From Salinibacterium sp. PAMC 21357 (GTDB lineage Bacteria; Actinomycetota; Actinomycetes; Actinomycetales; Microbacteriaceae), in contig NZ_AHWA01000004.1 of NCBI RefSeq assembly GCF_000247645.1, positions 1,178,001 through 1,242,000 of the forward strand: a stretch of 64,000 bases of DNA. Direction: 5' to 3'. How positions within the stretch are numbered: position 1 is the stretch's first letter; each line of letters opens with the position of its first letter. The position numbers and the translations under genes are program-made. The notes beneath the pieces are model-generated. The model saw nothing but the letters and a program-made list of their open reading frames with translations, ran no database searches and had not been told where the DNA came from. Of this stretch, positions 1 through 64,000 are shown in pieces.

Positions 1-110
1 AGATGGTGGTGTGGCGGCCGAGTCAGAGGCTGTCATCAGTCAATTGTAAGGCTCACCATCGGTGTCGGATTCGCAGTGTGTGCATAAGGAGTAGGCCCTA
101 GGCTGTGTGC

Positions 111-2077
111 ATGACTGCCGAATCGACCTTGCCTTCTGGAATTGCTGTTCACGATCTCGATCCGAAAGTTCGCCCTCAAGACGATCTCTTTCGTCATGTG
201 AATGGTGCGTGGATTGACCGCACCGAGATTCCGGCAGACAAGGCTCGCTATGGCTCTTTCATGGTGTTGGCGGAAGAGTCTGAAGTGGCCGTTCGCGACA
301 TCATCATCGAGTCACAGTCCGCCGAGCCTGGTACCGAAGCCCGCAAGGTTGGCGACCTCTACGCCAGCTTTCTCGACGAGGCCCGTGCCGATGAGTTAGG
401 GGCCGACCCTATCGCCCCACAGCTTGCCGAGGTTGCGGCTGTCGACTCCATCCCCACCCTTCTCAGCACCCTAGGCCGCCTCGAACGTGGCGGCACCAGT
501 GGCTTCTTCCAGCTCTTCGTCGACAACGACCCTGGCAACCCCGAGCGCTACCTCGTCTTCATCGAGCAGGGTGGGCTTGGCCTTCCCGACGAGTCGTACT
601 ACCGCGAAGAGAAGTTCGCCGAGATTCTCGCGAAGTACGAAACCTTCATTGAGCGGATGCTGACGCTCGCCGGCCTCGACGCTCCCGCCGAGCGTGCCGC
701 CCGCATCGTGGCCCTCGAAACTCAGATCGCGTCAAAGCACTGGGATAACGTCGCCAACCGCGACAGTGAAAAGACGTACAACCCGATGACCTGGCAGGCA
801 GCCAACGATCTCACCGGTGCCGTCGACTTGACCGTGTGGCTCGACGCCATTGATGTTCCGGCCCACGCTCTCGACGAGGTCGTTGTGCGCCAACCGAGCT
901 TCGTGGAAGGGCTCGAGGCGGTACTGAGCGACGACCACTTGCAGGCCTGGCGGGACTGGTTGTCGTGGCAGGTCATCCGCAACAACGCGGCGTACCTTTC
1001 GGGCGACTTCGTTGAAGCCAACTTCGATTTCTATGGCCGCACCCTTTCGGGAACACCGCAACTTCGTGCCCGCTGGAAGCGTGGGGTTTCGCTCGTTGAG
1101 GGTGTGCTCGGCGAGGCTGTCGGAAAGATTTATGTCGAGCGTCACTTTCCTCCGACGGCAAAGACGGCCATGGATGTGCTCGTCGCCAACCTCGTTGAGG
1201 CCTACCGTCAGTCGATAACCCACCTTGAATGGATGAGCGCCGCCACCCGCGAGCGTGCTCTCAACAAGCTCGACAAGTTCACCCCCAAGATCGGTTTTCC
1301 CGAAAAGTGGCGTGACTATTCGACCCTCGAGATCAGCGTGGATGACCTTGCCGGCAACATGCGTGCCGCCACGAGTTCGAATTTCAGCGTGAGCTCGGCA
1401 AGATCGGCAAGCCCCTCGACCGCGACGAGTGGTTCATGACCCCGCAAACCATCAACGCGTATTACAACCCTGGCTTCAACGAAATTGTGTTCCCTGCCGC
1501 TATCTTGCAGTACCCGTTCTTTGACGAGGGCCGGGATGACGCCGCCAACTATGCCGCAATCGGTGCCGTTATCGGGCACGAAATTGGTCACGGCTTCGAC
1601 GATCAGGGCGCCAAATACGATGGCGATGGTCGACTCATTGACTGGTGGACGGCCGAAGATAAGGCCGCGTTCGAGGAGCGCACGAAGTCGCTCATCGATC
1701 AGTACAACGCTCTCGCTCCGGCGCAGGTGCCCGAACATCACGTGAATGGTTCTCTCACGATCGGCGAGAACATTGGTGACCTCGGCGGGCTCGCCATCGC
1801 GTGGAAGGCCTACCTGATCTCCCTGGGTGGAGCAGAACCGCGCATCATTGACGGTCTCACTGGTGCCCAACGATTCTTCATGTCGTGGGCGCAGGCCTGG
1901 CAGCAAAAAGGCCGGGACGAAGAGGTGATTCGTTTGCTGGCGATTGACCCTCATTCACCGAATGAATTCAGATGTAATCAAATTGTTCGCAACATCGATG
2001 CGTTCTATGAGACATTTAACGTCACTGAATCCGATTCGCTGTGGCTATCCCCGAAAGATCGCGTCACTATTTGGTAG
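111..2077 (+). pseudogene. M13 family zinc metallopeptidase (PepO/neprilysin-like), frameshifted
   Basis: The gene is read in two frames that meet near base 1370. The first frame gives the M13 N-terminal domain. The second resumes with FEFQRELGKIGK and DEWFMTPQ and carries the zinc site GHEIGHGFDDQG (HExxH, about 1576-1611) and the third-ligand motif GENIGDLGG. One extra C at about 1370 (GCCGCC then CAC GAG) restores a single protein of about 655 residues, the usual M13 length, ending in the family's typical tail DRVTIW. Both halves look well conserved, so an active peptidase with a sequencing indel is at least as likely as a true pseudogene. No signal peptide is visible, which is common in actinobacterial members. 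I start at ATG 111 because TAGGCT at 99-104 lies 6 bases before it (leaderless pattern); GTG 105 is the alternative. Confidence 0.85.
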
Positions 2078-2985
2078 AGATTGAGAAAACCCGAGAACGC
2101 CGGAATCGTATTCGCGCGCCCCGCGTAGCGAAGCATGCCGGAACTGGTGAAGAACCCAACTTCACTAGTACCTTTGCCGCGCTCGGAAAGTTGAGGCTCG
2201 GTGACTCTGGCATTCGTGTTTCGGCCAGTGCCGTCGACATCAACACCGGCAAAACGGTGCTCAGTATCGACGACAGAGTCGAGCTGCCCACCGCCAGCAT
2301 CGGCAAGATTCTGTTGCTCATCGAAGTGTCTGCACGCTTCGACCAGCGCGAATTTGCGCCCTACGGAATTCTCGACAAAGCGCCAGGAGCCTCCGTAGGG
2401 GCGGCCGGACTGTGGCAACACCTGCAAGCACCGTCGCTGCCCGTCGCTGACCTCGCCGCACTGGTCGGCGCCACGAGCGACAACCTCGCCACCAACATCC
2501 TGCTACGACTCATCGGTTTGGATGCCGTGCGAGCCCGCACCGAATCCCTCGGCCTCACGAAAACAGCCCTCCTCGACCTCGTACGAGATACTCGAGGGCC
2601 CGATGATGCACCGCAAGTTTCGGTCGGATCCACGATCGAGCTCAGTTGGCTGTTCGGTGCCCTCGCGCGCGGCGAAATCGTCAGCTCAATTGCGAGCCAA
2701 CGAGTGCTCGGCTGGCTCTCGCTCAACACCGACCTGTCCCTAGTGGCCAGCGCGTTCGGGCTCGACCCCCTGGCTCACCGGGGGGCCGACCACAACACCC
2801 TGCTGGTCAACAAGACCGGCATCGATCGGGGCGTGCGAGCGGAAGCAGGCGCACTGAGAGGCAACAAGCGTGCTGTTGCCTATGCGGCATCCATCCAATT
2901 TGATGACAGCAGCTTGCAGGCTCGCATGCGCGTCATTGAAGCGCTGCGCGTCTTCGGCTACGACCTACTGGAATACGTGCACTAA
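2041..2985 (+). CDS. Class A beta-lactamase-fold serine hydrolase, cytoplasmic
   Basis: The protein has about 314 residues if GTG 2041 is used. It shows the three serine-hydrolase boxes in order: SxxK (S86-I-G-K89), SDN (146-148) and KTG (258-260). This is the fold of class A beta-lactamases and of related esterases and peptidases. No signal peptide or lipobox is visible, and I cannot find the ExxLN deacylation motif expected between SDN and KTG. A role other than beta-lactam resistance is therefore more likely. The GTG start overlaps the end of the M13 gene by 37 bases; in-frame TTG codons at 2071 and 2191 are alternatives, so the N-terminus is uncertain. The substrate is unknown. Confidence 0.75.
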   Translation: MAIPERSRHYLVEIEKTRERRNRIRAPRVAKHAGTGEEPNFTSTFAALGKLRLGDSGIRVSASAVDINTGKTVLSIDDRVELPTASIGKILLLIEVSARFDQREFAPYGILDKAPGASVGAAGLWQHLQAPSLPVADLAALVGATSDNLATNILLRLIGLDAVRARTESLGLTKTALLDLVRDTRGPDDAPQVSVGSTIELSWLFGALARGEIVSSIASQRVLGWLSLNTDLSLVASAFGLDPLAHRGADHNTLLVNKTGIDRGVRAEAGALRGNKRAVAYAASIQFDDSSLQARMRVIEALRVFGYDLLEYVH

Positions 2986-2998
2986 CAGTGCTGTCTCG

Positions 2999-3964
2999 TT
3001 AGCGACTGAAGCGGGCTTTCAATCGCGAGAAGATGCCTTCTCTGGCGCGTTCAGTTGTCTCAGGAATGTGGATGACGTCTGCCGTCGAATCAACCGTGTG
3101 CGTGAGCAATCCCATGAGTTCGAAGGTAGAAACGAGACGTCGAGCGTCGTCGGGGTCAACCTGGGCCAGAGTGGCTAGTTCTGTGACGGTGAGATAGGCG
3201 GCGCCAAGCATGGCCGTCATGCTCATCTGGTCGGTCGTGTGCTTGAGCGTCGTTAGGTTGGGCCAACGACGCAGTTTGAAGCGTGCTCCGGTGAGGCTCA
3301 AAGGATCGAACGATGCCGGTTCGGCTTGAGTTCCGACGAGCCATACGAGAGGCTCCCAGTCACGGCCCGCCTCATTGTGGTGGATCCCCAGCGGGCGCGG
3401 CACAGTCTCCACCTCGCCATTAGACGACGCTGCCGGCAAGTTTTCGATCGAATCTGCCCACCAATAGAGACGACCGCGAGGATCAATCACGAGGGTGGGA
3501 GCGTTGGCGAATCGAAGTTCAACGAGTGGTTCTGACGACGAATGTACAGCCTCGGTGATCGCGCGGTTGAGGGCATTCCACGTAGTGACGGTGAGTGATA
3601 CTTCAGCCTGGGGAGCGGCGCGGACCTCAGGAGTAGACATCGCTGCCCGCTTCAACTGAGGTTCCGAATCCGGCTCGGCGTCGGGCACGAGGGTGGTTCC
3701 TGACCGCGAACGGGTGGTGGCCGCGGCATGGCTGGTTGCTCGTACGCGCGTGGCCGAGTGGATGATGAGCGGATCTTGCTCATCCATGATGAGAGGAGCG
3801 AGCGTTTCGTACTCAGTCTGGGCTGCCATAAAACCGGGTTGCCGTGGCGCGCTGTCGAGTTCTGCGACGTGTTCTGTCCAGGCGGCGGCATTCCACCAGC
3901 GCAACTGTGGGGCGCCAAGCGGGTCACGGTACCACCCTGCGGGAACTTCGGTGCCGTGGGTCAT
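2999..3964 (-). CDS. DUF2510 / C-terminal winged-helix protein of a small-GTPase module
   Basis: The 321-residue protein begins with a DUF2510 motif (PAGWYRDP at 8-15, then QLRWW and WTEH to residue 32), a short Trp-rich domain common in actinobacterial envelope or signalling proteins. A low-complexity linker runs to about residue 120. A globular middle domain follows (about 125-235), then a segment resembling a winged helix (about 255-290, LTVTELATLAQVD...ELMGLL), and a basic tail. No membrane segment is visible. It is the last gene of a minus-strand set with two roadblock proteins and a GTPase, separated from the first roadblock gene by a strong stem-loop. By position and the winged-helix-like end it could replace the DUF742 protein (CvnC) of Streptomyces conservons; that equivalence is inference. 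Confidence 0.7.
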   Translation of the reverse strand: MTHGTEVPAGWYRDPLGAPQLRWWNAAAWTEHVAELDSAPRQPGFMAAQTEYETLAPLIMDEQDPLIIHSATRVRATSHAAATTRSRSGTTLVPDAEPDSEPQLKRAAMSTPEVRAAPQAEVSLTVTTWNALNRAITEAVHSSSEPLVELRFANAPTLVIDPRGRLYWWADSIENLPAASSNGEVETVPRPLGIHHNEAGRDWEPLVWLVGTQAEPASFDPLSLTGARFKLRRWPNLTTLKHTTDQMSMTAMLGAAYLTVTELATLAQVDPDDARRLVSTFELMGLLTHTVDSTADVIHIPETTERAREGIFSRLKARFSR

Positions 3965-3990
3965 GATGATTCTCTCTGAGTGATGAAGCT

Positions 3991-4023
3991 CGCTGTGACG
4001 GTCAAAATTCGACCGCCACAGCG
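3991..4023 (-). terminator. Stem-loop between roadblock gene and DUF2510 gene
   Basis: CGCTGTG-A-CGGTC and GACCG-C-CACAGCG form a 12-pair stem with one A/C mismatch and a 7-base loop (AAAATTC). It sits in the 69-base gap between two genes of the same strand. No U-run follows, so it may act as an attenuator or an mRNA-stabilising end rather than a full terminator. Confidence 0.5.
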
Positions 4024-4033
4024 ACTGTTCTCG

Positions 4034-4393
4034 TTAGAGTCCGAGGCTTGAGTCAGCGGACTTTACGTTGATGCGAGCAAGGGCCAGGTTCGACTTCGCT
4101 TTGTCGAGTACGAGGTAGATGAAGACCTCGGGGTTCGAAGCCAGCGGGCGAATGATGTGGTACTGGCTCGTGAGCGTGATGAGGATGTCGTCGATGGAGT
4201 CCTTGAGGCCGAGAGCCTTCATGGTCTTGAGCTTGGCGCGCACAACCTCGGTGTTGCCGGCTGCTGCTGCGTCGAGGTCGATGCCGGTTCCGGCGCTGCC
4301 GAGGAGCATTCCCGAGCCGCTGTCGACAACGGCGGCAGCCATAGCGCCATCGGTCTCGAGCAGAGTTGCGAGGGTTTCAGTGATGTTAGACAT
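4034..4393 (-). CDS. Roadblock/LC7 domain protein (first copy)
   Basis: This 119-residue protein is a single roadblock/LC7 (MglB-like) domain: an N-terminal helix (NITETLATLLETDGA), then strand AAAVVDSGSGMLLG, a long helix (NTEVVRAKLKTMKALG) and the strand pair DILITLTSQYHIIRPL and VFIYLVLDKAKSNLALARI. In bacteria such proteins act as partners or activators of small Ras-like GTPases. It lies 41 bases after the second roadblock gene, in the same direction as the GTPase. A GAAAG ribosome site precedes the ATG. It has no membrane segment, so it should be cytosolic. Confidence 0.85.
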   Translation of the reverse strand: MSNITETLATLLETDGAMAAAVVDSGSGMLLGSAGTGIDLDAAAAGNTEVVRAKLKTMKALGLKDSIDDILITLTSQYHIIRPLASNPEVFIYLVLDKAKSNLALARINVKSADSSLGL

Positions 4394-4434
4394 TGTGCTT
4401 CTTTCGTTGAATGGGTTTTTATGATGTGTGGGGG

Positions 4435-4860
4435 TTATGCCATGAGCTGGGCCATGCGACGTGCGGCGATCCGCGCAATCGACAGGCCCTTGCCCAAAGT
4501 TTCATGAGTGTCGAACAGTGCGGCGAGCACGATGGGGTGCCCCTGAACGCGCAACTGGATTACGTGGCCGAGCTCAGACGCGATGATCACGTATTCGTTC
4601 GTGCCAATTTTCAGTTCGTGAGCGACAGCATCGCTGAGTGCTTGCACCGAGCTCGACATGCTGGCGAATCGTCCGCCATCCGTCGTCGCACCGTTGAGGT
4701 GAACGATCTCGAATCCGTCATCGGTGAGCATCGCGGCGAAGGTGAGCGAGGTCGCGAGCTCCTGCATTTCGGCCAACGTGCGATTGCCGGCGTCGATGTG
4801 GGCCGGGTTGAGGTGAGAGGGAAGAGTGGCAGGCGCTGCTGGCCCGGGAAGCAGGTTCAT
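4435..4860 (-). CDS. Roadblock/LC7 domain protein (second copy)
   Basis: The 141-residue protein has a Pro/Ala-rich N-terminus (about 25 residues) followed by a roadblock/LC7 fold. Recognisable strands are SLTFAAMLTDDGFEIVHL, EYVIIASELGHVIQLRV and PIVLAALFDT. Its ATG overlaps the TGA of the GTPase gene (ATGA), which indicates translational coupling. It is clearly diverged from the first roadblock protein (119 residues), so the pair may form a heterodimer or give two partners for one GTPase. This is inference from family knowledge. Confidence 0.8.
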   Translation of the reverse strand: MNLLPGPAAPATLPSHLNPAHIDAGNRTLAEMQELATSLTFAAMLTDDGFEIVHLNGATTDGGRFASMSSSVQALSDAVAHELKIGTNEYVIIASELGHVIQLRVQGHPIVLAALFDTHETLGKGLSIARIAARRMAQLMA

Positions 4861-5423
4861 CAGATCTTTTCTGGTGCGGGAGCAAGTAATTCACGCATTT
4901 CGACGCTGGCGACCAGGGTGAGCAATAGCGTGCGCATCTCTTCGGCATTGCGGGGGTCGACGGTAAAAACGGGAATGAGCTGTTCGGGAAATTTGGCTGT
5001 GAGGGCGGCCGAGTAGTCGGCCACAGTGGGTGATTCGCGCACATCAGATTTGGTTACGCCGATAACGACGGCGCCTCTGGCATGAAGCTCGTGAAAGTCG
5101 GCGAGGTACTGCAGGAGCAGGGCGATGGATTCCGGGGCGTCATTGTTGATGAGCAGAAGCAGCCCACGGGCACGGCCGGCCAAAATCGACCACATGAAGT
5201 CGAAACGCTTTTGACCAGGAACGCCATAGAGGCGAACTTTGGTGACATCGTCGATGGTGATCTCGCCATAGTCGAGGGCCACCGTTGTGGTCTCTTTATC
5301 AGCGGTTGCACGATCGGTGTTTGCGGCCTCGGTCGAGACAACTTCGATCTCACTCAGACTACGAATGGCAGTCGTCTTGCCAGAGCCCATGGGCCCGGCA
5401 AATAATACGACGTGCTCAGCCAT
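4860..5423 (-). CDS. Small Ras-like GTP-binding protein (CvnD/MglA-type)
   Basis: From ATG 5423 the protein has 187 residues. It shows a P-loop GPMGSGKT (10-17), a switch-II-like segment LYGVPGQKRF (66-74) and the base-recognition motif TKSD (124-127, a variant of NKxD). This matches the ATP/GTP-binding proteins encoded in actinobacterial conservons and, more distantly, MglA. I chose ATG 5423 rather than an upstream start because AAAGAGAACT precedes it and the family begins with the strand HVVLFAGPMGSGK. It is the first gene of the module, translationally coupled to a roadblock gene. The usual sensor kinase and DUF742 genes of conservons are absent. Confidence 0.85.
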   Translation of the reverse strand: MAEHVVLFAGPMGSGKTTAIRSLSEIEVVSTEAANTDRATADKETTTVALDYGEITIDDVTKVRLYGVPGQKRFDFMWSILAGRARGLLLLINNDAPESIALLLQYLADFHELHARGAVVIGVTKSDVRESPTVADYSAALTAKFPEQLIPVFTVDPRNAEEMRTLLLTLVASVEMRELLAPAPEKI

Positions 5424-5549
5424 AGTTCTCTTTCGTCTCAGGTGGTTATTCGGAGCCAGCGCGCTTTCAGATGGGCGCAAAAAAGCCGCCACGCGAACGA
5501 GCATCGGGAGCGGTATTAATAGACTCCGGGGATCGGTAAAAATTCACGA

Positions 5550-5566
5550 GTCCCCACTCGGGGGAC
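5550..5566 (-). terminator. Candidate hairpin downstream of the GNAT gene
   Basis: GTCCCC and GGGGAC pair perfectly over a 5-base loop, about 95 bases after the GNAT stop on the minus strand. TTTTT follows about 10 bases later. The stem is short, so this is only a candidate. Confidence 0.3.
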
Positions 5567-5660
5567 AGGTCACAGAAATCCGCGGAATACTGCACCAGAA
5601 CGTTCTGTCTGTCCCCGTAAGTGGGTATAATTATTGCTCGCAATTTCGCGGTAAAGCGCC

Positions 5661-6272
5661 CTATTTGGTGCGGTGTTCTGCCCACTCGCGATCAAGAATC
5701 GCGTAGATTCCGGTGTCGGCCCAAGCACCCTTGAACCACATATCTTCGACATGATGTGCTTCGTGGCGCATCCCGAGGGCGAGGCATAGGCGCACCGAGT
5801 CATCGTTGCGAGGATCAAGGTTAGCGAATACTCGGTGCAGCTTCAGCTCGTCAAAAGCAAGGTCAAGCATCGCGGATGCCGCCTCGCGGGCGTAGCCTTT
5901 GCGCTGAAAGTTGGGGTGGAGAGCCCAGCCAATCTCCGCATGAGAATCATCAGCACTCTCGAGCTTGAAATAGAGGGTGCCGATGACGACAGGGCGACGA
6001 TCGGTATTTTCGGCTAACGGAGGAACAGCATCCGCCAACTCGATGGCCAACTGGAGGTAGTCGCCACTCTCTGCGAGCACTTCCTCTGCTGTCCATTCAG
6101 CGATCTTCTCCATCACCGCTGCGCGATCGCGAGGCTCATAGAGCATGTAGGCCGTCAGCGCGGCATTCGACTGTTGGGCATGAAGATCGTCGACGTCGTT
6201 ATCGCTGAGAGTGAGACGGCGAAGCACAAGGCGCTCCGTCACAATAGGGGCGCTGAACTCAAACGGTTTCAT
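5661..6272 (-). CDS. GNAT family N-acetyltransferase (RimJ/RimL-like)
   Basis: The 203-residue protein opens with the RimJ/RimL-type strand TERLVLRRLTLSD and has the acetyl-CoA-binding loop as QRKGYAREA in its second half, followed by the helix ASAMLDLAF and the typical motif VFANLDPRNDDSVRLCLALGM. It should transfer an acetyl group to a protein N-terminus or small molecule; the acceptor cannot be predicted. It stands alone on the minus strand between hemA and the GTPase module. The length is normal for the family. Confidence 0.85.
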   Translation of the reverse strand: MKPFEFSAPIVTERLVLRRLTLSDNDVDDLHAQQSNAALTAYMLYEPRDRAAVMEKIAEWTAEEVLAESGDYLQLAIELADAVPPLAENTDRRPVVIGTLYFKLESADDSHAEIGWALHPNFQRKGYAREAASAMLDLAFDELKLHRVFANLDPRNDDSVRLCLALGMRHEAHHVEDMWFKGAWADTGIYAILDREWAEHRTK

Positions 6273-6341
6273 CTGTGACCCTCTTCTTTGTGGGCGATGT
6301 TGCGTTGCGGATAGTTCTGTAGTGCGGGTGGCTCTGCGGTG

Positions 6342-7577
6342 CTAGGCGGTGTGCGGGCGGGCGCTCGCGTCGGTGGCCCGAGATGAACGTTCGACGGGGA
6401 TGTTGTAGAGCGCGGTGAGGGCCGCATCAAATTCTGCGACGCGACCGTCAGCCGCAAACTCGCGGGCTCGCACTGATGGCCCATGCAGCAAGACGCCGCC
6501 GAGATGACGCAGCGCGGAAATTGTTTCTTCGCCGGCTCCGCGGGCCTTGGCGCGAGCGATTTCGGCATCCAGCAGAGCGAAGTGGTGCTTGCGGAGGGCA
6601 ACGATGGCGGGCTCGGCCTGGCTTTCGGCAGCAAACTCGTGGGCGGCCGTGCGAACTAGGTCGCGAGCATCCGCATGCGCGTTAAGTTCTTCGAGGGGAG
6701 CGTGCAGGCTGATGGTCTCGAGGTCGAGCAGATCGATGCCGTCGAGTTGGCCAACCGCGGGGTCAACGTTGCGGGGCAGCCCGAGGTCGAGCACGAGGCA
6801 CTTGCTGGTCGCCGAGAAACGTTCGGGGCCGAGGAGCGCGCTTACGGTACACGTGACGATGACGTCGACATCGAAGTCTTCGCTCTGGGTGAGACCGTGC
6901 TTGAGAGCGAAAGCGGCGTCGCGGCCCGACGGGGAGAAGACGCGTAGGTCGAGAGCACCCTTGTCGCGCAGAGCGTTGACGGTAGTGACGGCGTAACGGC
7001 CGGTGCCCACGACAAGAACGCGGGTGGTCGACCAGTCGGCGATGCGGCTCGACGCAAGCTCAAGGGAGAGCCGCACGAGCGACTTGCCTGATCCGCCGAT
7101 TGCGGTGTTGTTCTTGATGCCGCGGCTCGTGTGAGTTGCGCGCTGAAAGAGGCGCTCCAAGTCGCGGGTGGTTGTGCCGTCTGCTCGTGCCTTATCGAGA
7201 GCGCGGCTGACCTGCCCCGAGATTTCGGCTTCACCCACAACGACGGATTCAAGACCCGAGGTCACCGCGAAGAGATGAGCTGCGGCATCCGCCCCCTCAT
7301 GAACGGCAATGGAGGCGCGCAAAGTGTCAACACTCAGGCCGGTGCGTTCGCTCAGCGATTCGAGCAGGGAACAGACTGTGATGGCCGAACCCGCAGTGAG
7401 CGGCTCTTCAACGTCGAGGTACGCCTCGAAACGATTGCAGGTGGCGACCAGAACGGCGCCGGCAACGAAATCGTTGGTCGAAACAAGGTCGAGAGTGGCG
7501 GCGGGGGCGACCTCAGACAGACTTTCGAGTACGTCTAAGCTCGCGTTGCGATGATTCGAGCTAAGACACAGGAGCAC
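6342..7577 (-). CDS. hemA: Glutamyl-tRNA reductase
   Basis: This enzyme reduces glutamyl-tRNA(Glu) to glutamate-1-semialdehyde with NADPH, the first committed step of C5 haem synthesis. The 411-residue protein has the N-terminal catalytic domain with nucleophile C47 in VATCNRFEAYL, the SGLESVVVGEAEISGQV segment, the NADP-binding stretch VLVVGTGRYAV and a C-terminal helical dimerisation domain. It starts at GTG 7577, only 17 bases from the divergent hemE start. TAACAT lies 6 bases upstream, which suggests a leaderless message. Its product is used by HemL, encoded in the divergent cluster. Confidence 0.95.
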   Translation of the reverse strand: MLLCLSSNHRNASLDVLESLSEVAPAATLDLVSTNDFVAGAVLVATCNRFEAYLDVEEPLTAGSAITVCSLLESLSERTGLSVDTLRASIAVHEGADAAAHLFAVTSGLESVVVGEAEISGQVSRALDKARADGTTTRDLERLFQRATHTSRGIKNNTAIGGSGKSLVRLSLELASSRIADWSTTRVLVVGTGRYAVTTVNALRDKGALDLRVFSPSGRDAAFALKHGLTQSEDFDVDVIVTCTVSALLGPERFSATSKCLVLDLGLPRNVDPAVGQLDGIDLLDLETISLHAPLEELNAHADARDLVRTAAHEFAAESQAEPAIVALRKHHFALLDAEIARAKARGAGEETISALRHLGGVLLHGPSVRAREFAADGRVAEFDAALTALYNIPVERSSRATDASARPHTA

Positions 7578-7594
7578 AACCTAATGTTAACCCT
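7578..7594. promoter_or_regulatory. Overlapping divergent leaderless promoters of hemA and hemE
   Basis: Only 17 bases separate the two GTG starts. On the plus strand TAATGT (7582-7587) is 7 bases before hemE; on the minus strand TAACAT (7589-7584) is 6 bases before hemA. The two -10 elements share four bases, so polymerase cannot occupy both at once. Any -35 elements would lie inside the opposite coding region. Confidence 0.55.
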
Positions 7595-8653
7595 GTGACC
7601 TTGAATTCTGACCATCCTCTTCTCGACGGCCGTACAGCTAACTCGCCTATCATCCGGGCCTATCGCGGTGATCGCCCCGAAACCACTCCCGTCTGGTTTA
7701 TGCGCCAGGCCGGCCGCTCCCTTCCGGAGTACCGCAAGCTGCGCGAAGGCAACGAAATGTTGGAGGCGTGCCTCACACCCGACCTCGCGAGCGAAATCAC
7801 GATGCAGCCCGTGCGTCGCCACAACGTCGACGCCGCCATTTTCTTTAGCGACATTGTTATTCCCGCCAAGCTTGCCGGTGTTGAGGTCGAAATCGTTCCC
7901 GGTCGTGGCCCGGTGTTTGCGAACCCGATTCGTACGGCAGCGGATGTCGCCAAGCTGACCCCCATCGACCCGGCTGCGTTTGCGCCGATCCGCGAGGCTG
8001 TCGCGCAAACCGTTGCTCAGTTGGGAACCACCCCGCTGATCGGTTTCGCGGGAGCACCATTCACTCTCGCGTCGTACATGGTCGAGGGTGGCCCGAGCAA
8101 AGACCAGCAGCGTGCCCGCACACTCATGTATTCGGATCCCCAGACCTGGGCAAACCTGCTCAACTGGTGCGCCGATGTTGCCGGCGAATTCTTGATCGCT
8201 CAGGTCGAGGCTGGTGCGTCTGCCGTTCAACTCTTTGACTCCTGGGTCGGTTCGCTCTCGGAGCAGCAGTACGTTCGCCGGGTTGCTCCGCACTCCAAGC
8301 GTGTTCTTTCGCACTTGCGCGGTTATGACGTTCCGAAGGTTCACTTCGGTGTCGGCAGTGGCGAAGTGCTTCAGGCCATGCACGGCATCGGCGCCGACGT
8401 GATGGGCGTTGACTGGCGCATCCCGCTCGATGAGGCTGACCGTCGCCTCGGCGGTGGCATTCCGCTGCAAGGCAACATTGATCCTGCTCTGCTCGGTGCT
8501 CCCTGGCACGTTCTCGAAGCACACGTGCGCGATGTCCTGAACCGTGGCCGCGTAGCCCCAGCCCACGTCGTGAACCTCGGTCACGGCGTCGGCCCAGAGA
8601 CCGACCCGGATGTGCTCACCAAAATTGTGGAGCTCGTTCACCAGGAAGGCTAA
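7595..8653 (+). CDS. hemE: Uroporphyrinogen decarboxylase
   Basis: HemE removes four carboxyl groups from uroporphyrinogen III to give coproporphyrinogen III. The 352-residue protein carries the family signature WFMRQAGRSLPEYR (about 35-48), which includes substrate-binding arginines, then the acidic-loop segment FFSDIVIPAKL and GFAGAPFTLASYMVEG. The length is typical. It is the first gene of the long haem operon and overlaps nothing; hemY begins 4 bases after its stop. The GTG start is supported by a TAATGT element 7 bases upstream. Confidence 0.95.
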   Translation: MTLNSDHPLLDGRTANSPIIRAYRGDRPETTPVWFMRQAGRSLPEYRKLREGNEMLEACLTPDLASEITMQPVRRHNVDAAIFFSDIVIPAKLAGVEVEIVPGRGPVFANPIRTAADVAKLTPIDPAAFAPIREAVAQTVAQLGTTPLIGFAGAPFTLASYMVEGGPSKDQQRARTLMYSDPQTWANLLNWCADVAGEFLIAQVEAGASAVQLFDSWVGSLSEQQYVRRVAPHSKRVLSHLRGYDVPKVHFGVGSGEVLQAMHGIGADVMGVDWRIPLDEADRRLGGGIPLQGNIDPALLGAPWHVLEAHVRDVLNRGRVAPAHVVNLGHGVGPETDPDVLTKIVELVHQEG

Positions 8654-8657
8654 TGCT

Positions 8658-9983
8658 GTGAGCACGACAGAATTCACCGTTGTCGGTGGCGGCATCGCCG
8701 GACTTGTCACGGCGCGCAGGCTCGCGATGGCTGGCCGAACAGTGCGCCTCATCGAGGCAAGCGATCATCTGGGCGGCACCGTGGCATCCCACCGCGTCGG
8801 CGGCATCAATTTGGATGCCGGAGCCGAAAGTTTCGCCACCCGCGGCAATACTGTTGCCGATCTCGCTCGCGAACTCGGCCTCGGCGCCGAAATTGTTTCG
8901 CCCGGCGACGAGGGCGCCTGGCTGCAGCCCGTGGATGGCGCGGCCCTTCCGCTGCCCAGCACAGGAATTTTGGGCATACCGGCAACGCCGCTCGATGCGC
9001 AGACGATTGCGGTTCTTGGCCTGGGCGGTGCCCTTCGGGCTCAACTCGATTCGCTGATTCCGTGGTTCGGCAAACGCACCGATGTTTCGCTGGGTGCACT
9101 CGTGCGTCGCCGCATGGGCAAGGCTGTCGTCGAGAAACTTGTTGCGCCCGTCGTGCACGGCGTGTACTCGCTGCACCCCAACGACCTCCCGCTCGACCGG
9201 GTCGCAACCCTTACCGAGCGTCTCGCGCTGCATGGTTCGCTGGCGGCAGCGGTGCGCTCGATGCGCCACGCGATGCCCGCCGGAACTGCGGTTCAGGGCA
9301 TCCGGGGCGGCGTCAATCGCCTCGTTACCGAACTAGCGGCTGACCTCACGACCTATGGCGTCATTGTCGAATTCGAGCGCCGCATTGGGGGTGCTGAGGC
9401 GCTCGCCGACCTCGACGGCACCGTGATCGTGGCCGCCCCCGGCATCCTCGCGCCGGTTCGTGGTCGAACCGTGACGCTCGCCACTCTCGTGCTTGACGCG
9501 CCAGAATTGGACGCCGAACCTCGCGGTTCAGGGGTGCTCGTCGCCCCCGGCTGCACCAAGGTTTCCGCTCGCGCGCTGACGCATGCCACGGCAAAATGGC
9601 AGTGGCTGAAAGAACAAGCTGAGGGTCGTCACATTGTGCGCCTGTCGTACAACGACGAACCCGACGACCTGGCCGAGGTTGCTCGCCACGATGCTGAAGT
9701 TTTGCTGGGCGTAACGCTCGCGCCAGAATCAGTCGTGGACTTTGCCCGCCAACAGTGGATTCGCCCCGCAGCGCTCGCACCAGCAGAACGCACGGATGGC
9801 GTGGTCGTTGTTGGCGAGACCGTCGGCGGCACCGGGCTGGCCGGCATCATCACGCACGCCAACGCGATGGTCGATCGAATGCTGGTGCTTGCCGCGACCG
9901 CCGCCGACGCTGTCTCGGCTGCTGACGCCGACAATGCCGCCCCGGCATCCACCGAATCCCCAGCGCCCACGAAGCTAGAATAG
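8658..9983 (+). CDS. hemY: Coproporphyrinogen III oxidase, HemY/CgoX type
   Basis: This FAD-dependent oxidase converts coproporphyrinogen III to coproporphyrin III in the pathway used by actinobacteria. The protein has 441 residues from GTG 8658, which is preceded by AGGAAGG; an upstream in-frame start would lie inside hemE and is rejected. The N-terminal dinucleotide-binding motif is VVGGGIAGLVTARRLA with a following acidic strand end (RLIEASDHLGG). The C-terminus ends in a GETVGGTGLAGIITHA-type FAD segment and an Ala/Asp-rich tail of about 30 residues. Presence of HemQ and HemH in the same operon supports the coproporphyrin route over the protoporphyrin route. Confidence 0.93.
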   Translation: MSTTEFTVVGGGIAGLVTARRLAMAGRTVRLIEASDHLGGTVASHRVGGINLDAGAESFATRGNTVADLARELGLGAEIVSPGDEGAWLQPVDGAALPLPSTGILGIPATPLDAQTIAVLGLGGALRAQLDSLIPWFGKRTDVSLGALVRRRMGKAVVEKLVAPVVHGVYSLHPNDLPLDRVATLTERLALHGSLAAAVRSMRHAMPAGTAVQGIRGGVNRLVTELAADLTTYGVIVEFERRIGGAEALADLDGTVIVAAPGILAPVRGRTVTLATLVLDAPELDAEPRGSGVLVAPGCTKVSARALTHATAKWQWLKEQAEGRHIVRLSYNDEPDDLAEVARHDAEVLLGVTLAPESVVDFARQQWIRPAALAPAERTDGVVVVGETVGGTGLAGIITHANAMVDRMLVLAATAADAVSAADADNAAPASTESPAPTKLE

Positions 9984-9998
9984 TTAGGTTCACCTAAC
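9983..9998. promoter_or_regulatory. DtxR/IdeR-like iron box upstream of hemQ
   Basis: GTTAGGT-TC-ACCTAAC is a perfect 7-base inverted repeat around a 2-base centre. It resembles the actinobacterial iron box whose consensus begins TTAGGTTAG and ends CTAACCTAA. It overlaps the hemY stop codon and lies 42 bases before hemQ, so iron-dependent control of hemQ and the genes after it is a reasonable inference. Confidence 0.6.
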
Positions 9999-10040
9999 TC
10001 ACAGGTAGTTTCCCCGCGTGCCCAGAAGGCAGGGGAGAGA

Positions 10041-10721
10041 ATGGAAAACATGACTGACGTCGACAACGCCACCGAAGTTTTGGGTTACACATTGTGGGCG
10101 GTTCTCCGTCGCGACCCGCACCGTCCTGCAACCGCTGGCGATCTTTCACCCGCGGTTGCCGCTGTTGAGTCCCGCGGTGTCACCATCCGTGGTTTCTATG
10201 ATGTCTCGGGCATGCGGGCCGATGCCGACATCATGATCTGGCTGCACGGCAGCAACCCCGAAGACATTCAGTGGGCCCTTCGTGAACTTCGTCGCAGCGA
10301 ACCGCTCGCGACCCTTTTGCCCACGTGGAACGCGATGGGTGTTCACCGCGATGCGGAGTTCTCCAAGAGCCACATGCCGGCGTTCATGCGTGGCAAGGAG
10401 CCCGAAGCGTGGCTCACCGTCTACCCGTTTGTGCGCAGCTACGAGTGGTACCTGTTGCCCGACGCTGAACGCAGCAAGATGTTGCGCGACCACGGCATGA
10501 AGGGCTCCGAGATGCCCCAGGTTCTTGCCAACACTGTCGCCAGTTTCGCGCTCGGAGACTACGAGTGGATGCTCGCGCTCGAAGCTCCCGAACTCGTTGA
10601 CCTGGTTGACCTCATGCGTCACCTGCGCCAGACGGATGCCCGCCTGCACGTGCGCGAAGAGGTTCCTTTCTACACGGGCCGTCGTATTTCGCTTGAGGAG
10701 ATTGCTGAGGTGCTGGCATGA
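10041..10721 (+). CDS. hemQ: Coproheme decarboxylase (hydrogen-peroxide-dependent haem synthase)
   Basis: HemQ/ChdC oxidatively decarboxylates coproheme to haem b, the last step of the actinobacterial pathway. The 226-residue protein belongs to the chlorite-dismutase fold and carries the motif YPFVRSYEWYLL (128-139), which includes the tyrosine used by the family for radical chemistry, followed by DHGMKG with a likely haem-ligand histidine. A ribosome site GGGGAG precedes ATG 10041; ATG 10050 is an alternative. Its end overlaps hemH by 4 bases. Confidence 0.93.
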   Translation: MENMTDVDNATEVLGYTLWAVLRRDPHRPATAGDLSPAVAAVESRGVTIRGFYDVSGMRADADIMIWLHGSNPEDIQWALRELRRSEPLATLLPTWNAMGVHRDAEFSKSHMPAFMRGKEPEAWLTVYPFVRSYEWYLLPDAERSKMLRDHGMKGSEMPQVLANTVASFALGDYEWMLALEAPELVDLVDLMRHLRQTDARLHVREEVPFYTGRRISLEEIAEVLA

Positions 10722-11887
10722 CCCGCATTCTTGCAGCAACGGATGCCGCGGCATCCGGCCCCGAACATGTCGAAGAGGCTGTGGCCTACGACGCCATTCT
10801 GCTCGCCAGTTTTGGCGGACCGGAGGGCCAAGACGATGTCATCCCGTTCCTGCGGAATGTCACGCGTGGTCGCGGTATCCCCGAAGAACGCCTCGAAGAG
10901 GTTGCGCACCACTATCGGGCGTTCGGCGGCATTAGTCCGATCAACGACCAGAACCGCGAGCTGAAGGCAGCCCTCGAAGCTGAGCTTGCCCGCCGCGGCA
11001 TCGACCTGCCCGTGCTGTGGGGAAACCGCAACTGGAATCCCTACCTGCGCGATGCTCTGAACGAAGCTAACGAGCGCGGCTATACGAAACTGATCGCCGT
11101 GGGCACGAGCGCGTACAGTTCGTATTCGAGCTGCCGCCAGTACCGCGAAGATTACGCAATTGCGCTCGAAGAAACGGGCCTGCTCGGCACGATTCAGATC
11201 GACAAAGTGCGTCAGTTCTTCGACCACCCCGGCTTCGTGCAGCCGTTTATCGACGGCGTTCGTGACGGTCTCGCTCAGATCGCGGCCAAGGGCATTGCGC
11301 CCGAGAAAACGCACGTGCTCTTCACGACCCACTCGATTCCGTCGACGGATGCGGCCAAGAGTGGCCCAGAATCGCGCGGTTTTGGTGAGGGTGGCGCCTA
11401 CGCGGCGCAGCACCTCGCCGTGGCAGAAGTGGTGATGGCCGCGCAGGCCGTCGATGCGCCCGACGCACCGCAACCCGCCCACAGCCTCGTTTACCAGTCG
11501 CGCAGTGGCCCGCCCTCGATGCCGTGGCTCGAGCCAGACATCAACGATGCGATTGATGCGCTCGCCGCTGACGGTATCGAAGCAGTGGTCATCGTGCCGG
11601 TCGGATTCATTTCTGACCACATGGAAGTGAAGTGGGATCTTGACACCGAGGCGCTGGAAACTGCGGGAGGCCACAACATGGTTGCCGTTCGCGTTCCTAC
11701 GCCTGGCGTACATCCGGCGTTCGTCACAGGTCTCGTTGACCTTGTGTTGGAGCGCCGCGACGGAGTGCCGGTGGCAGACCGCCCCGCACTAACCAAACTC
11801 GGCCCCTGGTATGACGTGTGTCGTCCCGGGTGTTGTGAAAATGTGCGGTTGGGCTTTAAGCCGGCAGCCGCGGGGGTAACACCATGA
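10718..11887 (+). CDS. hemH: Coproporphyrin III ferrochelatase with [2Fe-2S] ligands
   Basis: The enzyme (also called CpfC) inserts Fe2+ into coproporphyrin III. The 389-residue protein shows AILLASFGGPEG near the N-terminus, FTTHSIPS with the catalytic histidine, and a C-terminal ferrochelatase motif VVIVPVGFISDHMEVKWDLD. Four cysteines, C139 in SSYSSCRQY and C368, C372, C373 in CRPGCC, match the positions that hold a [2Fe-2S] cluster in actinobacterial ferrochelatases. About 20 extra N-terminal residues precede the family start, so a later start is possible. It overlaps hemQ and hemC by 4 bases each, indicating coupling. Confidence 0.94.
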   Translation: MTRILAATDAAASGPEHVEEAVAYDAILLASFGGPEGQDDVIPFLRNVTRGRGIPEERLEEVAHHYRAFGGISPINDQNRELKAALEAELARRGIDLPVLWGNRNWNPYLRDALNEANERGYTKLIAVGTSAYSSYSSCRQYREDYAIALEETGLLGTIQIDKVRQFFDHPGFVQPFIDGVRDGLAQIAAKGIAPEKTHVLFTTHSIPSTDAAKSGPESRGFGEGGAYAAQHLAVAEVVMAAQAVDAPDAPQPAHSLVYQSRSGPPSMPWLEPDINDAIDALAADGIEAVVIVPVGFISDHMEVKWDLDTEALETAGGHNMVAVRVPTPGVHPAFVTGLVDLVLERRDGVPVADRPALTKLGPWYDVCRPGCCENVRLGFKPAAAGVTP

Positions 11888-12798
11888 CCGTAATTCGTAT
11901 CGGCACGCGCGGCAGCACGCTCGCGATGGCGCAAACCACCACGGTGGCTCGCGCGCTCGAAAGTAAAACCGGCGTCGAGACGGAGATCATTCCGATTTCG
12001 ACTCAGGGGGACCGCTCAACCGAGTCGCTCTCCACCATTGGCGGTCAGGGGGTTTTCGCGAACGCTCTTCGTGACGCCCTGCTTGCTGGTGAATGCGATG
12101 TTGTCGTTCACTCGCTGAAAGATCTCCCGACGGGCGCGGTACCCGGTCTCACGATCGCGGCCGTGCCCAAGCGTGCCGACGAGCGCGACGTGCTGTGTGC
12201 CCGCGATGAGCTCACTCTCGCGACTCTTCCTGCTGGTTCGCGCGTCGGCACCGGTTCGCCGCGTCGTCAAGCTCAGCTACGGTCGCTCTACCCCGATCTT
12301 GAGGTTGTCGATCTGCGCGGCAATATCGACTCGCGACTCGACAAAGTCGCCGACGGACACCTCGATGCCGTCGTTCTTGCTGCTGCGGGCCTGGCGCGTG
12401 CTGGCCGTGCCGCTGCCATCACCGAATATCTCGGAATCGCAGGCTGGCCGACCGCACCGGGTCAGGGTGCCCTAGCGATTGAAACTCGCACCGGCGAAGA
12501 GAAGCTCGCCTCGATGCTCGACCACAAACCCACCCGCACCAAGACGGATGCCGAGCGCCACGTTCTCGCCTTCCTTGATGCCGGATGCTCGGCTCCTCTC
12601 GGAGCGCACGCCGTCATCGACGACGGTCTCCTCTTCTTGGATGCCCGGGTCTATGCCCTCGACGGTTCGCGGTTCCTCACCAGCTCTCACGCGCTCTACG
12701 TCAACGACCTTGAAGATCCGGCGCGCGAGGCTGCACAGCGGGTCGCCGACGAGCTGTTGTCGAAGGGCGCTGGGCAACTCACGGGGGCTCAGGCGTGA
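11884..12798 (+). CDS. hemC: Hydroxymethylbilane synthase (porphobilinogen deaminase)
   Basis: HemC polymerises four porphobilinogens into hydroxymethylbilane. The 304-residue protein begins with the family's [15 protein letters not shown] and contains [12 protein letters not shown] and [13 protein letters not shown], the substrate- and cofactor-binding arginines. C235 in [14 protein letters not shown] is the expected attachment point of the dipyrromethane cofactor. The gene overlaps hemH and hemB by 4 bases each (ATGA type), so it belongs to one coupled operon. Confidence 0.95.
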
Positions 12799-13790
12799 TC
12801 ATCCGCCCCCGCCGTTTGCGGTCAAGCCCGGCGATGCGTCGCCTCGTCGCCGAAAACCGCACTCACCCCAACCAGCTGATTTTGCCCATGTTCGTGCGCG
12901 AAGGCCTGAGCGAACCGGTGCCGATTAGTTCGATGCCGGGCGTGCAGCAGCATTCGCTCGACTCGATGCGTCGGGCGATCGCCAGAGCCGCCGAGCTGGG
13001 CATCGGTGGTGTCATGCTGTTCGGCGTTCCGGAGAACAAGGATGCCGAAGGCTCGGGAGCGATCGACCCCAACGGAATCCTCAACGTCGCTACGCGCGCC
13101 GCTGTCGCCGAGGCCGGTGACGCCCTCGTGGTGCAAACCGATCTCTGCCTCGACGAATTCACCGACCACGGACATTGTGGGGTGCTGCGCGAGCGCACGC
13201 ATCCCGTGACCGGCATGATCGAACTTGTCGTCGACAACGACGCCTCGCTCGAGCGCTACCGCGAGATGGGCGTCGCCCAGGCCGAGGCTGGCTCGCAACT
13301 GCTCGGCCTCAGCGGCATGATGGACGGCCAGGTTGCCGCCGTGCGCGACGCCCTCGACACCGCCGGCCACGCTGACACCCCCTTGCTCGGTTACGCCGCC
13401 AAGTACGCGTCGGCGTTCTACGGCCCGTTCCGCGAAGCAGTGCAGTCCTCGCTCGAGGGCGACCGCCGTGCCTACCAACAGAATCCCGCCAACCGCCGCG
13501 AAGGCATCCGTGAAGTCGAACTCGACATCGACGAAGGTGCAGACGTGGTGATGGTCAAGCCCGCCATGAGCTTCCTCGACGTGCTGGCCGACGCCAGTGC
13601 CATCAGTAGCGTGCCCGTGTGGGCGTACCAAGTCTCCGGCGAATACGCGATGATCGAGGCCGCCGCAGCCCACGGCTGGATCGACCGCCGCCGGGCGATC
13701 GAAGAATCAGTACTCAGCATCCAGAGGGCCGGTGCCGAAGCGGTGCTCACCTACTACGCAACCGAACTTGCAGAATGGCTACGCCGATGA
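12795..13790 (+). CDS. hemB: Porphobilinogen synthase (delta-aminolaevulinate dehydratase)
   Basis: HemB condenses two aminolaevulinates. The 331-residue protein has the two active-site lysines, K203 in [12 protein letters not shown] and K255 in [12 protein letters not shown]. The metal-site segment reads C118-L-D120-EFTDHGHC128: two of the three classical zinc cysteines are present and the middle one is aspartate, so the site is of a mixed type. It starts in the last 4 bases of hemC, and its TGA overlaps the hemL ATG. Confidence 0.95.
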
Positions 13791-15166
13791 GCAACAGCAC
13801 CCCGACCACCGCCCCCGCTACCAACCAAGAGTCGTTCGACCGCGCTCGCGGCGTGCTGCCGGGCGGTGTCAACTCGCCCGTGCGCGCCTTCGGTTCCGTC
13901 GGCGGAACGCCCCGCTTTTACGTGAAGGCCTCCGGCTCGTACGTGACGGATGTCGAGGGCCGGTCGTACATCGACCTCGTCAACTCCTGGGGCCCCGCCA
14001 TCCTCGGCCACGCTCATCCCGAAGTGATCGACGCCGTACAGCAGGCTGCGTCGCGCGGCCTCGGCTTTGGAGCGTCCACTCCCGCCGAGACCGAGCTCGC
14101 CGAACTCGTGCGTGCGCGCATTAGCGTCGGGGGAGTCAGCCCGATCGAACGCTTGCGCCTCGTCTCCACTGGAACCGAAGCCACCATGACGGCCATCCGC
14201 CTTGCTCGCGGTGCCACCGGTCGCCGCCTGCTCGTGAAGTTCGCCGGTCACTACCACGGCCACTCCGACGGGCTGTTGGCTGAAGCTGGCTCTGGTCTCG
14301 CCACGCTGTCGATGCCCGGTTCCGCTGGCGTCACCGCCGAGACTGCCGCGCAGACTCTCGTGATCGAGTACAACAACGTTGCCGCCCTCGAGCAGGTCTT
14401 CGCGGAGCACGGTCACGACATCGCCGGTGTCATTTTCGAGGCCGCCGCCGCGAACATGGGTGTTCTCGCCCCGCAGCCCGGCTTCAACGAAGCCATCGTG
14501 CGCATCGCCCACGAACACGGCGCCCTCGCGATCAGCGACGAAGTTCTCACGGGCTTCCGCGTTGATCCCGCTGGCTACTGGGGCTTGGATGCGCGTGCCG
14601 CCGCGGCCGCCACCCCCGAGACTCCCGACGCACGCTGGGTTCCCGACCTCTTCACCTTCGGCAAGGTCATCGGTGGCGGGATGCCGTTGGCCGCTTTGGG
14701 TGGTTCGGCTCGCATCATGGAGTTGCTGGCGCCCCTCGGCCCGGTCTACCAAGCAGGCACCCTGAGCGGAAACCCGGTCGCCGTCGCGGCGGGCCTCGCG
14801 ACGCTTCGGCTCGCCGCCGACGCCGTGTATTCGCGGCTCAACCAGGTTGCCGAAACGCTCTCGACAGAGACGTCGGCCGCGCTCTCCGCTGAGGGTGTTG
14901 AGCACGTTGTGCAGCACGCGGGCAACCTGTTCTCGTTCGCGTTCACCCCGACCGAACCCATGAACTTTGCCGACGTGAAGGCCCAGCAGGGCTACCGCTA
15001 CGCGCCCTTCTTCCACTCCATGTTGGAGTCGGGGGTTTCGCTGCCTCCGAGTGTGTTTGAGGCGTGGTTCGTTTCGGCAGCCCACGACGATGGCGTGGTC
15101 TCGAAGATTGTCGAAGCACTGCCGGCCGCCGCGAAGGCTGCCGCCGCGGCATCCGCCCCGCAGTAG
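13787..15166 (+). CDS. hemL: Glutamate-1-semialdehyde 2,1-aminomutase
   Basis: HemL is a PLP enzyme that turns glutamate-1-semialdehyde into 5-aminolaevulinate. From ATG 13787 (overlapping the hemB stop as ATGA) it has 459 residues. Conserved parts are [19 protein letters not shown] at the N-terminus, [25 protein letters not shown] with the PLP-contact Asp, and K293 in [16 protein letters not shown] as the Schiff-base lysine. An Ala-rich tail ends the protein. Longer in-frame starts lie inside hemB and are rejected. It closes the operon begun by hemE and acts directly after HemA. Confidence 0.95.
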
Positions 15167-15339
15167 GTCAGCGAAGAGCCACCCAACTGAAAACTCTGTG
15201 TGAGTTCGCTGGGCTGCCCTATGCCAATCTGAGAATATGCTCCAGAATGGCTATCTGCGTTACCAGAAAACCCTGACCACGGGCTGCAGCTAACGCGAGT
15301 ATGTTGGAAGAACCAACCGGCAACGAAATGGAGTTCACC

Positions 15340-15693
15340 ATGAAGGGCAAGATCCTCCTAGTAGTAGGACTCGGCATCGGCTACGTGCTCGGAACCCGCG
15401 CTGGCCGCGAAAAGTACGAGAAGATCAAAGCCACAGCAGGCAAGCTGTGGAACGATCCCCGCATTGCGGAACAGCGTCACAACGCTGAAGATTTTGTGAA
15501 AGACAAGGCTCCGGATGTCGCGGAATTCCTCGCCGACGGCGCCAAGAAGGTCGTCAAGCAGGTAGCCAGCAGCAAGGGCAACAAGTCATCGTCGAGCGAT
15601 TCGGCGACCACGACTACTGCCGCCAAAAAGAAGCCTGCCGCCAAGAAGTCTTCGTCAACGGCATCCTCGACGAAGTCCACCAACGCAAAGTAG
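15340..15693 (+). CDS. Small membrane-anchored, Lys/Ser/Ala-tailed protein (YtxH-like)
   Basis: From ATG 15340 (GGAG 6 bases upstream) the protein has 117 residues. A single N-terminal membrane segment (KILLVVGLGIGYVLGTRAG) is followed by an amphipathic charged helix region and a low-complexity C-terminus rich in Lys, Ser, Thr and Ala. It resembles YtxH-type proteins of unknown function. It heads a three-gene set with a holin-family and a DUF3618 protein, all small envelope proteins that often occur together in actinobacteria. An upstream start at 15328 is possible. Confidence 0.7.
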   Translation: MKGKILLVVGLGIGYVLGTRAGREKYEKIKATAGKLWNDPRIAEQRHNAEDFVKDKAPDVAEFLADGAKKVVKQVASSKGNKSSSSDSATTTTAAKKKPAAKKSSSTASSTKSTNAK

Positions 15694-15700
15694 GGCTGCC

Positions 15701-16129
15701 ATGTACGGTGAATCACCGAAGACAGACCCCCAACGCGAACCGAAACGTTCGCTAGCTGCACTCATCGCCGACGTGCCTCGCCTTCTTGGCGAGCTCGTTC
15801 GCGGAGAAATCGAATCGCTCAAGAGCGAGATGGTGGCGAAGCTCAAGCATGCCGGAATCGGCGTAGGCCTTTTTGTGGGAGCAGCGTTCTTCGCGCTCTT
15901 TGCCCTCATGGTGCTCATCGCTGCCGCCGTGCTTGGCTTCGCTGAGGTTGTGCCTGCGTGGGCCGCCGCCCTAATTGTGGCCGGCATCCTGCTGGTAATC
16001 ACGGCCATCCTTGTGCTGATCGGCGTGAGTCTGGTCAAAAAGGGAACACCACCGGCTCCCACCGAAACGATCGAAAGTATTAAGAGTGATGTTCGTGCCA
16101 TCAAAGGCACCCGAAAGCGGAGGTCATAA
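15701..16129 (+). CDS. Phage-holin-superfamily (DUF1469) membrane protein
   Basis: The 142-residue protein has a cytosolic N-terminal helix (SLAALIADVPRLLGELVRGEIESLKSEM), two strong membrane segments (about 50-75 and 82-108) and a short charged tail. This is the pattern of the DUF1469 / actinobacterial 'phage holin' family, which is chromosomal and not a sign of prophage. Its last base is the first base of the next gene. Function unknown; probably an envelope-associated accessory. Confidence 0.75.
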   Translation: MYGESPKTDPQREPKRSLAALIADVPRLLGELVRGEIESLKSEMVAKLKHAGIGVGLFVGAAFFALFALMVLIAAAVLGFAEVVPAWAAALIVAGILLVITAILVLIGVSLVKKGTPPAPTETIESIKSDVRAIKGTRKRRS

Positions 16130-16356
16130 TGTCTGACAACAACGAAGACAAGATCGAGCAGGCTCGCGCAGAACTTGAGCGCACCCTCGACGCGATCGAA
16201 GATAGGTTCAACGTCGGCAAGCGCGTCGACGAAGTAGCGACCCGGGTGCGCAGCTCCTATGAGAGCAACCCGCTGCCCTGGATTATTGGTGCAGCGGCAG
16301 CAGCAGTGTCGGTTGTTGCCGTCGTTGCGTGGGCAATTCTTAGCGACGACGACTAG
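16129..16356 (+). CDS. DUF3618 family protein
   Basis: The 75-residue protein begins with the DUF3618 signature (IEQARAELERTLDAIEDRFN), a charged helix, and ends with one membrane segment (PWIIGAAAAAVSVVAVVAWAIL) and an acidic tail. It overlaps the previous gene by one base (TAATG), so the two are coupled. No function is established for the family. Confidence 0.8.
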   Translation: MSDNNEDKIEQARAELERTLDAIEDRFNVGKRVDEVATRVRSSYESNPLPWIIGAAAAAVSVVAVVAWAILSDDD

Positions 16357-16398
16357 CTCGATTAGCGTCTGACTCCCCAACAGGGGGAGTATAGGAAC

Positions 16399-17151
16399 AT
16401 GGTTAGAAAAGCACTCGATGGTTTGCGCGTGCTGGTACCACGCGGAGGCAATTGGGGCGACGGCGTCGCAGCACTTTTGAGAAGTTATTCCGCAGTGCCG
16501 GTAATCGCACCACTTATCAATTTCGCACCCTCGGAAAACGTTCCGGCACTCGCTAACGCGTTCCATGAACTCAATGATGGCCAATTCGATTGGCTTGCTG
16601 TGACGAGTGCGACAACGGTCGACGTGCTCACGGCAAGCGGGGTCATCATCCCCGAAAATACCAAGATTGCCGCCGTCGGCGAGACTACGGCCGCTGCCCT
16701 CACTCTCGCGGGTCATCGCGTTGATTTTGTGCCCGAGTTCGACAACTCCGGCCGCGGTCTGGTCAAAGAATGGCCCGATCGCACGCCCGGGCTTCGCGTG
16801 CTGACGCCGCAATCCAATCTTGCCGACACCACACTGCCCGATGGTCTTGGGGAGCTCGGTATCGAGGTTGTTAGCGTTTCTGCTTACACAACCATCGGAA
16901 TGCCGGTGGCCGACGGAGTGCGCGACGACGTTGCATCCGGTCGTATCGGCGCTGTTCTTGTGAGCTCAGGATCGGTCGCGCGGCAAGTAGCCGAGCAACT
17001 CGCACCTCTTCCCGAAACCACGATCGTTGCCTGCATCGGTCCACGCACTGCATTCGATGCACGCGCTGCCGGGCTCACCGTGCACGTCATTGCCGAAGAT
17101 CGCTCAAGCGTCTCGCTTGTCGAAACGCTCGGCGAGTACCTCAGCCGCTAG
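16399..17151 (+). CDS. hemD: Uroporphyrinogen-III synthase
   Basis: HemD cyclises hydroxymethylbilane and inverts ring D. The 250-residue protein has the weakly conserved two-lobe HemD fold: DGLRVLVPRGG at the start, FDWLAVTSATTVDVL, KIAAVGETTAAAL, LTPQSNLADTTLPDGL and a closing segment with IVACIGPRTAFDARAAGL. Sequence conservation in this family is low, but all these landmarks are in order and the genomic setting fits. It completes the haem set although three envelope genes separate it from hemL. A GGGGGAG site lies upstream of ATG 16399. Confidence 0.85.
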   Translation: MVRKALDGLRVLVPRGGNWGDGVAALLRSYSAVPVIAPLINFAPSENVPALANAFHELNDGQFDWLAVTSATTVDVLTASGVIIPENTKIAAVGETTAAALTLAGHRVDFVPEFDNSGRGLVKEWPDRTPGLRVLTPQSNLADTTLPDGLGELGIEVVSVSAYTTIGMPVADGVRDDVASGRIGAVLVSSGSVARQVAEQLAPLPETTIVACIGPRTAFDARAAGLTVHVIAEDRSSVSLVETLGEYLSR

Positions 17152-17162
17152 CACTCGTCTTA

Positions 17163-17206
17163 CCCGCCCGGGCCTACCTGCCTTACGCTCTTGACCTTCG
17201 GGCGGG
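17163..17206. terminator. Candidate bidirectional terminator between hemD and DUF1304
   Basis: CCCGCCCG and CGGGCGGG pair across a 28-base loop in the gap between two converging genes; a second GC-rich inverted repeat follows at about 17224-17247. Without a U-run the call is weak. Confidence 0.3.
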
Positions 17207-17265
17207 GATAGCTGTCTGGCACTCCCGGGGCAGGACCTGTAACCCGGGGTGTGCTGTTCTGCGAT

Positions 17266-17673
17266 CTAGCCCACGTTGAGGGCAAGTACCAAGAAGATGA
17301 TGCCCAGCAGCGGGGGAGCTCCCTGAATAATGGCAGCGCGTGCCATCTTCGGCTGCGAGGTAATAAGAACGATGGCGGCGAGGAGCATGCTGAGTGCCGC
17401 GAACATTGCCAAGGCGACGCCCGCCGGCCACAGGTTAAGTGACCCCATCATGACGAGTCCGGTGCCAGCGCCGAGAGCGAGAAAAGCGTTGTAGAAACCC
17501 TGGTTGTAGGCCCACGGCTTGACGATCGCCGCTTCTTCAGCAGTTCTCACGCCAAAAGTTTTCTGCACGCGGGCTTTGTTCCAGAGAACACTCTCCATGA
17601 AGAAGATCATGATGTGGATGAGGGCGGCGAGAAAAACGAACGCCGATCCGAGGACGGCAAAGAGACTGTTCAT
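17266..17673 (-). CDS. DUF1304 family membrane protein
   Basis: From ATG 17673 the protein has 135 residues and four predicted membrane segments. It carries the family's conserved HIMIFFMESVLW in the first segment and WAYNQGFYNAFLALG, as in DUF1304 proteins. The function of the family is not established. The longer possible N-terminus is rejected because the hydrophobic family start MNSLFAVLGSAFVFLAA is at 17673. It converges on hemD. Confidence 0.85.
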   Translation of the reverse strand: MNSLFAVLGSAFVFLAALIHIMIFFMESVLWNKARVQKTFGVRTAEEAAIVKPWAYNQGFYNAFLALGAGTGLVMMGSLNLWPAGVALAMFAALSMLLAAIVLITSQPKMARAAIIQGAPPLLGIIFLVLALNVG

Positions 17674-17704
17674 ACTCGAAAGTCTGGCACAGCGTTGGCG
17701 GTGG

Positions 17705-18694
17705 TTAGGCGTGCACGTCAACCACGGTGCGACCACGAGTTCTGCCGGCGATGATGTCTTCGCCGGCAGCGATGGTCTCGCTGAGCCCGATCATGGAGGT
17801 TGTGCCCTCCAGGATGCTGAGGTCGAGATCGCGTTCGAGACGATCCCACGCCTCCACTCGCCGTTCTCGGGGCGTGAAGACAGAGTTGATGCCCACTAGG
17901 CTCACGCCGCGCAAGATGAACGGCATCACACTGGTGTGGAGATCACTGGATTGGGCGTTGCCGCAGGCGGTGACGGTTCCGCCGTACTGGGTTGAGGCAA
18001 TTGCTGACGCGAGGGTGGTGCCGCCGACGGCATCGATGGCCCCGTTCCACCGCTGCTTCATGAGGGCGCGAGGTTCTGCGCTCAATTCAGCGCGATCGAT
18101 AATCGTTGTCGCACCGAGCTCGCGCAGGTAATCGTGTTCGCTTTCGCGCCCCGTGGAGGCGGAGACCGTGAAACCGAGCCGACTGAGCAGTGCGATCGCG
18201 ATCGATCCAACACCACCCGCCGCACCGGTGACGAGAACGTCGCCCGTGACGCCACCGCGTTCGAGCGCGAGCACGGAAAGCATTGCCGTGAAGCCTGCCG
18301 TGCCAATGGCGGCGGCCTGCTTGTTGGTGATTCCGGCGGGCACTGGCACGACCCAGTCGCCGGGAACTCTCGCACGCTCGGCGAAACCACCATGGTGGGT
18401 TTCACTAAGGCCGCACCCATTCACCAGAACCCGCTGACCGGCACTAAAACGTGAATCATCGGATGCCGCTACGACCCCGACAAGGTCGATCCCAGCGATC
18501 AGGTGCGGCTCGCGAACGATGCCCGGCCTGCCTGTGAGTGCGATGCCATCTTTGTAGTTCAGGCTTGAGAACTCGACATCGATGGTGACATCTCCCGGCA
18601 TCAGGATGCTGTCATCCAGTTGCTCAGAAAGCTCGACGTGTGCCGGAGCTTTGGGGTCAGTCTCGTTCTTGGTTACTTCAATTCCACGCCACAT
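17705..18694 (-). CDS. YhdH/AcuI-type MDR oxidoreductase (acrylyl-CoA reductase family)
   Basis: The 329-residue medium-chain reductase lacks zinc ligands and shows FSSLNYKDGIALTGRPGIVR, GIDLVGVV, the nucleotide loop VTGAAGGVGSIAIALL and the YhdH-type end TSMIGLSETIAAGEDIIAGRTRGRTVVDV. This group reduces acrylyl-CoA or quinones with NADPH; the substrate here is not certain. The start at ATG 18694 fits a leaderless message: TAGGCT lies exactly 6 bases upstream (18706-18701). It is a single gene with no obvious pathway partners nearby. Confidence 0.87.
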   Translation of the reverse strand: MWRGIEVTKNETDPKAPAHVELSEQLDDSILMPGDVTIDVEFSSLNYKDGIALTGRPGIVREPHLIAGIDLVGVVAASDDSRFSAGQRVLVNGCGLSETHHGGFAERARVPGDWVVPVPAGITNKQAAAIGTAGFTAMLSVLALERGGVTGDVLVTGAAGGVGSIAIALLSRLGFTVSASTGRESEHDYLRELGATTIIDRAELSAEPRALMKQRWNGAIDAVGGTTLASAIASTQYGGTVTACGNAQSSDLHTSVMPFILRGVSLVGINSVFTPRERRVEAWDRLERDLDLSILEGTTSMIGLSETIAAGEDIIAGRTRGRTVVDVHA

Positions 18695-18761
18695 GGGGCA
18701 AGCCTAGGGTGCGAGGCTGAGTTGTCGCCGTCGCCGGGTGAGTCGTGCCCATCGCGGAGGT

Positions 18762-20090
<1,329 letters not shown>

Positions 20091-20149
20091 AGTTTCTCTC
20101 TGCTGCAGCGCTGCGGTCAGTGGGTTACAGGTGGTGCGGGATGCTGCGG

Positions 20150-21175
20150 CTAGCCGAAGAGAATAGCGGCTTCGTCGTAGCGTGACTGCGGCACCGTGTT
20201 GAGCTTACCGAGAGCATCCTCGAAAGCAACGTTGGTGATCTCGGTTCCCTGCAGCGACACCATGCGACCCCAGCGACCGTGAATGACGGCGTCGACGGCG
20301 GCGAGGCCGTAGCGAGTGGCGAGTACGCGGTCGTAGGCGCTTGGCGTTCCCCCGCGCTGGATGTGACCGAGCGTGGTCGAGCGAGTTTCGAGACCGGTGA
20401 GGGCCTCAATCTCGGGGGCAAGCATGTCGCCAATTCCGCCGAGGCGGGGGCGGCCGAAAGCATCGAGGCCGCGCTCGGAGTGGGCGTCATCCATGGTGTC
20501 GAGGGTGAAGCCTTCGGCAACAACAACGAGGGGCGCACGGCCGCGGTCGCGAGCAGAATTTACCCACTCCACGATCTGCGCCATTGACGTCTTCTGCTCG
20601 GGGATGAGGATGGCGTGGGCGCCAGCAGCCATGCCCGAGTGGAGGGCAATCCAGCCCACGTGGCGGCCCATGACTTCGGCGACCATGCAGCGGCCGTGCG
20701 AGTCGCCGGTGGTACGCAGGCGGTCCATGGCGTCGGTGGCGATCTGCGTGGCGGTGTCGAAGCCGAACGTGTAGTCGGTGGCCGAAAGGTCGTTGTCTAC
20801 CGTCTTGGGGACTCCGACGATCTTGATACCGGCATCCGTCAGCCGCTTGGCAGCAGCAAGGGTTCCCTCGCCACCGATGGCGATGAGGGAGTCGACGCCT
20901 AGGCGTTCCATGTTTTCGCGCACGGTGTCTGCGCCGTCGGTTCCCTCGAAGGGGTTGGTGCGCGAGGTGCCCAGAATGGTGCCACCCTGCTTGGAGATGC
21001 CCTGGATGTCTTTGCGCTCGAGGGGCATGGCGTCGCCTTCAACGACTCCACGCCAACCATCACGGAAGCCGACAAACTCTTTGTTGTAAACCTGGGTGCC
21101 TTTGAGCACGATGCCGCGAATAACTGCGTTCAGCCCGGGGCAGTCGCCACCGCTGGTCAGGATTCCGATCTTCAT
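20150..21175 (-). CDS. pfkA: 6-phosphofructokinase, actinobacterial PfkA type
   Basis: The enzyme phosphorylates fructose-6-phosphate. From ATG 21175 it has 341 residues, starting with the family MKIGILTSGGDCPGLNAVIRG. GGEGTLAAAKRL carries glycine where pyrophosphate-dependent enzymes have aspartate, which predicts ATP use; VPKTVDNDL carries the lysine seen in pyrophosphate-type and many actinobacterial enzymes. This G/K combination is known from Streptomyces ATP-dependent enzymes. MGRHVGWIA and the substrate motif are present. The longer possible start (21214) adds residues with no family match. Confidence 0.93.
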   Translation of the reverse strand: MKIGILTSGGDCPGLNAVIRGIVLKGTQVYNKEFVGFRDGWRGVVEGDAMPLERKDIQGISKQGGTILGTSRTNPFEGTDGADTVRENMERLGVDSLIAIGGEGTLAAAKRLTDAGIKIVGVPKTVDNDLSATDYTFGFDTATQIATDAMDRLRTTGDSHGRCMVAEVMGRHVGWIALHSGMAAGAHAILIPEQKTSMAQIVEWVNSARDRGRAPLVVVAEGFTLDTMDDAHSERGLDAFGRPRLGGIGDMLAPEIEALTGLETRSTTLGHIQRGGTPSAYDRVLATRYGLAAVDAVIHGRWGRMVSLQGTEITNVAFEDALGKLNTVPQSRYDEAAILFG

Positions 21176-21242
21176 GAATCCATCATGGTGCATAGCTTTA
21201 GGCCCGAAAGCCATGAAAACCAGAAAATGTTAACTTCGGCCG

Positions 21243-22130
21243 TTATTTAATAGCCGAGAGGGTAGCGATCGGATGCGCGGAGCAGGCCGTGGTGGCTGCG
21301 TGCTCATCGCACACGACGAACTGTTCGCGGCAGGCCGGGTTGTGGCAGTTCTCGATGCGCTTGGTTGCCGCGCCGCACTGGTAGCACTCGCCGATCGCTT
21401 TCGTGTCTGCCGTGAAGTCGATGGCCATGCGCTTGTCGAAGACGTAGAGCGAACCGTTCCACAGGCCGGAGTCGCCGTACTTTTCGCCGTAGCGAACGAT
21501 GCCGCCGTCGAGTTGGTAGACCTCGCCGAATCCGCGGCTGCGCATAAGAGAGGAGAGCACTTCGCAGCGGATGCCGCCCGTGCAGTAGGTGACGACGGGA
21601 ATGTTCTTGAGGTGGTCGTACTTGCCGCTGTCGAGTTCGGCGACGAAGTCACGAGTGGTGTCGACATCCGGAACAATCGCATCGGTGAACTTGCCGATCG
21701 CAGCCTCGATGGGGTTGCGGCCGTCAAAGAAGGTCACGTCTTTGCGGGCCACGAGTTCATGCAGCTCTTCGGGGCTCAGCTTTGTGCCGCCGCCGACCAC
21801 ACCGTTTTCGTCAACCTGAAGCTCACCGGGAGCGCCGAAGCTGACGATCTCGTCGCGCACCTTCACGCTGAGCTTCGGGAAGTCGTTGCCCTGGCCTTCG
21901 CTCCACTTGAAGTCGATGTGCTTGAACGCCGGATACTCGCGCGTTTTGCGCACATACCGCTTAATGTCTTTGAGCTCGCCGCCGACGGTGCCATTCATGC
22001 CGTCTTTGGAGAGGATGATGCGACCGCCGAGCCCGAGGAACTCGCAGAGGTCGCGCTGCCACAACCGCACAGCCTCCGGATCGGCCAGCGGCGTGAACAC
22101 GTAGAAGAGAAGGATCTTAGGAACAGCCAC
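21243..22130 (-). CDS. trhO: tRNA uridine(34) hydroxylase, rhodanese family
   Basis: TrhO (YceA) adds the 5-hydroxyl group to wobble uridine 34 of tRNAs using molecular oxygen. The 295-residue protein has an N-terminal UPF0176 domain ([16 protein letters not shown]), a rhodanese domain with C183 in [10 protein letters not shown] as catalytic cysteine, and a Cys-rich C-terminus (CYQCG...[16 protein letters not shown]) likely to bind metal. The GTG start at 22130 is preceded by TAAACT 6 bases upstream, a leaderless pattern. Confidence 0.92.
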
Positions 22131-22166
22131 AGGGCAAGTTTACGGCTGTTGGCTGGGGGTGGCTCG

Positions 22167-22580
22167 CTAGTCCACGGCGTCGGAGGTGGTGCCGGAGTCG
22201 CTGTTCCAGAACGCACGCTGTTTTTCGCGATCCACAAGCATCGCCGCGTACTGCTGACGCAGGTATTTGGGGTTTACGAGTTCTCGGGAAAGCATCTCTC
22301 TATACGTGAGTTCTGCTTCAGGAAATCGTTCTAACCACAACGAAGCGGAGTACAGGCTGCTAGCGGCGATAAAGGTCAGGAGGAATGTGAACGAAGCCAC
22401 GGTGCTGAGCCACCACGGCGTAACATCTGGGCTGAGCTGAAAGCTGGGCCACACTACGAGAAAGACGAGCACTACTGCGCCGCCAATCGTCGGAAGCGCT
22501 CGAATCCGCGGAACGGTTGCGAGTGCTTGGTAAAGGCCTAGGCCAGCGCCGCTCAGCGCCATCGTCACGATCCACATCAT
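22167..22580 (-). CDS. Membrane protein of unknown function, tandem paralogue B
   Basis: The 137-residue protein starts at ATG 22580, overlapping the stop of the upstream gene (ATGA). It has three or four hydrophobic segments and a cytosolic end with FPEAELTYREMLSRELVNPKYLRQQYAAML. The upstream gene has the same start (MMW), the same FPEA, and NPRDLRKEYAAML, so the two are diverged paralogues arranged in tandem and coupled. I do not recognise the family. A much longer open frame extending upstream is out of frame with the paralogue and is rejected. Confidence 0.65.
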   Translation of the reverse strand: MMWIVTMALSGAGLGLYQALATVPRIRALPTIGGAVVLVFLVVWPSFQLSPDVTPWWLSTVASFTFLLTFIAASSLYSASLWLERFPEAELTYREMLSRELVNPKYLRQQYAAMLVDREKQRAFWNSDSGTTSDAVD

Positions 22581-22921
22581 GCGTTGCTGCGCTCGCCGAG
22601 CATCGCCGCGTACTCCTTGCGCAGGTCGCGGGGATTGGTGAATTGTTGCGCGACGAGCTGCCAGTAGCTGAAGCCGGCTTCGGGGAAGATCCGCAACCAG
22701 ATCCGCGGGGCGTAAGCAACTTGGGTAATGATCAGGCCGCCGAGAAAGGCGTAGCCCATCATCCCGTGGCCTCCTGTTGTTGCGATGATGACGATTACCG
22801 CGCCCATGCCCACCATGAGAATGACGACGTTGGGAAGCGGTTTGTAGGTCGGAGTGCGTGCTTCGCACGACAGCACCCCCGTGATCAATCCGATCACCGC
22901 CGCAATAACCAACCACATCAT
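22577..22921 (-). CDS. Membrane protein of unknown function, tandem paralogue A
   Basis: The 114-residue protein has about three hydrophobic segments and a cytosolic tail FPEAGFSYWQLVAQQFTNPRDLRKEYAAML that matches the tail of the next gene. It starts at ATG 22921 with TAGAGT 7 bases upstream, suggesting leaderless transcription, and diverges from the glycosylase gene across 42 bases. The function is unknown. Confidence 0.65.
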   Translation of the reverse strand: MMWLVIAAVIGLITGVLSCEARTPTYKPLPNVVILMVGMGAVIVIIATTGGHGMMGYAFLGGLIITQVAYAPRIWLRIFPEAGFSYWQLVAQQFTNPRDLRKEYAAMLGERSNA

Positions 22922-22963
22922 GAGACAAACTCTACGTCAGGGGTGCCGCGTAATCTACCCTGT

Positions 22964-23899
22964 ATGACTTTCGCGCTCGCCGCCGCCGAGCCTGTGCGCC
23001 TGCGTTTCGCGCCCGGGCGCCCGGTCGATGTGCGCGCCACCCTGCAGCCGTTGAAGCGTGGTGCCGGTGATCCGACCATGCAGGTGGATGCCACGGGCAC
23101 CTGGCGCACGATGCTCACGCCTGCGGGCCCCGCCACTTTGCTTCTCGTTCAGCACCAGTCGCATGTGGAGTGCACCGCGTGGGGCGCCGGAGCCGAGTGG
23201 GCGATTGACAGCGTTCCCGAGTTGCTGGGGGAGGGCGACGACTGGAGCGACTTCGATGTTTCAGCGCTTCCGTTTGCCGCTGAGGCGCAGCGGCAGAACC
23301 CCGGTCTGCGGTTGACTCGCACTCGACTCGTTTTCGAGGCACTCGTGATGGCGATTCTGGAGCAGAAAGTCACCGGCATCGAGGCGAAGCGGGGGTGGCG
23401 CATCCTCGTCACCAAGTTTGGTTCGCCAGCACCCGGGCCAGCCCCGGCCGGGATGCGGGTGGTGCCGTCGCCGCAGGAGTGGGCGCGGATTCCGTCGTGG
23501 GAGTGGCACCGCGCCGGAGTCGGGCCGCAGCGCTCGGCGACCGTGATGCGCGCGACGCAAGTGGCGGCATCCCTCGAGCGCACGGCCGACTGGGGTCGTG
23601 GCGGGCCGCGCATCGAGGCCGCGCTGCGATCAGTCGTGGGCGTTGGTGTGTGGACGGCCGCCGAAACCGCGCAGCGCTCGCACGCCGACCCTGACAGCCC
23701 GAGCGTCGGCGATTACCACCTTGCCGCCGTCGTCGGCTGGGCGCTGATTGGCGAACCCGTCGACGATGAGCGGATGCTCGAACTGCTCGAGCCTTGGCGC
23801 GGCCACCGTCAGCGCGTTGTGCGACTCATCACGGCATCCGGGTTTCGTAAGCCAGCGTTTGGGCCGCGGATGACGATTCAGGATCACCGGGGGCACTAA
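22964..23899 (+). CDS. DNA-3-methyladenine glycosylase (AlkA-like, HhH-GPD)
   Basis: The 311-residue protein belongs to the HhH-GPD superfamily of base-excision glycosylases. FEALVMAILEQKVTGIEAKRGW is the typical substrate-pocket helix, LRSVVGVGVWTAAETAQ the helix-hairpin-helix, and the catalytic aspartate lies in SVGDYHLAAVV. It should excise alkylated bases. The start at ATG 22964 is supported by TAATCT 7 bases upstream; longer upstream frames run through the divergent membrane-protein genes and are rejected. Confidence 0.88.
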   Translation: MTFALAAAEPVRLRFAPGRPVDVRATLQPLKRGAGDPTMQVDATGTWRTMLTPAGPATLLLVQHQSHVECTAWGAGAEWAIDSVPELLGEGDDWSDFDVSALPFAAEAQRQNPGLRLTRTRLVFEALVMAILEQKVTGIEAKRGWRILVTKFGSPAPGPAPAGMRVVPSPQEWARIPSWEWHRAGVGPQRSATVMRATQVAASLERTADWGRGGPRIEAALRSVVGVGVWTAAETAQRSHADPDSPSVGDYHLAAVVGWALIGEPVDDERMLELLEPWRGHRQRVVRLITASGFRKPAFGPRMTIQDHRGH

Positions 23900-23933
23900 T
23901 GGCGCGCAGGATACGCGACCCGCAACTACGAGT

Positions 23934-24506
23934 TCAGTGCGGCTGTTCCATCGCTCGCTTCACCCGCGCCAGTGCCTCTGCGGCCAGTATCACCAGATCA
24001 TCCCGACCAGCGGTGAGTGACAATGACTCTTCGCCGAGTACGTCGTATGTCAGGTCGACAATCTGTTCAGCACATGTGATGCCCAATGAGCGGATCAGCG
24101 CAGTGATGTCTGCATAGTCCTTGCGCGCATACCGCGCCATTTTCATGGCAAGAAGGGCACGCTGCGAAGCAAGCCGGAGCTTGTGCCCGCGGAGCTCGAC
24201 CTCCACAAAATGTCGCGGATCTGTTGTGTCAAACGTGATGAAAGGGCGGGCATTCTCGTTGACCCAGTCGGGATCCAGGCCGTGCTCTTCAGCCATCTGT
24301 CTTCCGATGAGTTTGACGCGCTCGAACGGGAAGAAGAGGCCATCGACGTCGGGAGTGAGCTGGTCGCGGCCCAAGTGAATTGCCATCGCGGCGCCGCCGA
24401 TAACGTAGGCGTCGACCTCGACACCCTCGGCGGCGGCGCGTTCGAGGAGCTCGCCGAGCAATTCCGTGATTTCGCTCGCGTTGAGTTGACGGTAGCCGCC
24501 GCTCAT
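23934..24506 (-). CDS. Nucleotidyltransferase-fold protein (DUF6036-like), possible toxin
   Basis: The 190-residue protein shows the minimal nucleotidyltransferase motif in VIGGAAMAIHLGRDQLTPDVDGLF (35-58): GG, then the DxD-like DVD. A helical C-terminal half follows. Related DUF6036 or AbiEii-like proteins are often encoded with an HTH partner and act as toxins or defence effectors. Here the gene overlaps the XRE gene by 4 bases and is downstream of it, the usual antitoxin-first order. The toxin role is inference. It could instead be a harmless metabolic nucleotidyltransferase. Confidence 0.7.
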   Translation of the reverse strand: MSGGYRQLNASEITELLGELLERAAAEGVEVDAYVIGGAAMAIHLGRDQLTPDVDGLFFPFERVKLIGRQMAEEHGLDPDWVNENARPFITFDTTDPRHFVEVELRGHKLRLASQRALLAMKMARYARKDYADITALIRSLGITCAEQIVDLTYDVLGEESLSLTAGRDDLVILAAEALARVKRAMEQPH

Positions 24507-25102
24507 GCGATCGCCCAGTCTTCAGCCCGCGAGAGGATGTTCTTGTCAAGGAACACTTGAGGTGTTCGCGCTCGCAGCCAGTCCCGAAATTCTGGACCGG
24601 GGTCGTCGCCGGGTGAGGTTTCGTGGGGCAATGCTGGGACAGCGAGCATCCACTGAGGTGGGGTTTGGCCCGCACGCTCGAGTCCGTACGCAAACGCGGT
24701 CGCGAGGAAGGTGTCCCAGAGTGGGATCCCGATCGGCTTCGACGGTTGCGCTATGGCCCACTGGGGAAGGTTCTCACCGGCCTCGCCGGTGCGAATCAGG
24801 CGCCCGACGCCTTCAGCTAGATCTCGGATGGCCGACTCCGAGTCGCTTTTTCGCAGACTTTCCGTCATCGCCCGGGACACCGTTGTTGGCGACAGCAGTT
24901 GGGCTGCGGATGTTGGTTGTGGGTTGATCTCCCAGCCCGTAGCGGCAAGCAGGCTCTGCATTGTCGACCAGGTCGGATCAATTTCTTCGTGCTCGATGCG
25001 ACTGATTGTCGACTGCGCAATGCCGGCGCGGCGCGCGAGAGCGGCCTGGCTGATGCCCGCGCGAATGCGAGCGGTACGGATCGTTTCGGCTGCGAGCGTC
25101 AT
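24503..25102 (-). CDS. XRE-family HTH protein, possible antitoxin
   Basis: The 199-residue protein has an N-terminal Cro/CI helix-turn-helix (IRTARIRAGISQAALARRAGIAQSTISRIE, about 8-37) and a longer C-terminal domain of unknown fold with LSRAEDWAIA at the end. A GGAGAA ribosome site precedes the start. It is coupled to the nucleotidyltransferase gene. A perfect inverted repeat about 50-70 bases upstream (25152-25173) is a candidate operator for autoregulation. Confidence 0.78.
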   Translation of the reverse strand: MTLAAETIRTARIRAGISQAALARRAGIAQSTISRIEHEEIDPTWSTMQSLLAATGWEINPQPTSAAQLLSPTTVSRAMTESLRKSDSESAIRDLAEGVGRLIRTGEAGENLPQWAIAQPSKPIGIPLWDTFLATAFAYGLERAGQTPPQWMLAVPALPHETSPGDDPGPEFRDWLRARTPQVFLDKNILSRAEDWAIA

Positions 25103-25151
25103 CGGTTCTCCTTTCGCGAGTCATGAGTATTGAGGCTCAGTGTACTTCAGA

Positions 25152-25173
25152 GGCTATGCATTTACGCATAGCC
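25152..25173. promoter_or_regulatory. Perfect 8-base inverted repeat upstream of the XRE gene
   Basis: GGCTATGC and GCATAGCC flank a 6-base centre (ATTTAC). The repeat lies between the end of the ADP-ribosylglycohydrolase gene and the XRE start. It may be the operator for the XRE protein or a short terminator; no U-run follows on the minus strand. Confidence 0.45.
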
Positions 25174-25193
25174 CGCGCGACTTCGATGGTTGC

Positions 25194-26597
25194 TTAGCTG
25201 CGACTAGCCAGCGAAGCGTCGGCAAGCGCCGCGCGAAACGCCCCGTTCGGGCGAGCGTTCGGCAGGGCCGCACGCACCTCAGCCAGCGCGGTGTCGATCG
25301 GCAGCCCGAGGTGCCGCGCGGCATAGAGCGCAGCGACGGTGGGGGTGCGGCTTTGCGCCTGCACGCAGTGGAGCAGCACCGTGTGGCCTTCGGCGCGCAG
25401 GGCGGCCACGGCATCCGCTGCATCGGCGAGCACGAAGAGCAGGTTCGGGTTTTCGGAGGGCGTTGACTTGTCGATCAGGCGCACCTCGACACGGTGGCGG
25501 ATGCGGGCCGGCACCTGCTTAGAGCCGATGCGGCAGAGTGACACCACGGCATCCACTTCGGCCGGAAGCGCGTCGAGCGCGCCGACAGCGCCGAGCCAGA
25601 CGCCGGCGTCGTGCGGATGTGGCACCAGCGTCGATACGTCGCCTAACTTGGTGTAGTCGATGCGTTCGGGCACCGGCTCACCCCGCACGATCTCGGTGGA
25701 GAGGCGCACCAGGTCGAGGCTCGTGAGGTTCGGCCAGCCGTGCACGATGCGCTGCCAGGCGGCGGGAATCGCGGAGAGTCCCCAGCGGGCACCCACGAGA
25801 CCGCCCGCGATCGCGGCCACGGTGTCGGCGTCGCGGCCACCCCGCACGGCACGCTCGAGGGTGTCGACGAGGCTTTCGCCATTGACGATCGCCGACCACG
25901 CGGCCTGCAGCGCTTCCACAACCCAGCCGTTCTTGGTGAAGTCGCGGGGCTGCCGGGTCCCGGCGTCAGCGATGAACTCGGCCCAGCGGGCGGCGCGATC
26001 GGGGGCGAGGGCTGAAAGCCCGACCCGAACATCCGCCTCGCCAGTGAGGATTGCGTGACGGATGGCGAGGCTCCAGAGCACGCAGGCGTCGCCGGCATCC
26101 TCGTCAAAGTGGGTGAGGTCGCTGATCGCGCGCGCCGCCTCGGCGAGACCAGTGGCGTCGCCGAGGTAGGCGAGCGCGACCGGGGCGGTGCGCATGAGCG
26201 AGCCGTTTCCGCCACTGCGACCGCGAGCGTCATGCACGCGGCGGGCGGATGCTCGGGCGGCGCTCGCGGTAGGTTCGATGCCGCGCAGCACTCCGCTGGT
26301 CTGCACCCCGACATCCGGCGCCGTCTTGGCCCAGTTGACCCAGGCCGCGACGATCTCGTCGAGCACAGCCTCGTCGCGCAAGTCGCGACCGGAGGCCGCG
26401 GCGCGCAAGATGGGCACGGCCATGGAGGTGTCGTCGGTCCATTCGCCGGGCGCCCAGCCGAAGCCACCGCCGCCCTGCATGACGACCTCGCCCTCGAAGG
26501 GGGGCCCGAATTCGTAGCCGGCGCCGAGAGCATCGCCGCACGCCATCGCGAGCATCACGCCGGTGGCGCGGTCAGTTTGTGCGCTAGAAAGTCTCAT
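25194..26597 (-). CDS. ADP-ribosylglycohydrolase fused to a dual-specificity-type Cys phosphatase
   Basis: Residues 1-320 form an ADP-ribosyl-hydrolase (DraG/ARH) domain: MACGDALGAGYEF at the start, metal ligands in WTDDTSM (T54, D55, D56) and the C-terminal metal motif GGRDADTVAAIAGG (D256, D258). Residues about 330-467 form a separate phosphatase-like domain with the HCx5R signature (H410-C411...R417-T418) and D376 as a possible general acid. One protein could thus remove ADP-ribose and dephosphorylate a product or protein; the actual substrates are unknown. It follows the GIY-YIG helicase gene by 54 bases with its own GGAG ribosome site. Similar fusions may exist elsewhere in actinobacteria; I cannot check. 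Confidence 0.85.
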   Translation of the reverse strand: MRLSSAQTDRATGVMLAMACGDALGAGYEFGPPFEGEVVMQGGGGFGWAPGEWTDDTSMAVPILRAAASGRDLRDEAVLDEIVAAWVNWAKTAPDVGVQTSGVLRGIEPTASAARASARRVHDARGRSGGNGSLMRTAPVALAYLGDATGLAEAARAISDLTHFDEDAGDACVLWSLAIRHAILTGEADVRVGLSALAPDRAARWAEFIADAGTRQPRDFTKNGWVVEALQAAWSAIVNGESLVDTLERAVRGGRDADTVAAIAGGLVGARWGLSAIPAAWQRIVHGWPNLTSLDLVRLSTEIVRGEPVPERIDYTKLGDVSTLVPHPHDAGVWLGAVGALDALPAEVDAVVSLCRIGSKQVPARIRHRVEVRLIDKSTPSENPNLLFVLADAADAVAALRAEGHTVLLHCVQAQSRTPTVAALYAARHLGLPIDTALAEVRAALPNARPNGAFRAALADASLASRS

Positions 26598-26651
26598 AGG
26601 TTCTCCGTGGCTGTGTCGGTGGGGAAGACCGCAACCTTGCGGCTGCAGGAT

Positions 26652-28442
26652 TCACTCCGTTTCTACGCCGCTGGACGGGATGAACTTCTGTAGGTAGTTG
26701 CGGAGTGCAGGATCGCAGACATAAACGTAGGTGCCACGAATTCCACGGGTGAGGAGCACCGCGTAAACATTGCTGATTAGCTGCAGCAGATCGGCGTCGG
26801 TGTAGACCTTATCGAGCGTTGGATTGTTCTCCTTGCCCTTCTTGTCGAAGTAGGAGTCACGGTCGATGAACAGTGAGTCGGTTTCGGGGTCGTATCTCAG
26901 GTCATTCCCGATGATGACGCCGGCATAGTTGAGGTCGTATCCCTGAACGGTGTGAATCGAGCCGACTTCGTCAACTGAATTTGGGGAGGCGATCCAGTCC
27001 ACCGCCTTGCTGTTCCAGCGAAGCTGACAGCCGTCGATTTCGATGTCGTAGGCGGCGGGCTGCTTCTTGGACTTCCACTCCCACGCGTAGCCAGCGGTAA
27101 GCCTGGACAAACCGAACTCGGCATCCTTCTCGCGAATTTCGTCGTGCATCTGCTCAACACTGTCGAACAGGCGGAAGTCATAGCCCGCAAATTCTTCAGG
27201 TATCAGTGGAGCAGTTTTTGCTTCGATCGATGCGGCACCTATTAGGCGGCGGACGTAGCCAACGTAGTCCGACTCGGCTCGCACTCGCATCTGCGATGCG
27301 AGTCTGTAGTGATTGCTGACAGCTTTCGCGTCTTGAACCAAAGCGCGTGTCACAGACAGCGGGAGGTCGGCGGGGCGAACGCTCTGAGCTTCATCGATGA
27401 GCAAGATCTGATGGCGGCTTTTGGCGCGCAGCCAATCTAACTGCGTCTTAGTTTTATCGTCAGTCCCAAAGAGCGCTTCAGTAATTTTTTTGAACTTGAC
27501 GTTCTGGGGGCCCGAGGCCTGGTTAGCTCGCTGGTTCAGGCGGTGCGCTTCGTCGACGATCAAAATGTCGAAGTCTTCGGTGGACTCTCCGACCTCGAAC
27601 GGAGTCATCACCATGCCCCGAGTCAATCCGGGTGTCTTCGCGAAGACGTTCTGAATGGACTTTCGCAGCGACTGTTGCGGTACAACGATTCCGAGCCGCA
27701 ATCCGTCGAGGATTTGAGGGTAACCGGATGCAAAAAACTCGGAGAACATCGAATCCTGGTCGATGTCATTGCCCGGTTCGGATTGCGCGATGTCGACGAG
27801 TAGCTTCATGAGGTAGATCGCAATTACCGTCTTCCCCGTGCCCGGGTCGCCCTGAATCACAATCGTGCTGAGTTTGCTCTTCTCGAGGTTCTCGAACAAA
27901 CCCTCGACGATGTCTTCAACGGCGATTGCTTGATCAGGGCTGAGCGACTTGAACGGGGACAACTTGAAGAGATCGCTGTTCTCAATCTCCGGGATTGTGC
28001 GCGTGAACACTCCATCGGACCGTAGTTTCTCGAAGACTTCCCGGAACGATGCCTGATAACGCTCACGATCGTAATAATCGGAATCGGTGATCCCGTCGTT
28101 CCGGTTCAACACACGATAGGTTCCGTCCCCGGCAAGCAGACGAATCAGGTACGACTCTAGATCTAGACAGGCTGACTTATTGAATGTGCTGTCGATCACC
28201 ACACGTACCGTCTTAAGGTGACTCTTGCTGCTCGAGTCGATGTGCTGCAACATCCTGCCGGCTGCATTGCGCGACTCGCCCACATAGACGTCGCTGAGCC
28301 GCGACCTATTGCCTGCCACAGTTTTTGCTGCGTCGTCTAGGACATAAACCACGGGCCAATTGGTATTTCGCGCGCTTAACTGGGCCCAGACTCCGATGTC
28401 TTGCTTCTTGAACGCGACCCGCTCAATCTCAAAGTCGGTCAT
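26652..28442 (-). CDS. GIY-YIG nuclease / DUF2075 superfamily-1 helicase fusion
   Basis: From ATG 28442 the protein has 596 residues. The N-terminal 115 residues match a GIY-YIG nuclease: VVYVLDD (31-37), VYVGES (52-57), R63 and E96. A DUF2075 (Schlafen-like P-loop) NTPase follows, with Walker A GDPGTGKT (198-205), Walker B ILIVDEAH (293-300), a further LLIDEAQS motif (347-354), and late helicase motifs around VGSIHTVQGYDLNYAGVIIGNDL and LLTRGIRGTYVYVCD. Such fusions are predicted nucleic-acid-cleaving, ATP-driven enzymes often found near defence genes. Its start overlaps the MazG-like gene by 14 bases. Confidence 0.87.
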   Translation of the reverse strand: MTDFEIERVAFKKQDIGVWAQLSARNTNWPVVYVLDDAAKTVAGNRSRLSDVYVGESRNAAGRMLQHIDSSSKSHLKTVRVVIDSTFNKSACLDLESYLIRLLAGDGTYRVLNRNDGITDSDYYDRERYQASFREVFEKLRSDGVFTRTIPEIENSDLFKLSPFKSLSPDQAIAVEDIVEGLFENLEKSKLSTIVIQGDPGTGKTVIAIYLMKLLVDIAQSEPGNDIDQDSMFSEFFASGYPQILDGLRLGIVVPQQSLRKSIQNVFAKTPGLTRGMVMTPFEVGESTEDFDILIVDEAHRLNQRANQASGPQNVKFKKITEALFGTDDKTKTQLDWLRAKSRHQILLIDEAQSVRPADLPLSVTRALVQDAKAVSNHYRLASQMRVRAESDYVGYVRRLIGAASIEAKTAPLIPEEFAGYDFRLFDSVEQMHDEIREKDAEFGLSRLTAGYAWEWKSKKQPAAYDIEIDGCQLRWNSKAVDWIASPNSVDEVGSIHTVQGYDLNYAGVIIGNDLRYDPETDSLFIDRDSYFDKKGKENNPTLDKVYTDADLLQLISNVYAVLLTRGIRGTYVYVCDPALRNYLQKFIPSSGVETE

Positions 28443-28749
28443 ATTTAGTGCTCGCGCCTTGGGCTTTCTCGACGGGGTATTTTTCCCGTGAAACGGCAAG
28501 TTTGTCTCTAACAATCTGATCGGGAGTTACTCCTATTCGATCAGCGAGCATGAAGCAGTAGGTCAAGACGTCGGCGAGCTCTTCTTGAACTCGCTCCGGA
28601 TCGGCCTGTGCGTTCCACTGGAAACACTCGAGCAGCTCGCCAGCTTCGATTGAGATGCTCTTGGCCAGGTTCTCCGGTGCGTGAAACTGTCCCCAATCGC
28701 GCTCCGCCACGAAGGCCCTGATCTCGTCTCGGAGAGAAGGTTCATCCAT
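28429..28749 (-). CDS. MazG-like nucleotide pyrophosphohydrolase
   Basis: The 106-residue protein is an all-helical NTP pyrophosphatase: FHAPENLAKSISIEAGELLECFQW and EELADVLTYCFMLADRIG carry the ExxE(12-28)ExxD metal pattern. These enzymes hydrolyse (deoxy)nucleoside triphosphates, usually aberrant ones. TAGGTT sits 6 bases before ATG 28749, so a leaderless promoter may start here. The overlap with the helicase gene indicates joint expression. Confidence 0.88.
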   Translation of the reverse strand: MDEPSLRDEIRAFVAERDWGQFHAPENLAKSISIEAGELLECFQWNAQADPERVQEELADVLTYCFMLADRIGVTPDQIVRDKLAVSREKYPVEKAQGASTKYDRL

Positions 28750-28774
28750 ATCGCCAACCTAGCAGCGATCCCGC

Positions 28775-31700
28775 TCAGACGACCGGAGCGTCGCCTTCGG
28801 AGAGCGCGGCACCCTCAACCAACGAGATAAACCGACTCAACGTCGCCACGCCCTCCGCGGTCTGCGGCAGCGAGTCGAGCAGTGCGGGCGAGTAGACGAG
28901 GTACGCGGCCCACTGGGCGCGGGAGATGGAGACGTTGAGGCGGTTGCGGGAGAGCAGGAAGTCGAGGCCGCGGGGCACATCGTCGGCGCTCGAGGCGGCG
29001 AGGCTCACGATCGAGATGACTGCTTCTCGGCCTTGGAACTTGTCGACGGTGCCCACGACCACGCGCGAATAGCCCGCAGCATCGAGGCGGCCGCGGATGA
29101 GCTCCACCTGCGCGTTATACGGCGTCACCACGATGATGCCGTCCTCATCGAGCGGTTTCGGGGAGCCGCCGGCCTGCGATGTCCAGAGGGCTCCGAGGTG
29201 CTCGCGCACTAGCTCCACCACGCGGTCGGCTTCTTCGCTCGCGAACGTCGAGTTGTCGACATGAGCGGTCGGCACCGAGTGCAGCCCGGGGGCGACGCCG
29301 GCGAGCATCCGCCCCTCTGTTGACGCGTGCGAGCGCAGCAGGCCGTCATACGAGAGTTGCGAGACGGGGCGCGTGACGGCCTCATCCATGCGGCGGCTCT
29401 CCTCCAGGAAGTAACCGAAGTCATCCGGAAGCACCGCCAGCTCACCAATCACATGACCCAACGCCGAACCATCAACCGGGGCCGGATGGATGCCCTGGCT
29501 CACCTGCGGAAGCTGCTGCGGGTCGCCGAGCAGCAAGATGCGTTTCGCGCTCGCCGCCACCCCGATCGTGTTCGCGAGCGAAAACTGGCCCGCCTCATCG
29601 ATCACGAGAAGGTCGAGCTGGTCGGCCTGCACACGCTTGCGGTTCGTCAGATCCCACGCGGTGCCGCCGATGACGTAGCCCGAGTTCTCGTGCTCGAGGG
29701 CGAAACCCGCGTGACCGTTGTAGGGCAGCTCGCTGAAGGGACCGTCGGCGTAATAGCCCGGCCCGAACTCGCCCGGCACCGCCTTCGCCACCAGCTCGCG
29801 GTCGAGGCTCGCGTCGAGCACGACCGCATCGAGAACGTTCTCGACCACCTTGTGCGACTGCGCGGTGATGCCCACCTTCCAGTGGTGTCTCTCGACAAGT
29901 TCGTGGATGACATGGGCCGCCAGATACGTCTTGCCCGTGCCGGGAGGACCCTGCACGGCAAGATAGCCGCTCGGCCGCGAGACCAGCGAGGCGATGACGG
30001 CGCGCACCCCATCATCCGCACTCTTCATGGGTTCGAGCGCACTCACCGTGGCGGGCGCTTTGTGCAGGAGAAGATCGGACATTGCGTCGTCGGGCCACTC
30101 GGGAGCGGCGGCAACGACCGTCTCGCCCCAGGCTTCGATCGCGGCGACGATACTGTCGGCGCGCGGGGGAGGGCCGGGCGTGATGTGGGTGGGCATCTCA
30201 TCCCACGCCGGGATCTCGTCGGGGCGAGTCTCGATCACAAAGATGCCATCGGCATCCTCGGCGGGGTCAGAAAAACGCACCGCGCGGGCAAGGCGGTGCC
30301 CGGCGCGATGGCCCGGCGGAACGTACGGAAGCGGGTTGCCGTAGACGAGAAACACGTCGCCACCCGGCCGCGGCGCACTGCTGCCCGGCGCCCACTGGCC
30401 ACGCAGATACAGGTGCCGACGCTCGTTGCGTTGGCGTCCCTCCTTATGCCAGTCGAGCGTCAGCATTGCGCTGTCGATCACGAAGATTCCGCGAGTGTCT
30501 TCCCACAGTTCGGAGGGCTGCTCGAGGCGGTCGTAGTGCTCCCACCAGAAACTCTTGACCTCGCGCCGGTGATAATCGATGGCGGCCGCGGCCATGCGAT
30601 AGGCGCTCGCGGCAGTGTCGTCGCCTTGCTCCTCGGCATCGTCGCCGAGAGCCTGCAGTTGAAGGTCGAGCGCGCTGGGTTCGAAAACCTTCACATCAAG
30701 CTCGGTCTCGTCGACGTCGACGGTCACGCCCTGCACCTCGGGCAGTGCCCGCAGCCAGTCGCGCAGTTTGAGCGTCGACACGCAGTCGTACTCGTTGTAG
30801 CGGGCGATCGCATCCCGAATCTCGGTCGCCCGTTCCACGTCGCCGTTGGCTGCCGCGACGCTCGACTCGACGTACTCGCCAATGGAATCGGCCGCGTTCG
30901 TCACCCCGGCGCGCTCCTCGTCACCCATGTAGAGCGGTTCAAGTTTCTTGATCGAATACGACGGCGTTCCGATGCGCAGCGCGCCCCGCACGATCGGGTA
31001 CAGGTCGACGAGCACACCCTCGCGCAGCAGCTGGTCGACAACATCCTCACCCTCGCCATGCCGCGCGGCAATGCTCAGCAGATGCGTCTTCTCATAGCTG
31101 GCGTAGTGATAAATGTGGAGGCCCGGATGCTGCTGCCGCCGTTCCGTGACGAACTTCAGGAATGACCGCAGCGCGATTCGTTCCTCATCCAGGGAGTGCG
31201 CCCAGAGGCAGTCGAAGTCGCCCGCGGCATCCACCCAACCGAAGAGGTAATCGAGGCCCCAGCGCGGCGTTCCGCCGATACCGGGCTCGGAATACATCGG
31301 GTCGCCCTCGAAGTCGAAGAAGAGGTCGCCGGGGTTGGGCGCGGGCAGGCTCGCGATCGGCAGGGGATCAACAACGACGACGGGCGGTTTCGCGTGGGAG
31401 TCAGCCGGATCGACCGTGTGCTGCAGTTTGGCCTGAAGATGAAGCTTCGCGAAACTCGCCTTCGGGATCGCGAGGTCGTCGGGTCGCTCGGAGGCTTCCG
31501 CTAAATCAGTGAGGGTGCGGATGCCCGCCGCCAAGAACTTCGTGCGCTGCCCCGCGCGCAACCCCGCGACCGTAAACAGGTCGTCGGCAGCCTGCGAGGG
31601 CTCCTTGCAGAACTTGCAGCGGCCATCCCGCGCAAAGCGTTCGTCGTGCCATTCGACGGGCGTACCTTCAGCGCGGTGCTCGGCGATGATCGCGTGCATG

Positions 31701-32299
31701 CGGGCGCGACGGCGTCGAAACACGGGGGCGATATCGGCGACGGAGGCGAGCTCGGAGGTGTCATTGCCGAGGATCAGTTCGACGGTTCCGTTGGCGGCAA
31801 CGCCGAGCTTCAGAAGTTGCTCGTGATACGCCGCCAGTTGAAGCAGCGCGGTGACGCGCACGTGGCGCGAGAGCTTCGAATCGACGACCCGATAACTGCC
31901 GTCGGGCTGCTGGACGAGAAAGTCGGCGTAACCGATGAACGGTGACTCGGGGTCGGTTTCGTCAAAGAACACGCCCTGAAAAACGACGGGCGCGCCGGCC
32001 AACAGAGCGTCGCGCGTGCGTGCCGCGTAGTCGCGCAGCACCGCGGCATCCCGCCCCGGAGGCTTATCGAACTCGACCATCGCATCACCGAACTCGTCGC
32101 GATAGCGATCCCGCAACCGGGCCTCATGGGCGTTGCCGAGCTCAGCCGCCCGCATGAGCATCGCATCGTCGTCGGGCAGCGGATCAGTCGAGAACCCCAA
32201 CCGCTTGTCGAGCACGCGCAAAAAACCGAACTCGCAGTTCGAGGCTTGGGTCAGATCGCTGGCGCTCGTGACGAGAGCGGTATCGGTGAGAAGGTACAT
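28775..32299 (-). CDS. TM0106-family RecB-like nuclease fused to a DNA2/UPF1-like helicase
   Basis: The 1174-residue protein starts with a RecB-type nuclease domain whose PD-(D/E)xK core appears as VVDSKLSRH near residue 140. A CKFCKEP cysteine cluster near 229 may help bind an iron-sulphur cluster or zinc. A middle RNase-H-like segment follows (LFFDFEGDPMYSEP, then NEYDCVSTLKLRDWL). The C-terminal part is a superfamily-1 helicase with Walker A GPPGTGKT near 785, Walker B LLVIDEAGQF, and late motifs DKFQGREAVI and NVSISRAQ. It should unwind and cut DNA or RNA. It occurs widely in actinobacteria, so a general repair role is as likely as defence. It is the first of six same-strand genes. Confidence 0.88.
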   Translation of the reverse strand: MYLLTDTALVTSASDLTQASNCEFGFLRVLDKRLGFSTDPLPDDDAMLMRAAELGNAHEARLRDRYRDEFGDAMVEFDKPPGRDAAVLRDYAARTRDALLAGAPVVFQGVFFDETDPESPFIGYADFLVQQPDGSYRVVDSKLSRHVRVTALLQLAAYHEQLLKLGVAANGTVELILGNDTSELASVADIAPVFRRRRARMHAIIAEHRAEGTPVEWHDERFARDGRCKFCKEPSQAADDLFTVAGLRAGQRTKFLAAGIRTLTDLAEASERPDDLAIPKASFAKLHLQAKLQHTVDPADSHAKPPVVVVDPLPIASLPAPNPGDLFFDFEGDPMYSEPGIGGTPRWGLDYLFGWVDAAGDFDCLWAHSLDEERIALRSFLKFVTERRQQHPGLHIYHYASYEKTHLLSIAARHGEGEDVVDQLLREGVLVDLYPIVRGALRIGTPSYSIKKLEPLYMGDEERAGVTNAADSIGEYVESSVAAANGDVERATEIRDAIARYNEYDCVSTLKLRDWLRALPEVQGVTVDVDETELDVKVFEPSALDLQLQALGDDAEEQGDDTAASAYRMAAAAIDYHRREVKSFWWEHYDRLEQPSELWEDTRGIFVIDSAMLTLDWHKEGRQRNERRHLYLRGQWAPGSSAPRPGGDVFLVYGNPLPYVPPGHRAGHRLARAVRFSDPAEDADGIFVIETRPDEIPAWDEMPTHITPGPPPRADSIVAAIEAWGETVVAAAPEWPDDAMSDLLLHKAPATVSALEPMKSADDGVRAVIASLVSRPSGYLAVQGPPGTGKTYLAAHVIHELVERHHWKVGITAQSHKVVENVLDAVVLDASLDRELVAKAVPGEFGPGYYADGPFSELPYNGHAGFALEHENSGYVIGGTAWDLTNRKRVQADQLDLLVIDEAGQFSLANTIGVAASAKRILLLGDPQQLPQVSQGIHPAPVDGSALGHVIGELAVLPDDFGYFLEESRRMDEAVTRPVSQLSYDGLLRSHASTEGRMLAGVAPGLHSVPTAHVDNSTFASEEADRVVELVREHLGALWTSQAGGSPKPLDEDGIIVVTPYNAQVELIRGRLDAAGYSRVVVGTVDKFQGREAVISIVSLAASSADDVPRGLDFLLSRNRLNVSISRAQWAAYLVYSPALLDSLPQTAEGVATLSRFISLVEGAALSEGDAPVV

Positions 32300-32410
32300 G
32301 TCTCAATCAGAATATGGCCGGCCGGAGACATCCGGGCTGATCACGTGCCGTTACCGCCGATTTCGCTCGCGTCATCAGCGAAACACAGGACAGCCCCCTA
32401 GGCTGGATTC

Positions 32411-33331
32411 ATGACTGGCAGCCCCACTCCACGGCCGAAACGTTTTTCGGCGCTGGCGTTGGCCTTAGCGCCCGAGCGGGAGCCGAAGTTGGCGTTCCCG
32501 CCGCGGGGCAGCGCGCTGATCGGGCCAGTCGAGGCTCCCGCGCTGCAGGTGATGTCGTACAACATCCGTCGTCGCGGCCCCGAGCTGTTGCCGCGCAGCC
32601 CCGACCTTTGGAGGCGTCGCCGGCCGCTAATAAAACGACTGCTCGCCGCCGAACAGCCCGCGCTGCTCGGCGTGCAAGAAGCCCTGTTCACGCAGGCCAG
32701 GTTTGTGCGCCAAGCGCTGGGGGAGCACTACCGTTCGATCGGCTACGGCCGCGAGAAAAACACGGGTGGCGAAGGCTGCCCCATCTTTTACGACTCCCGG
32801 CGACTGCAGGTCATCGAGTGGCGTCAGACCGCTCTCTCAGACACCCCGAATATTCCCGGTTCGACCTCCTGGGGCAATCGCACTCCGCGCATCGTGGTGG
32901 AGGCCATCTTCTTGGACCTCGCCACCGGCATCCAGTTTCAGGCCATCAACACCCATCTCGACCACCGCTCCCGCACTTCGCGGCTGCGTTCAGCCGATGC
33001 GCTCAGAAGCATCGTGCAGGCGACACCGCATCCCACGATCATGACCGGCGATTTCAATACGGATGCCGCCACCGACCCGTACGACCAGCTCACCGGCAAC
33101 GGGCTGCTGGTCGACACCTGGGACACCGCCGCGGAGCGCGTCACTCAAGTGTGGGGAACGTTCCCGAACTACGGCCCGCCCAAGCACAACCGCAAACGGA
33201 TTGACTGGGTTCTGGCAACGCCCAGCGTCACGGCGCTGCAGGCCGCCATCAACGTCACGCGCTATGAGCGCGGTTGGCCGTCGGATCACGCGCCGGTGCA
33301 GGCCGTTGTGCGTCTTGCTCGGACCGAATAG
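32411..33331 (+). CDS. Endonuclease/exonuclease/phosphatase family protein
   Basis: The 306-residue protein has the EEP-fold active-site series: LQVMSYNIRRR, LGVQEALF with the metal-binding Glu, INTHLDHRS, MTGDFNTDAATD and SDHAPVQAV with the catalytic histidine. Substrates of the family range from DNA to phospholipids and inositol phosphates. No signal peptide is seen, but the N-terminus before residue 40 is basic and unconserved. ATG 32411 has TAGGCT 6 bases upstream, the same context as the M13 gene. Confidence 0.87.
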   Translation: MTGSPTPRPKRFSALALALAPEREPKLAFPPRGSALIGPVEAPALQVMSYNIRRRGPELLPRSPDLWRRRRPLIKRLLAAEQPALLGVQEALFTQARFVRQALGEHYRSIGYGREKNTGGEGCPIFYDSRRLQVIEWRQTALSDTPNIPGSTSWGNRTPRIVVEAIFLDLATGIQFQAINTHLDHRSRTSRLRSADALRSIVQATPHPTIMTGDFNTDAATDPYDQLTGNGLLVDTWDTAAERVTQVWGTFPNYGPPKHNRKRIDWVLATPSVTALQAAINVTRYERGWPSDHAPVQAVVRLARTE

Positions 33332-33379
33332 GTCACCAGCCAAGAGAAGCAGGACCGCCCGGAGATGACACCCACGCTC

Positions 33380-34159
33380 TTAGTGCGGGATGGCAGAGAT
33401 CATTCCGAGCCCGACGCTGATGCGGTCTGCGGCTTCGATCATCAGCTCGGTGACGTCTTCAAGGTCTTGTTGCCGCATGACGCTCAGGCGCCCCGAAACC
33501 GAAATGGATGCCACCACAGCGCCGCGCGCATCGTGAATCGGGGCGGCGATGCACAGTCGACCTAACGCGAGCTCCTGGTCTTCCGTGCAGACCCCGGAAT
33601 CCTCAGAAGAGGCAAGGTCTGCGCTCAAACGTTCGTGAGTGGTCAGCGTCATCGCCGTATAGGAGGGGAGCGGGTCGGGGCCCAACAGCTCCCGCCGTTC
33701 GTTCTCGCTCATCGAACCTAGTAGGCATTTGCCGAGTGCTGAGGCGTGCATTGGCTGGCGCATACCAATCATGGTGTGGGCTTTGGGCGCCAGCTCGCCC
33801 TCGAAGTGGCAGAGGTACACAATGTGGTCGTTGTCTCGAATTGCGACGTTCACGCTGAGGCCGGTTCGCCGCGCCAGTTCTTGGGCCACCGACCGAGATT
33901 CACGATGCACTGCGTTTTGATTGAGCCCCTGGCTGCTGAGTTTCAAAATCTCGGGGCCGATGGAATACAGCTGGCTTTCGGGATCCTTCGAGACGTAGTC
34001 GAGTTCTTCGAGCGAGCTCAGAAGGCGCGCGATGGTCGTGGCGCCGAGATTTGCTACGCGGCCAATCTCGCTTGCCCGCATGGCACCCGTCGTCGAGTCG
34101 CCAAGCGCCGCGAGAACCGCCGAGGCGCGAGCAATGCCCTGTTGAACCTCGACCGGCAT
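33380..34159 (-). CDS. IclR family transcriptional regulator
   Basis: The 259-residue protein has the IclR winged helix-turn-helix (ARASAVLAALGD... GRVANLGATTIARLLSSLEELDYV, about 10-60) and the C-terminal effector domain with MHASALGKCLLG and RLCIAAPIHDARGAVVASISVSG. It lies 53 bases after the FAD oxidoreductase gene in the same direction. It probably controls that gene and the divergent ABC importer through the palindrome at 36610-36644; the ligand is likely a sugar-derived compound. This is inferred from position. Confidence 0.88.
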   Translation of the reverse strand: MPVEVQQGIARASAVLAALGDSTTGAMRASEIGRVANLGATTIARLLSSLEELDYVSKDPESQLYSIGPEILKLSSQGLNQNAVHRESRSVAQELARRTGLSVNVAIRDNDHIVYLCHFEGELAPKAHTMIGMRQPMHASALGKCLLGSMSENERRELLGPDPLPSYTAMTLTTHERLSADLASSEDSGVCTEDQELALGRLCIAAPIHDARGAVVASISVSGRLSVMRQQDLEDVTELMIEAADRISVGLGMISAIPH

Positions 34160-34212
34160 ACATCCTCCATCAATATTTTTCTCAGCGCTGAGTCGGCTAG
34201 GAAGCCGTTAGG

Positions 34213-36558
34213 TCAATTATGGCTGCCCGTGAACGAACTGCGGGAAGAAGTGGCACGAGCGCTCGCTGTAGCAAATGCCCTGACGGCAGCAATAGTGACG
34301 TACGGCGATCCATTCGTTGCCGTCACAACTACTCGAAGCGCGGTGGTCTGAACGGCATCGAAATCGTGGATGCGCAGACGGTGACGGTTGCGTTCGACAG
34401 TCGCCAGCGTCCGCCACACTGCGGTGCCGTCATCCTGCACCTGAAGTACTTCGAGGTCGTAGGCGGCGACAAGTTCGGGGATCACCGGGAACGGTGTGAC
34501 GTGCCGATGAAGGTTGATGAGGTCCTCGTCAACATCATCATTAAAGACCAGCCGGACGGAGGAGATCGTCTGCGGTTCGTCCCAGTTGAGGGTGAGGACC
34601 TCCGGAGCGTTCTGCAGATCACGAGCGGCGGGCAGAAGCGCCGATGACCACAATTGTGGCCCACCGAAAGGTCGCTGCAGACCGTCTGTCACGCGGTCGG
34701 GCGAATATGCGTCAGTGCGGGGCGAAACCACGGCTGCGAAGCTTTTTCGTCGCAATTCTCGGGCGCTCCAGTCGGCGACGAGTTGGTCATCTTCGTCCGG
34801 AATCCGAGCGTCGAAGTGTGCGCCGTCAGTCGTCTGCGAGACGAGGGCCATCACACCGTAGGGTCGCTCATCGGTGAGGTGAAGCGCGACGTGCTCATTC
34901 ATCCGGATGACGATCACGGCATTGCATGGAGTGCCCGGCGCCCAATCGAACATGGCCGCAATGTCGATTGCTGCTCCGGCGCTCACCGTGACATCGCGCA
35001 CCAGTCGCTGATTCACGGGAACGTAGTTCTGCGGTTTATCGGTATCCCACAGCTCGAGCCGCACCGTCGTTTCTTGCCCGACATCGGCGACAAATCGGAT
35101 GCTGTCGAGGCGGGGGTTGACCGGAACGATCAGCGCAACGTCGCGATCCAGCCGCATCCGGTCGTTCGGGTTGGTATGCGCAGTGGTGTCGATTGTCTCG
35201 AGGCTGCTGGAGGCGGTGACGGTAGCGGAGCGCGCGCGATCATCCGCATCGTCGATAGAGACTCCGATAATCGGGGCGTCTTCACGTTGCAGGGTCTGCT
35301 GCAGCAACGCGATGTGGTCATCACCCAGGTTGCGGGGGCTCACGCCCAACGTCGTGACGAGATGTGCTGCGGTTCCCACAGCCTGCCCCTGAGTCGCGCA
35401 GGTGGCCATGACTCGGGTCGATCCGAAGGCCACATGCGTGGCAGAAATGTTTCGGCCGGCGAAGAGGAGATTGTTCACATCCGCTGAATAGAGACAGCGG
35501 TAGGGGATGTCGTAGCTGCCGTTGCTATAGCGCTGTTGGGCTCCTGGCTTCTCGGCGTAAACACCTTCAACGGGATGGAGGTCGATCGACCAGCCACCGA
35601 ATGCGACGGCGTCATCGAACTTTCGTTGCGCGAGGATGTCGTTCTGGGTGAGTGTGTAGTCGCCCCAGAAGCGGCGGTATTCCCTCTTGCCCGGGAGGGA
35701 GCCCACCCACTCCAACGTGAGGTTGTCGGCGTCGAATTTGCCGGAGTTCTTGATGTAGTCCCAGATGCCGAACACCACGCTCCAGAGTTCGTCGCGGATC
35801 TCTTCGTTGTTGGTGACAGTGTCGAGAAGGCCTCCCCATTCGATCCACCAGTAGTCGCACCCGTTGTCGCCGGTGCGGATGATGCGGTTCATGGGGATGG
35901 GGGTTGAGCTGATGTCTTTGGCATTGAGTGGTGCCACATAGGGCACGGCGTGGCCAGCATCCTTCGTGTAAAAGAAGAGCGAGCTGCCGAGAAGTTCGTC
36001 GTCGGCGATCTCGGGCGCCCACGACTCTCCGAATTCGGCCGAGCTTTCGCGGCCGACGCGGTAGGAGGCACCGGCGAGGTGACCGATGAGGCCGTCGCCG
36101 GTGCAGTCGATGAACACGGGCGCCGAGAATTGGGTCTCGATTTCGCTTCCCATTGTCCAACCGGTGACGGAGGCGATGGAGTCTGCAGCGACGGATGAGT
36201 CTGCCATCTCCACGAATCGCACGTCAGTGTTGAGATGCAGCGTGATGTTCGCTTCAGCGCGCACAAGATCAAGAACGGTCTGATCCCAGTAGTAGGGGTT
36301 GCCGTCGGGGTTGCGGTACTGATTCTCTAAGAAGAGCTCGCCCATGATGCCGGTCTCGCGAGAAAAACGTTGGCGGCCGTGAGCGCTTGCGCCCACTACC
36401 CACACGCGCACCTCGCTGGAGGAGTTGCCGCCGAGCACGGGACGGTTCGTGATGAGAGAAACTGTGGAGCCGAGTCGTGCAGCCGAAACGGCGGCAGTCA
36501 CGCCAGCCAGACCTCCACCGATGACAACCACGTCGGTGGATTTGTGAAGCTTCAGCAT
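34213..36558 (-). CDS. Large FAD-dependent oxidoreductase with C-terminal beta-rich domain
   Basis: The 781-residue protein has an N-terminal FAD-binding domain (VVVIGGGLAGVTAAVSAARLG, then NRPVLGGNSSSE) of the FAD_oxidored type, a second FAD contact FIDCTGDGLIGHLAGA, and RNISATHVAFGSTRVMATCATQGQAVG near residue 410. The last 300 residues are beta-rich, with a segment resembling a discoidin/F5-8-like carbohydrate-binding fold (TLNWDEPQTISSVRLVFN). There is no signal peptide, so it acts in the cytosol. Its divergent neighbour is a sugar ABC importer, so oxidation of an imported sugar or glycoside is the best guess. The substrate cannot be named. Confidence 0.82.
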   Translation of the reverse strand: MLKLHKSTDVVVIGGGLAGVTAAVSAARLGSTVSLITNRPVLGGNSSSEVRVWVVGASAHGRQRFSRETGIMGELFLENQYRNPDGNPYYWDQTVLDLVRAEANITLHLNTDVRFVEMADSSVAADSIASVTGWTMGSEIETQFSAPVFIDCTGDGLIGHLAGASYRVGRESSAEFGESWAPEIADDELLGSSLFFYTKDAGHAVPYVAPLNAKDISSTPIPMNRIIRTGDNGCDYWWIEWGGLLDTVTNNEEIRDELWSVVFGIWDYIKNSGKFDADNLTLEWVGSLPGKREYRRFWGDYTLTQNDILAQRKFDDAVAFGGWSIDLHPVEGVYAEKPGAQQRYSNGSYDIPYRCLYSADVNNLLFAGRNISATHVAFGSTRVMATCATQGQAVGTAAHLVTTLGVSPRNLGDDHIALLQQTLQREDAPIIGVSIDDADDRARSATVTASSSLETIDTTAHTNPNDRMRLDRDVALIVPVNPRLDSIRFVADVGQETTVRLELWDTDKPQNYVPVNQRLVRDVTVSAGAAIDIAAMFDWAPGTPCNAVIVIRMNEHVALHLTDERPYGVMALVSQTTDGAHFDARIPDEDDQLVADWSARELRRKSFAAVVSPRTDAYSPDRVTDGLQRPFGGPQLWSSALLPAARDLQNAPEVLTLNWDEPQTISSVRLVFNDDVDEDLINLHRHVTPFPVIPELVAAYDLEVLQVQDDGTAVWRTLATVERNRHRLRIHDFDAVQTTALRVVVTATNGSPYVTIAAVRAFATASARATSSRSSFTGSHN

Positions 36559-36609
36559 TTCTCTCCCTGGCGTTGCGATTGATCCCGAACATCATTTAAA
36601 CCGTTCACC

Positions 36610-36644
36610 GGTACCATATTACCGTTCTGCGGTATATGGTTACC
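36610..36644. promoter_or_regulatory. Near-palindromic operator between the oxidoreductase and ABC importer
   Basis: The 115-base divergent gap contains GGTACCATAT near its left end and ATATGGTTACC about 15 bases on, with inner ACCG/CGGT repeats. The arms match except for a one-base insertion. Palindromes of this kind are typical IclR-family or LacI-family operators; the nearby IclR protein is the likely binder. The A/T-rich bases around it would hold both promoters. Confidence 0.5.
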
Positions 36645-36673
36645 AAATTCCGATATTTTATGAGAGGCATCGA

Positions 36674-37606
36674 ATGGCACTGGACGCAACGCCGCGGACC
36701 ACCGTCACTGGGCGACGGGAGTACGGCAAGGGCAAGCGTTTTGACGAGCGCAGCTTCTTGTTCTTCTTGCTTGCGCCGGGAATTCTGCTTTTGCTCGCCG
36801 TTGTCGTCTATCCGTTGATTCGGTCGCTTGTCTCAGCATTCTTCGAAGAGAGTCTTCTCTACCCCGGGATGAGTTTCGTCGGGTTCCAAAACATCGCTGA
36901 CGTACTAGCTAACGACTTTGGTGCCCTTCTCAACCAGACGCTGATCTTCACCATCGGCACCACGTTCTTTCCCTTCGTCATCGGCATGGGACTTGCTCTC
37001 GTTCTCAATGAACGATTCCGCGGCCAGCGTTTCTTTCGCGGGGCTTTTCTCATCCCTTGGCTCATTCCGGGCGTCGTCGTGTCGTTCCTGTGGATGTGGA
37101 TCTTCGATGCGAACTACGGGGTTCTCAACGGCGTCTTGACCCAAATCGGAATCATTGACGAACCCATCGCTTGGCTCTTCGGCGTCGACAGCGCTCGCGG
37201 CGCTCTCATCGTTGCCAAGACGTGGAACTCGTTTCCTTGGATGATGGTCATGCTTCTCGCGGGGCTGCAGACGGTGCCGGGCGAACTCCACGAAGCGGCC
37301 GCGATCGACGGTGCTGGGCCGATCCGTCGCTTTTTTACGGTCACGTGGCCCCACCTCAGCGGCATTGCCGGGCTCGTCATCCTGCTCGAATTTATCTGGA
37401 ACTTCCAGCACTTCGACACCATTTTCGTGCTCACTGGTGGTGGCCCCGCTGGCAGCACAAGAACCTTCGCGACAGAGGTATACGACACAGCGTTCAAGGG
37501 ATATGACCTCGGTCATGCCGGCGCGCTAGGCCTGTTGTGGATGGGACTCCTGATGATCCTGGTCGTCGTGTACGTGCGCTTTTCCGAACGAGGATCAAAG
37601 GACTGA
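36674..37606 (+). CDS. ABC sugar importer permease (MalF-like)
   Basis: The 310-residue protein has six membrane segments (first about 28-50) and the cytosolic EAA loop EAAAIDGAGPIRRFFTVTWPHL that contacts the ATPase. It is the first gene of a permease-permease-binding protein set. No ATPase gene is present here, so the importer probably uses a shared MsiK-like ATPase encoded elsewhere, as is common in actinobacteria. An AGAGG site lies 7 bases before ATG 36674. Confidence 0.9.
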   Translation: MALDATPRTTVTGRREYGKGKRFDERSFLFFLLAPGILLLLAVVVYPLIRSLVSAFFEESLLYPGMSFVGFQNIADVLANDFGALLNQTLIFTIGTTFFPFVIGMGLALVLNERFRGQRFFRGAFLIPWLIPGVVVSFLWMWIFDANYGVLNGVLTQIGIIDEPIAWLFGVDSARGALIVAKTWNSFPWMMVMLLAGLQTVPGELHEAAAIDGAGPIRRFFTVTWPHLSGIAGLVILLEFIWNFQHFDTIFVLTGGGPAGSTRTFATEVYDTAFKGYDLGHAGALGLLWMGLLMILVVVYVRFSERGSKD

Positions 37607-37608
37607 TC

Positions 37609-38529
37609 ATGGAAACGACAACGATGGTTCCCGCCACGGCGCTGACAGTCGAAGCAGAGAACGCTGATCCGAAATCGCAGGGGAGGCTCGCGCTCTCAGC
37701 TCGGCGGAAGAAACCATTTCGGTGGGCGCTGTGGAGCACTCTAACCGTCATCGGGCTCTTCGCTTTTCTGCCGATCTACTGGCTCGCCGTGACGTCGGTC
37801 ACTCCGAACGACCAGGTCTTTGCGTACCCGCCCAGCCTCGTGCCCACTGAGGTGACTTTCGAGCACTATGTTTCGGTCTTCGCCAACCCGGCAATTTTCG
37901 GATACCTCAAAAACAGCATCATCGTGTCGGTCGTGACGGCGGTTCTCTCAGTCGTTGTCTCGATGTACATGGGGTACGCGTTCTCCAAGTTCCGCTTCCG
38001 GGGTCGCAAGTCGCTGATGTACTTCGTGCTGTCGAGCCAGATGTTTCCGCAGGCGCTGTTGCTCGTTACTCTCTACGTAGTGTTCGCGCAATTCGGTTTG
38101 CTGAACACCTATCAAGCGCTCATCATTTCATTCACCACCTTCACCCTGCCGCTGTGCGTCTGGATGCTCAAAGGCTTCTTCGATGCGCTGCCGGATGACC
38201 TCATCGAGGCTGCGAAGATCGACGGGGCGGGGCCGTGGCGAACGTTCCATTCGGTAATCCTCCCGCTCGCGCTGCCGGGACTGGTGGCTGCGGGTCTCTT
38301 CGCCTTTGTGCGCGGCTGGAACGACTTCATGTTCGCGCTGACTCTTGCTGGCCCGGAGAAGCAAACCCTTCCGCCTGGTCTCGTCAACACCTTCATTTTC
38401 GAGGCGAGTGCGGCCTGGCCAGCGCTCATGGCGGCCTCGTTGCTCGTCTCTGCTCCCGTCTGCATCGCGTTCATCTTCTTGCAACGCTTTCTCGTCGGTG
38501 GCATCACTGCGGGAGCGGTGAAGGGCTAA
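37609..38529 (+). CDS. ABC sugar importer permease (MalG-like)
   Basis: From ATG 37609, 2 bases after the previous stop, the protein has 306 residues. It has six membrane segments and the EAA loop IEAAKIDGAGPWRTFHSVILPLALPG. The end GGITAGAVKG is typical of the family. The longer upstream start lies inside the previous gene and is rejected. It pairs with the MalF-like permease to form the channel. Confidence 0.9.
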   Translation: METTTMVPATALTVEAENADPKSQGRLALSARRKKPFRWALWSTLTVIGLFAFLPIYWLAVTSVTPNDQVFAYPPSLVPTEVTFEHYVSVFANPAIFGYLKNSIIVSVVTAVLSVVVSMYMGYAFSKFRFRGRKSLMYFVLSSQMFPQALLLVTLYVVFAQFGLLNTYQALIISFTTFTLPLCVWMLKGFFDALPDDLIEAAKIDGAGPWRTFHSVILPLALPGLVAAGLFAFVRGWNDFMFALTLAGPEKQTLPPGLVNTFIFEASAAWPALMAASLLVSAPVCIAFIFLQRFLVGGITAGAVKG

Positions 38530-38554
38530 CACCTCAGCTGCAGCATCCGCGTTT

Positions 38555-38575
38555 TTCGCAATTCGCAATTCGCAA
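38555..38575. repeat. Three tandem copies of a 7-base unit (TTCGCAA)
   Basis: Three perfect TTCGCAA units, followed by a decayed fourth, lie in the 79-base gap between the second permease and the binding-protein gene. Copy number could change by slippage and alter mRNA spacing, but no function is evident. Confidence 0.5.
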
Positions 38576-38608
38576 TTCACATTCACAACAGCTATTCAAA
38601 GGAGAATC

Positions 38609-39895
38609 ATGACCGTGAACCTCAACCGCAGAGACCTGCTTCGGTTTGGAGCAGTAGGGTTCGGAAGCCTAGCGCTGCTAGGAGGCACGGCGGGCTGCGC
38701 AACATCGCCGGTGGGTACCGCCACTCTCGATCCGAACGCGGCAGCAGCAGACTTTGCATTCGCGTCGTGGGGAATGTCAGAAGACGCCACGAAGCCCGTG
38801 CTTTTGGCCGCCGCCAACTCCTTTGCTAAAAGCGAAGGCGTAGCAGTAACGACGCCAAGCTACCCTTTCAACGACTACCTCAGCCAAATGATGCTCCAGA
38901 TTCGCGGCGGTCAGTTCTCCGGAGCGGCGCAGCTCGATGTTGCGTGGCTGTCAAGTCTGGCGGCACTCGGTAAGCTCGTCGATCTTTCCTCGTACGCCGA
39001 AGGCCGCGAGTACACCCCGGCTGCGCTTGCCGCGGGCAAGAACGAGGGCAAGCAGCTAGGGCTGCCGTGGACCATTGCCGCTATCGGGCTCGTAACAAAT
39101 GCCGAGCTTCTCGACAAAGCTGGTGCATCCAGCGACCCGAAGACCATTGAGGAATTCGAAGACAACCTTCGGGCCCTCAAGGGAATCGGCGTGATTCCTT
39201 ACGCTGCCGCGACCAAGGCTGCCGGCCTCAAAGATATCCTCGTGTGGATGCAGACCTTCGGCTCGCCCATCGTCGAGGGCGGAAAATCTGCGCTGGCTGG
39301 CGACGAAGCCATCGAAGCTGTCACTTGGTACAAGAAGCTCTATGACGAAGGCCTGATTTCGGCCGACATCGACCGCTCTGCTGCTCGCTCGCTCTTTGCT
39401 CAGGGCAACGCCGCCATCTACGACGACGCTCCTGTCGGCAAGGCTGGGGTCGTCTCCCAGTCACCGGATGGTGGGCTCTCCGACAAGATGATGCCGATCG
39501 CGCGCCCGGTGCTCAAGTCAGGCGACGTTCCGCAAGAAGTACTGTGGGGTCACCTCGTGGCGGTTGTCGACGGTGCTGGCTCGCAAACGGCAGCAAAGTT
39601 CGCGCAGTGGCTAACGAGCGATAAAGCTCAGACCGTTGACTACTTCACTCAGCTGGGATTGCCGCCGACAACGGCTCCGGCGCTGAGCGAAACTGCTGGC
39701 TCGAACGACCCATTTTTGGCGAGTTTCACGGAGAAGATCACGGTGGATGCTGCCGCGAGCCCGCTCTGGCCCTATGTCTCGTATGCGCAGATGGAGACCG
39801 CGATTGCCGAGCAAGTGCAGGCCGTGCTCATCGGTCAGTCTTCGCCTGCCGACGCTATGAAGAAGGCAAGTGCGGCAGTAGACGCGCTGATCTAA
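38609..39895 (+). CDS. ABC sugar importer substrate-binding lipoprotein
   Basis: The 428-residue protein has a twin-arginine-like start (NRRDLLRFG) with a lipobox LLGGTAGC (C30), so it should be exported, possibly folded, and anchored by lipid. The rest is a family-1 solute-binding protein (DVAWLSSLAALGKLVDLS, LPWTIAAIGLVTNAELLDKAG). AAAGGAG lies before ATG 38609. It completes the importer begun at 36674. The ligand is unknown but should match the substrate of the FAD oxidoreductase. Confidence 0.9.
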   Translation: MTVNLNRRDLLRFGAVGFGSLALLGGTAGCATSPVGTATLDPNAAAADFAFASWGMSEDATKPVLLAAANSFAKSEGVAVTTPSYPFNDYLSQMMLQIRGGQFSGAAQLDVAWLSSLAALGKLVDLSSYAEGREYTPAALAAGKNEGKQLGLPWTIAAIGLVTNAELLDKAGASSDPKTIEEFEDNLRALKGIGVIPYAAATKAAGLKDILVWMQTFGSPIVEGGKSALAGDEAIEAVTWYKKLYDEGLISADIDRSAARSLFAQGNAAIYDDAPVGKAGVVSQSPDGGLSDKMMPIARPVLKSGDVPQEVLWGHLVAVVDGAGSQTAAKFAQWLTSDKAQTVDYFTQLGLPPTTAPALSETAGSNDPFLASFTEKITVDAAASPLWPYVSYAQMETAIAEQVQAVLIGQSSPADAMKKASAAVDALI

Positions 39896-39912
39896 CAGCG
39901 GCACCGTGGGAA

Positions 39913-39943
39913 GCTCCCTCGCCTCGTCGGGAGGAGGGGGAGC
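39913..39943 (+). terminator. Candidate terminator after the sugar importer
   Basis: A 13-pair GC-rich stem (GCTCCCTCGCCTC against GAGGAGGGGGAGC, one mismatch and one G-U pair) around a 5-base loop lies 18 bases after the binding-protein stop. There is no U-run, as is usual in high-GC actinobacteria. Confidence 0.5.
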
Positions 39944-40052
39944 CAGCCGCGCGCTTGGAGCCGCGCATTCGGTGCCGTGCATCGCACGCACACGCTAGAG
40001 AATCCCTACAAACGATTTACGATGTCGATCACGATTCACCTAATCTGGGCGA

Positions 40053-40601
40053 GTGAATCTGATCTTCCGCACTATCTTGCATCGCATCCTCAGCACGCGT
40101 CGATCGGCCCTCGGGATCACCGATGTGGGCGCCATGTCGCTGCGGGTGTTGCCTACCGATGTTGACCTGCTGCGCCACATGAATAACGGTGTGTACTTCT
40201 CGATCATGGATATCGGCCGCATGGACCTGCTGATCCGCGCCGGCGGCTGGCAGAAGCTTCGGGCCAAAGGGTTTTACCCGGTGATGGCCAACGAGACCAT
40301 CAGCTTTCGCAAGTCGCTCGATCTGTGGAAGAAGTTTCAGCTCGAATCGCGCGTTGTGGGGTACGACGACAAGGCGGTATTTGTCGAACAACGTTTTGTG
40401 GTTGACGGCCAGATTTACGCCCAGGCGATGACCCGGGCCCGCTTCCTTCGGAGCTCTGGCGGCACCGTCAGCGTTGCCGAACTGCTCGAAACCATCGGCT
40501 GGGATGACGAACAGCCCATCATGCCCGACTGGGTTCAGGAGTGGGCCGATCATGTTGCGCTGCCCGTCAGTCGCGCTGAAGCGCCAAGCACCTGGGAATA
40601 A
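40053..40601 (+). CDS. Hotdog-fold acyl-CoA thioesterase-like protein
   Basis: The 182-residue protein has the 4HBT-type core: RVLPTDVDLLRHMNNGVYFSIMDIGRMDLL with the HMNNG loop, then GFYPVMANETISFRKSL and RFVVDGQIYAQAMTRARFLR. It probably hydrolyses an acyl-thioester. The GTG 40053 start is supported by TAATCT 6 bases upstream (leaderless). It is a lone gene between two sugar loci. Confidence 0.85.
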   Translation: MNLIFRTILHRILSTRRSALGITDVGAMSLRVLPTDVDLLRHMNNGVYFSIMDIGRMDLLIRAGGWQKLRAKGFYPVMANETISFRKSLDLWKKFQLESRVVGYDDKAVFVEQRFVVDGQIYAQAMTRARFLRSSGGTVSVAELLETIGWDDEQPIMPDWVQEWADHVALPVSRAEAPSTWE

Positions 40602-40648
40602 GCGCGCACCGCAAGCGTTTACAGCGACTTGTGTGACTTTCTCGGATG

Positions 40649-40718
40649 TGAGAGCGCTCTCTTGACATTCGAGAGAGCGCTCTCATAGACTCAGCCTGCA
40701 ATCGTGAGAGCGCTCTCA
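40649..40718 (+). promoter_or_regulatory. Promoter with three LacI/CebR-type operators
   Basis: Three copies of a GAGAGCGCTCTC palindrome occur at 40649-40662, 40672-40685 and 40705-40718; the last is the perfect form TGAGAGCGCTCTCA. They resemble the CebR box of Streptomyces (TGGGAGCGCTCCCA). TTGACA at 40662-40667 and TAGACT at 40686-40691, 18 bases apart, form a good promoter between and across the sites, so a bound repressor would block it. Confidence 0.85.
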
Positions 40719-40774
40719 TTCCTGATGGGGGAACTCTTTCGGCACCAATATCCCTCATTCACAAGGAAGTGACC

Positions 40775-42088
40775 GTGAAAACTCAACGACGCACCAAGAT
40801 GGTTGCAGCCGTCGCAGGCGCAGCATCCATCGCTCTACTCGCGACCGGCTGTTCAGCAGCCGCAGGCGGCGACAGTGATGGCGACATCACCCTCACCGTG
40901 ACCACCTTCGGCACCATGGGTCTCGACGACCTGTACGCAGCGTACGAAGCCGAGAACCCCAACATCACCATCAAGGCCACCAACATCGACACCGGTGGAA
41001 ACGCCCTCACCGACTGGAAGACCAAGCAGGCCGCTGGCGCTGGACTCGCCGACGTGCAGGCTGTTGAAGAAGGCTGGCTCGGACAGGTCATGCAGGTCTC
41101 CGACACGTTCGTTGACCTCAGCGAATATGGCGCCGACGACATCAAGGACCGCTGGGTCGACTGGAAGCTCGCTCAGGGCACCGACGCCGACGGCCGCATC
41201 ATCGGCTACGGAACCGACATCGGCCCCGAGGGTCTCTGCTACAACGGAGACCTCCTCGAAGCCGCTGGCATGCCCGGTGACCGCGAAGGAGTTGCCGAGC
41301 TCTTCGGTGGCGACGACGCAACCTGGGATGAATTCTTCCAAGTCGGCAAGGACTACAACGCAGCAACCGGCAAGGCTTTCTATGACCACTCCGGATTCGT
41401 CTGGAACGCCATGGTTAACCAGCTCGACGAGGGCTACTACACCGCCGGTGGAGAGCTCGACATCGAAGGCAACTCTGACCTCAAGAGCCAGTGGGACAAG
41501 CTGGCTGATGGCGCAGCATCCGGTCTCTCGGCTGAGCAGAGCGCGTGGGACTGGGGCGGGGGAAAGGCCTTCGTTGATGGCTCATTCGCCACGTTCATGT
41601 GCCCCGGCTGGATGCTCGGTGTCGTCAAGGGACAGGTTGAAGCAGCAGGCGGAGACGCCGACAGCGGCTGGGACTTCGCTGACGTCTTCCCCGGTGGAGC
41701 AGCTAACTGGGGCGGCGCATTCTTGACCGTACCCACGCAGTCGAAGCACCCTGAAGAGGCAGCAAAGCTTGCCGCTTACCTCACCTCGACCGAGTCCGAA
41801 GTTGCTGCTTTCCAAGCCGCAGGAACCTTCCCCAGTGTTGTTGCTGCTCAGACTGACGACGGTGTAACCGGCGGCAGCGAGCTCAGCACCTTCTTCAACG
41901 ACGCTCCCATCGGCACGATCCTCGGATCGCGTGCCGAAGGCGTGAAGGCTCAGTTCAAGGGTCCGAACGACGCCGTAGTTCAGGAGCAGGTCTTCGGCCC
42001 CGCTACCAAGGAACTCGACTCGGGTGTTGACGGAGACACGGCGTGGAACAACGCGCTTGAGGTTCTGAAGAACCTCGACCTCAACTAA
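40775..42088 (+). CDS. Beta-glucoside ABC importer binding lipoprotein (CebE-like)
   Basis: From GTG 40775 the protein has 437 residues with a basic start, a hydrophobic stretch and a lipobox LLATGC. The mature part is a family-1 sugar-binding protein (FGTMGLDDLYAAYEAENPNITIKATNID, ACPGW-like FMCPGWMLGVVKG). AAGGAAG fits GTG 40775 better than GTG 40769. It is the first gene of a ceb-like operon and the only one before a strong hairpin, which should raise its level relative to the permeases. The ligand is probably cellobiose or a related beta-glucoside, by analogy. Confidence 0.9.
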   Translation: MKTQRRTKMVAAVAGAASIALLATGCSAAAGGDSDGDITLTVTTFGTMGLDDLYAAYEAENPNITIKATNIDTGGNALTDWKTKQAAGAGLADVQAVEEGWLGQVMQVSDTFVDLSEYGADDIKDRWVDWKLAQGTDADGRIIGYGTDIGPEGLCYNGDLLEAAGMPGDREGVAELFGGDDATWDEFFQVGKDYNAATGKAFYDHSGFVWNAMVNQLDEGYYTAGGELDIEGNSDLKSQWDKLADGAASGLSAEQSAWDWGGGKAFVDGSFATFMCPGWMLGVVKGQVEAAGGDADSGWDFADVFPGGAANWGGAFLTVPTQSKHPEEAAKLAAYLTSTESEVAAFQAAGTFPSVVAAQTDDGVTGGSELSTFFNDAPIGTILGSRAEGVKAQFKGPNDAVVQEQVFGPATKELDSGVDGDTAWNNALEVLKNLDLN

Positions 42089-42104
42089 TCACCTAGAAGC
42101 AACT

Positions 42105-42137
42105 GAGGCCCCCGGCGTCCCCTTTGCCGGGGGCCTC
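42105..42137 (+). terminator. Strong hairpin between binding-protein and permease genes
   Basis: A perfect 12-base stem (GAGGCCCCCGGC and its complement) closes a 9-base loop and is followed by ATTTCTT. It lies inside the operon and so most likely acts as a partial terminator or 3'-end stabiliser. Confidence 0.8.
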
Positions 42138-42160
42138 ATTTCTTGAAAGCGACTCCCCAC

Positions 42161-43273
42161 ATGACGACCATGACGAGCCCTCCCCGACCAGATACTGGTC
42201 TGGCGAAGAAACGCTCTGAGGCTGACAAAGCCCTGCTCACCAGACGGCAGCGTCTCAGTCGTCTCGATGTGAAAGCATCCCCCTACCTCTACATCGCCCC
42301 GTTCTTTGTGCTCTTCGCACTCATCGGGCTCTTCCCGCTCATCTACACGTTCGTGGTGTCCCTCAACGACTGGGACATTCTGAGTGGCCCCGGCGAATGG
42401 ATCGGCCTCGACAACTACGTTGCCGAGTTGAACGACCCCTACTTCTGGAACTCGCTCTTCAACACCATGAGCATCTTCCTGCTCAGCGCGATCCCGCAGC
42501 TGGTTGCCGCCGTCTTCATTGCGGCCCTGCTCGACCAGAACATCCGCGCCAAAACGTTCTGGCGCATGAGCATCCTGATCCCCTACATCGTGACTCCGGT
42601 CGCGGTGGCGATCATCTTCTCGAGTGCGTTCGGCGAGAAGTACGGTCTCATCAATAACATCCTGACCTCGTTCAACATCGAGCCGGTCATGTGGAAGAGC
42701 GAAGTCTTCGCGAGCCACTTCGCTATCGCCTCGATGGTCAACTGGCGCTGGACCGGCTACAACGCCCTCATCCTTCTTGCCGCGATGCAGGCTGTTCCCC
42801 GCGACATCTACGAATCGGCAGCCCTCGATGGAGCGGGCGCCGTGCGTCGCTTCTTCTCGATGACGTTGCCGAGCATCCGCCCCACCATGATCTTCGTCAT
42901 CATCACCGCCACCATCGGCGGACTGCAGATCTTCACCGAACCGAAGCTCTTCAACCCCACCAGTGCCAACCTGGGTGGCGCCCACCGCGAGTACCAAACC
43001 ACGGTGCTCTACCTGTGGGATATGGCCTTCAACCGCGGTGACTTTGGTAAGGCGTCCGCGATTGCGTGGCTGCTGTTCATCATCATCGTTGGCTTCGGAC
43101 TGTTGAACTTTGCCATCTCGCGCAAGATTGCCTCCACCGAAGTGAAGGTCATCTCGAAGCGTCGCGCCAAGAAACTGGCGAAATACCGCGCCACCACCGC
43201 GGCGAACATCCCCGCCAATGCCAGCACTGGTGCACCGGCGGCAACTGTCGCAGATGAGGAGAAGCGCTCATGA
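42161..43273 (+). CDS. Beta-glucoside ABC importer permease (CebF-like)
   Basis: From ATG 42161 the protein has 370 residues; ATG 42170 and TTG 42143 are alternatives. A basic cytosolic N-terminus of about 45 residues precedes six membrane segments. The EAA loop ESAALDGAGAVRRFFSMTLPSI is present. The C-terminus has a Lys/Arg- then Ala/Thr-rich tail. Its end overlaps the next permease gene by 4 bases. Confidence 0.9.
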   Translation: MTTMTSPPRPDTGLAKKRSEADKALLTRRQRLSRLDVKASPYLYIAPFFVLFALIGLFPLIYTFVVSLNDWDILSGPGEWIGLDNYVAELNDPYFWNSLFNTMSIFLLSAIPQLVAAVFIAALLDQNIRAKTFWRMSILIPYIVTPVAVAIIFSSAFGEKYGLINNILTSFNIEPVMWKSEVFASHFAIASMVNWRWTGYNALILLAAMQAVPRDIYESAALDGAGAVRRFFSMTLPSIRPTMIFVIITATIGGLQIFTEPKLFNPTSANLGGAHREYQTTVLYLWDMAFNRGDFGKASAIAWLLFIIIVGFGLLNFAISRKIASTEVKVISKRRAKKLAKYRATTAANIPANASTGAPAATVADEEKRS

Positions 43274-44181
43274 GCACCACCACCCCCACGCGCAGCCCGA
43301 AGGAAACAACGGATGCGCGCACGCAAGTGAAAGAGAACCGCCGCGGTCGTGGCCGCGCCCGCGGACTCGCAGAGCGCCCCGGCTTCTTCGTCTACGGCAT
43401 CCTGCTCGCCCTCTTTCTCGGCGGTTCGTACCCGCTCTGGTGGTCGTACGTTGTTGGCTCAAGCGACAACACCGCGATCACCGAAACGTGGCCGCCGCTG
43501 CTACCCGGCGGTCGGTTCTGGATCAACATCAGCGAAGTGCTGACAACGGTTCCGTTTTGGCAGTCGCTACTGAACAGCATCATCGTCTCCACAATCATCA
43601 CGACCTCAGTGATCTTCTTCTCGACGCTGGCCGGCTATGCCTTCGCCAAGCTGCGCTTCAAGGGCCGCGAAGGGCTCATGATCTTCGTGATCGCGACGCT
43701 CGCGGTGCCGACCCAGCTCGGCATCATCCCGCAGTTCATGCTCATGAAAGAGTTCGGCTGGACCGGCACCCTCGGCGCCGTCATCGTGCCGACCCTCGTG
43801 ACCGCGTTCGGCGTGTTCTTCATGCGCCAATATCTGGTGGATGTCATTCCCGACGAACTCATCGAAGCGGCCCGCGTCGACGGAGCAAACATGTTCCGCA
43901 CATTCCTCACTGTGGGATTGCCCGCCGCGCGGCCGGCTATGGCCATCCTCGGTCTCTTCACGTTCATGACCGCCTGGACCGACTACCTCTGGCCGTTGCT
44001 GGTCTCTCCTCAAAATCCGACCCTGCAGGTGGCGCTCAGTCAGCTTCAGAGCGCAAAATATGTCGACTACTCAGTTGTACTTTCGGGAGCAGTATTGGCC
44101 ACCTTGCCACTGCTCATCATCTTTATTCTCGCGGGGCGGCAACTCGTCTCGGGCATCATGGCAGGAGCAGTAAAAGGCTAA
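43270..44181 (+). CDS. Beta-glucoside ABC importer permease (CebG-like)
   Basis: The 303-residue protein has a basic N-terminus, six membrane segments and the EAA loop IEAARVDGANMFRTFLTVGLPAARP. It ends with GIMAGAVKG, typical of the family. It is coupled to the previous gene by an ATGA overlap and to the glucosidase gene by TAATG. No ATPase is encoded locally. Confidence 0.92.
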   Translation: MSTTTPTRSPKETTDARTQVKENRRGRGRARGLAERPGFFVYGILLALFLGGSYPLWWSYVVGSSDNTAITETWPPLLPGGRFWINISEVLTTVPFWQSLLNSIIVSTIITTSVIFFSTLAGYAFAKLRFKGREGLMIFVIATLAVPTQLGIIPQFMLMKEFGWTGTLGAVIVPTLVTAFGVFFMRQYLVDVIPDELIEAARVDGANMFRTFLTVGLPAARPAMAILGLFTFMTAWTDYLWPLLVSPQNPTLQVALSQLQSAKYVDYSVVLSGAVLATLPLLIIFILAGRQLVSGIMAGAVKG

Positions 44182-45602
44182 TGAATATTTCTACCAACAC
44201 TTGGCCGCAAGGATTCCTGTGGGGCTCTGCCACCGCTGCCGCCCAAATCGAGGGTGCAGCCCACGAAGGTGGCAAAGAGGATTCCATCTGGGATGCCTAC
44301 GCCCGTGTGCCCTTCGCCGTGGCGAACGGCGATACCCCCGAAATAGCGGTCGACCACTATTACCGGATGCGCGAAGACGTGCAGCTCATGAAAGAGCTGG
44401 GCCTCGACTCCTACCGCTTCTCGACCAGCTGGGCGCGCGTTGTTCCCGGAGACCGCACCCCAAATGCTGAGGGCCTCGATTTCTACAGCCGACTCGTTGA
44501 TTCGTTGCTGGAGGCCGGCATCCTGCCGTGGCTCACGCTCTATCACTGGGATCTTCCGCAAGCCCTTCAGGAGAAGGGTGGCTGGGCTAATCGCGACACC
44601 GCGTACCGTTTCGCTGACTATGCCGAAGCTGTGTACAACGCTCTCGGCGATCGGGTCAGTCACTGGACAACCTTCAACGAACCGCTCTGCTCCTCGCTCA
44701 TTGGCTACGTTGCGGGTGAACACGCTCCCGGGCTCACTGACCCCAATCTCGGTCTGGCTGCCCTGCACCACCAGCACCTCGCTCACGGTTTGGCCGCAGC
44801 CCGACTGCGCGACCTGGCCGCAGCAAAGGGGCGCGAAATTGAGCTCGGCATCACGCTGAACCTGACCAATGCTGTGCCGAACGACCCGAGCGATCCTGTT
44901 GATCAGGATGCTGCCCGTCGCATTGACGGCATCTGGAATCGCATGTTTCTCGAGCCTCTCGTTCTTGGTGCTTACCCCGCTGACGTAATCGAGGATGTGC
45001 GCGAATACGACTTCGAGCAGTACGTGCAGGCTGGCGACTTGGAGATCATCTCCGCCCCCATCGACTTCTTGGGCGTCAACCACTATCACGACGACAACGT
45101 GAGCGGACACCCCGCTCCCGCCGACGCGACGCCCGGGCTTCGACCCACCACTAAGCCCGGTCGTTCGCCCTTCGTCGGCAGTGAGTTCGTGACGACTCCG
45201 CCGCGCGACCTCACCCGCACGGCCATGGATTGGGAGGTCAACCCCAGCGGGTTGCACCACTTGCTTGTTCGCCTCGGCCAGGAATATCCGACCTTGCCGC
45301 CGCTGTATGTCACCGAGAACGGTGCCTCCTACGACGACAACCGTGTCGGCGACACGATCGATGATGCCGAACGAACTCGGTACATCGAGCAGCACATCCA
45401 AGCCGTCGCAGATGCGATTGCCGACGGTGCTGATGTGCGCGGTTATTTCGTCTGGTCACTGCTCGACAACTTTGAATGGGCGTGGGGTTACAACAAGCGC
45501 TTCGGCATTGTGTACGTCGACTACGAAACTCAAGAACGGGTTCCGAAGCGCAGCGCGAACGAGTACGCCGCGCTGATCGCCTCAACCAAGATCGCCGTGT
45601 GA
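44181..45602 (+). CDS. GH1 beta-glucosidase (BglC-like)
   Basis: The 473-residue protein is a family-1 glycoside hydrolase: FLWGSATAAAQIEGA at the start, the acid/base E167 in TTFNEP and the nucleophile E379 in YVTENGA. No signal peptide is present, so it hydrolyses imported beta-glucosides in the cytosol, which fits the importer just upstream. The start ATG 44181 overlaps the permease stop. Longer in-frame starts lie within the permease genes and are rejected. Confidence 0.95.
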   Translation: MNISTNTWPQGFLWGSATAAAQIEGAAHEGGKEDSIWDAYARVPFAVANGDTPEIAVDHYYRMREDVQLMKELGLDSYRFSTSWARVVPGDRTPNAEGLDFYSRLVDSLLEAGILPWLTLYHWDLPQALQEKGGWANRDTAYRFADYAEAVYNALGDRVSHWTTFNEPLCSSLIGYVAGEHAPGLTDPNLGLAALHHQHLAHGLAAARLRDLAAAKGREIELGITLNLTNAVPNDPSDPVDQDAARRIDGIWNRMFLEPLVLGAYPADVIEDVREYDFEQYVQAGDLEIISAPIDFLGVNHYHDDNVSGHPAPADATPGLRPTTKPGRSPFVGSEFVTTPPRDLTRTAMDWEVNPSGLHHLLVRLGQEYPTLPPLYVTENGASYDDNRVGDTIDDAERTRYIEQHIQAVADAIADGADVRGYFVWSLLDNFEWAWGYNKRFGIVYVDYETQERVPKRSANEYAALIASTKIAV

Positions 45603-45630
45603 GAGCGTTAAGGTAAGTACACCCCTACTG

Positions 45631-46665
45631 ATGGAGAGCGAACTCGTGGCGGAGAAATTGCGCAGCGGTGCCATGCCGACACTAGAAATGGTGGCGGCAC
45701 AGGCAGGTGTTTCGCGTGCCACAGTCTCTCGTGTAGTCAACGGGTCGCCCAAGGTGAAAGCGGATGTTGCGGCGGCAGTGCAGGCCGCGATCGACGAACT
45801 GAACTATGTTCCGAATCGCGCTGCTCGCTCACTGGTCAGCCGCAAAACTCAGGCCATCGCCTTGGTCGTTCCGGAGTCGGCGGCCAAAGTCTTCGATGAC
45901 CCCTTCTTCGCCGCCGTAGTTCAGGGGGTCGCGCTGTACCTTGCCGACACCGATTACACGCTCACGATGATCATCGAATCAGAGAAGGCGTCGTATAAAA
46001 CCCGGCGCTATCTGCTCGGCGGCAACGTTGACGGTGCCCTCGTGGTCTCGCACCACACCGGTGACCACTCCTACTCTGAGCTCAGTCGCACCCTGCCGGT
46101 CGTCTTCGGCGGGCGCCCCCTCAATCAGGTCGACGGCAATAACTACTTTGTGGATGTCGACAACTTCACCGGCGCCTGCTCGGCCGTCGAGCACCTGCTG
46201 GCCTCCGGGCGCCGCAACCTCGCCACCATCGCAGGCCCCCAAGACATGCCTCCCGGGGTCGACCGTTTGGATGCGTTCCACACGACGCTCACGAAGCACG
46301 GGCTCACCAGCGACCTCGTCGAGGTTGGCGACTTCTCGCCGCCCTCCGGGGCGGAAGCAATGCGTCGACTTCTCGCCCGCGGGGAACCCATCGACGGAGT
46401 TTTTGCGGCCAACGACCAAATGGCGATCGGCGCCTACTCGGCCATCCGTGAAGCCGGGCTCAGCGTTCCCGAAGACATCGCCGTCGTCGGCTTCGATGAC
46501 GACAACTACGGCAGCACCGCTACTCCGCCCCTCACGACAGTGCGCCAACCCTCGCTCGAAATGGGGCGACGTATGGCCGAAATGATTGTGGGCCTGATCG
46601 AAAACCGGCCCGTCGATACCGTGACGACATTGAGCACTGAGCTCGTCATTCGCGATTCGGCGTAG
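45631..46665 (+). CDS. LacI-family regulator of the beta-glucoside operon (CebR-like)
   Basis: The 344-residue protein has a LacI helix-turn-helix (LEMVAAQAGVSRATVSRVVNGSPKV, about 18-42), the hinge helix NRAARSLVSRKT and a sugar-binding core with ANDQMAIGAYSAIREAG and VVGFDDDNYGS. It follows the glucosidase by 28 bases and should bind the three operators at 40649-40718. A half-site TGAGAGCG at 45600-45607 hints at autoregulation. GTG 45646, with GGAGAG before it, is a plausible alternative start that would drop five residues. Confidence 0.92.
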   Translation: MESELVAEKLRSGAMPTLEMVAAQAGVSRATVSRVVNGSPKVKADVAAAVQAAIDELNYVPNRAARSLVSRKTQAIALVVPESAAKVFDDPFFAAVVQGVALYLADTDYTLTMIIESEKASYKTRRYLLGGNVDGALVVSHHTGDHSYSELSRTLPVVFGGRPLNQVDGNNYFVDVDNFTGACSAVEHLLASGRRNLATIAGPQDMPPGVDRLDAFHTTLTKHGLTSDLVEVGDFSPPSGAEAMRRLLARGEPIDGVFAANDQMAIGAYSAIREAGLSVPEDIAVVGFDDDNYGSTATPPLTTVRQPSLEMGRRMAEMIVGLIENRPVDTVTTLSTELVIRDSA

Positions 46666-46691
46666 TCCGGCCAGCTCTGGTTCGGTTCGAT

Positions 46692-47585
46692 CTACTCGGG
46701 CGCTAGCGCTTGAACGACCTGCTCGAGCACTTCGCGGCACGCGATGATCGATGGCCGGAGAACGCTCGAGTCGCGCACCGAGGTGAAGACGGTGCGGCGG
46801 GGGAGGCCCGGCATGGGGCGCAGAGCGACCGTTGGGGTTCGGCTGCCCCAGACGAGACCCGGAAGAATCGCGGTGGCGTGACCGGATTCAACGAGCCGGA
46901 TGTGCGCCTGAAGGTCGGCAGTTTCGTAACGTACGTCGGGTTCTATGCCTGCTCGGCGGCACTGCTGTTCTGCCCAGTGGCGCGATGCGGTGCCGCGGGG
47001 TTCCATCACCCAGGCGCTGCGGGCTGTGTCGGTGAGGGAGGTGATGTCGCTGTCGAGGGGAACGGCGAGGGAGAGTTCGTCGGCGTAGAGCGGGATCATG
47101 TCGAGGTCGGGGTGCCGGGGGGCTGCGTGGCCGGGATATTGTTCGGCGATCACGAGGTCGAATTCGCGCGTCCAAGTCTCAAAGAGGGCGCTTTCGGGTT
47201 CGCGCTGGGTCATTTCGATGCGCAATTGGGGGTGCTCGTGGGCGATGATGCTGAGCGCTTGGGGAATGATGCCGAGGGCGGCGGACTGAAAGACGGCGAG
47301 ACGCACGGTTCCCCGCACCTCGGTGAGCGATGAGTGGATCTCGGCTTCCATGAGTTCGAGGCGTTCGAGAAGGGCTACGGTGTGCTCGACGAGCAGCTCG
47401 GCTTCGGGGGTTAATTGCACGCGGCGGCCCGCTTTAACAAGGAGCGGTACCCGCGCTTCTTCCTCTAATAGGGCCAATTGTTGGGACACTGCGGAGGGGG
47501 TGTAGCTCAGTGCGCTGGCTACCGCAGCGATGGTTCCGCGGAGCTTAAGTTCACGCAAAAGTCGCAGTCGTCGAACATCGAGCAT
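46692..47585 (-). CDS. LysR family transcriptional regulator
   Basis: The 297-residue protein has an N-terminal LysR helix-turn-helix (LRLLRELKLRGTIAAVASALSYTPSAVSQQLALLEEE) and a two-lobe effector domain. GGCGGAG precedes its ATG. It diverges from putA across 127 bases, so regulation of proline catabolism is the natural inference, though no operator is obvious beyond the A/T-rich gap. Confidence 0.88.
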   Translation of the reverse strand: MLDVRRLRLLRELKLRGTIAAVASALSYTPSAVSQQLALLEEEARVPLLVKAGRRVQLTPEAELLVEHTVALLERLELMEAEIHSSLTEVRGTVRLAVFQSAALGIIPQALSIIAHEHPQLRIEMTQREPESALFETWTREFDLVIAEQYPGHAAPRHPDLDMIPLYADELSLAVPLDSDITSLTDTARSAWVMEPRGTASRHWAEQQCRRAGIEPDVRYETADLQAHIRLVESGHATAILPGLVWGSRTPTVALRPMPGLPRRTVFTSVRDSSVLRPSIIACREVLEQVVQALAPE

Positions 47586-47712
47586 TTCTCCGCCAATCGT
47601 TAACTTATTCTAACTGAAACCATGCGAATTCCGTCGCTTTTGCTAAAGGCACTGTGGGGCACACACTGAGAGTTCCAGCCCATACCCCGTTCGGAGGCCT
47701 ATTCTCGTGAGC

Positions 47713-50700
47713 ATGTCAACTCATACCGACAACCTTGATGCTTCACACCAGCAGATTGCCACCAAACGGTAGCCACCGTTCGTCGTTGGCTGGCTGAAAG
47801 TGAAGAGTTTCCCACCGACGCGAGCGCCACGCGCCTCGCCGGTGTACTAAAAGATCCGAATGGCCTCGAGTTCACTCTCGGCTTCATCGACACCGTGGTT
47901 CGCCCCGAAGACCTCCGCGTCGCCGGCCGCAACCTCGAGCGTCTGACCCACATCATCCCGGCGTTCTTGCCGTGGTACCTCCGCTTCGCAATTCTCGTTG
48001 GCGGTGGCTTTGCGCCCCTGCTGCCGTGGATCATCGTTCCGATCGCCCGCCGCGTGCTCCGCGGCATGGTCGGGCACCTCATCATCGATGCAACCCCGGC
48101 CAAGCTCGACAAGGCCCTCGTGCACTTGCGTCGTGAAGGCGTCAACCTGAACCTCAACCTGCTCGGTGAAGCCGTGCTCGGTGATGATGAGGCAGACAAC
48201 CGCCTTGCCGGCACCCGCGCGCTCTTGCAGCGGGATGACGTTGACTACGTTTCCATCAAGGTTTCGTCGGTCGTCTCCCAGCTTTCGATGTGGGCCTTCG
48301 ATGAGACCGTCGACCGTGTTGTCGACCGCCTCACGCCGCTCTACCTGCTTGCCCTGCGCTCGCCGGAGAAGAAGTTCATCAACCTCGACATGGAAGAGTT
48401 CAAAGACCTCGACCTCACCATTGCGGTCTTCGAGAAGCTTCTCGACCAGCCAGAGCTGCTCGAACTCGAAGCCGGTATCGTTCTTCAGGCTTACCTGCCA
48501 GACGCGCTCGACGCGATCAAGGAACTCACCACCTGGTCAACGGCTCGTCGCGCTCGCGGCGGCGCCAGCATCAAGGTTCGCGTTGTTAAGGGCGCCAACC
48601 TCGCCATGGAGCACGTTGACGCGGTAACGCACCACTGGCCGATGGCTACGTGGGGCTCCAAGCAAGACAGCGACACTCACTACAAGCGTGTGCTCGATTG
48701 GGCATTCACCCCCGAGCACATCGACGCTGTTCGCATCGGTGTTGCCGGCCACAACCTCTTTGACATCGCGTTCGCGTGGCACCTCGCTCAAGAGCGTGGC
48801 GTCACTGAGGGCATCGAATTCGAGATGCTGCTCGGAATGGCTACGGGCCAGGCCGAAGCAGTCCGGAAGGATGTCGGCAGCCTGCTGCTGTACACACCCG
48901 TTGTTCAGCCGAGCGAATTCGACTCGGCCATTAGCTACCTCGTGCGCCGCCTCGAAGAGAACGCCAGCACCGAGAACTTCATGTCTGGCCTCTTCGAGCT
49001 CTCGAGCAACGAGCACATCTTCGTGCGCGAGCAAGACCGTTTCTTGGCTTCGCTCGCTAACCTCAACGAACCAGCACAGGTATCCAACCGGGTGCAGGAC
49101 CGCAACCAGCCCGCAGCTCTCATCGGCGATCGCCCGTTCAACAACGTGGCCGATACTGACCCCGCCATTGGTGAAAACCGCACTTGGGGTCGCGCCATCC
49201 TCGAGCGCAGCGGCGACTCGCAGCTCGGTATCGACACCGTCACGGCTGGCGCTGTCACTACTCCCGAGCAGATGAAGAGCATCCTCGACTCCGTCACGGC
49301 TGCCGGAGCGAACTGGGGCGGCATGCCCGCTGCAGAACGCGCCGCGATCTTGCACCGCGCCGGCGACGCGATCGAAGCCTCGCGAGCCCGCCTCATCGAG
49401 GTTATGGCTACCGAAGCCGGTAAGACGATCGCCGAAGGTGACGTAGAGGTCAGCGAAGCGATTGACTTCGCGCACTACTACGCCGAGCGCTCTCTCGACC
49501 TTGAAGCGATCGACGATGCCACGTTCGTGCCGTCAAAGCTCATCATCGTTACTCCGCCGTGGAACTTCCCGGTTGCCATTCCCGCCGGCAGCGTGCTTTC
49601 GGCGCTCGCCTCGGGCAGTGGCGTCATCATCAAGCCAGCGAAGCTTTCGCAGCGCAGCGCCGCCGTAATGGTCGAAGCGCTCTGGGAAGCGGGCGTGCCG
49701 CGTGAAGTGCTCGCCTTCGTTGATCTGAAGGATCGTGAACTCGGTCGCGTCATGATTGCCGACCCCGCTGTTGACCGCGTCATCCTGACGGGGGCGTGGG
49801 AAACTGCCGCCATGTTCCGTTCTTGGCGCAATGACCTGCCGATTCTCGCGGAGACCAGTGGCAAGAACGCCATCATCGTGACGCCGAGCGCAGACCTCGA
49901 TCTCGCCGTCGCCGACGTCACCAAGAGCGCCTTCGGCCACGCTGGGCAAAAGTGTTCGGCAGCCTCGCTCGTGATCTTGGTCGGTTCGGTTGGTAAGAGC
50001 GAACGTTTCGAGCGTCAGCTTGTTGACTCGGTGCGCACTCTGCGCGTCGGCCTTCCGCAGGACCCGCTCACCATGATGGGCCCGATCGTTGAAGCTGCTC
50101 AGGGTAAGTTGCTGAAGGCCCTCACCACTCTCGCTCCCGGCGAGAGCTGGCTCGTGAAGCCGCGTCAGCTTGATGACGAAGGCAAGCAGTGGACTCCCGG
50201 AGTTCGCACCGGTGTCGTGCCTGGCAGTGAATTCCACAGACCGAATACTTCGGCCCCGTTCTCGGCGTCATGCGCGCCAAGGACCTTACCGAAGCGATCG
50301 CCATGCAGAACGCCGTGGACTACGGACTGACCGCAGGGATCCACTCGCTTGATCCCACAGAGGTCGCTCGCTGGCTCGATGAAGTTCAGGCCGGAAACGC
50401 CTACGTCAACCGTGGAATTACCGGAGCAATCGTTCGCCGCCAGCCCTTCGGTGGTTGGAAGCGTTCCGCCGTTGGCTGCCATGCCAAGGCTGGCGGACCC
50501 AACTACCTGATGACCCTCGGGCAGTGGGAAGCCGTTGAGCAGCCCGCCGCTCGCGACATCCAGGTTCGTGGCCTCAGCGACCAGGTGTCTTCGGTTATCA
50601 AGAAGGCGCAGTCGGGCATGGAATTCGACGAGTTCGACCGCGTGCGTCGTGCTGCCGAAAGCGACCAGCGTGCGTGGGAGACCGAGTTCGGTATTAGCCG

Positions 50701-51181
50701 TGACGTCTCAGACCTCGGTGTGGAGCGCAACGTGTTCCGCTACCGTCCGGTGCCCGTCACCGTTCGCCTGTCTGAGGGTGAGCCCATGGGCCACCTCGTG
50801 CGGATGGTTGCCGGTGCTGCTCGTGTTGGCTCGACCATTCACATCAGTTCCGCTATCCCGTTGCCGTCGCTGCTCACTGACGCTTTCGAGTCAGGAAATG
50901 CTGCCGTCTCGGTTGCCGAAGTTCATGTTGAATCGGATGCTCGCTGGAACGAACGCGCAGCGAAGGGCGAGCTCAACACCAACCGGGTGCGCCTCATCGG
51001 CGGTTCCGCAGTTGATCTTGCTGAAGCCGTTAAGGGAAACCCCGACGTGGCAGTGTGGTCGGGACCGGTCACCACTTCCGGTCGCGTTGAACTGCTGATC
51101 TTCGTGCAGGAGCAGTCGCTGTCGATCACGGCACACCGCTTCGGAAACCCCGACCCGGCCATGGCCGCACTCGAGGTCTAA
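47713..51181 (+). pseudogene. putA: Bifunctional proline dehydrogenase / P5C dehydrogenase, two frameshifts
   Basis: The gene encodes a fused PutA of about 1156 residues that oxidises proline to glutamate. Three frames are joined by two one-base gaps. Near 47768 one more A (ACC AAA ACG GTA) joins the N-terminus MSTHTDNLDASHQQIATK to TVATVRRWLAESEEF. Near 50238 one more C (CAC CAG ACC) joins PGSEFH to QTEYFGPVLGVM. The proline dehydrogenase part (about 47.9-49.1 kb) and the aldehyde dehydrogenase part (PPWNFPVAIPAGSVLSAL, ILAETSGKNAI, catalytic Cys in GHAGQKCSAASL) are intact. TATTCT lies 7 bases before ATG 47713 (leaderless). Sequencing indels are more likely than true decay. Confidence 0.88.
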
Positions 51182-51251
51182 TAGGTCCACCACCGATTCG
51201 CAATCCAGCGCGTTTCGGTGAAATGTGGTGGCCGTCGTTTAGCCTAAGAGG

Positions 51252-52064
51252 ATGATTCCCTCGATACCGCTCAACGACGGCCACAGCATTCCCCAGCTTG
51301 GCCTTGGCACTTGGCCGCTCAGCGATGCTGAGGTCGCCATTGTTGTACCGACAGCGATTGAACTCGGCTACCGCCATATCGACACCGCGGTGCGCTACGG
51401 CAACGAAGCGGGCGTTGGCGAGGGCATCCGTCGCAGTGGTATTGACCGCGATGAACTCTTTATTACGACCAAGCTCGATGGCGACTTTCAGGGCGATGAC
51501 CTTGCGATCGATGGGCTGCGTGGCAGCCTCGAACGCCTCGATCTGGAGTATGTTGACCTGCTGCTGATCCACTGGCCACGACCAGAACTCGATAAATTTC
51601 TCTCCACCTGGCGCACTTTCGAGCAGCTGCAAGCCGACGGCTTTGTGCGCTCCATTGGAGTTTCGAACTTCAAACCAGCGCACCTTGACGTGCTGGCGGA
51701 TGCCGGAACCACCGTTCCGGCTGTCAACCAGGTCGACCTGTCGCCGACCAACGCTCGCCTAGCCGAGCGCGCGTATCACGACTCTCGCGGAATCGTCACG
51801 GAAGCGTGGAGCCCCATCAAGGGAGTGCTCGATCAGCCGGTACTGCTCGAAATTGCCCAGAAGCATGAGCGCTCAGCGGCGCAGATCGCGCTGCGCTGGC
51901 ACCTGCAGAACGGTCTCGTGGCGATACCGAAATCGGCCAACCCCGAAAGGTTGGCCGACAACATTGCGATCTTTGATTTCGAACTCGACTCGCGCGATCT
52001 CGAAGCGATTGCGGCCATCGATGTTCCCGGGTCAGGCGTCGATTCCGATGAGGTCGGGCACTAG
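51252..52064 (+). CDS. Aldo/keto reductase
   Basis: The 270-residue protein shows the AKR catalytic tetrad D44, Y49, K74 and H107 in HIDTAVRYGNE, TTKLDG and LLIHWP, followed by IGVSNF and IPKSANPERLADN, the NADPH-binding end. It reduces an aldehyde or ketone, identity unknown. TAGCCT lies 6 bases before ATG 51252, a leaderless pattern. Confidence 0.92.
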   Translation: MIPSIPLNDGHSIPQLGLGTWPLSDAEVAIVVPTAIELGYRHIDTAVRYGNEAGVGEGIRRSGIDRDELFITTKLDGDFQGDDLAIDGLRGSLERLDLEYVDLLLIHWPRPELDKFLSTWRTFEQLQADGFVRSIGVSNFKPAHLDVLADAGTTVPAVNQVDLSPTNARLAERAYHDSRGIVTEAWSPIKGVLDQPVLLEIAQKHERSAAQIALRWHLQNGLVAIPKSANPERLADNIAIFDFELDSRDLEAIAAIDVPGSGVDSDEVGH

Positions 52065-52076
52065 CGAGTCGGTTCG

Positions 52077-53108
52077 CTAGCTCGCGAGCGGCTCGTTCGT
52101 TACGACGACCTTGCCCAGAGTGCGACCGGTTTCGACACTGGCGTGAGCGAGACGAAGTTGCTCGGCGTTGATCGGCCCGAAGGTGGTTGTCGCCGTGCTT
52201 GTCGCCGTGCCGGCGTCGATCATGCGACCGACTTCGGTGAGGATGTTGTGCTGCTCGACCATGTCGGCGCGGCCGAAAGTGGGGCGAGTGAACATCAGCT
52301 CGGCGTGCCATGAGAGTGCTTTTCCGGAAAACATTCCGAGGTCGATCAGACCGGGGTTGTCGGTAGCGACGATCTCGCCGAAGGGGTTGAGTAGCTCAAC
52401 GTAGCGCTCGACCTGTCCGACAGAGTTCGTGCTGAAGATGTAGTCGACGCCCTCGGGGGCGACGGCCTGGGTGTCGGCAACGAGGTGATCTCCGTGGCGC
52501 ACCACGTCATCCGCCCCCAACCCGCGAACCCACTCTTGGCTGGCTTCGCGGCCGGCGGAAGCGATGATGCGGATGCCGGGGGTGCGTGCCTTCAGGAGTT
52601 GGATAACCATCGAGCCGACTCCGCCTGCTCCGCCCACGATGAGAAGGGTTCCTGTGCTCTCGGCGGTGAGCTTGAGCTTGTCGAACAGGCCTTCCCACGC
52701 GGTGAGCGTCGTCAGCGGAAGTGCGGCGGCTTCGGCGAAGGTGGCCGACTTCGGCTTGGTGCCGACGATGCGCTCGTCGACGGCCTGAAGTTCAGCGTTG
52801 GAGCCTGAACGGCCCATCGCTCCCGCGTAATAGACCTCGTCGCCGACGGCATACAGGGTGACATCGCTGCCCACTGCGGTAACGGTTCCGGCGGCGTCGA
52901 AGCCGAGCACGGTCGGCATGCCACCCGGATCCATGTCGGAGCGCACCTTCACATCGGCGGGGTTCACCGAAACAGCGACGACCTTCACGAGGAGATCGTG
53001 CGGCCCCACCGCGGGCACCGGAAGAGTAACGTCTTCCAGGCTCGTGGGGTCGTCAATGGGCAAAGCATGCGAATACGCTACGGCGTTCATTGTGTCGGTC
53101 ATGGTCAT
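52077..53108 (-). CDS. Zinc-independent MDR alcohol dehydrogenase / quinone reductase
   Basis: The 343-residue protein belongs to the medium-chain reductases: AVSVNPADVKVRSDMDP, GFDAAGTVTAVG, and the nucleotide loop LLIVGGAGGVGSMVIQLLK. It resembles zinc-type quinone reductases (ZADH-like) without the structural zinc cysteines. GGAGGAAC precedes ATG 53108. It converges on the aldo/keto reductase; both may handle carbonyl compounds, but no pathway link is visible. Confidence 0.88.
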   Translation of the reverse strand: MTMTDTMNAVAYSHALPIDDPTSLEDVTLPVPAVGPHDLLVKVVAVSVNPADVKVRSDMDPGGMPTVLGFDAAGTVTAVGSDVTLYAVGDEVYYAGAMGRSGSNAELQAVDERIVGTKPKSATFAEAAALPLTTLTAWEGLFDKLKLTAESTGTLLIVGGAGGVGSMVIQLLKARTPGIRIIASAGREASQEWVRGLGADDVVRHGDHLVADTQAVAPEGVDYIFSTNSVGQVERYVELLNPFGEIVATDNPGLIDLGMFSGKALSWHAELMFTRPTFGRADMVEQHNILTEVGRMIDAGTATSTATTTFGPINAEQLRLAHASVETGRTLGKVVVTNEPLAS

Positions 53109-53150
53109 AATGTTCCTCCACGCACCCTAGTAACCCGCAAGGGAGTGAAG

Positions 53151-53858
53151 TTACCCCGCGGTAACTAGGGCCTCTTCGCGCACCGCGCTGAGGGCGCCAT
53201 CGACCATGTTCACGACAGCGTGCATGCGCGGCAGGTGAACGAGATCGTGGGTCACGAGCAGCGTTGAGGTGTTGCGTTCGTCGGTGAGGCGCAGGATGAG
53301 GTCGATGATGCTCGCGCCCCGCTCCTGGTCGAGGGCACTGGTCGGTTCGTCGACGAGCAGTACCTTCGGGTCGTTCATGAGGGCACGGGCAATGTTGATG
53401 CGCTGACGTTGACCGCCCGAAAGCTGGTGGGGGCGCTTGTGCATCTGGTCGCCAAGCCCAACGGAGGCGAGCAGGTCGGCGGCGTGCGTGCGCACGGCGG
53501 CGCGACGGTGGCGGCTGTGGGGTGCCCCCAGTTCGTTCATGACGGCGAGCTGTTCCAGCGCCGTCAGCGACGGCAGCAGGTTGGCTTGCTGAAAGACGAT
53601 GCCGATGGCGTCACGGCGCAGCACGGTGGCTTCCGTGGCTGACAGTTGGGCGGCATCCACATCATCGATCATGACCTGACCGGAGTCGGGCCGGATGAGG
53701 GTCGCTGCGACGGCAAGCAGGCTCGACTTGCCGGAACCGCTGGGCCCGGTGATGCCGGTGACTGTGCCGGGGCGGGCGCTGAGGGTGACGCGGTCGACCG
53801 CAGTGACGCGGCCGTCACCGTCGGGAAAGCTGAGGGTGACGTTGTTGAGGTTGATCAT
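53151..53858 (-). CDS. ABC exporter ATPase (MacB/LolD type)
   Basis: The 235-residue protein has Walker A GPSGSGKSS, signature LSGGQRQRI, Walker B VLLVDEPTSALD and the switch histidine in LLVTHD. It overlaps the permease gene by 4 bases and should power it. The family exports lipids, peptides or antibiotics, or works mechanically on envelope partners. Confidence 0.92.
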   Translation of the reverse strand: MINLNNVTLSFPDGDGRVTAVDRVTLSARPGTVTGITGPSGSGKSSLLAVAATLIRPDSGQVMIDDVDAAQLSATEATVLRRDAIGIVFQQANLLPSLTALEQLAVMNELGAPHSRHRRAAVRTHAADLLASVGLGDQMHKRPHQLSGGQRQRINIARALMNDPKVLLVDEPTSALDQERGASIIDLILRLTDERNTSTLLVTHDLVHLPRMHAVVNMVDGALSAVREEALVTAG

Positions 53859-54928
53859 CGGGTGCTCCCAAGGGCGGTGAGGGGGTCGGCGGTGGTGACA
53901 GAACGAAGGGCGAAAGCAGCCCCGGCAAGGCCGAGCGCAATCATGATGAATCCCGGCAACAGCGTGGTGAACGGGTTCAGGATGAACGGCAACGCGTCAC
54001 CCATGAGAGCCCCGAGAATGGCGGTCACGCCGATACCGATACCGACCCCTATCAGCAGCACGATGAGGGCCTGCCCGAGAGCGTCGCGAACGAGCGATGG
54101 GGTGGATGCGCCGAGCGCTTTGAGCACAGCGATGTCGGCTTTGCGTTGCATCGTCCACACGGTGAAGAAGGCACCGATGACGAGAGCCGAAATGCCGAAC
54201 AGCATCGCCACCATCAGCAACAGCGAACCGATTTCGGAGCGGAACGAACTGACCGCGGTGAGCGACAACAACACCGAGTTGCTGAGGGTGTCTGCTTCGG
54301 TGTTGATGGCATCCCAGTCGGCGTCGCCGTTGACCGCAATGGCAGTGGCGTAGGCATCAGGGTTTCCGGTCGTAGCCGAGTAACCCTGCCAGTCTTCGAG
54401 GGTCATCTGCACGACGGGGGTGTGGTTGTACCACCAGTTGCCGCTGACCTTCTCGACCGTGTAGTCGGTGCCGGCGATCGTGATGGTGTCGCCGGTGGTG
54501 ACGTCGAGGCCCGTGGCGGCATCCTCCGAGAGGCCAACCTTGCCGTCGCCGCTGGGGGCAGTCTCATCGAAGTCAGCGGCGACACCGAAGATGGCGATAG
54601 CGGTGCTGGATTCGGGCGACTCGGCCTTCGTCTGCGAGACGCCGATCGGGTTAGCTGATTCAACACCGTCAGCCGCAGCCCAAATGTTCGCCTGCTTCTC
54701 GGTGACGTTGGAGTCGGAGAAGCTCGCTTCGTCGGCACCCTTGCTGCTCGGGGTCGCAAAAACGAGCTGGTCAGCGGGGAGCGACAACACCCCCGAAATG
54801 TTCTGCGCCGCCAAGCCGCCGGTGAGGCCGCTCAGAAATCCGACGAGCAAAGTGATGAGGGCGACAACGGTGCCAATGAGCACGAATCGTCCGCGGGCAA
54901 AGCGCAAATCGCGCCAGGCAACAAACAT
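53855..54928 (-). CDS. FtsX/MacB-type ABC permease
   Basis: From ATG 54928 (AAAGGAC upstream) the protein has 357 residues. One membrane segment near the N-terminus is followed by a periplasm-facing domain of about 200 residues and three more membrane segments, the MacB/FtsX layout. The start of the family, FVAWRDLRFARGRFVLIG, fixes the start; the longer frame adds unrelated residues. It diverges from a sensor kinase gene. Confidence 0.9.
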   Translation of the reverse strand: MFVAWRDLRFARGRFVLIGTVVALITLLVGFLSGLTGGLAAQNISGVLSLPADQLVFATPSSKGADEASFSDSNVTEKQANIWAAADGVESANPIGVSQTKAESPESSTAIAIFGVAADFDETAPSGDGKVGLSEDAATGLDVTTGDTITIAGTDYTVEKVSGNWWYNHTPVVQMTLEDWQGYSATTGNPDAYATAIAVNGDADWDAINTEADTLSNSVLLSLTAVSSFRSEIGSLLLMVAMLFGISALVIGAFFTVWTMQRKADIAVLKALGASTPSLVRDALGQALIVLLIGVGIGIGVTAILGALMGDALPFILNPFTTLLPGFIMIALGLAGAAFALRSVTTADPLTALGSTR

Positions 54929-55090
54929 GGGAGTCCTTTCGGTGTCGACACATTTCGACAACACCAAGAATCCTCTGATCGGGCGTGGGGTACATCGGCC
55001 GGGAGGCTGCACTTCTGCGCTCTAAGGGCGGAGCCCAGAATCATCATTTCGATGGATCGGTACCCGCGCGCGCGGGAGTAAGGTCGAACG

Positions 55091-56314
55091 ATGAGCCACA
55101 CTGCATTGACCCCGGTCTTTGTGGGGCTGCGCACCAGTTTGCACATTCTTTTTGCCGCCTTGACCTCGCTCGTCGTGGTGCGCGCACTCGTCGACGGCAA
55201 CCCCAACGCTGCAGTCGTGATTGTGCTCGCGGTTCTGTTGATTATCACGTACGGTTTCGGCGGCGTGCTGGCCCGCCGAGCTCGGGGTGGTGGCGCGAAC
55301 GCCCGAACGCTGAGTACCTATGTGTGGGCACTCATGTTGTCGTGCGAATGGCTTGTGCTGGTGTGGCTGAGTCCGGATGCCGCCTACCTCGTGTTCCCGC
55401 TCTTCTTTCTCTATCTGCACCTGTTGCCTCGCGGCTGGCGCACTCTGGCAGTACTGGGTTCAACGCTGCTCGCGATCGCGGCGCTGGGACTGCACAGTGA
55501 GTGGACTGTTGGCGGAGTCGTTGGTCCGCTAGTCGGCGCCGGTGTCGCGATCGTGATCGGTCTTGGGTACAAGTCGCTCGCGGCCGAAGCTGCCGAACGC
55601 GAACTACTGGTGAAGCAACTCCTTGAGACGCGCGACCAGCTAGCGCAAACCGAGCGCGAATCCGGGGTGCTGGCGGAGCGAGCGAGACTCGCGCGCGAGA
55701 TTCATGACACTGTCGCTCAAGGGTTGTCGAGCATCCAACTACTGCTGCATGCGGCCGAGCGTGCTGACCCGGATGCTGCAGGCCTTGAGCATGTACGGCT
55801 CGCTCGCGAAACAGCGGCCGTCAACCTCGCAGACACCCGCAATTTCATTCGGGAGCTGGCCCCGGCCGCTCTTGTAGAGCAGGGGATGGGCGCAGCTCTG
55901 CGCCGCTTGGCTGAAACTCAGTGGCAGAGCCCGGAGCGCGAAGTGCGGGTGCGCGTTGCCGATGTGCTCGACCTGCCGATGCCCCTGCAGACGGCACTGC
56001 TGCGCATTGCGCAGGGAGCGATGGCCAATGTCGTGAAGCACTCGGAGGCAACGCAAGCCACGATTTCGATTGAGCGGGATCGTTCAGGCGTGCGACTGAT
56101 GATCAGCGACAACGGGCGCGGCTTCGATCCGGCGCTAGTCGAGGCGGCGGCAGCTCGCGGTTTCTCTGACTCGTTCGGGCTCACCGCGACGCGCGAACGA
56201 GTCGAACAATTGGATGGCGCCCTCACCGTAGACTCACAACTCGGTGCGGGCACGACGATAACCGTCGACCTCACGCTGAACCCATTAGGTCCGTCGGGTG
56301 AGGAGAAGGCATGA
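55091..56314 (+). CDS. NarL-family membrane sensor histidine kinase
   Basis: The 407-residue protein has about five N-terminal membrane segments (to about residue 165), a coiled helix, the HisKA_3 box RLAREIHDTVAQGLSSIQ with the phospho-acceptor histidine near 207, and an HATPase domain with MANVVKHSEATQ and SDNGRGFD. ATG 55091 is preceded by TAAGGT 6 bases upstream. It is coupled by a 4-base overlap to its regulator and diverges from the ABC exporter, so it may sense envelope stress and control it. Confidence 0.92.
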   Translation: MSHTALTPVFVGLRTSLHILFAALTSLVVVRALVDGNPNAAVVIVLAVLLIITYGFGGVLARRARGGGANARTLSTYVWALMLSCEWLVLVWLSPDAAYLVFPLFFLYLHLLPRGWRTLAVLGSTLLAIAALGLHSEWTVGGVVGPLVGAGVAIVIGLGYKSLAAEAAERELLVKQLLETRDQLAQTERESGVLAERARLAREIHDTVAQGLSSIQLLLHAAERADPDAAGLEHVRLARETAAVNLADTRNFIRELAPAALVEQGMGAALRRLAETQWQSPEREVRVRVADVLDLPMPLQTALLRIAQGAMANVVKHSEATQATISIERDRSGVRLMISDNGRGFDPALVEAAAARGFSDSFGLTATRERVEQLDGALTVDSQLGAGTTITVDLTLNPLGPSGEEKA

Positions 56315-56931
56315 TCCGGGTAGCGATTGCGGATGATCATCCGGTTGTTCGTGCCGGTTTGCGTGCCCTGCTCGACCACGAAGCTGACCTCACTGTGGTG
56401 GGCGAAGCCGCGACCCCCGATGAAGCCTTTGCTCTCGTACAGGCCGTCAACCCGAACGTCATTCTGATGGACTTGCAGTTCGGCGCGCTGGAATCTGGGG
56501 CGGATGTCACGCGCCGCATCCGTGCTCTCAATGCGGCCCCGTACGTGCTGGTGCTCACCAACTACGACACCGATGGCGACATTCTCGGTGCAGTGGAGGC
56601 TGGCGCGAGTGGCTACCTGCTGAAGGATGCGCCACCCCACGAACTGATCGCGGCGGTTCGTGCTGCGGCCGCGGGGGAAAGCGCACTAGCCCCGGTCATT
56701 GCTGGCCGGTTGCTTGACCGGATGCGGGCGCCGCAAGTGAGTTTGAGTAAACGCGAAATTGAGGTCATGGAGCTGGTTGCCCAGGGCAAATCGAATGCTC
56801 TGATCGCGAGCGACATGTTTGTGTCGCAGACCACCGTGAAATCGCACCTCGTGCACATCTTTTCGAAACTCAATGTTTCGTCGCGCACCGCTGCGGTATC
56901 GAAAGCGCGCGAACTGGGAGTGCTGCGGTAA
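56311..56931 (+). CDS. LuxR/NarL-family response regulator
   Basis: The 206-residue protein has a receiver domain with acidic pocket D8/D9, phospho-acceptor D54 in VILMDLQ and the lysine in GYLLKDA, then a LuxR helix-turn-helix (LSKREIEVMELVAQGKSNALIASDMFVSQTTVKSHLVHIFSKL). It is the partner of the upstream kinase. Confidence 0.94.
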   Translation: MIRVAIADDHPVVRAGLRALLDHEADLTVVGEAATPDEAFALVQAVNPNVILMDLQFGALESGADVTRRIRALNAAPYVLVLTNYDTDGDILGAVEAGASGYLLKDAPPHELIAAVRAAAAGESALAPVIAGRLLDRMRAPQVSLSKREIEVMELVAQGKSNALIASDMFVSQTTVKSHLVHIFSKLNVSSRTAAVSKARELGVLR

Positions 56932-57012
56932 TTCGCTGGTGAATCGCGGCCGGAGGTCGTGGGCGCGCGCATGGTCGTGGGACTGCGGTCGCCCGTCAGG
57001 GCTGCTTTTGCG

Positions 57013-57408
57013 CTACTTCTTGAGTGCGATGGCGATAAAGCGCTGGGCTTCATCGGCGCTGATGCCGAGTTCGATGGCGCGGTCGGCGTAGGCCTTCGCG
57101 TCGAGTTGAAGCAGTGCGGCGGCGTCCCCGGGGCGCGCTTTCACGACGGTGCCATTGCGGCCTCGCGAGAGCAGAAAGCCGTCGGCTTCGAGCTCGCGGT
57201 AGGCACGCGCAACAGTGTTCGGAGCAATGCCGAGATCAGTGGCAAGCTGCCGCACCGTAGCAAGCTTCGTGCCGGCAAGAAGTTCACCGCTCGCGATCTG
57301 AGCAATAGCTTGAGCCTTGATCTGCTCGAAGGGAGGAAGAGACGCCGCCGTATCAATCTCAAAAGTGACAGGACTTTCGGTCGGTGTGCGACGCCATGAT
57401 TCAGCCAT
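57013..57408 (-). CDS. GntR family regulator, YtrA subfamily
   Basis: The protein has 131 residues from ATG 57408: a GntR winged helix-turn-helix (PFEQIKAQAIAQIASGELLAGTKLATVRQLATDLGIAPNTVARAYRELEADGFLLSRG) and a very short C-terminus, the YtrA pattern usually linked to ABC transporters. None is adjacent. GTG 57423, with a TAAAAA hexamer 6 bases before it, is an alternative start. Confidence 0.88.
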   Translation of the reverse strand: MAESWRRTPTESPVTFEIDTAASLPPFEQIKAQAIAQIASGELLAGTKLATVRQLATDLGIAPNTVARAYRELEADGFLLSRGRNGTVVKARPGDAAALLQLDAKAYADRAIELGISADEAQRFIAIALKK

Positions 57409-57517
57409 GCCCGATTCTCTCACACGAGGTTTTTAGACCAGCAGCCGCAGCAGCCGTCGCAGGCCGAGTGCAGCGCAGTGTAAGCAGAGCGCAGTGCGAA
57501 CAGATCGGGGTGCCAGA

Positions 57518-58492
57518 TCAGTAGCGGGTAGCATCAGGGAGAAGCAGTTCGAGCGCCTCCACCTCCGCGATGACACACATCTCAGTGGCCGGTTTCGCTG
57601 CCGTGGCACTGCCCGCCGCGACCGCCGTACGGAAGGCAGCTTCGGGATCGTGCCCCTGCGACAACCGCCACACGAATGCGCCCAGAAAGGCGTCGCCCGC
57701 GCCGACAACACTCTGAACCTGCACTTTCGGCACCGGCAAGCGGATAACGCCAGACGCTGACGCGAGCACAGCGCCCGCCTCGCCCAAAGTGAGAGCTACG
57801 AGTTGGGCTGAGCCGCGAGCGATGAGCTCGGAGGCAGCATCCACTTCATCCTGCTCGGTAGTCAACTCTTTGCCGACGAGCTCGCTGAGTTCGCGGAGGC
57901 TCGGTTTCACCAGATACACGCCCTCGGCAAGCGCGGCAGCGAGTGCTTCGCCCGAGGTGTCGACGATCGAACGAGCATCGTGTTTGTGCGCCAAACGTGC
58001 CACTTGGGCATAGAAGTCCGTGGGCACTCCCGGGGGCAGGCTGCCGCTGGCAACGACATAGCCGCCGGGAACAATGGCCTCCTCCAGCGCTGCCAGGCAG
58101 GCACGCCATTCGGCTTCGGAAAAGTCGGGGCCCTGCAGCACGAAACGAAACTGGTCGCGTGACTCGGACTCGTCGACGGTGAAGCTTTCCCGCGTCGTTC
58201 CGGCAATAGGAACGGCGAGGCTCGGCACGCCCTCCGCCTCGAGCAGCTGACGGTAGGTGGCGCCGGTGAGGCCGCCCGCAGCGTAGATCGCGAGGGCATC
58301 CCCGCCGAGGTTCTGAATCGTGCGCGCCACATTCACTCCGCCACCGCCAGGATCAATCCGGCTGGGGCCACAGCGCAGCTTGTGATCCCTAATAACCCGA
58401 GGAGTGGACGTGCTGATGTCGAGCGCGGGGTTGATGGTGAGGGTCACGATTGACCTGACCGTATTCGAGCTCAGGGGAGTAACGGATGCCAT
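57518..58492 (-). CDS. PfkB-family hexose-phosphate kinase (1-phosphofructokinase-like)
   Basis: From ATG 58492 the protein has 324 residues with the PfkB opening TLTINPALDISTSTP, the sugar-binding GGGGVNVARTIQNLGG and the C-terminal catalytic VVGAGDAFLGAFVWRLSQG. It should phosphorylate fructose-6-phosphate, fructose-1-phosphate or tagatose-6-phosphate; there is no fructose PTS here to decide. TACAGT lies 7 bases before the chosen start, which favours it over the GTG at 58501. Confidence 0.88.
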   Translation of the reverse strand: MASVTPLSSNTVRSIVTLTINPALDISTSTPRVIRDHKLRCGPSRIDPGGGGVNVARTIQNLGGDALAIYAAGGLTGATYRQLLEAEGVPSLAVPIAGTTRESFTVDESESRDQFRFVLQGPDFSEAEWRACLAALEEAIVPGGYVVASGSLPPGVPTDFYAQVARLAHKHDARSIVDTSGEALAAALAEGVYLVKPSLRELSELVGKELTTEQDEVDAASELIARGSAQLVALTLGEAGAVLASASGVIRLPVPKVQVQSVVGAGDAFLGAFVWRLSQGHDPEAAFRTAVAAGSATAAKPATEMCVIAEVEALELLLPDATRY

Positions 58493-58533
58493 GCTCACCA
58501 CTGTAGGTCGTCGCTACCTCACCATTGACCGCG

Positions 58534-58845
58534 TTAGTTGTCGGTGGAGGGGATGTCCATTCCGAGTTCGTTTATAGGAGAGTCATCGACGGGCAGTGGT
58601 TGATGCTCAACGGGACAGTGCAGAATTGTGTTCGGCCGGGAATGGTCGATGAAGTGCTCAGCCATCGGCTGCCCGCAGACGGGACACACTGCATCCGCGA
58701 CCTTCTCGACGACAGCGTCGTAAGGTCCCAGATAGGGAGTGCCTAGGGCAGGAAACAGTTTTCGGTTTAGCCAATCGATGAAGCCGACGTAGCCTCCAGG
58801 GCCAGACGTTTCATCTTCGCCTTTCGTGTGCTCGTATTCGTTCAT
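58534..58845 (-). CDS. Small cysteine-containing hypothetical protein
   Basis: From ATG 58845 the protein has 103 residues. GGYVGFIDWLNRKLFPALGTPYLGPYD is followed by a possible metal-binding CPVCGQPMAEHF...HCP, with three Cys and two nearby His. The start is supported by TACTCT 6 bases upstream. It is divergent from the next gene and I do not recognise the family. Confidence 0.65.
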   Translation of the reverse strand: MNEYEHTKGEDETSGPGGYVGFIDWLNRKLFPALGTPYLGPYDAVVEKVADAVCPVCGQPMAEHFIDHSRPNTILHCPVEHQPLPVDDSPINELGMDIPSTDN

Positions 58846-58933
58846 GCTTTCAGAGTAGCCACGGGTGGCGGCCAGCGTAAGGGTTATGCCTAGGCCGCCG
58901 ACTTGCGCGCCTCCCCTCGGTAAGGTGTTGGGC

Positions 58934-59542
58934 ATGGACGAAGCTGCGATTGGTATTGCCCCGTCGGGAAGTGCATGGCTCGCTCGCGACTTCATCCCGG
59001 AATCGCATCGCTCGCTGCCCATGCTGAGGCTGTTTCTCCCGTTGACGGATGAGCGTGGCACTGTCGTTCGCTGGTCGACGTTCTCCGGGTTTGACCGCGC
59101 ATCTGCCTCGGTGGATTGGTTCGAACTCGCCGATCGTGTGGCCGATGAGCACCCAATGGTTAGGGATCTGCTGCCATGCCAGGGCGTGCTCGATGATGCG
59201 ACGGCCCACGCCCTTCGCGATGCCGTGGGCGACATCAACCTCCACAGTTTTCAGTGGGATGGCTATGGTGATGCCCCGAAGGATGCTGCTCGCCGGCGAA
59301 TATTCGGGGAGGACTACAGCGAGTTCCCTCCTGACGCTTCTGCGCTAAAGGCCGGTGTTCGGGTCGCCGCGTTCGCGTGGGACGACGACGGCTCTCTCGC
59401 GTGGGGCAGCCAGCTCTATCCCGACTCCCTGGTGGTTGCCGCTGAGCCAGCAATCTTTCGGCAGCTGGTCGACGATAAACGACTCGACACCATCTCGATC
59501 ATTGCGCAACGAGACACTCTTCCGCCGAGTTCTGGCGATTGA
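58934..59542 (+). CDS. Hypothetical protein
   Basis: From ATG 58934 (TAAGGT 7 bases upstream) the protein has 202 residues. It is a soluble, acidic, Trp- and Asp-rich protein with no signal peptide or membrane segment and no motif I recognise. It converges on the large LuxR regulator gene. Confidence 0.6.
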   Translation: MDEAAIGIAPSGSAWLARDFIPESHRSLPMLRLFLPLTDERGTVVRWSTFSGFDRASASVDWFELADRVADEHPMVRDLLPCQGVLDDATAHALRDAVGDINLHSFQWDGYGDAPKDAARRRIFGEDYSEFPPDASALKAGVRVAAFAWDDDGSLAWGSQLYPDSLVVAAEPAIFRQLVDDKRLDTISIIAQRDTLPPSSGD

Positions 59543-59568
59543 CTCAGGCGCCGCAACAGCGAGCGCGC

Positions 59569-61185
59569 TCAGAGCAGACCGGTCTGAATGGCGTACGCCG
59601 CGGCACCGGTGCGCGAAGTCTGCTCGAGTTTGGTGAGGATGTTAGCGACATGCCGGTGCACCGTGTGCTCGCTGAGCACGAGAGAGGCCGCGATCTCCGG
59701 GTTGCTCATTCCTTGCGCCACCAGCCGCAACACTTCGAGTTCGCGAGTTGAGAGAAGACGGTCGGTTCGCTCCCCAACAGAGGACGCTAGCCGTCGTGCC
59801 TGCGCCAAATCATCGTCCGCCGAGAGTTCAGCGAATACGTCGGTGGCGAGCTTGAGATGCCGCTCAGCTTCCGGCTTGTCTCCAGTGGCTAGCAGCGCCT
59901 CCGCAAGCACGAGGCGCGTGTGGGCTTCGTCGTAACGCAAGCCCGCAGCATTAAACCGTCGCACTGCGTCAGTCAGCAATGAGGTTGCCGCTTCTGGCGG
60001 GACGAGAGCCGCCTCCGCGACAGACGCTGCGGCCATCAAGGAATCGGTTTCCGTTAGCTCTGCAGTGTGACGGAGTTCGCTCGCCAAGAGTTGTGCTTGC
60101 TCTACGGCGCCGGCAGCGTGAGCCACGACTACCGCGAGAGAGAGAACGTCGGCGCGGAGAATGCGGCTTTTCTGCGGCAGCCAATCAAGTAGCGCCTGGA
60201 TGGCACTCCACGCGCTCTCAGGATCGCCCGCGGCCAGACGGATGCGAGCAAGTCCCGCAATCGCGACTGGGTGAAACTCGGCTTGGGCGAACAGTGCCTC
60301 AGCCTCAGTGACTCGACCTTGGCGGCGACGCAGCTCTCCCAGTTGCACAACCGCATCCAGTCGGGAGGTGCGCAGTGAACCGGCTAGTCGTTGTATCACA
60401 CCGGTCAGTTCGTGCTCAGCCTCCTGCCACGATCCTCGCGCCACTTGAACCGCCGCGTATTGGATGCGGCAGACGTTGAAAAGAGGAGCAAGGTCACGTT
60501 CGGCGCAGATGGCTTCCACCCGGCGGCACCAAGCTGCGGCCCGTGTTGCGTCACTATTGCGGTTGCAGGTGGCGATCAACCAGCAGCAGACCTTGCCCAT
60601 CCACATCGGGTCGCTGACGTCGCCGGATGTCGCGGCGGCGACGGAGGCGTCAAGCTTCGACATACCTTCGTCGACATTTCCGGCGATAGTCATAGCGACG
60701 CCCTGCAGCGCCATGCCAACAACCCTAAGGTCTTCCAGCTCGAGCCTGCGCCCGATAGCCGACGCTCGTATCGCGGCACCCAACGCCCGTTCGGGATCGT
60801 GCCCGACTTCTAGGGCCAGTTCCGCTCCTCGCACGGCATGCCAGCCATGCTCGGCCGACTCATCACGCCCCTCGAGGAGTGACTCGGCTCGCGTCCACCA
60901 ACCAAGGGCAACAGCGTCGCCGTGACCGAAGAGCAGCGAATCCCACGCCAAACTGGTGGCGGCACGCGCGGCACCGAGCGAGTCGCCACGCTCGCGATGT
61001 CGTCGATATGCGGTCTCTCGGGCTCCGACACACGTTGCTCCGTCGTCGAGCCACCACGCAGCTTGGGCTAGGCCTTCGTAGGCCAGAGGATCCGCAGTCT
61101 CGTTTGCGACCGCGAGAAATTCGGCTCGTGCGACCTGCCACGAACCGGCGTCTAATGCTGCTCGCGCCGACGAAAGGGACGTCAT
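59569..61185 (-). CDS. Large LuxR-family regulator with helical repeat domain
   Basis: The 538-residue protein has an all-helical, TPR-like N-terminal part (about 1-460) with many Ala/Leu-rich pairs (for example VARAEFLAVANETADPLAYEGLAQAAW) and a C-terminal LuxR helix-turn-helix (LSTRELEVLRLVAQGMSNPEIAASLVLSEHTVHRHVANILTKL, about 480-525). No P-loop is present, unlike LAL/MalT regulators, so ligand or protein binding by the repeat part probably controls it. CATAAT lies 6 bases before ATG 61185. The target genes are unknown. Confidence 0.85.
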   Translation of the reverse strand: MTSLSSARAALDAGSWQVARAEFLAVANETADPLAYEGLAQAAWWLDDGATCVGARETAYRRHRERGDSLGAARAATSLAWDSLLFGHGDAVALGWWTRAESLLEGRDESAEHGWHAVRGAELALEVGHDPERALGAAIRASAIGRRLELEDLRVVGMALQGVAMTIAGNVDEGMSKLDASVAAATSGDVSDPMWMGKVCCWLIATCNRNSDATRAAAWCRRVEAICAERDLAPLFNVCRIQYAAVQVARGSWQEAEHELTGVIQRLAGSLRTSRLDAVVQLGELRRRQGRVTEAEALFAQAEFHPVAIAGLARIRLAAGDPESAWSAIQALLDWLPQKSRILRADVLSLAVVVAHAAGAVEQAQLLASELRHTAELTETDSLMAAASVAEAALVPPEAATSLLTDAVRRFNAAGLRYDEAHTRLVLAEALLATGDKPEAERHLKLATDVFAELSADDDLAQARRLASSVGERTDRLLSTRELEVLRLVAQGMSNPEIAASLVLSEHTVHRHVANILTKLEQTSRTGAAAYAIQTGLL

Positions 61186-61254
61186 CCCTTCATTATGGCC
61201 CTCCTCCGGCCGGCCGACCGGTTGGGCCCGGCCGGCCTGACGATTGTGGAGGAC

Positions 61255-61479
61255 TCAGGCACTCACACCCGCTGCCAACGCTTTCACGTCTGCGGTAGAA
61301 AGCGGGTTGCCGGCAATGCCCCAGCTGCCGCTGCGAACCTCCTCCACGACGCACCACGTTACGGGGCGCATGTTCTCGCCCTCTATCCCGACCATGGCGT
61401 CGGTGAGGTTCCGAATCATTTCTTGCTTCTGCTCATCGCTGAAGACGTTCTCGATAACTTTGACCTGGATGAATGGCAT
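61255..61479 (-). CDS. 4-oxalocrotonate tautomerase-like protein
   Basis: The 74-residue protein starts MPFIQVKVIENVFSDEQKQEMIRNLTDAMV; after Met removal Pro1 would be the catalytic base. The tail VTWCVVEEVRSGSWGIAGNPL fits the tautomerase fold. GGGAGA lies before ATG 61479. The longer frame upstream is not supported because it would bury Pro1. Confidence 0.88.
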   Translation of the reverse strand: MPFIQVKVIENVFSDEQKQEMIRNLTDAMVGIEGENMRPVTWCVVEEVRSGSWGIAGNPLSTADVKALAAGVSA

Positions 61480-61633
61480 CTCGATCTCCCTGTTCGTCGG
61501 CCCCACGCGGTGTGGAACTTCTACAACAACTCTGGGCTGCGCCGCCGGTATGCGCATCGGCACGATAGGCCATCTTGCACTGCAGCTGTCTGGCCCGATT
61601 GGGTCATGACGCTCGCGGCGCCACAACACGAAT

Positions 61634-61672
61634 GCCCCCTCCCACTGCGCTGAGTGCGCGACGGAAGGGGGC
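61634..61672 (-). terminator. Candidate terminator after the ABC-2 operon
   Basis: GCCCCCTCCC and GGAAGGGGGC pair over about 19 bases, with an inner GCGC repeat, 27 bases beyond the permease stop on the minus strand. No strong U-run follows. Confidence 0.45.
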
Positions 61673-61698
61673 GAGTGAATCGAGTTCGCTTGATGAAC

Positions 61699-62583
61699 CT
61701 AGGCGTCGCGACGTTTGATGAGCGCGGCCGCTGCGATCATCATTACGACAACCCAGCCCAACAGCACCAGGAAGCCCTGGGTGGTGTCGAGGGTGATCAC
61801 CTCTGCTCCGATCGCTCCGATCGGTGGGCCTCCGGCAGCGGATCCATCACCGACGGCGTACATCAGCGCGCCAGCATTCGACGGCAGGAACGCCGATAGG
61901 TTCTGGGCCCAGACGGCCTGAGTTATCCCCGCGAGAATCGCGAGAACGGTGGGAACAACCAGGATCAAGCCGAGCACGCTCGCAATACCCCCGGCGCTGT
62001 TGCGCAGAACCGCACCGAATCCGAATGCCAGTAAAGCAACCAGGGTGAGGTAGCCGGCGCCGCCCACGAGAGCGCGCATCACTTCGCCATCGAATAGCTG
62101 GCCTTCAATGCCCTGCCCGGCCAGGATCGGAGCGGTCACCAGTGCGGTCACGATGATCGACGCCAGACTGACGACGAAGGTAGCCACTGCCAGAACGAGT
62201 GCCTTAGCGAAAAGGGCAGGCAAGCGGGTGGGCACCGCAGCGAACGTTGAACGGATCATTCCCGTCGTGTATTCGCCGCTAATAATCAGCACGCCGAGCA
62301 CAGCGGCGACGAGCTGCGTGAAGTTCACGCCGAGCGTTGCCACCATCACGGTGAGTGATTTCTGCGTTTCAGCGTCGACCGCCGGGCCGCTGGAGGTGTC
62401 GAGGGTGACCGCCATGAGCAGACCGAAACCAACCGTGAGCAACACGAAGATCGCGAATGACCACTGGGTGGAGCGTAGGGTGCGCAGCTTGATCCACTCG
62501 GAACGAACCACGCGGGGAAAGCTCAGGTGGGTCGAACTGTGCGCTGTCGAAGTCTGTGGGGCTTCAAGGGCGGTGTTTGTCAT
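61699..62583 (-). CDS. ABC-2 type exporter permease
   Basis: The 294-residue protein has six membrane segments, with the ABC-2 type GEYTTGMIRSTFAAVPTRLPALFAKALVLA motif after the second. It overlaps its ATPase gene by 4 bases. The N-terminal 25 residues are a Thr/Ser-rich cytosolic stretch. The substrate is unknown; drug or peptide export is common in this family. Confidence 0.9.
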   Translation of the reverse strand: MTNTALEAPQTSTAHSSTHLSFPRVVRSEWIKLRTLRSTQWSFAIFVLLTVGFGLLMAVTLDTSSGPAVDAETQKSLTVMVATLGVNFTQLVAAVLGVLIISGEYTTGMIRSTFAAVPTRLPALFAKALVLAVATFVVSLASIIVTALVTAPILAGQGIEGQLFDGEVMRALVGGAGYLTLVALLAFGFGAVLRNSAGGIASVLGLILVVPTVLAILAGITQAVWAQNLSAFLPSNAGALMYAVGDGSAAGGPPIGAIGAEVITLDTTQGFLVLLGWVVVMMIAAAALIKRRDA

Positions 62584-63491
62584 CGGGAAACCTCCGAGTG
62601 GTATTCAACATCGTCTTGCGTGAGCTCTAGGTAGGCATCCTCAAGCGAAGCAGAGAGGGGAGTGAGTTCGTGCAACACGATTCCTGCTTGTGCTGCTGCC
62701 TCACCGATCTGAGCGGATGCCAGACCGGCAATAGTCAGAAGGTCACCTTCCACGCTGGTGACGGTCACGTCGCTGCTGGCGAGGCGGTTGGCGAGGTCGG
62801 TGGCCTGCGGTGTTCGGACCCGCACAGCCGTTCCGGTTGCTAGCGCCAAAATTTCGCCGACGGGGGCATCCGCAATGATGCGGCCACGCCCGAGCACGAT
62901 GAGGTGGTCTGCGGTGAGGGACATCTCGCTCATGAGGTGAGAGGAGAGGAAGATTGTGCGGCCCTGCGAGGCGAGGTGCTTGGTGAGTTTGCGCACCCAC
63001 ATCACGCCTTCGGGGTCGAGGCCGTTGACCGGCTCATCGAGGATCAGGGTTTGGGGGTCACCGAGGAGGGCGGCGGCGATTCCGAGGCGCTGGCCCATGC
63101 CGAGCGAGAAGCCGCCGACGCGCTTCTTGGCAACAGATTCGAGGCCGGTCATCGCAATGACTTCGTGCACGCGTGCTTTGCCGATGCCGTGCGTAGCCGC
63201 CATGGCAAGCAGGTGGTTGTAGGCGGTGCGCCCCGTGTGGATTGCTTTGGCGTCGAGCAGCGCGCCAACCTCGTGCATGGGGTTGTGGTGCTGGGCGTAC
63301 CGCTTGCCGTTTACGGTGACCGTTCCGGAGTCGGGGCGATCGAGGCCAATAATGGTGCGCATTGTGGTGGACTTGCCTGCGCCGTTCGGGCCGAGGAAGC
63401 CGGTGACGATACCGGGACGGATGGTCGCGGTGATGTTATCGACGGCGGTTTTGGCGCCATACCTCTTGGTTAATCCTTGAATTTCAATCAT
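62580..63491 (-). CDS. ABC-2 type exporter ATPase
   Basis: The 303-residue protein has Walker A GPNGAGKSTTMR, signature FSLGMGQRLGIAAALLG, Walker B LILDEPVNGLDPEGVMW and the switch histidine in LSSHLMSEM. The last 80 residues form a regulatory extension typical of drug-type ABC-2 ATPases. TAGACT lies 6 bases before ATG 63491, which indicates leaderless expression. Confidence 0.94.
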   Translation of the reverse strand: MIEIQGLTKRYGAKTAVDNITATIRPGIVTGFLGPNGAGKSTTMRTIIGLDRPDSGTVTVNGKRYAQHHNPMHEVGALLDAKAIHTGRTAYNHLLAMAATHGIGKARVHEVIAMTGLESVAKKRVGGFSLGMGQRLGIAAALLGDPQTLILDEPVNGLDPEGVMWVRKLTKHLASQGRTIFLSSHLMSEMSLTADHLIVLGRGRIIADAPVGEILALATGTAVRVRTPQATDLANRLASSDVTVTSVEGDLLTIAGLASAQIGEAAAQAGIVLHELTPLSASLEDAYLELTQDDVEYHSEVSR

Positions 63492-63517
63492 GTCTTAAGT
63501 CTAGAAGCTGATTCGGC

Positions 63518-64000
63518 CTAACGGCGTCCCCCGGAGGGATGATGTTGGGCGCGGTGAGGAGGAGATTGCGGATCCCGCTGGGAACGCCACAGCAACCACA
63601 GGCCACCGACGAGGTTAACCACCAGGAGCAGCAGGGCGTACGACCACCAGATGTCGAAAATGTTTGGAACCAACGGGTTAACGGCGTCACCTCGTTTGGG
63701 CTCCGGTGCTGCCAGGGTGAGCGCGAATATCAGTGCTCCAAAGACAGGTGCCGGGAGGATGGCGACAAGCTTCTCCCAACGCCGCCACTGGGGCGAAATC
63801 GCCACCATGACGAGCCCTGCGACCCAGCCGAGAACGGGGACAATGGCCCCGCCAAGCGCGAAGAGCAGGCTCGCGGTGATGGCATAACCACGCCCCGCTC
63901 GCGCAGGCGGTCGAGGCAACGCGCGCGGTTCAGAGTGCGCGGTTGCTGCCGCCGTGGACGCCGACGGGGCAGTGTCGCCGCGATCCGAAGCGTCGTTGGC
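63518..64000 (-). CDS. Membrane protein, N-terminus cut by the window edge
   Basis: The frame stays open to the right edge. The visible 160 residues have an Ala/Ser/Asp-rich cytosolic part, then four membrane segments (GYAITASLLFALGGAIVPVL; WVAGLVMVAISP; LVAILPAPVFGALIFALTLA; IWWSYALLLLVVNLVGGLWLLW) and a Arg/His-rich tail. I do not recognise the family; it resembles small DUF4190-like actinobacterial membrane proteins. The TTG at 63919 is not a likely start. Confidence 0.6.
   Translation of the reverse strand, partial: ANDASDRGDTAPSASTAAATAHSEPRALPRPPARAGRGYAITASLLFALGGAIVPVLGWVAGLVMVAISPQWRRWEKLVAILPAPVFGALIFALTLAAPEPKRGDAVNPLVPNIFDIWWSYALLLLVVNLVGGLWLLWRSQRDPQSPPHRAQHHPSGGRR

Follow-up and report, generated by a model that had tools for sequence, protein, structure and literature searches.

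A mosaic two-slot defence hotspot in Salinibacterium sp. PAMC 21357 and its candidate anti-phage MazG-helicase pair

AbiO and Nhi are helicases with an N-terminal nuclease-like domain, Mokosh combines a helicase with a Ser/Thr kinase, and the nucleotidyltransferases of AbiEii-type systems have an AbiEi-like protein as partner. Defense-island integration hotspots have been described in PMC10121019, a section of which counts PF09848 (DUF2075) helicases as Abi proteins. ARG-centric systems acting against viral ADP-ribosylation, with a predicted NrtR-ARPP-ARG architecture, are the subject of PMC9503650; according to passages of that paper, coupling of the ARG domain to a phosphatase, mostly as R-P, accounts for a little over 55%, and the presence of a Nudix or WYL repressor for over 42%.

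The window, that is, the whole stretch of 64,000 nucleotides analysed, contains six consecutive ORFs, all on the minus strand at 23934-32299 (ORF listing), with intergenic distances of 25, -14, 54, 91 and -4 bases along the six genes (Table 1). A first-pass annotation had read these same-strand genes as a possible composite island, and the coordinates, domains and gaps it gave were all exact. In our reading, the segment is very probably a mosaic defence hotspot with four independent units, in which the TM0106-type RecB-helicase would be the resident left anchor, MazG plus the GIY-YIG-Schlafen helicase an exchangeable two-gene module of slot 1, the ADP-ribosylglycohydrolase (ADPRG)-phosphatase a leftover of an ARG-centric operon, and the XRE-nucleotidyltransferase (XRE-NTase) of slot 2 a toxin-antitoxin-like pair under its own regulation.

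Table 1. Features of the segment and its borders, in window coordinates
Feature	Coordinates	Strand	Evidence or remark
Outer right landmark of slot 2, adjoining rhodanese and phosphofructokinase genes, predicted start	22817..23899	+	conserved DNA
Nucleotidyltransferase, 190 aa, slot-2 pair	23934..24506	-	DUF2204, 20.9 bits (cut-off 20.3)
XRE/HTH regulator, 199 aa, slot-2 pair	24503..25102	-	HTH_31, E=5.8e-11
Inverted repeat, 22 bp, core TATGCGTAAATGCATA at 25155-25170, putative XRE operator, upstream of TACACT element	25152..25173	-	conserved palindrome
ADP-ribosylglycohydrolase - dual-specificity (rhodanese-phosphatase superfamily) fusion, 467 aa, anchor between slots	25194..26597	-	PF03747, E=1.3e-52
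GIY-YIG-like domain + Schlafen-group-3 SF1 helicase, 596 aa from ATG, second gene of mobile pair	26652..28442	-	PF09848
MazG/helicase ORF overlap, 14 nt, coupling of pair	28429..28442	-	comparison of family loci
MazG-like NTP pyrophosphatase, DCTPP1 type, 106 aa, first gene of mobile pair	28429..28749	-	PF12643, E=2e-21
TM0106-type RecB-like nuclease + RNase H-like + SF1 helicase, 1174 aa, left anchor of slot 1	28775..32299	-	TIGR03491, RNase_H_2, AAA_11, AAA_12
Endonuclease/exonuclease/phosphatase family protein, outer left landmark	32411..33331	+	PF03372; adjoins RecB in nine close relatives

Variable cargo between conserved anchors

The RecB-like protein, which scored 144.8 bits against TIGR03491 (curated cut-off, 97.45), had matches in 79 of 120 family genomes and in 19 of 27 genus genomes, and ten of the latter, with a RecB identity of at least 85%, were taken as a clade, made up of the genome studied here plus its nine close relatives. 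The ADPRG fusion was present in 10 of the 27 genus genomes, and these were all ten members of the clade; since the clade was defined by RecB, the constancy of ADPRG alone is informative. The outer right landmark gene, for which no Pfam match was obtained at E<=0.001, showed 83.9-93.4% DNA identity in seven of the nine relatives fetched and was present in G141 too.

Between these conserved flanks, the close relatives carry variable defence cargo, and across the ten-genome clade the locus is a defence hotspot with two slots. Slot 1, from RecB to ADPRG, varies from 2.2 to 37 kb across the clade and holds MazG-helicase in three of the ten genomes (G000, G132 and G130). Other cargo of slot 1 gave PADLOC matches (E<=1e-10) in all seven genomes scanned (G082, G126, G120, G131, G130, G143 and G129), the matches being to type IIG, a type II MTase, ZacC, DrmD-like and type III, HmaB/C, a type III MTase and DruE-like. 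Slot 2 holds XRE-NTase in three of the ten (the window, G120 and G141) and JetA plus JetC in G143 (PADLOC). Four of the 19 ORFs scanned were without a PADLOC match, and lone matches, many of them to helicases or methyltransferases, are no proof of complete defence systems. We found no tRNA gene in the 64-kb window, and suggest that cargo may be exchanged via recombination within the anchors.

The MazG-helicase pair

The best solved relative of the MazG-like protein was dCTP pyrophosphatase 1 (E=1.4e-18), and its residues E35, E38, E57 and D60, forming an ExxE...ExxD pattern that we take to bind metal, were invariant (27/27). For the helicase, the mechanical ORF opens with TTG at 28514, and Met-Thr stood at the ATG position in 28 of 30 aligned homologues. 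The protein scored 229.6 bits against PF09848 (SLFN-g3; cut-off, 24 bits), presumably the family once named DUF2075, with Walker motifs that were intact and invariant. GIY-YIG matches at E<=0.01 were found in 25 of the 30 homologues, with the window protein itself below the Pfam cut-off (17.3 against 22.6 bits), and Y, YxG, R, E and N of this domain, presumably the catalytic residues, were invariant in the homologue alignment. GIY-YIG structures were absent from the fold-search matches listed, which the helicase fills; in solved structures, the sequence search returned no helicase relative at E<=0.01 and the profile search returned weak P-loop matches only.

Association of the two genes was strong. 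In the sample of 120 family genomes, MazG accompanied the helicase in 28 of 30 (helicase x MazG, 28/2/0/90, p=2.5e-25), and the other six of the seven gene pairs tested, XRE being outside the test, gave p>0.17 (for example, helicase x RecB, p=0.67; helicase x ADPRG, p=0.23; RecB x ADPRG, p=0.18). The 14-nt overlap was repeated in 25 of 28 family loci with an adjacent MazG, the window's own counted. In addition, 80 loci were kept from other genomes, belonging to several phyla, and 66 of these had MazG next to the helicase; the N-terminal domain of the helicase alternated across loci between GIY-YIG and PD-(D/E)XK-like. Carriage by phages or plasmids was considered and rejected: none of the 4 phage and 40 plasmid records found reached 60% identity, and the best of the phage records, at 54%, is an unverified, unannotated 10.6-kb faecal contig.

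We compared ten helicase loci (73 proteins of at least 250 aa) with ten control stretches of the same genomes at a distance of 500 kb (105 proteins), and PADLOC gave 48 versus 28 families at E<=1e-30, or about 9 versus about 4 distinct proteins, judged by name, among the 25 families listed for each, a weak excess. Such a weak excess would also suit a housekeeping pair that sits in the hotspot incidentally, with nucleotide pools cleaned by MazG, as MazG/DCTPP1 enzymes do, and with the SF1 helicase serving in repair. However, we consider this reading unlikely, given the patchy distribution of the pair (strong matches in 30 of 120 family genomes and presence in three of the ten clade members), the sharing of slot 1 with known defence cargo, the exchange of the N-terminal domain, and the place of PF09848 among the Abi Pfams in a section of PMC10121019.

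An anti-phage function is likely for the MazG-helicase pair. As predicted, the helicase would load onto invading nucleic acid, the GIY-YIG domain would cut it, and MazG would hydrolyse dCTP or modified dCTP, by which phage replication would be starved. More tentatively, the pair may quite possibly represent an unnamed immune system of several bacterial phyla, with a few archaeal homologues and interchangeable N-terminal nucleases, in which the DCTPP1-type enzyme acts on dCTP, draining it or hydrolysing its phage-modified form, as the Schlafen-like helicase-nuclease attacks the invader during replication; if true, nucleotide depletion and nucleic-acid cleavage would be united in one operon. The broad conservation of the pair goes together with a swapped nuclease-like domain, and such swapping is common in conflict systems. 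What is new here is the pair itself, a DCTPP1-like MazG beside an SLFN-g3 helicase with a GIY-YIG or PD-(D/E)XK-like domain, for which we found no name. Searches of the open-licence PMC literature gave no match for MazG with DUF2075 in defence, for MazG with Schlafen and phage, or for a prokaryotic Schlafen helicase with GIY-YIG; judged by title and abstract, papers on DUF2075 and phage were unrelated and the one on MazG with a GIY-YIG helicase concerned a phage nuclease, and PMC10482375, on the arsenal of Actinobacteria, contained neither MazG nor DUF2075. Since MazG is listed in a part of PMC13092281 as a predicted, unvalidated defence domain, the pair makes this question directly testable.

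A probable stripped ARG operon and the XRE-nucleotidyltransferase pair

The phosphatase part of the ADPRG fusion matched DSPc (E=1.7e-6; 28.3 bits, below the Pfam cut-off of 33.5) and the solved dual-specificity phosphatases 2hcm (9e-8) and DUSP28 (4.7e-6), and contains an HCVQAQSR (CX5R) motif. No ADP-ribosyltransferase or sirtuin was among the Pfam matches of the six genes. ARPP-1 was found in eight of the 27 genus genomes, all eight of them members of the ten-genome clade, in each at 0.6-1.3 kb from ADPRG, and NrtR adjoins ARPP-1 in relatives; the same protein query found no ARPP-1 in G000 and G132, where MazG-helicase abuts ADPRG. The ADPRG-phosphatase of the window appears to be the remnant of the published, predicted NrtR-ARPP-ARG operon, whose repressor and partners would have been lost here, so that a described operon is caught in stripped form. 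The complete operon, composed of an NrtR repressor, an ARPP, in some cases an HD-like protein, and the ARG-phosphatase, is predicted to strip phage-made ADP-ribose from host molecules. In the open-licence PMC literature, no match was found pairing ARPP-1 with ADP-ribosylglycohydrolase.

In the NTase of slot 2, G37, G38, T51, D53 and D55 were invariant (20/20). In Foldseek, its model (pLDDT 93.7) weakly matched an NTase-like protein (E 6e-4), LnuA and MenT1, and the sequence search of solved structures returned no relative at E<=0.1. In 17 of 20 loci, XRE was at most 300 bp away from the NTase, with a lenient E<=1 for XRE. A palindrome matching that of the window occurs 5' of XRE in G120 and G074; it was found once in each of three of the 27 genus genomes, every time beside ADPRG, and in none of the remaining 24. 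Because a palindrome of equal arm length preceded XRE in 20-37 of 2000 shuffles, the evidence lies in conservation and rarity, not in length, and the palindrome is likely to be the XRE operator, through which the regulator would repress the pair. An adjacent pair with its own putative operator is toxin-antitoxin-like, and the earlier hint of a promoter inside the cluster holds for this pair, with its conserved candidate operator and TACACT element.

Independence of the units and comparison with known systems

A counterpoint to independent units is that the order RecB-MazG-helicase-ADPRG occurs in two genomes (G000 and G132), with a trace in G130, where a start-less ADPRG fragment (residues 2-27) lies directly 3' of the helicase, suggesting that this arrangement may have persisted for some time. 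In addition, MazG-helicase lies directly upstream of RecB in G140, nothing in the promoter/terminator scan separates genes 1-4, and of the 12 family genomes with both RecB and ADPRG, 8 have them at most 30 kb apart, so a link beyond chance between these two is possible. Nevertheless, a four-gene sub-system that XRE-NTase joined later is improbable: every member of the ten-genome clade has ADPRG and three have MazG-helicase, helicase and RecB show no significant co-occurrence in the family (p value above), and in 18 of the 19 family genomes with both they lie on separate contigs or over 10 kb from each other. In 20 helicase neighbourhoods (+-10 kb) of other family genomes, tblastn (>45 bits) found RecB and NTase in none, ADPRG in one and an XRE-like HTH in one.

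The consensus scan gave no sigma-70-type promoter (shuffle mean, 1.5) and ten terminator-like sites (against a shuffle mean of 5.7), all located outside the gaps between the six genes. A single co-transcribed six-gene defence or nucleic-acid-repair system acting jointly, which the shared strand, the short gaps and the gaps' freedom from terminator-like sites would favour, is extremely improbable, as no other genome examined showed its gene order, MazG-helicase was the sole significant co-occurrence of the seven pairs, and XRE-NTase carries its own conserved palindrome.

The six-gene set looks like a chance assembly, as the first-pass annotation had allowed, although the modules number four instead of two or three. 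Its term island is apt for a site that is a defence hotspot, but a composite system is contradicted, under the refuting condition which that annotation itself had set, by genes that lie apart in the family sample, MazG-helicase excepted; within the clade, RecB and ADPRG are constant while MazG-helicase and XRE-NTase come and go. The supposed six-gene system is thereby replaced by three testable statements, on a two-slot defence hotspot in this genus, on a stripped ARG operon and on a pair of MazG and nuclease-helicase.

Like the hotspots covered in the relevant parts of PMC10121019, this locus has fixed flanks and differing defence cargo in close relatives; it differs from them in that no integrase, transposase or resolvase was among the families listed (25 of 57 Pfam families, from 78 cargo and backbone proteins). 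As in the systems outlined in portions of PMC9503650, the ARG of the window is fused to a rhodanese-phosphatase-superfamily domain and relatives carry a Nudix/NrtR repressor, ARPP and an HD-like protein, whereas the window ADPRG stands alone, repressor and ARPP missing from the segment and ARPP-1 not found genome-wide. Mokosh (MkoA/MkoC) was rejected as a counterpart, the best listed stretches lying in the helicase region only and protein 1 giving no Pfam kinase match at E<=1. XRE-NTase resembles MenT/AbiEii-type systems in placing a small NTase beside a DNA-binding partner, the modelled fold being weakly similar to MenT1, but the partner is an XRE protein, not AbiEi-like. The helicase differs from SLFN11 and SLFN14 in showing no Schlafen-type N-terminal domain in Pfam and in having a GIY-YIG-like domain before the helicase. 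With AbiO and Nhi, which it matched in PADLOC over short P-loop stretches only (E 1.7e-6 and 1.5e-5), it shares the combination of a helicase, here SLFN-g3 SF1, with an N-terminal nuclease-like domain, and what sets the pair apart from them is its near-constant MazG partner.

Gene order and co-occurrence of the six genes

Our ORF reading of the window agreed with the first-pass annotation in the strand, lengths and gaps of the six genes, which encode, in transcription order, a TM0106-type nuclease/helicase (RecB), a MazG-like NTP pyrophosphatase (MazG), a helicase with GIY-YIG-like and Schlafen-group-3 (SLFN) SF1 parts, an ADP-ribosylglycohydrolase-phosphatase fusion (ADPRG), an HTH regulator (XRE) and a nucleotidyltransferase (NTase). 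The domain types were also as claimed, with the GIY-YIG and DSPc assignments resting on matches below Pfam's cut-off. The helicase start gives a 14-nt overlap with MazG, and Met-Thr occupies this position in 28 of 30 aligned homologues.

The proposal of one composite system was not borne out by a search for the gene order across Microbacteriaceae, in which only MazG and the helicase stayed together. Each protein was searched in the same 120 family genomes, with matches (E<=0.001) to RecB in 79, MazG in 30, helicase in 34, ADPRG in 22, XRE in 57 (mostly HTH-only matches) and NTase in 28; matches that were strong by our own cut-offs numbered 70 (RecB), 28 (MazG), 30 (helicase), 16 (ADPRG) and 8 (NTase) genomes. 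Among the strong matches in these 120 genomes, the association of MazG with the helicase was near-perfect (both 28, helicase only 2, MazG only 0, neither 90), and helicase-RecB (p=0.67), helicase-ADPRG (p=0.23), RecB-ADPRG (p=0.18), helicase-NTase (p=0.41), RecB-NTase (p=0.72) and ADPRG-NTase (p=0.29) were non-significant. A single six-gene system was ruled out, MazG-helicase being the only associated pair of the seven tested. Within 10 kb on either side of the helicase in 20 other family genomes, RecB and NTase were found in none, ADPRG in one and an XRE-like HTH in one. Of 19 family genomes with both RecB and helicase, only the window genome has them less than 10 kb apart; the next-closest distance is 10.7 kb, and in five the two genes are on separate contigs. 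The distance between RecB and ADPRG is at most 30 kb in 8 of the 12 family genomes with both, from several genera, yet these two genes show no significant co-occurrence.

A fixed frame with two variable slots

Among 27 genus genomes, RecB was present in 19, ADPRG in 10 and a helicase match in 8 (7 full length). The ADPRG carriers are exactly the ten genomes, window included, of a clade with RecB protein identity of at least 85%. Reading the nine others against the window revealed a fixed order: EEP-family gene, RecB, slot 1, ADPRG, slot 2, a conserved plus-strand gene, rhodanese and phosphofructokinase. The conserved plus-strand gene next to slot 2 is present in seven of the nine relatives and in G141 (the G129 reading stopped before it), and the last two genes were read in five.

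Slot 1 spans 2.2 kb here and 2.3 kb in G132, against 10.5-37 kb in the remaining eight clade genomes. MazG-helicase is part of its content in G130 and G132 as well as in the window. We scanned 19 large ORFs (three from slot 2) with PADLOC in seven genomes with other cargo, leaving out G141, whose ORF sizes nearly match those of G129; 15 of the 19 gave matches (E<=1e-10), although single matches do not prove complete systems. XRE-NTase occupies slot 2 in the window, G120 and G141 and was not found within 1.5 kb past ADPRG in G129; this slot is only about 17 bp in G132 and holds other DNA in the remaining clade genomes. The locus is very probably a defence hotspot with four modules: RecB, MazG-helicase, ADPRG and XRE-NTase. 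The copies of a small ORF at 22221-22921 in the window vary in presence among relatives.

Features of the locus and its relatives (slot 1 entries are PADLOC matches unless marked)
Genome or locus	Coordinates	Feature
Window	28442	Helicase start (ATG)
Window	22221-22921	Small ORF (22577-22921) and diverged neighbour copy, 28% identity
G082 slot 1		Type IIG restriction; also GmrSD (Pfam)
G126 slot 1		Type II methyltransferase
G120 slot 1		ZacC
G131 slot 1		DrmD-like helicase, type III restriction
G130 slot 1		HmaB, HmaC
G143 slot 1		Type III methyltransferase, UvrD/GajB-like helicase
G129 slot 1		DruE- and DrmD-like proteins
G143 slot 2	L155:3230-9916	Wadjet JetA and JetC matches, two further ORFs in line
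G130	C1:1897143-1897220	Start-less ADPRG fragment (residues 2-27)
G140	L147:6728-12371	MazG-helicase directly upstream of RecB
Marivirga	L185:9974-12178	MazG-adjacent GIY-YIG-SLFN helicase with C-terminal S24 peptidase domain (PF00717)

The presence/absence pattern shows exchange or repeated loss. By DNA, the RecB genes nearest to the window's are those of G129, G126 and G082 (93-94%), all three without MazG-helicase. The window ADPRG shares 94-95% DNA identity with G082 and G126, and 96-97% protein identity with G082, G126, G129 and G141, yet the G141 RecB reaches only 83%. The window helicase shares 91% DNA identity with its counterparts in G132 and G130, genomes in which RecB is at 85% and ADPRG at 78-81%; identity alone is no proof of transfer, because phosphofructokinase likewise matches that of G132 at about 91%. 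In G130, the order is helicase, ADPRG fragment (ACG replacing the start codon), Hma cargo and whole ADPRG, with the fragment directly after the helicase and some 17 kb away from the complete copy; this fragment is a recombination scar at the ADPRG gene.

Individual modules and known systems

From analogy and context, an anti-phage role of MazG-helicase is rather likely. In G140, a distant relative (RecB 57%), the pair lies on the side of RecB opposite to that in the window. By its domains, the Marivirga helicase resembles a fusion with a LexA-like sensor. A 54% helicase homologue lies on a 10.6-kb contig filed, unverified, as phage (MT836409.1), which is possibly bacterial instead.

In 17 of 20 loci, NTase is preceded by an XRE-like gene (lenient E<=1) no more than 300 bp away. 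Near a TACACT element, the pair carries a palindrome, which reads TATGCGTAAATGCATA in the window and TATGCGTATACGCATA in both G120 and G074, the latter from another genus. Of the 27 genus genomes, only the window, G120 and G141 contain the pattern, at a single site each and always adjacent to ADPRG; more distantly related pairs have a different palindrome or lack one. XRE-NTase looks like an autoregulated, toxin-antitoxin-like unit, with putative regulation and toxicity.

In relatives, ADPRG neighbours ARPP-1 and NrtR, the latter combining Nudix with an NrtR winged helix; some also have a protein weakly matching HD_4 there. ARPP-1 is present in 8 of 27 genus genomes, in all eight 0.6-1.3 kb from ADPRG; its carriers are the clade minus the window and G132, precisely the two genomes where MazG-helicase and ADPRG are direct neighbours. 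ARG-centric operons of such make-up have been described, predicted to undo phage ADP-ribosylation of host molecules and to be controlled by a Nudix or WYL repressor (PMC9503650, section 3.8). Because ADPRG adjoins NrtR/ARPP-1 in relatives and such operons have been described, the window ADPRG, without repressor and ARPP but keeping the core enzyme, is best read as a stripped member of this operon type.
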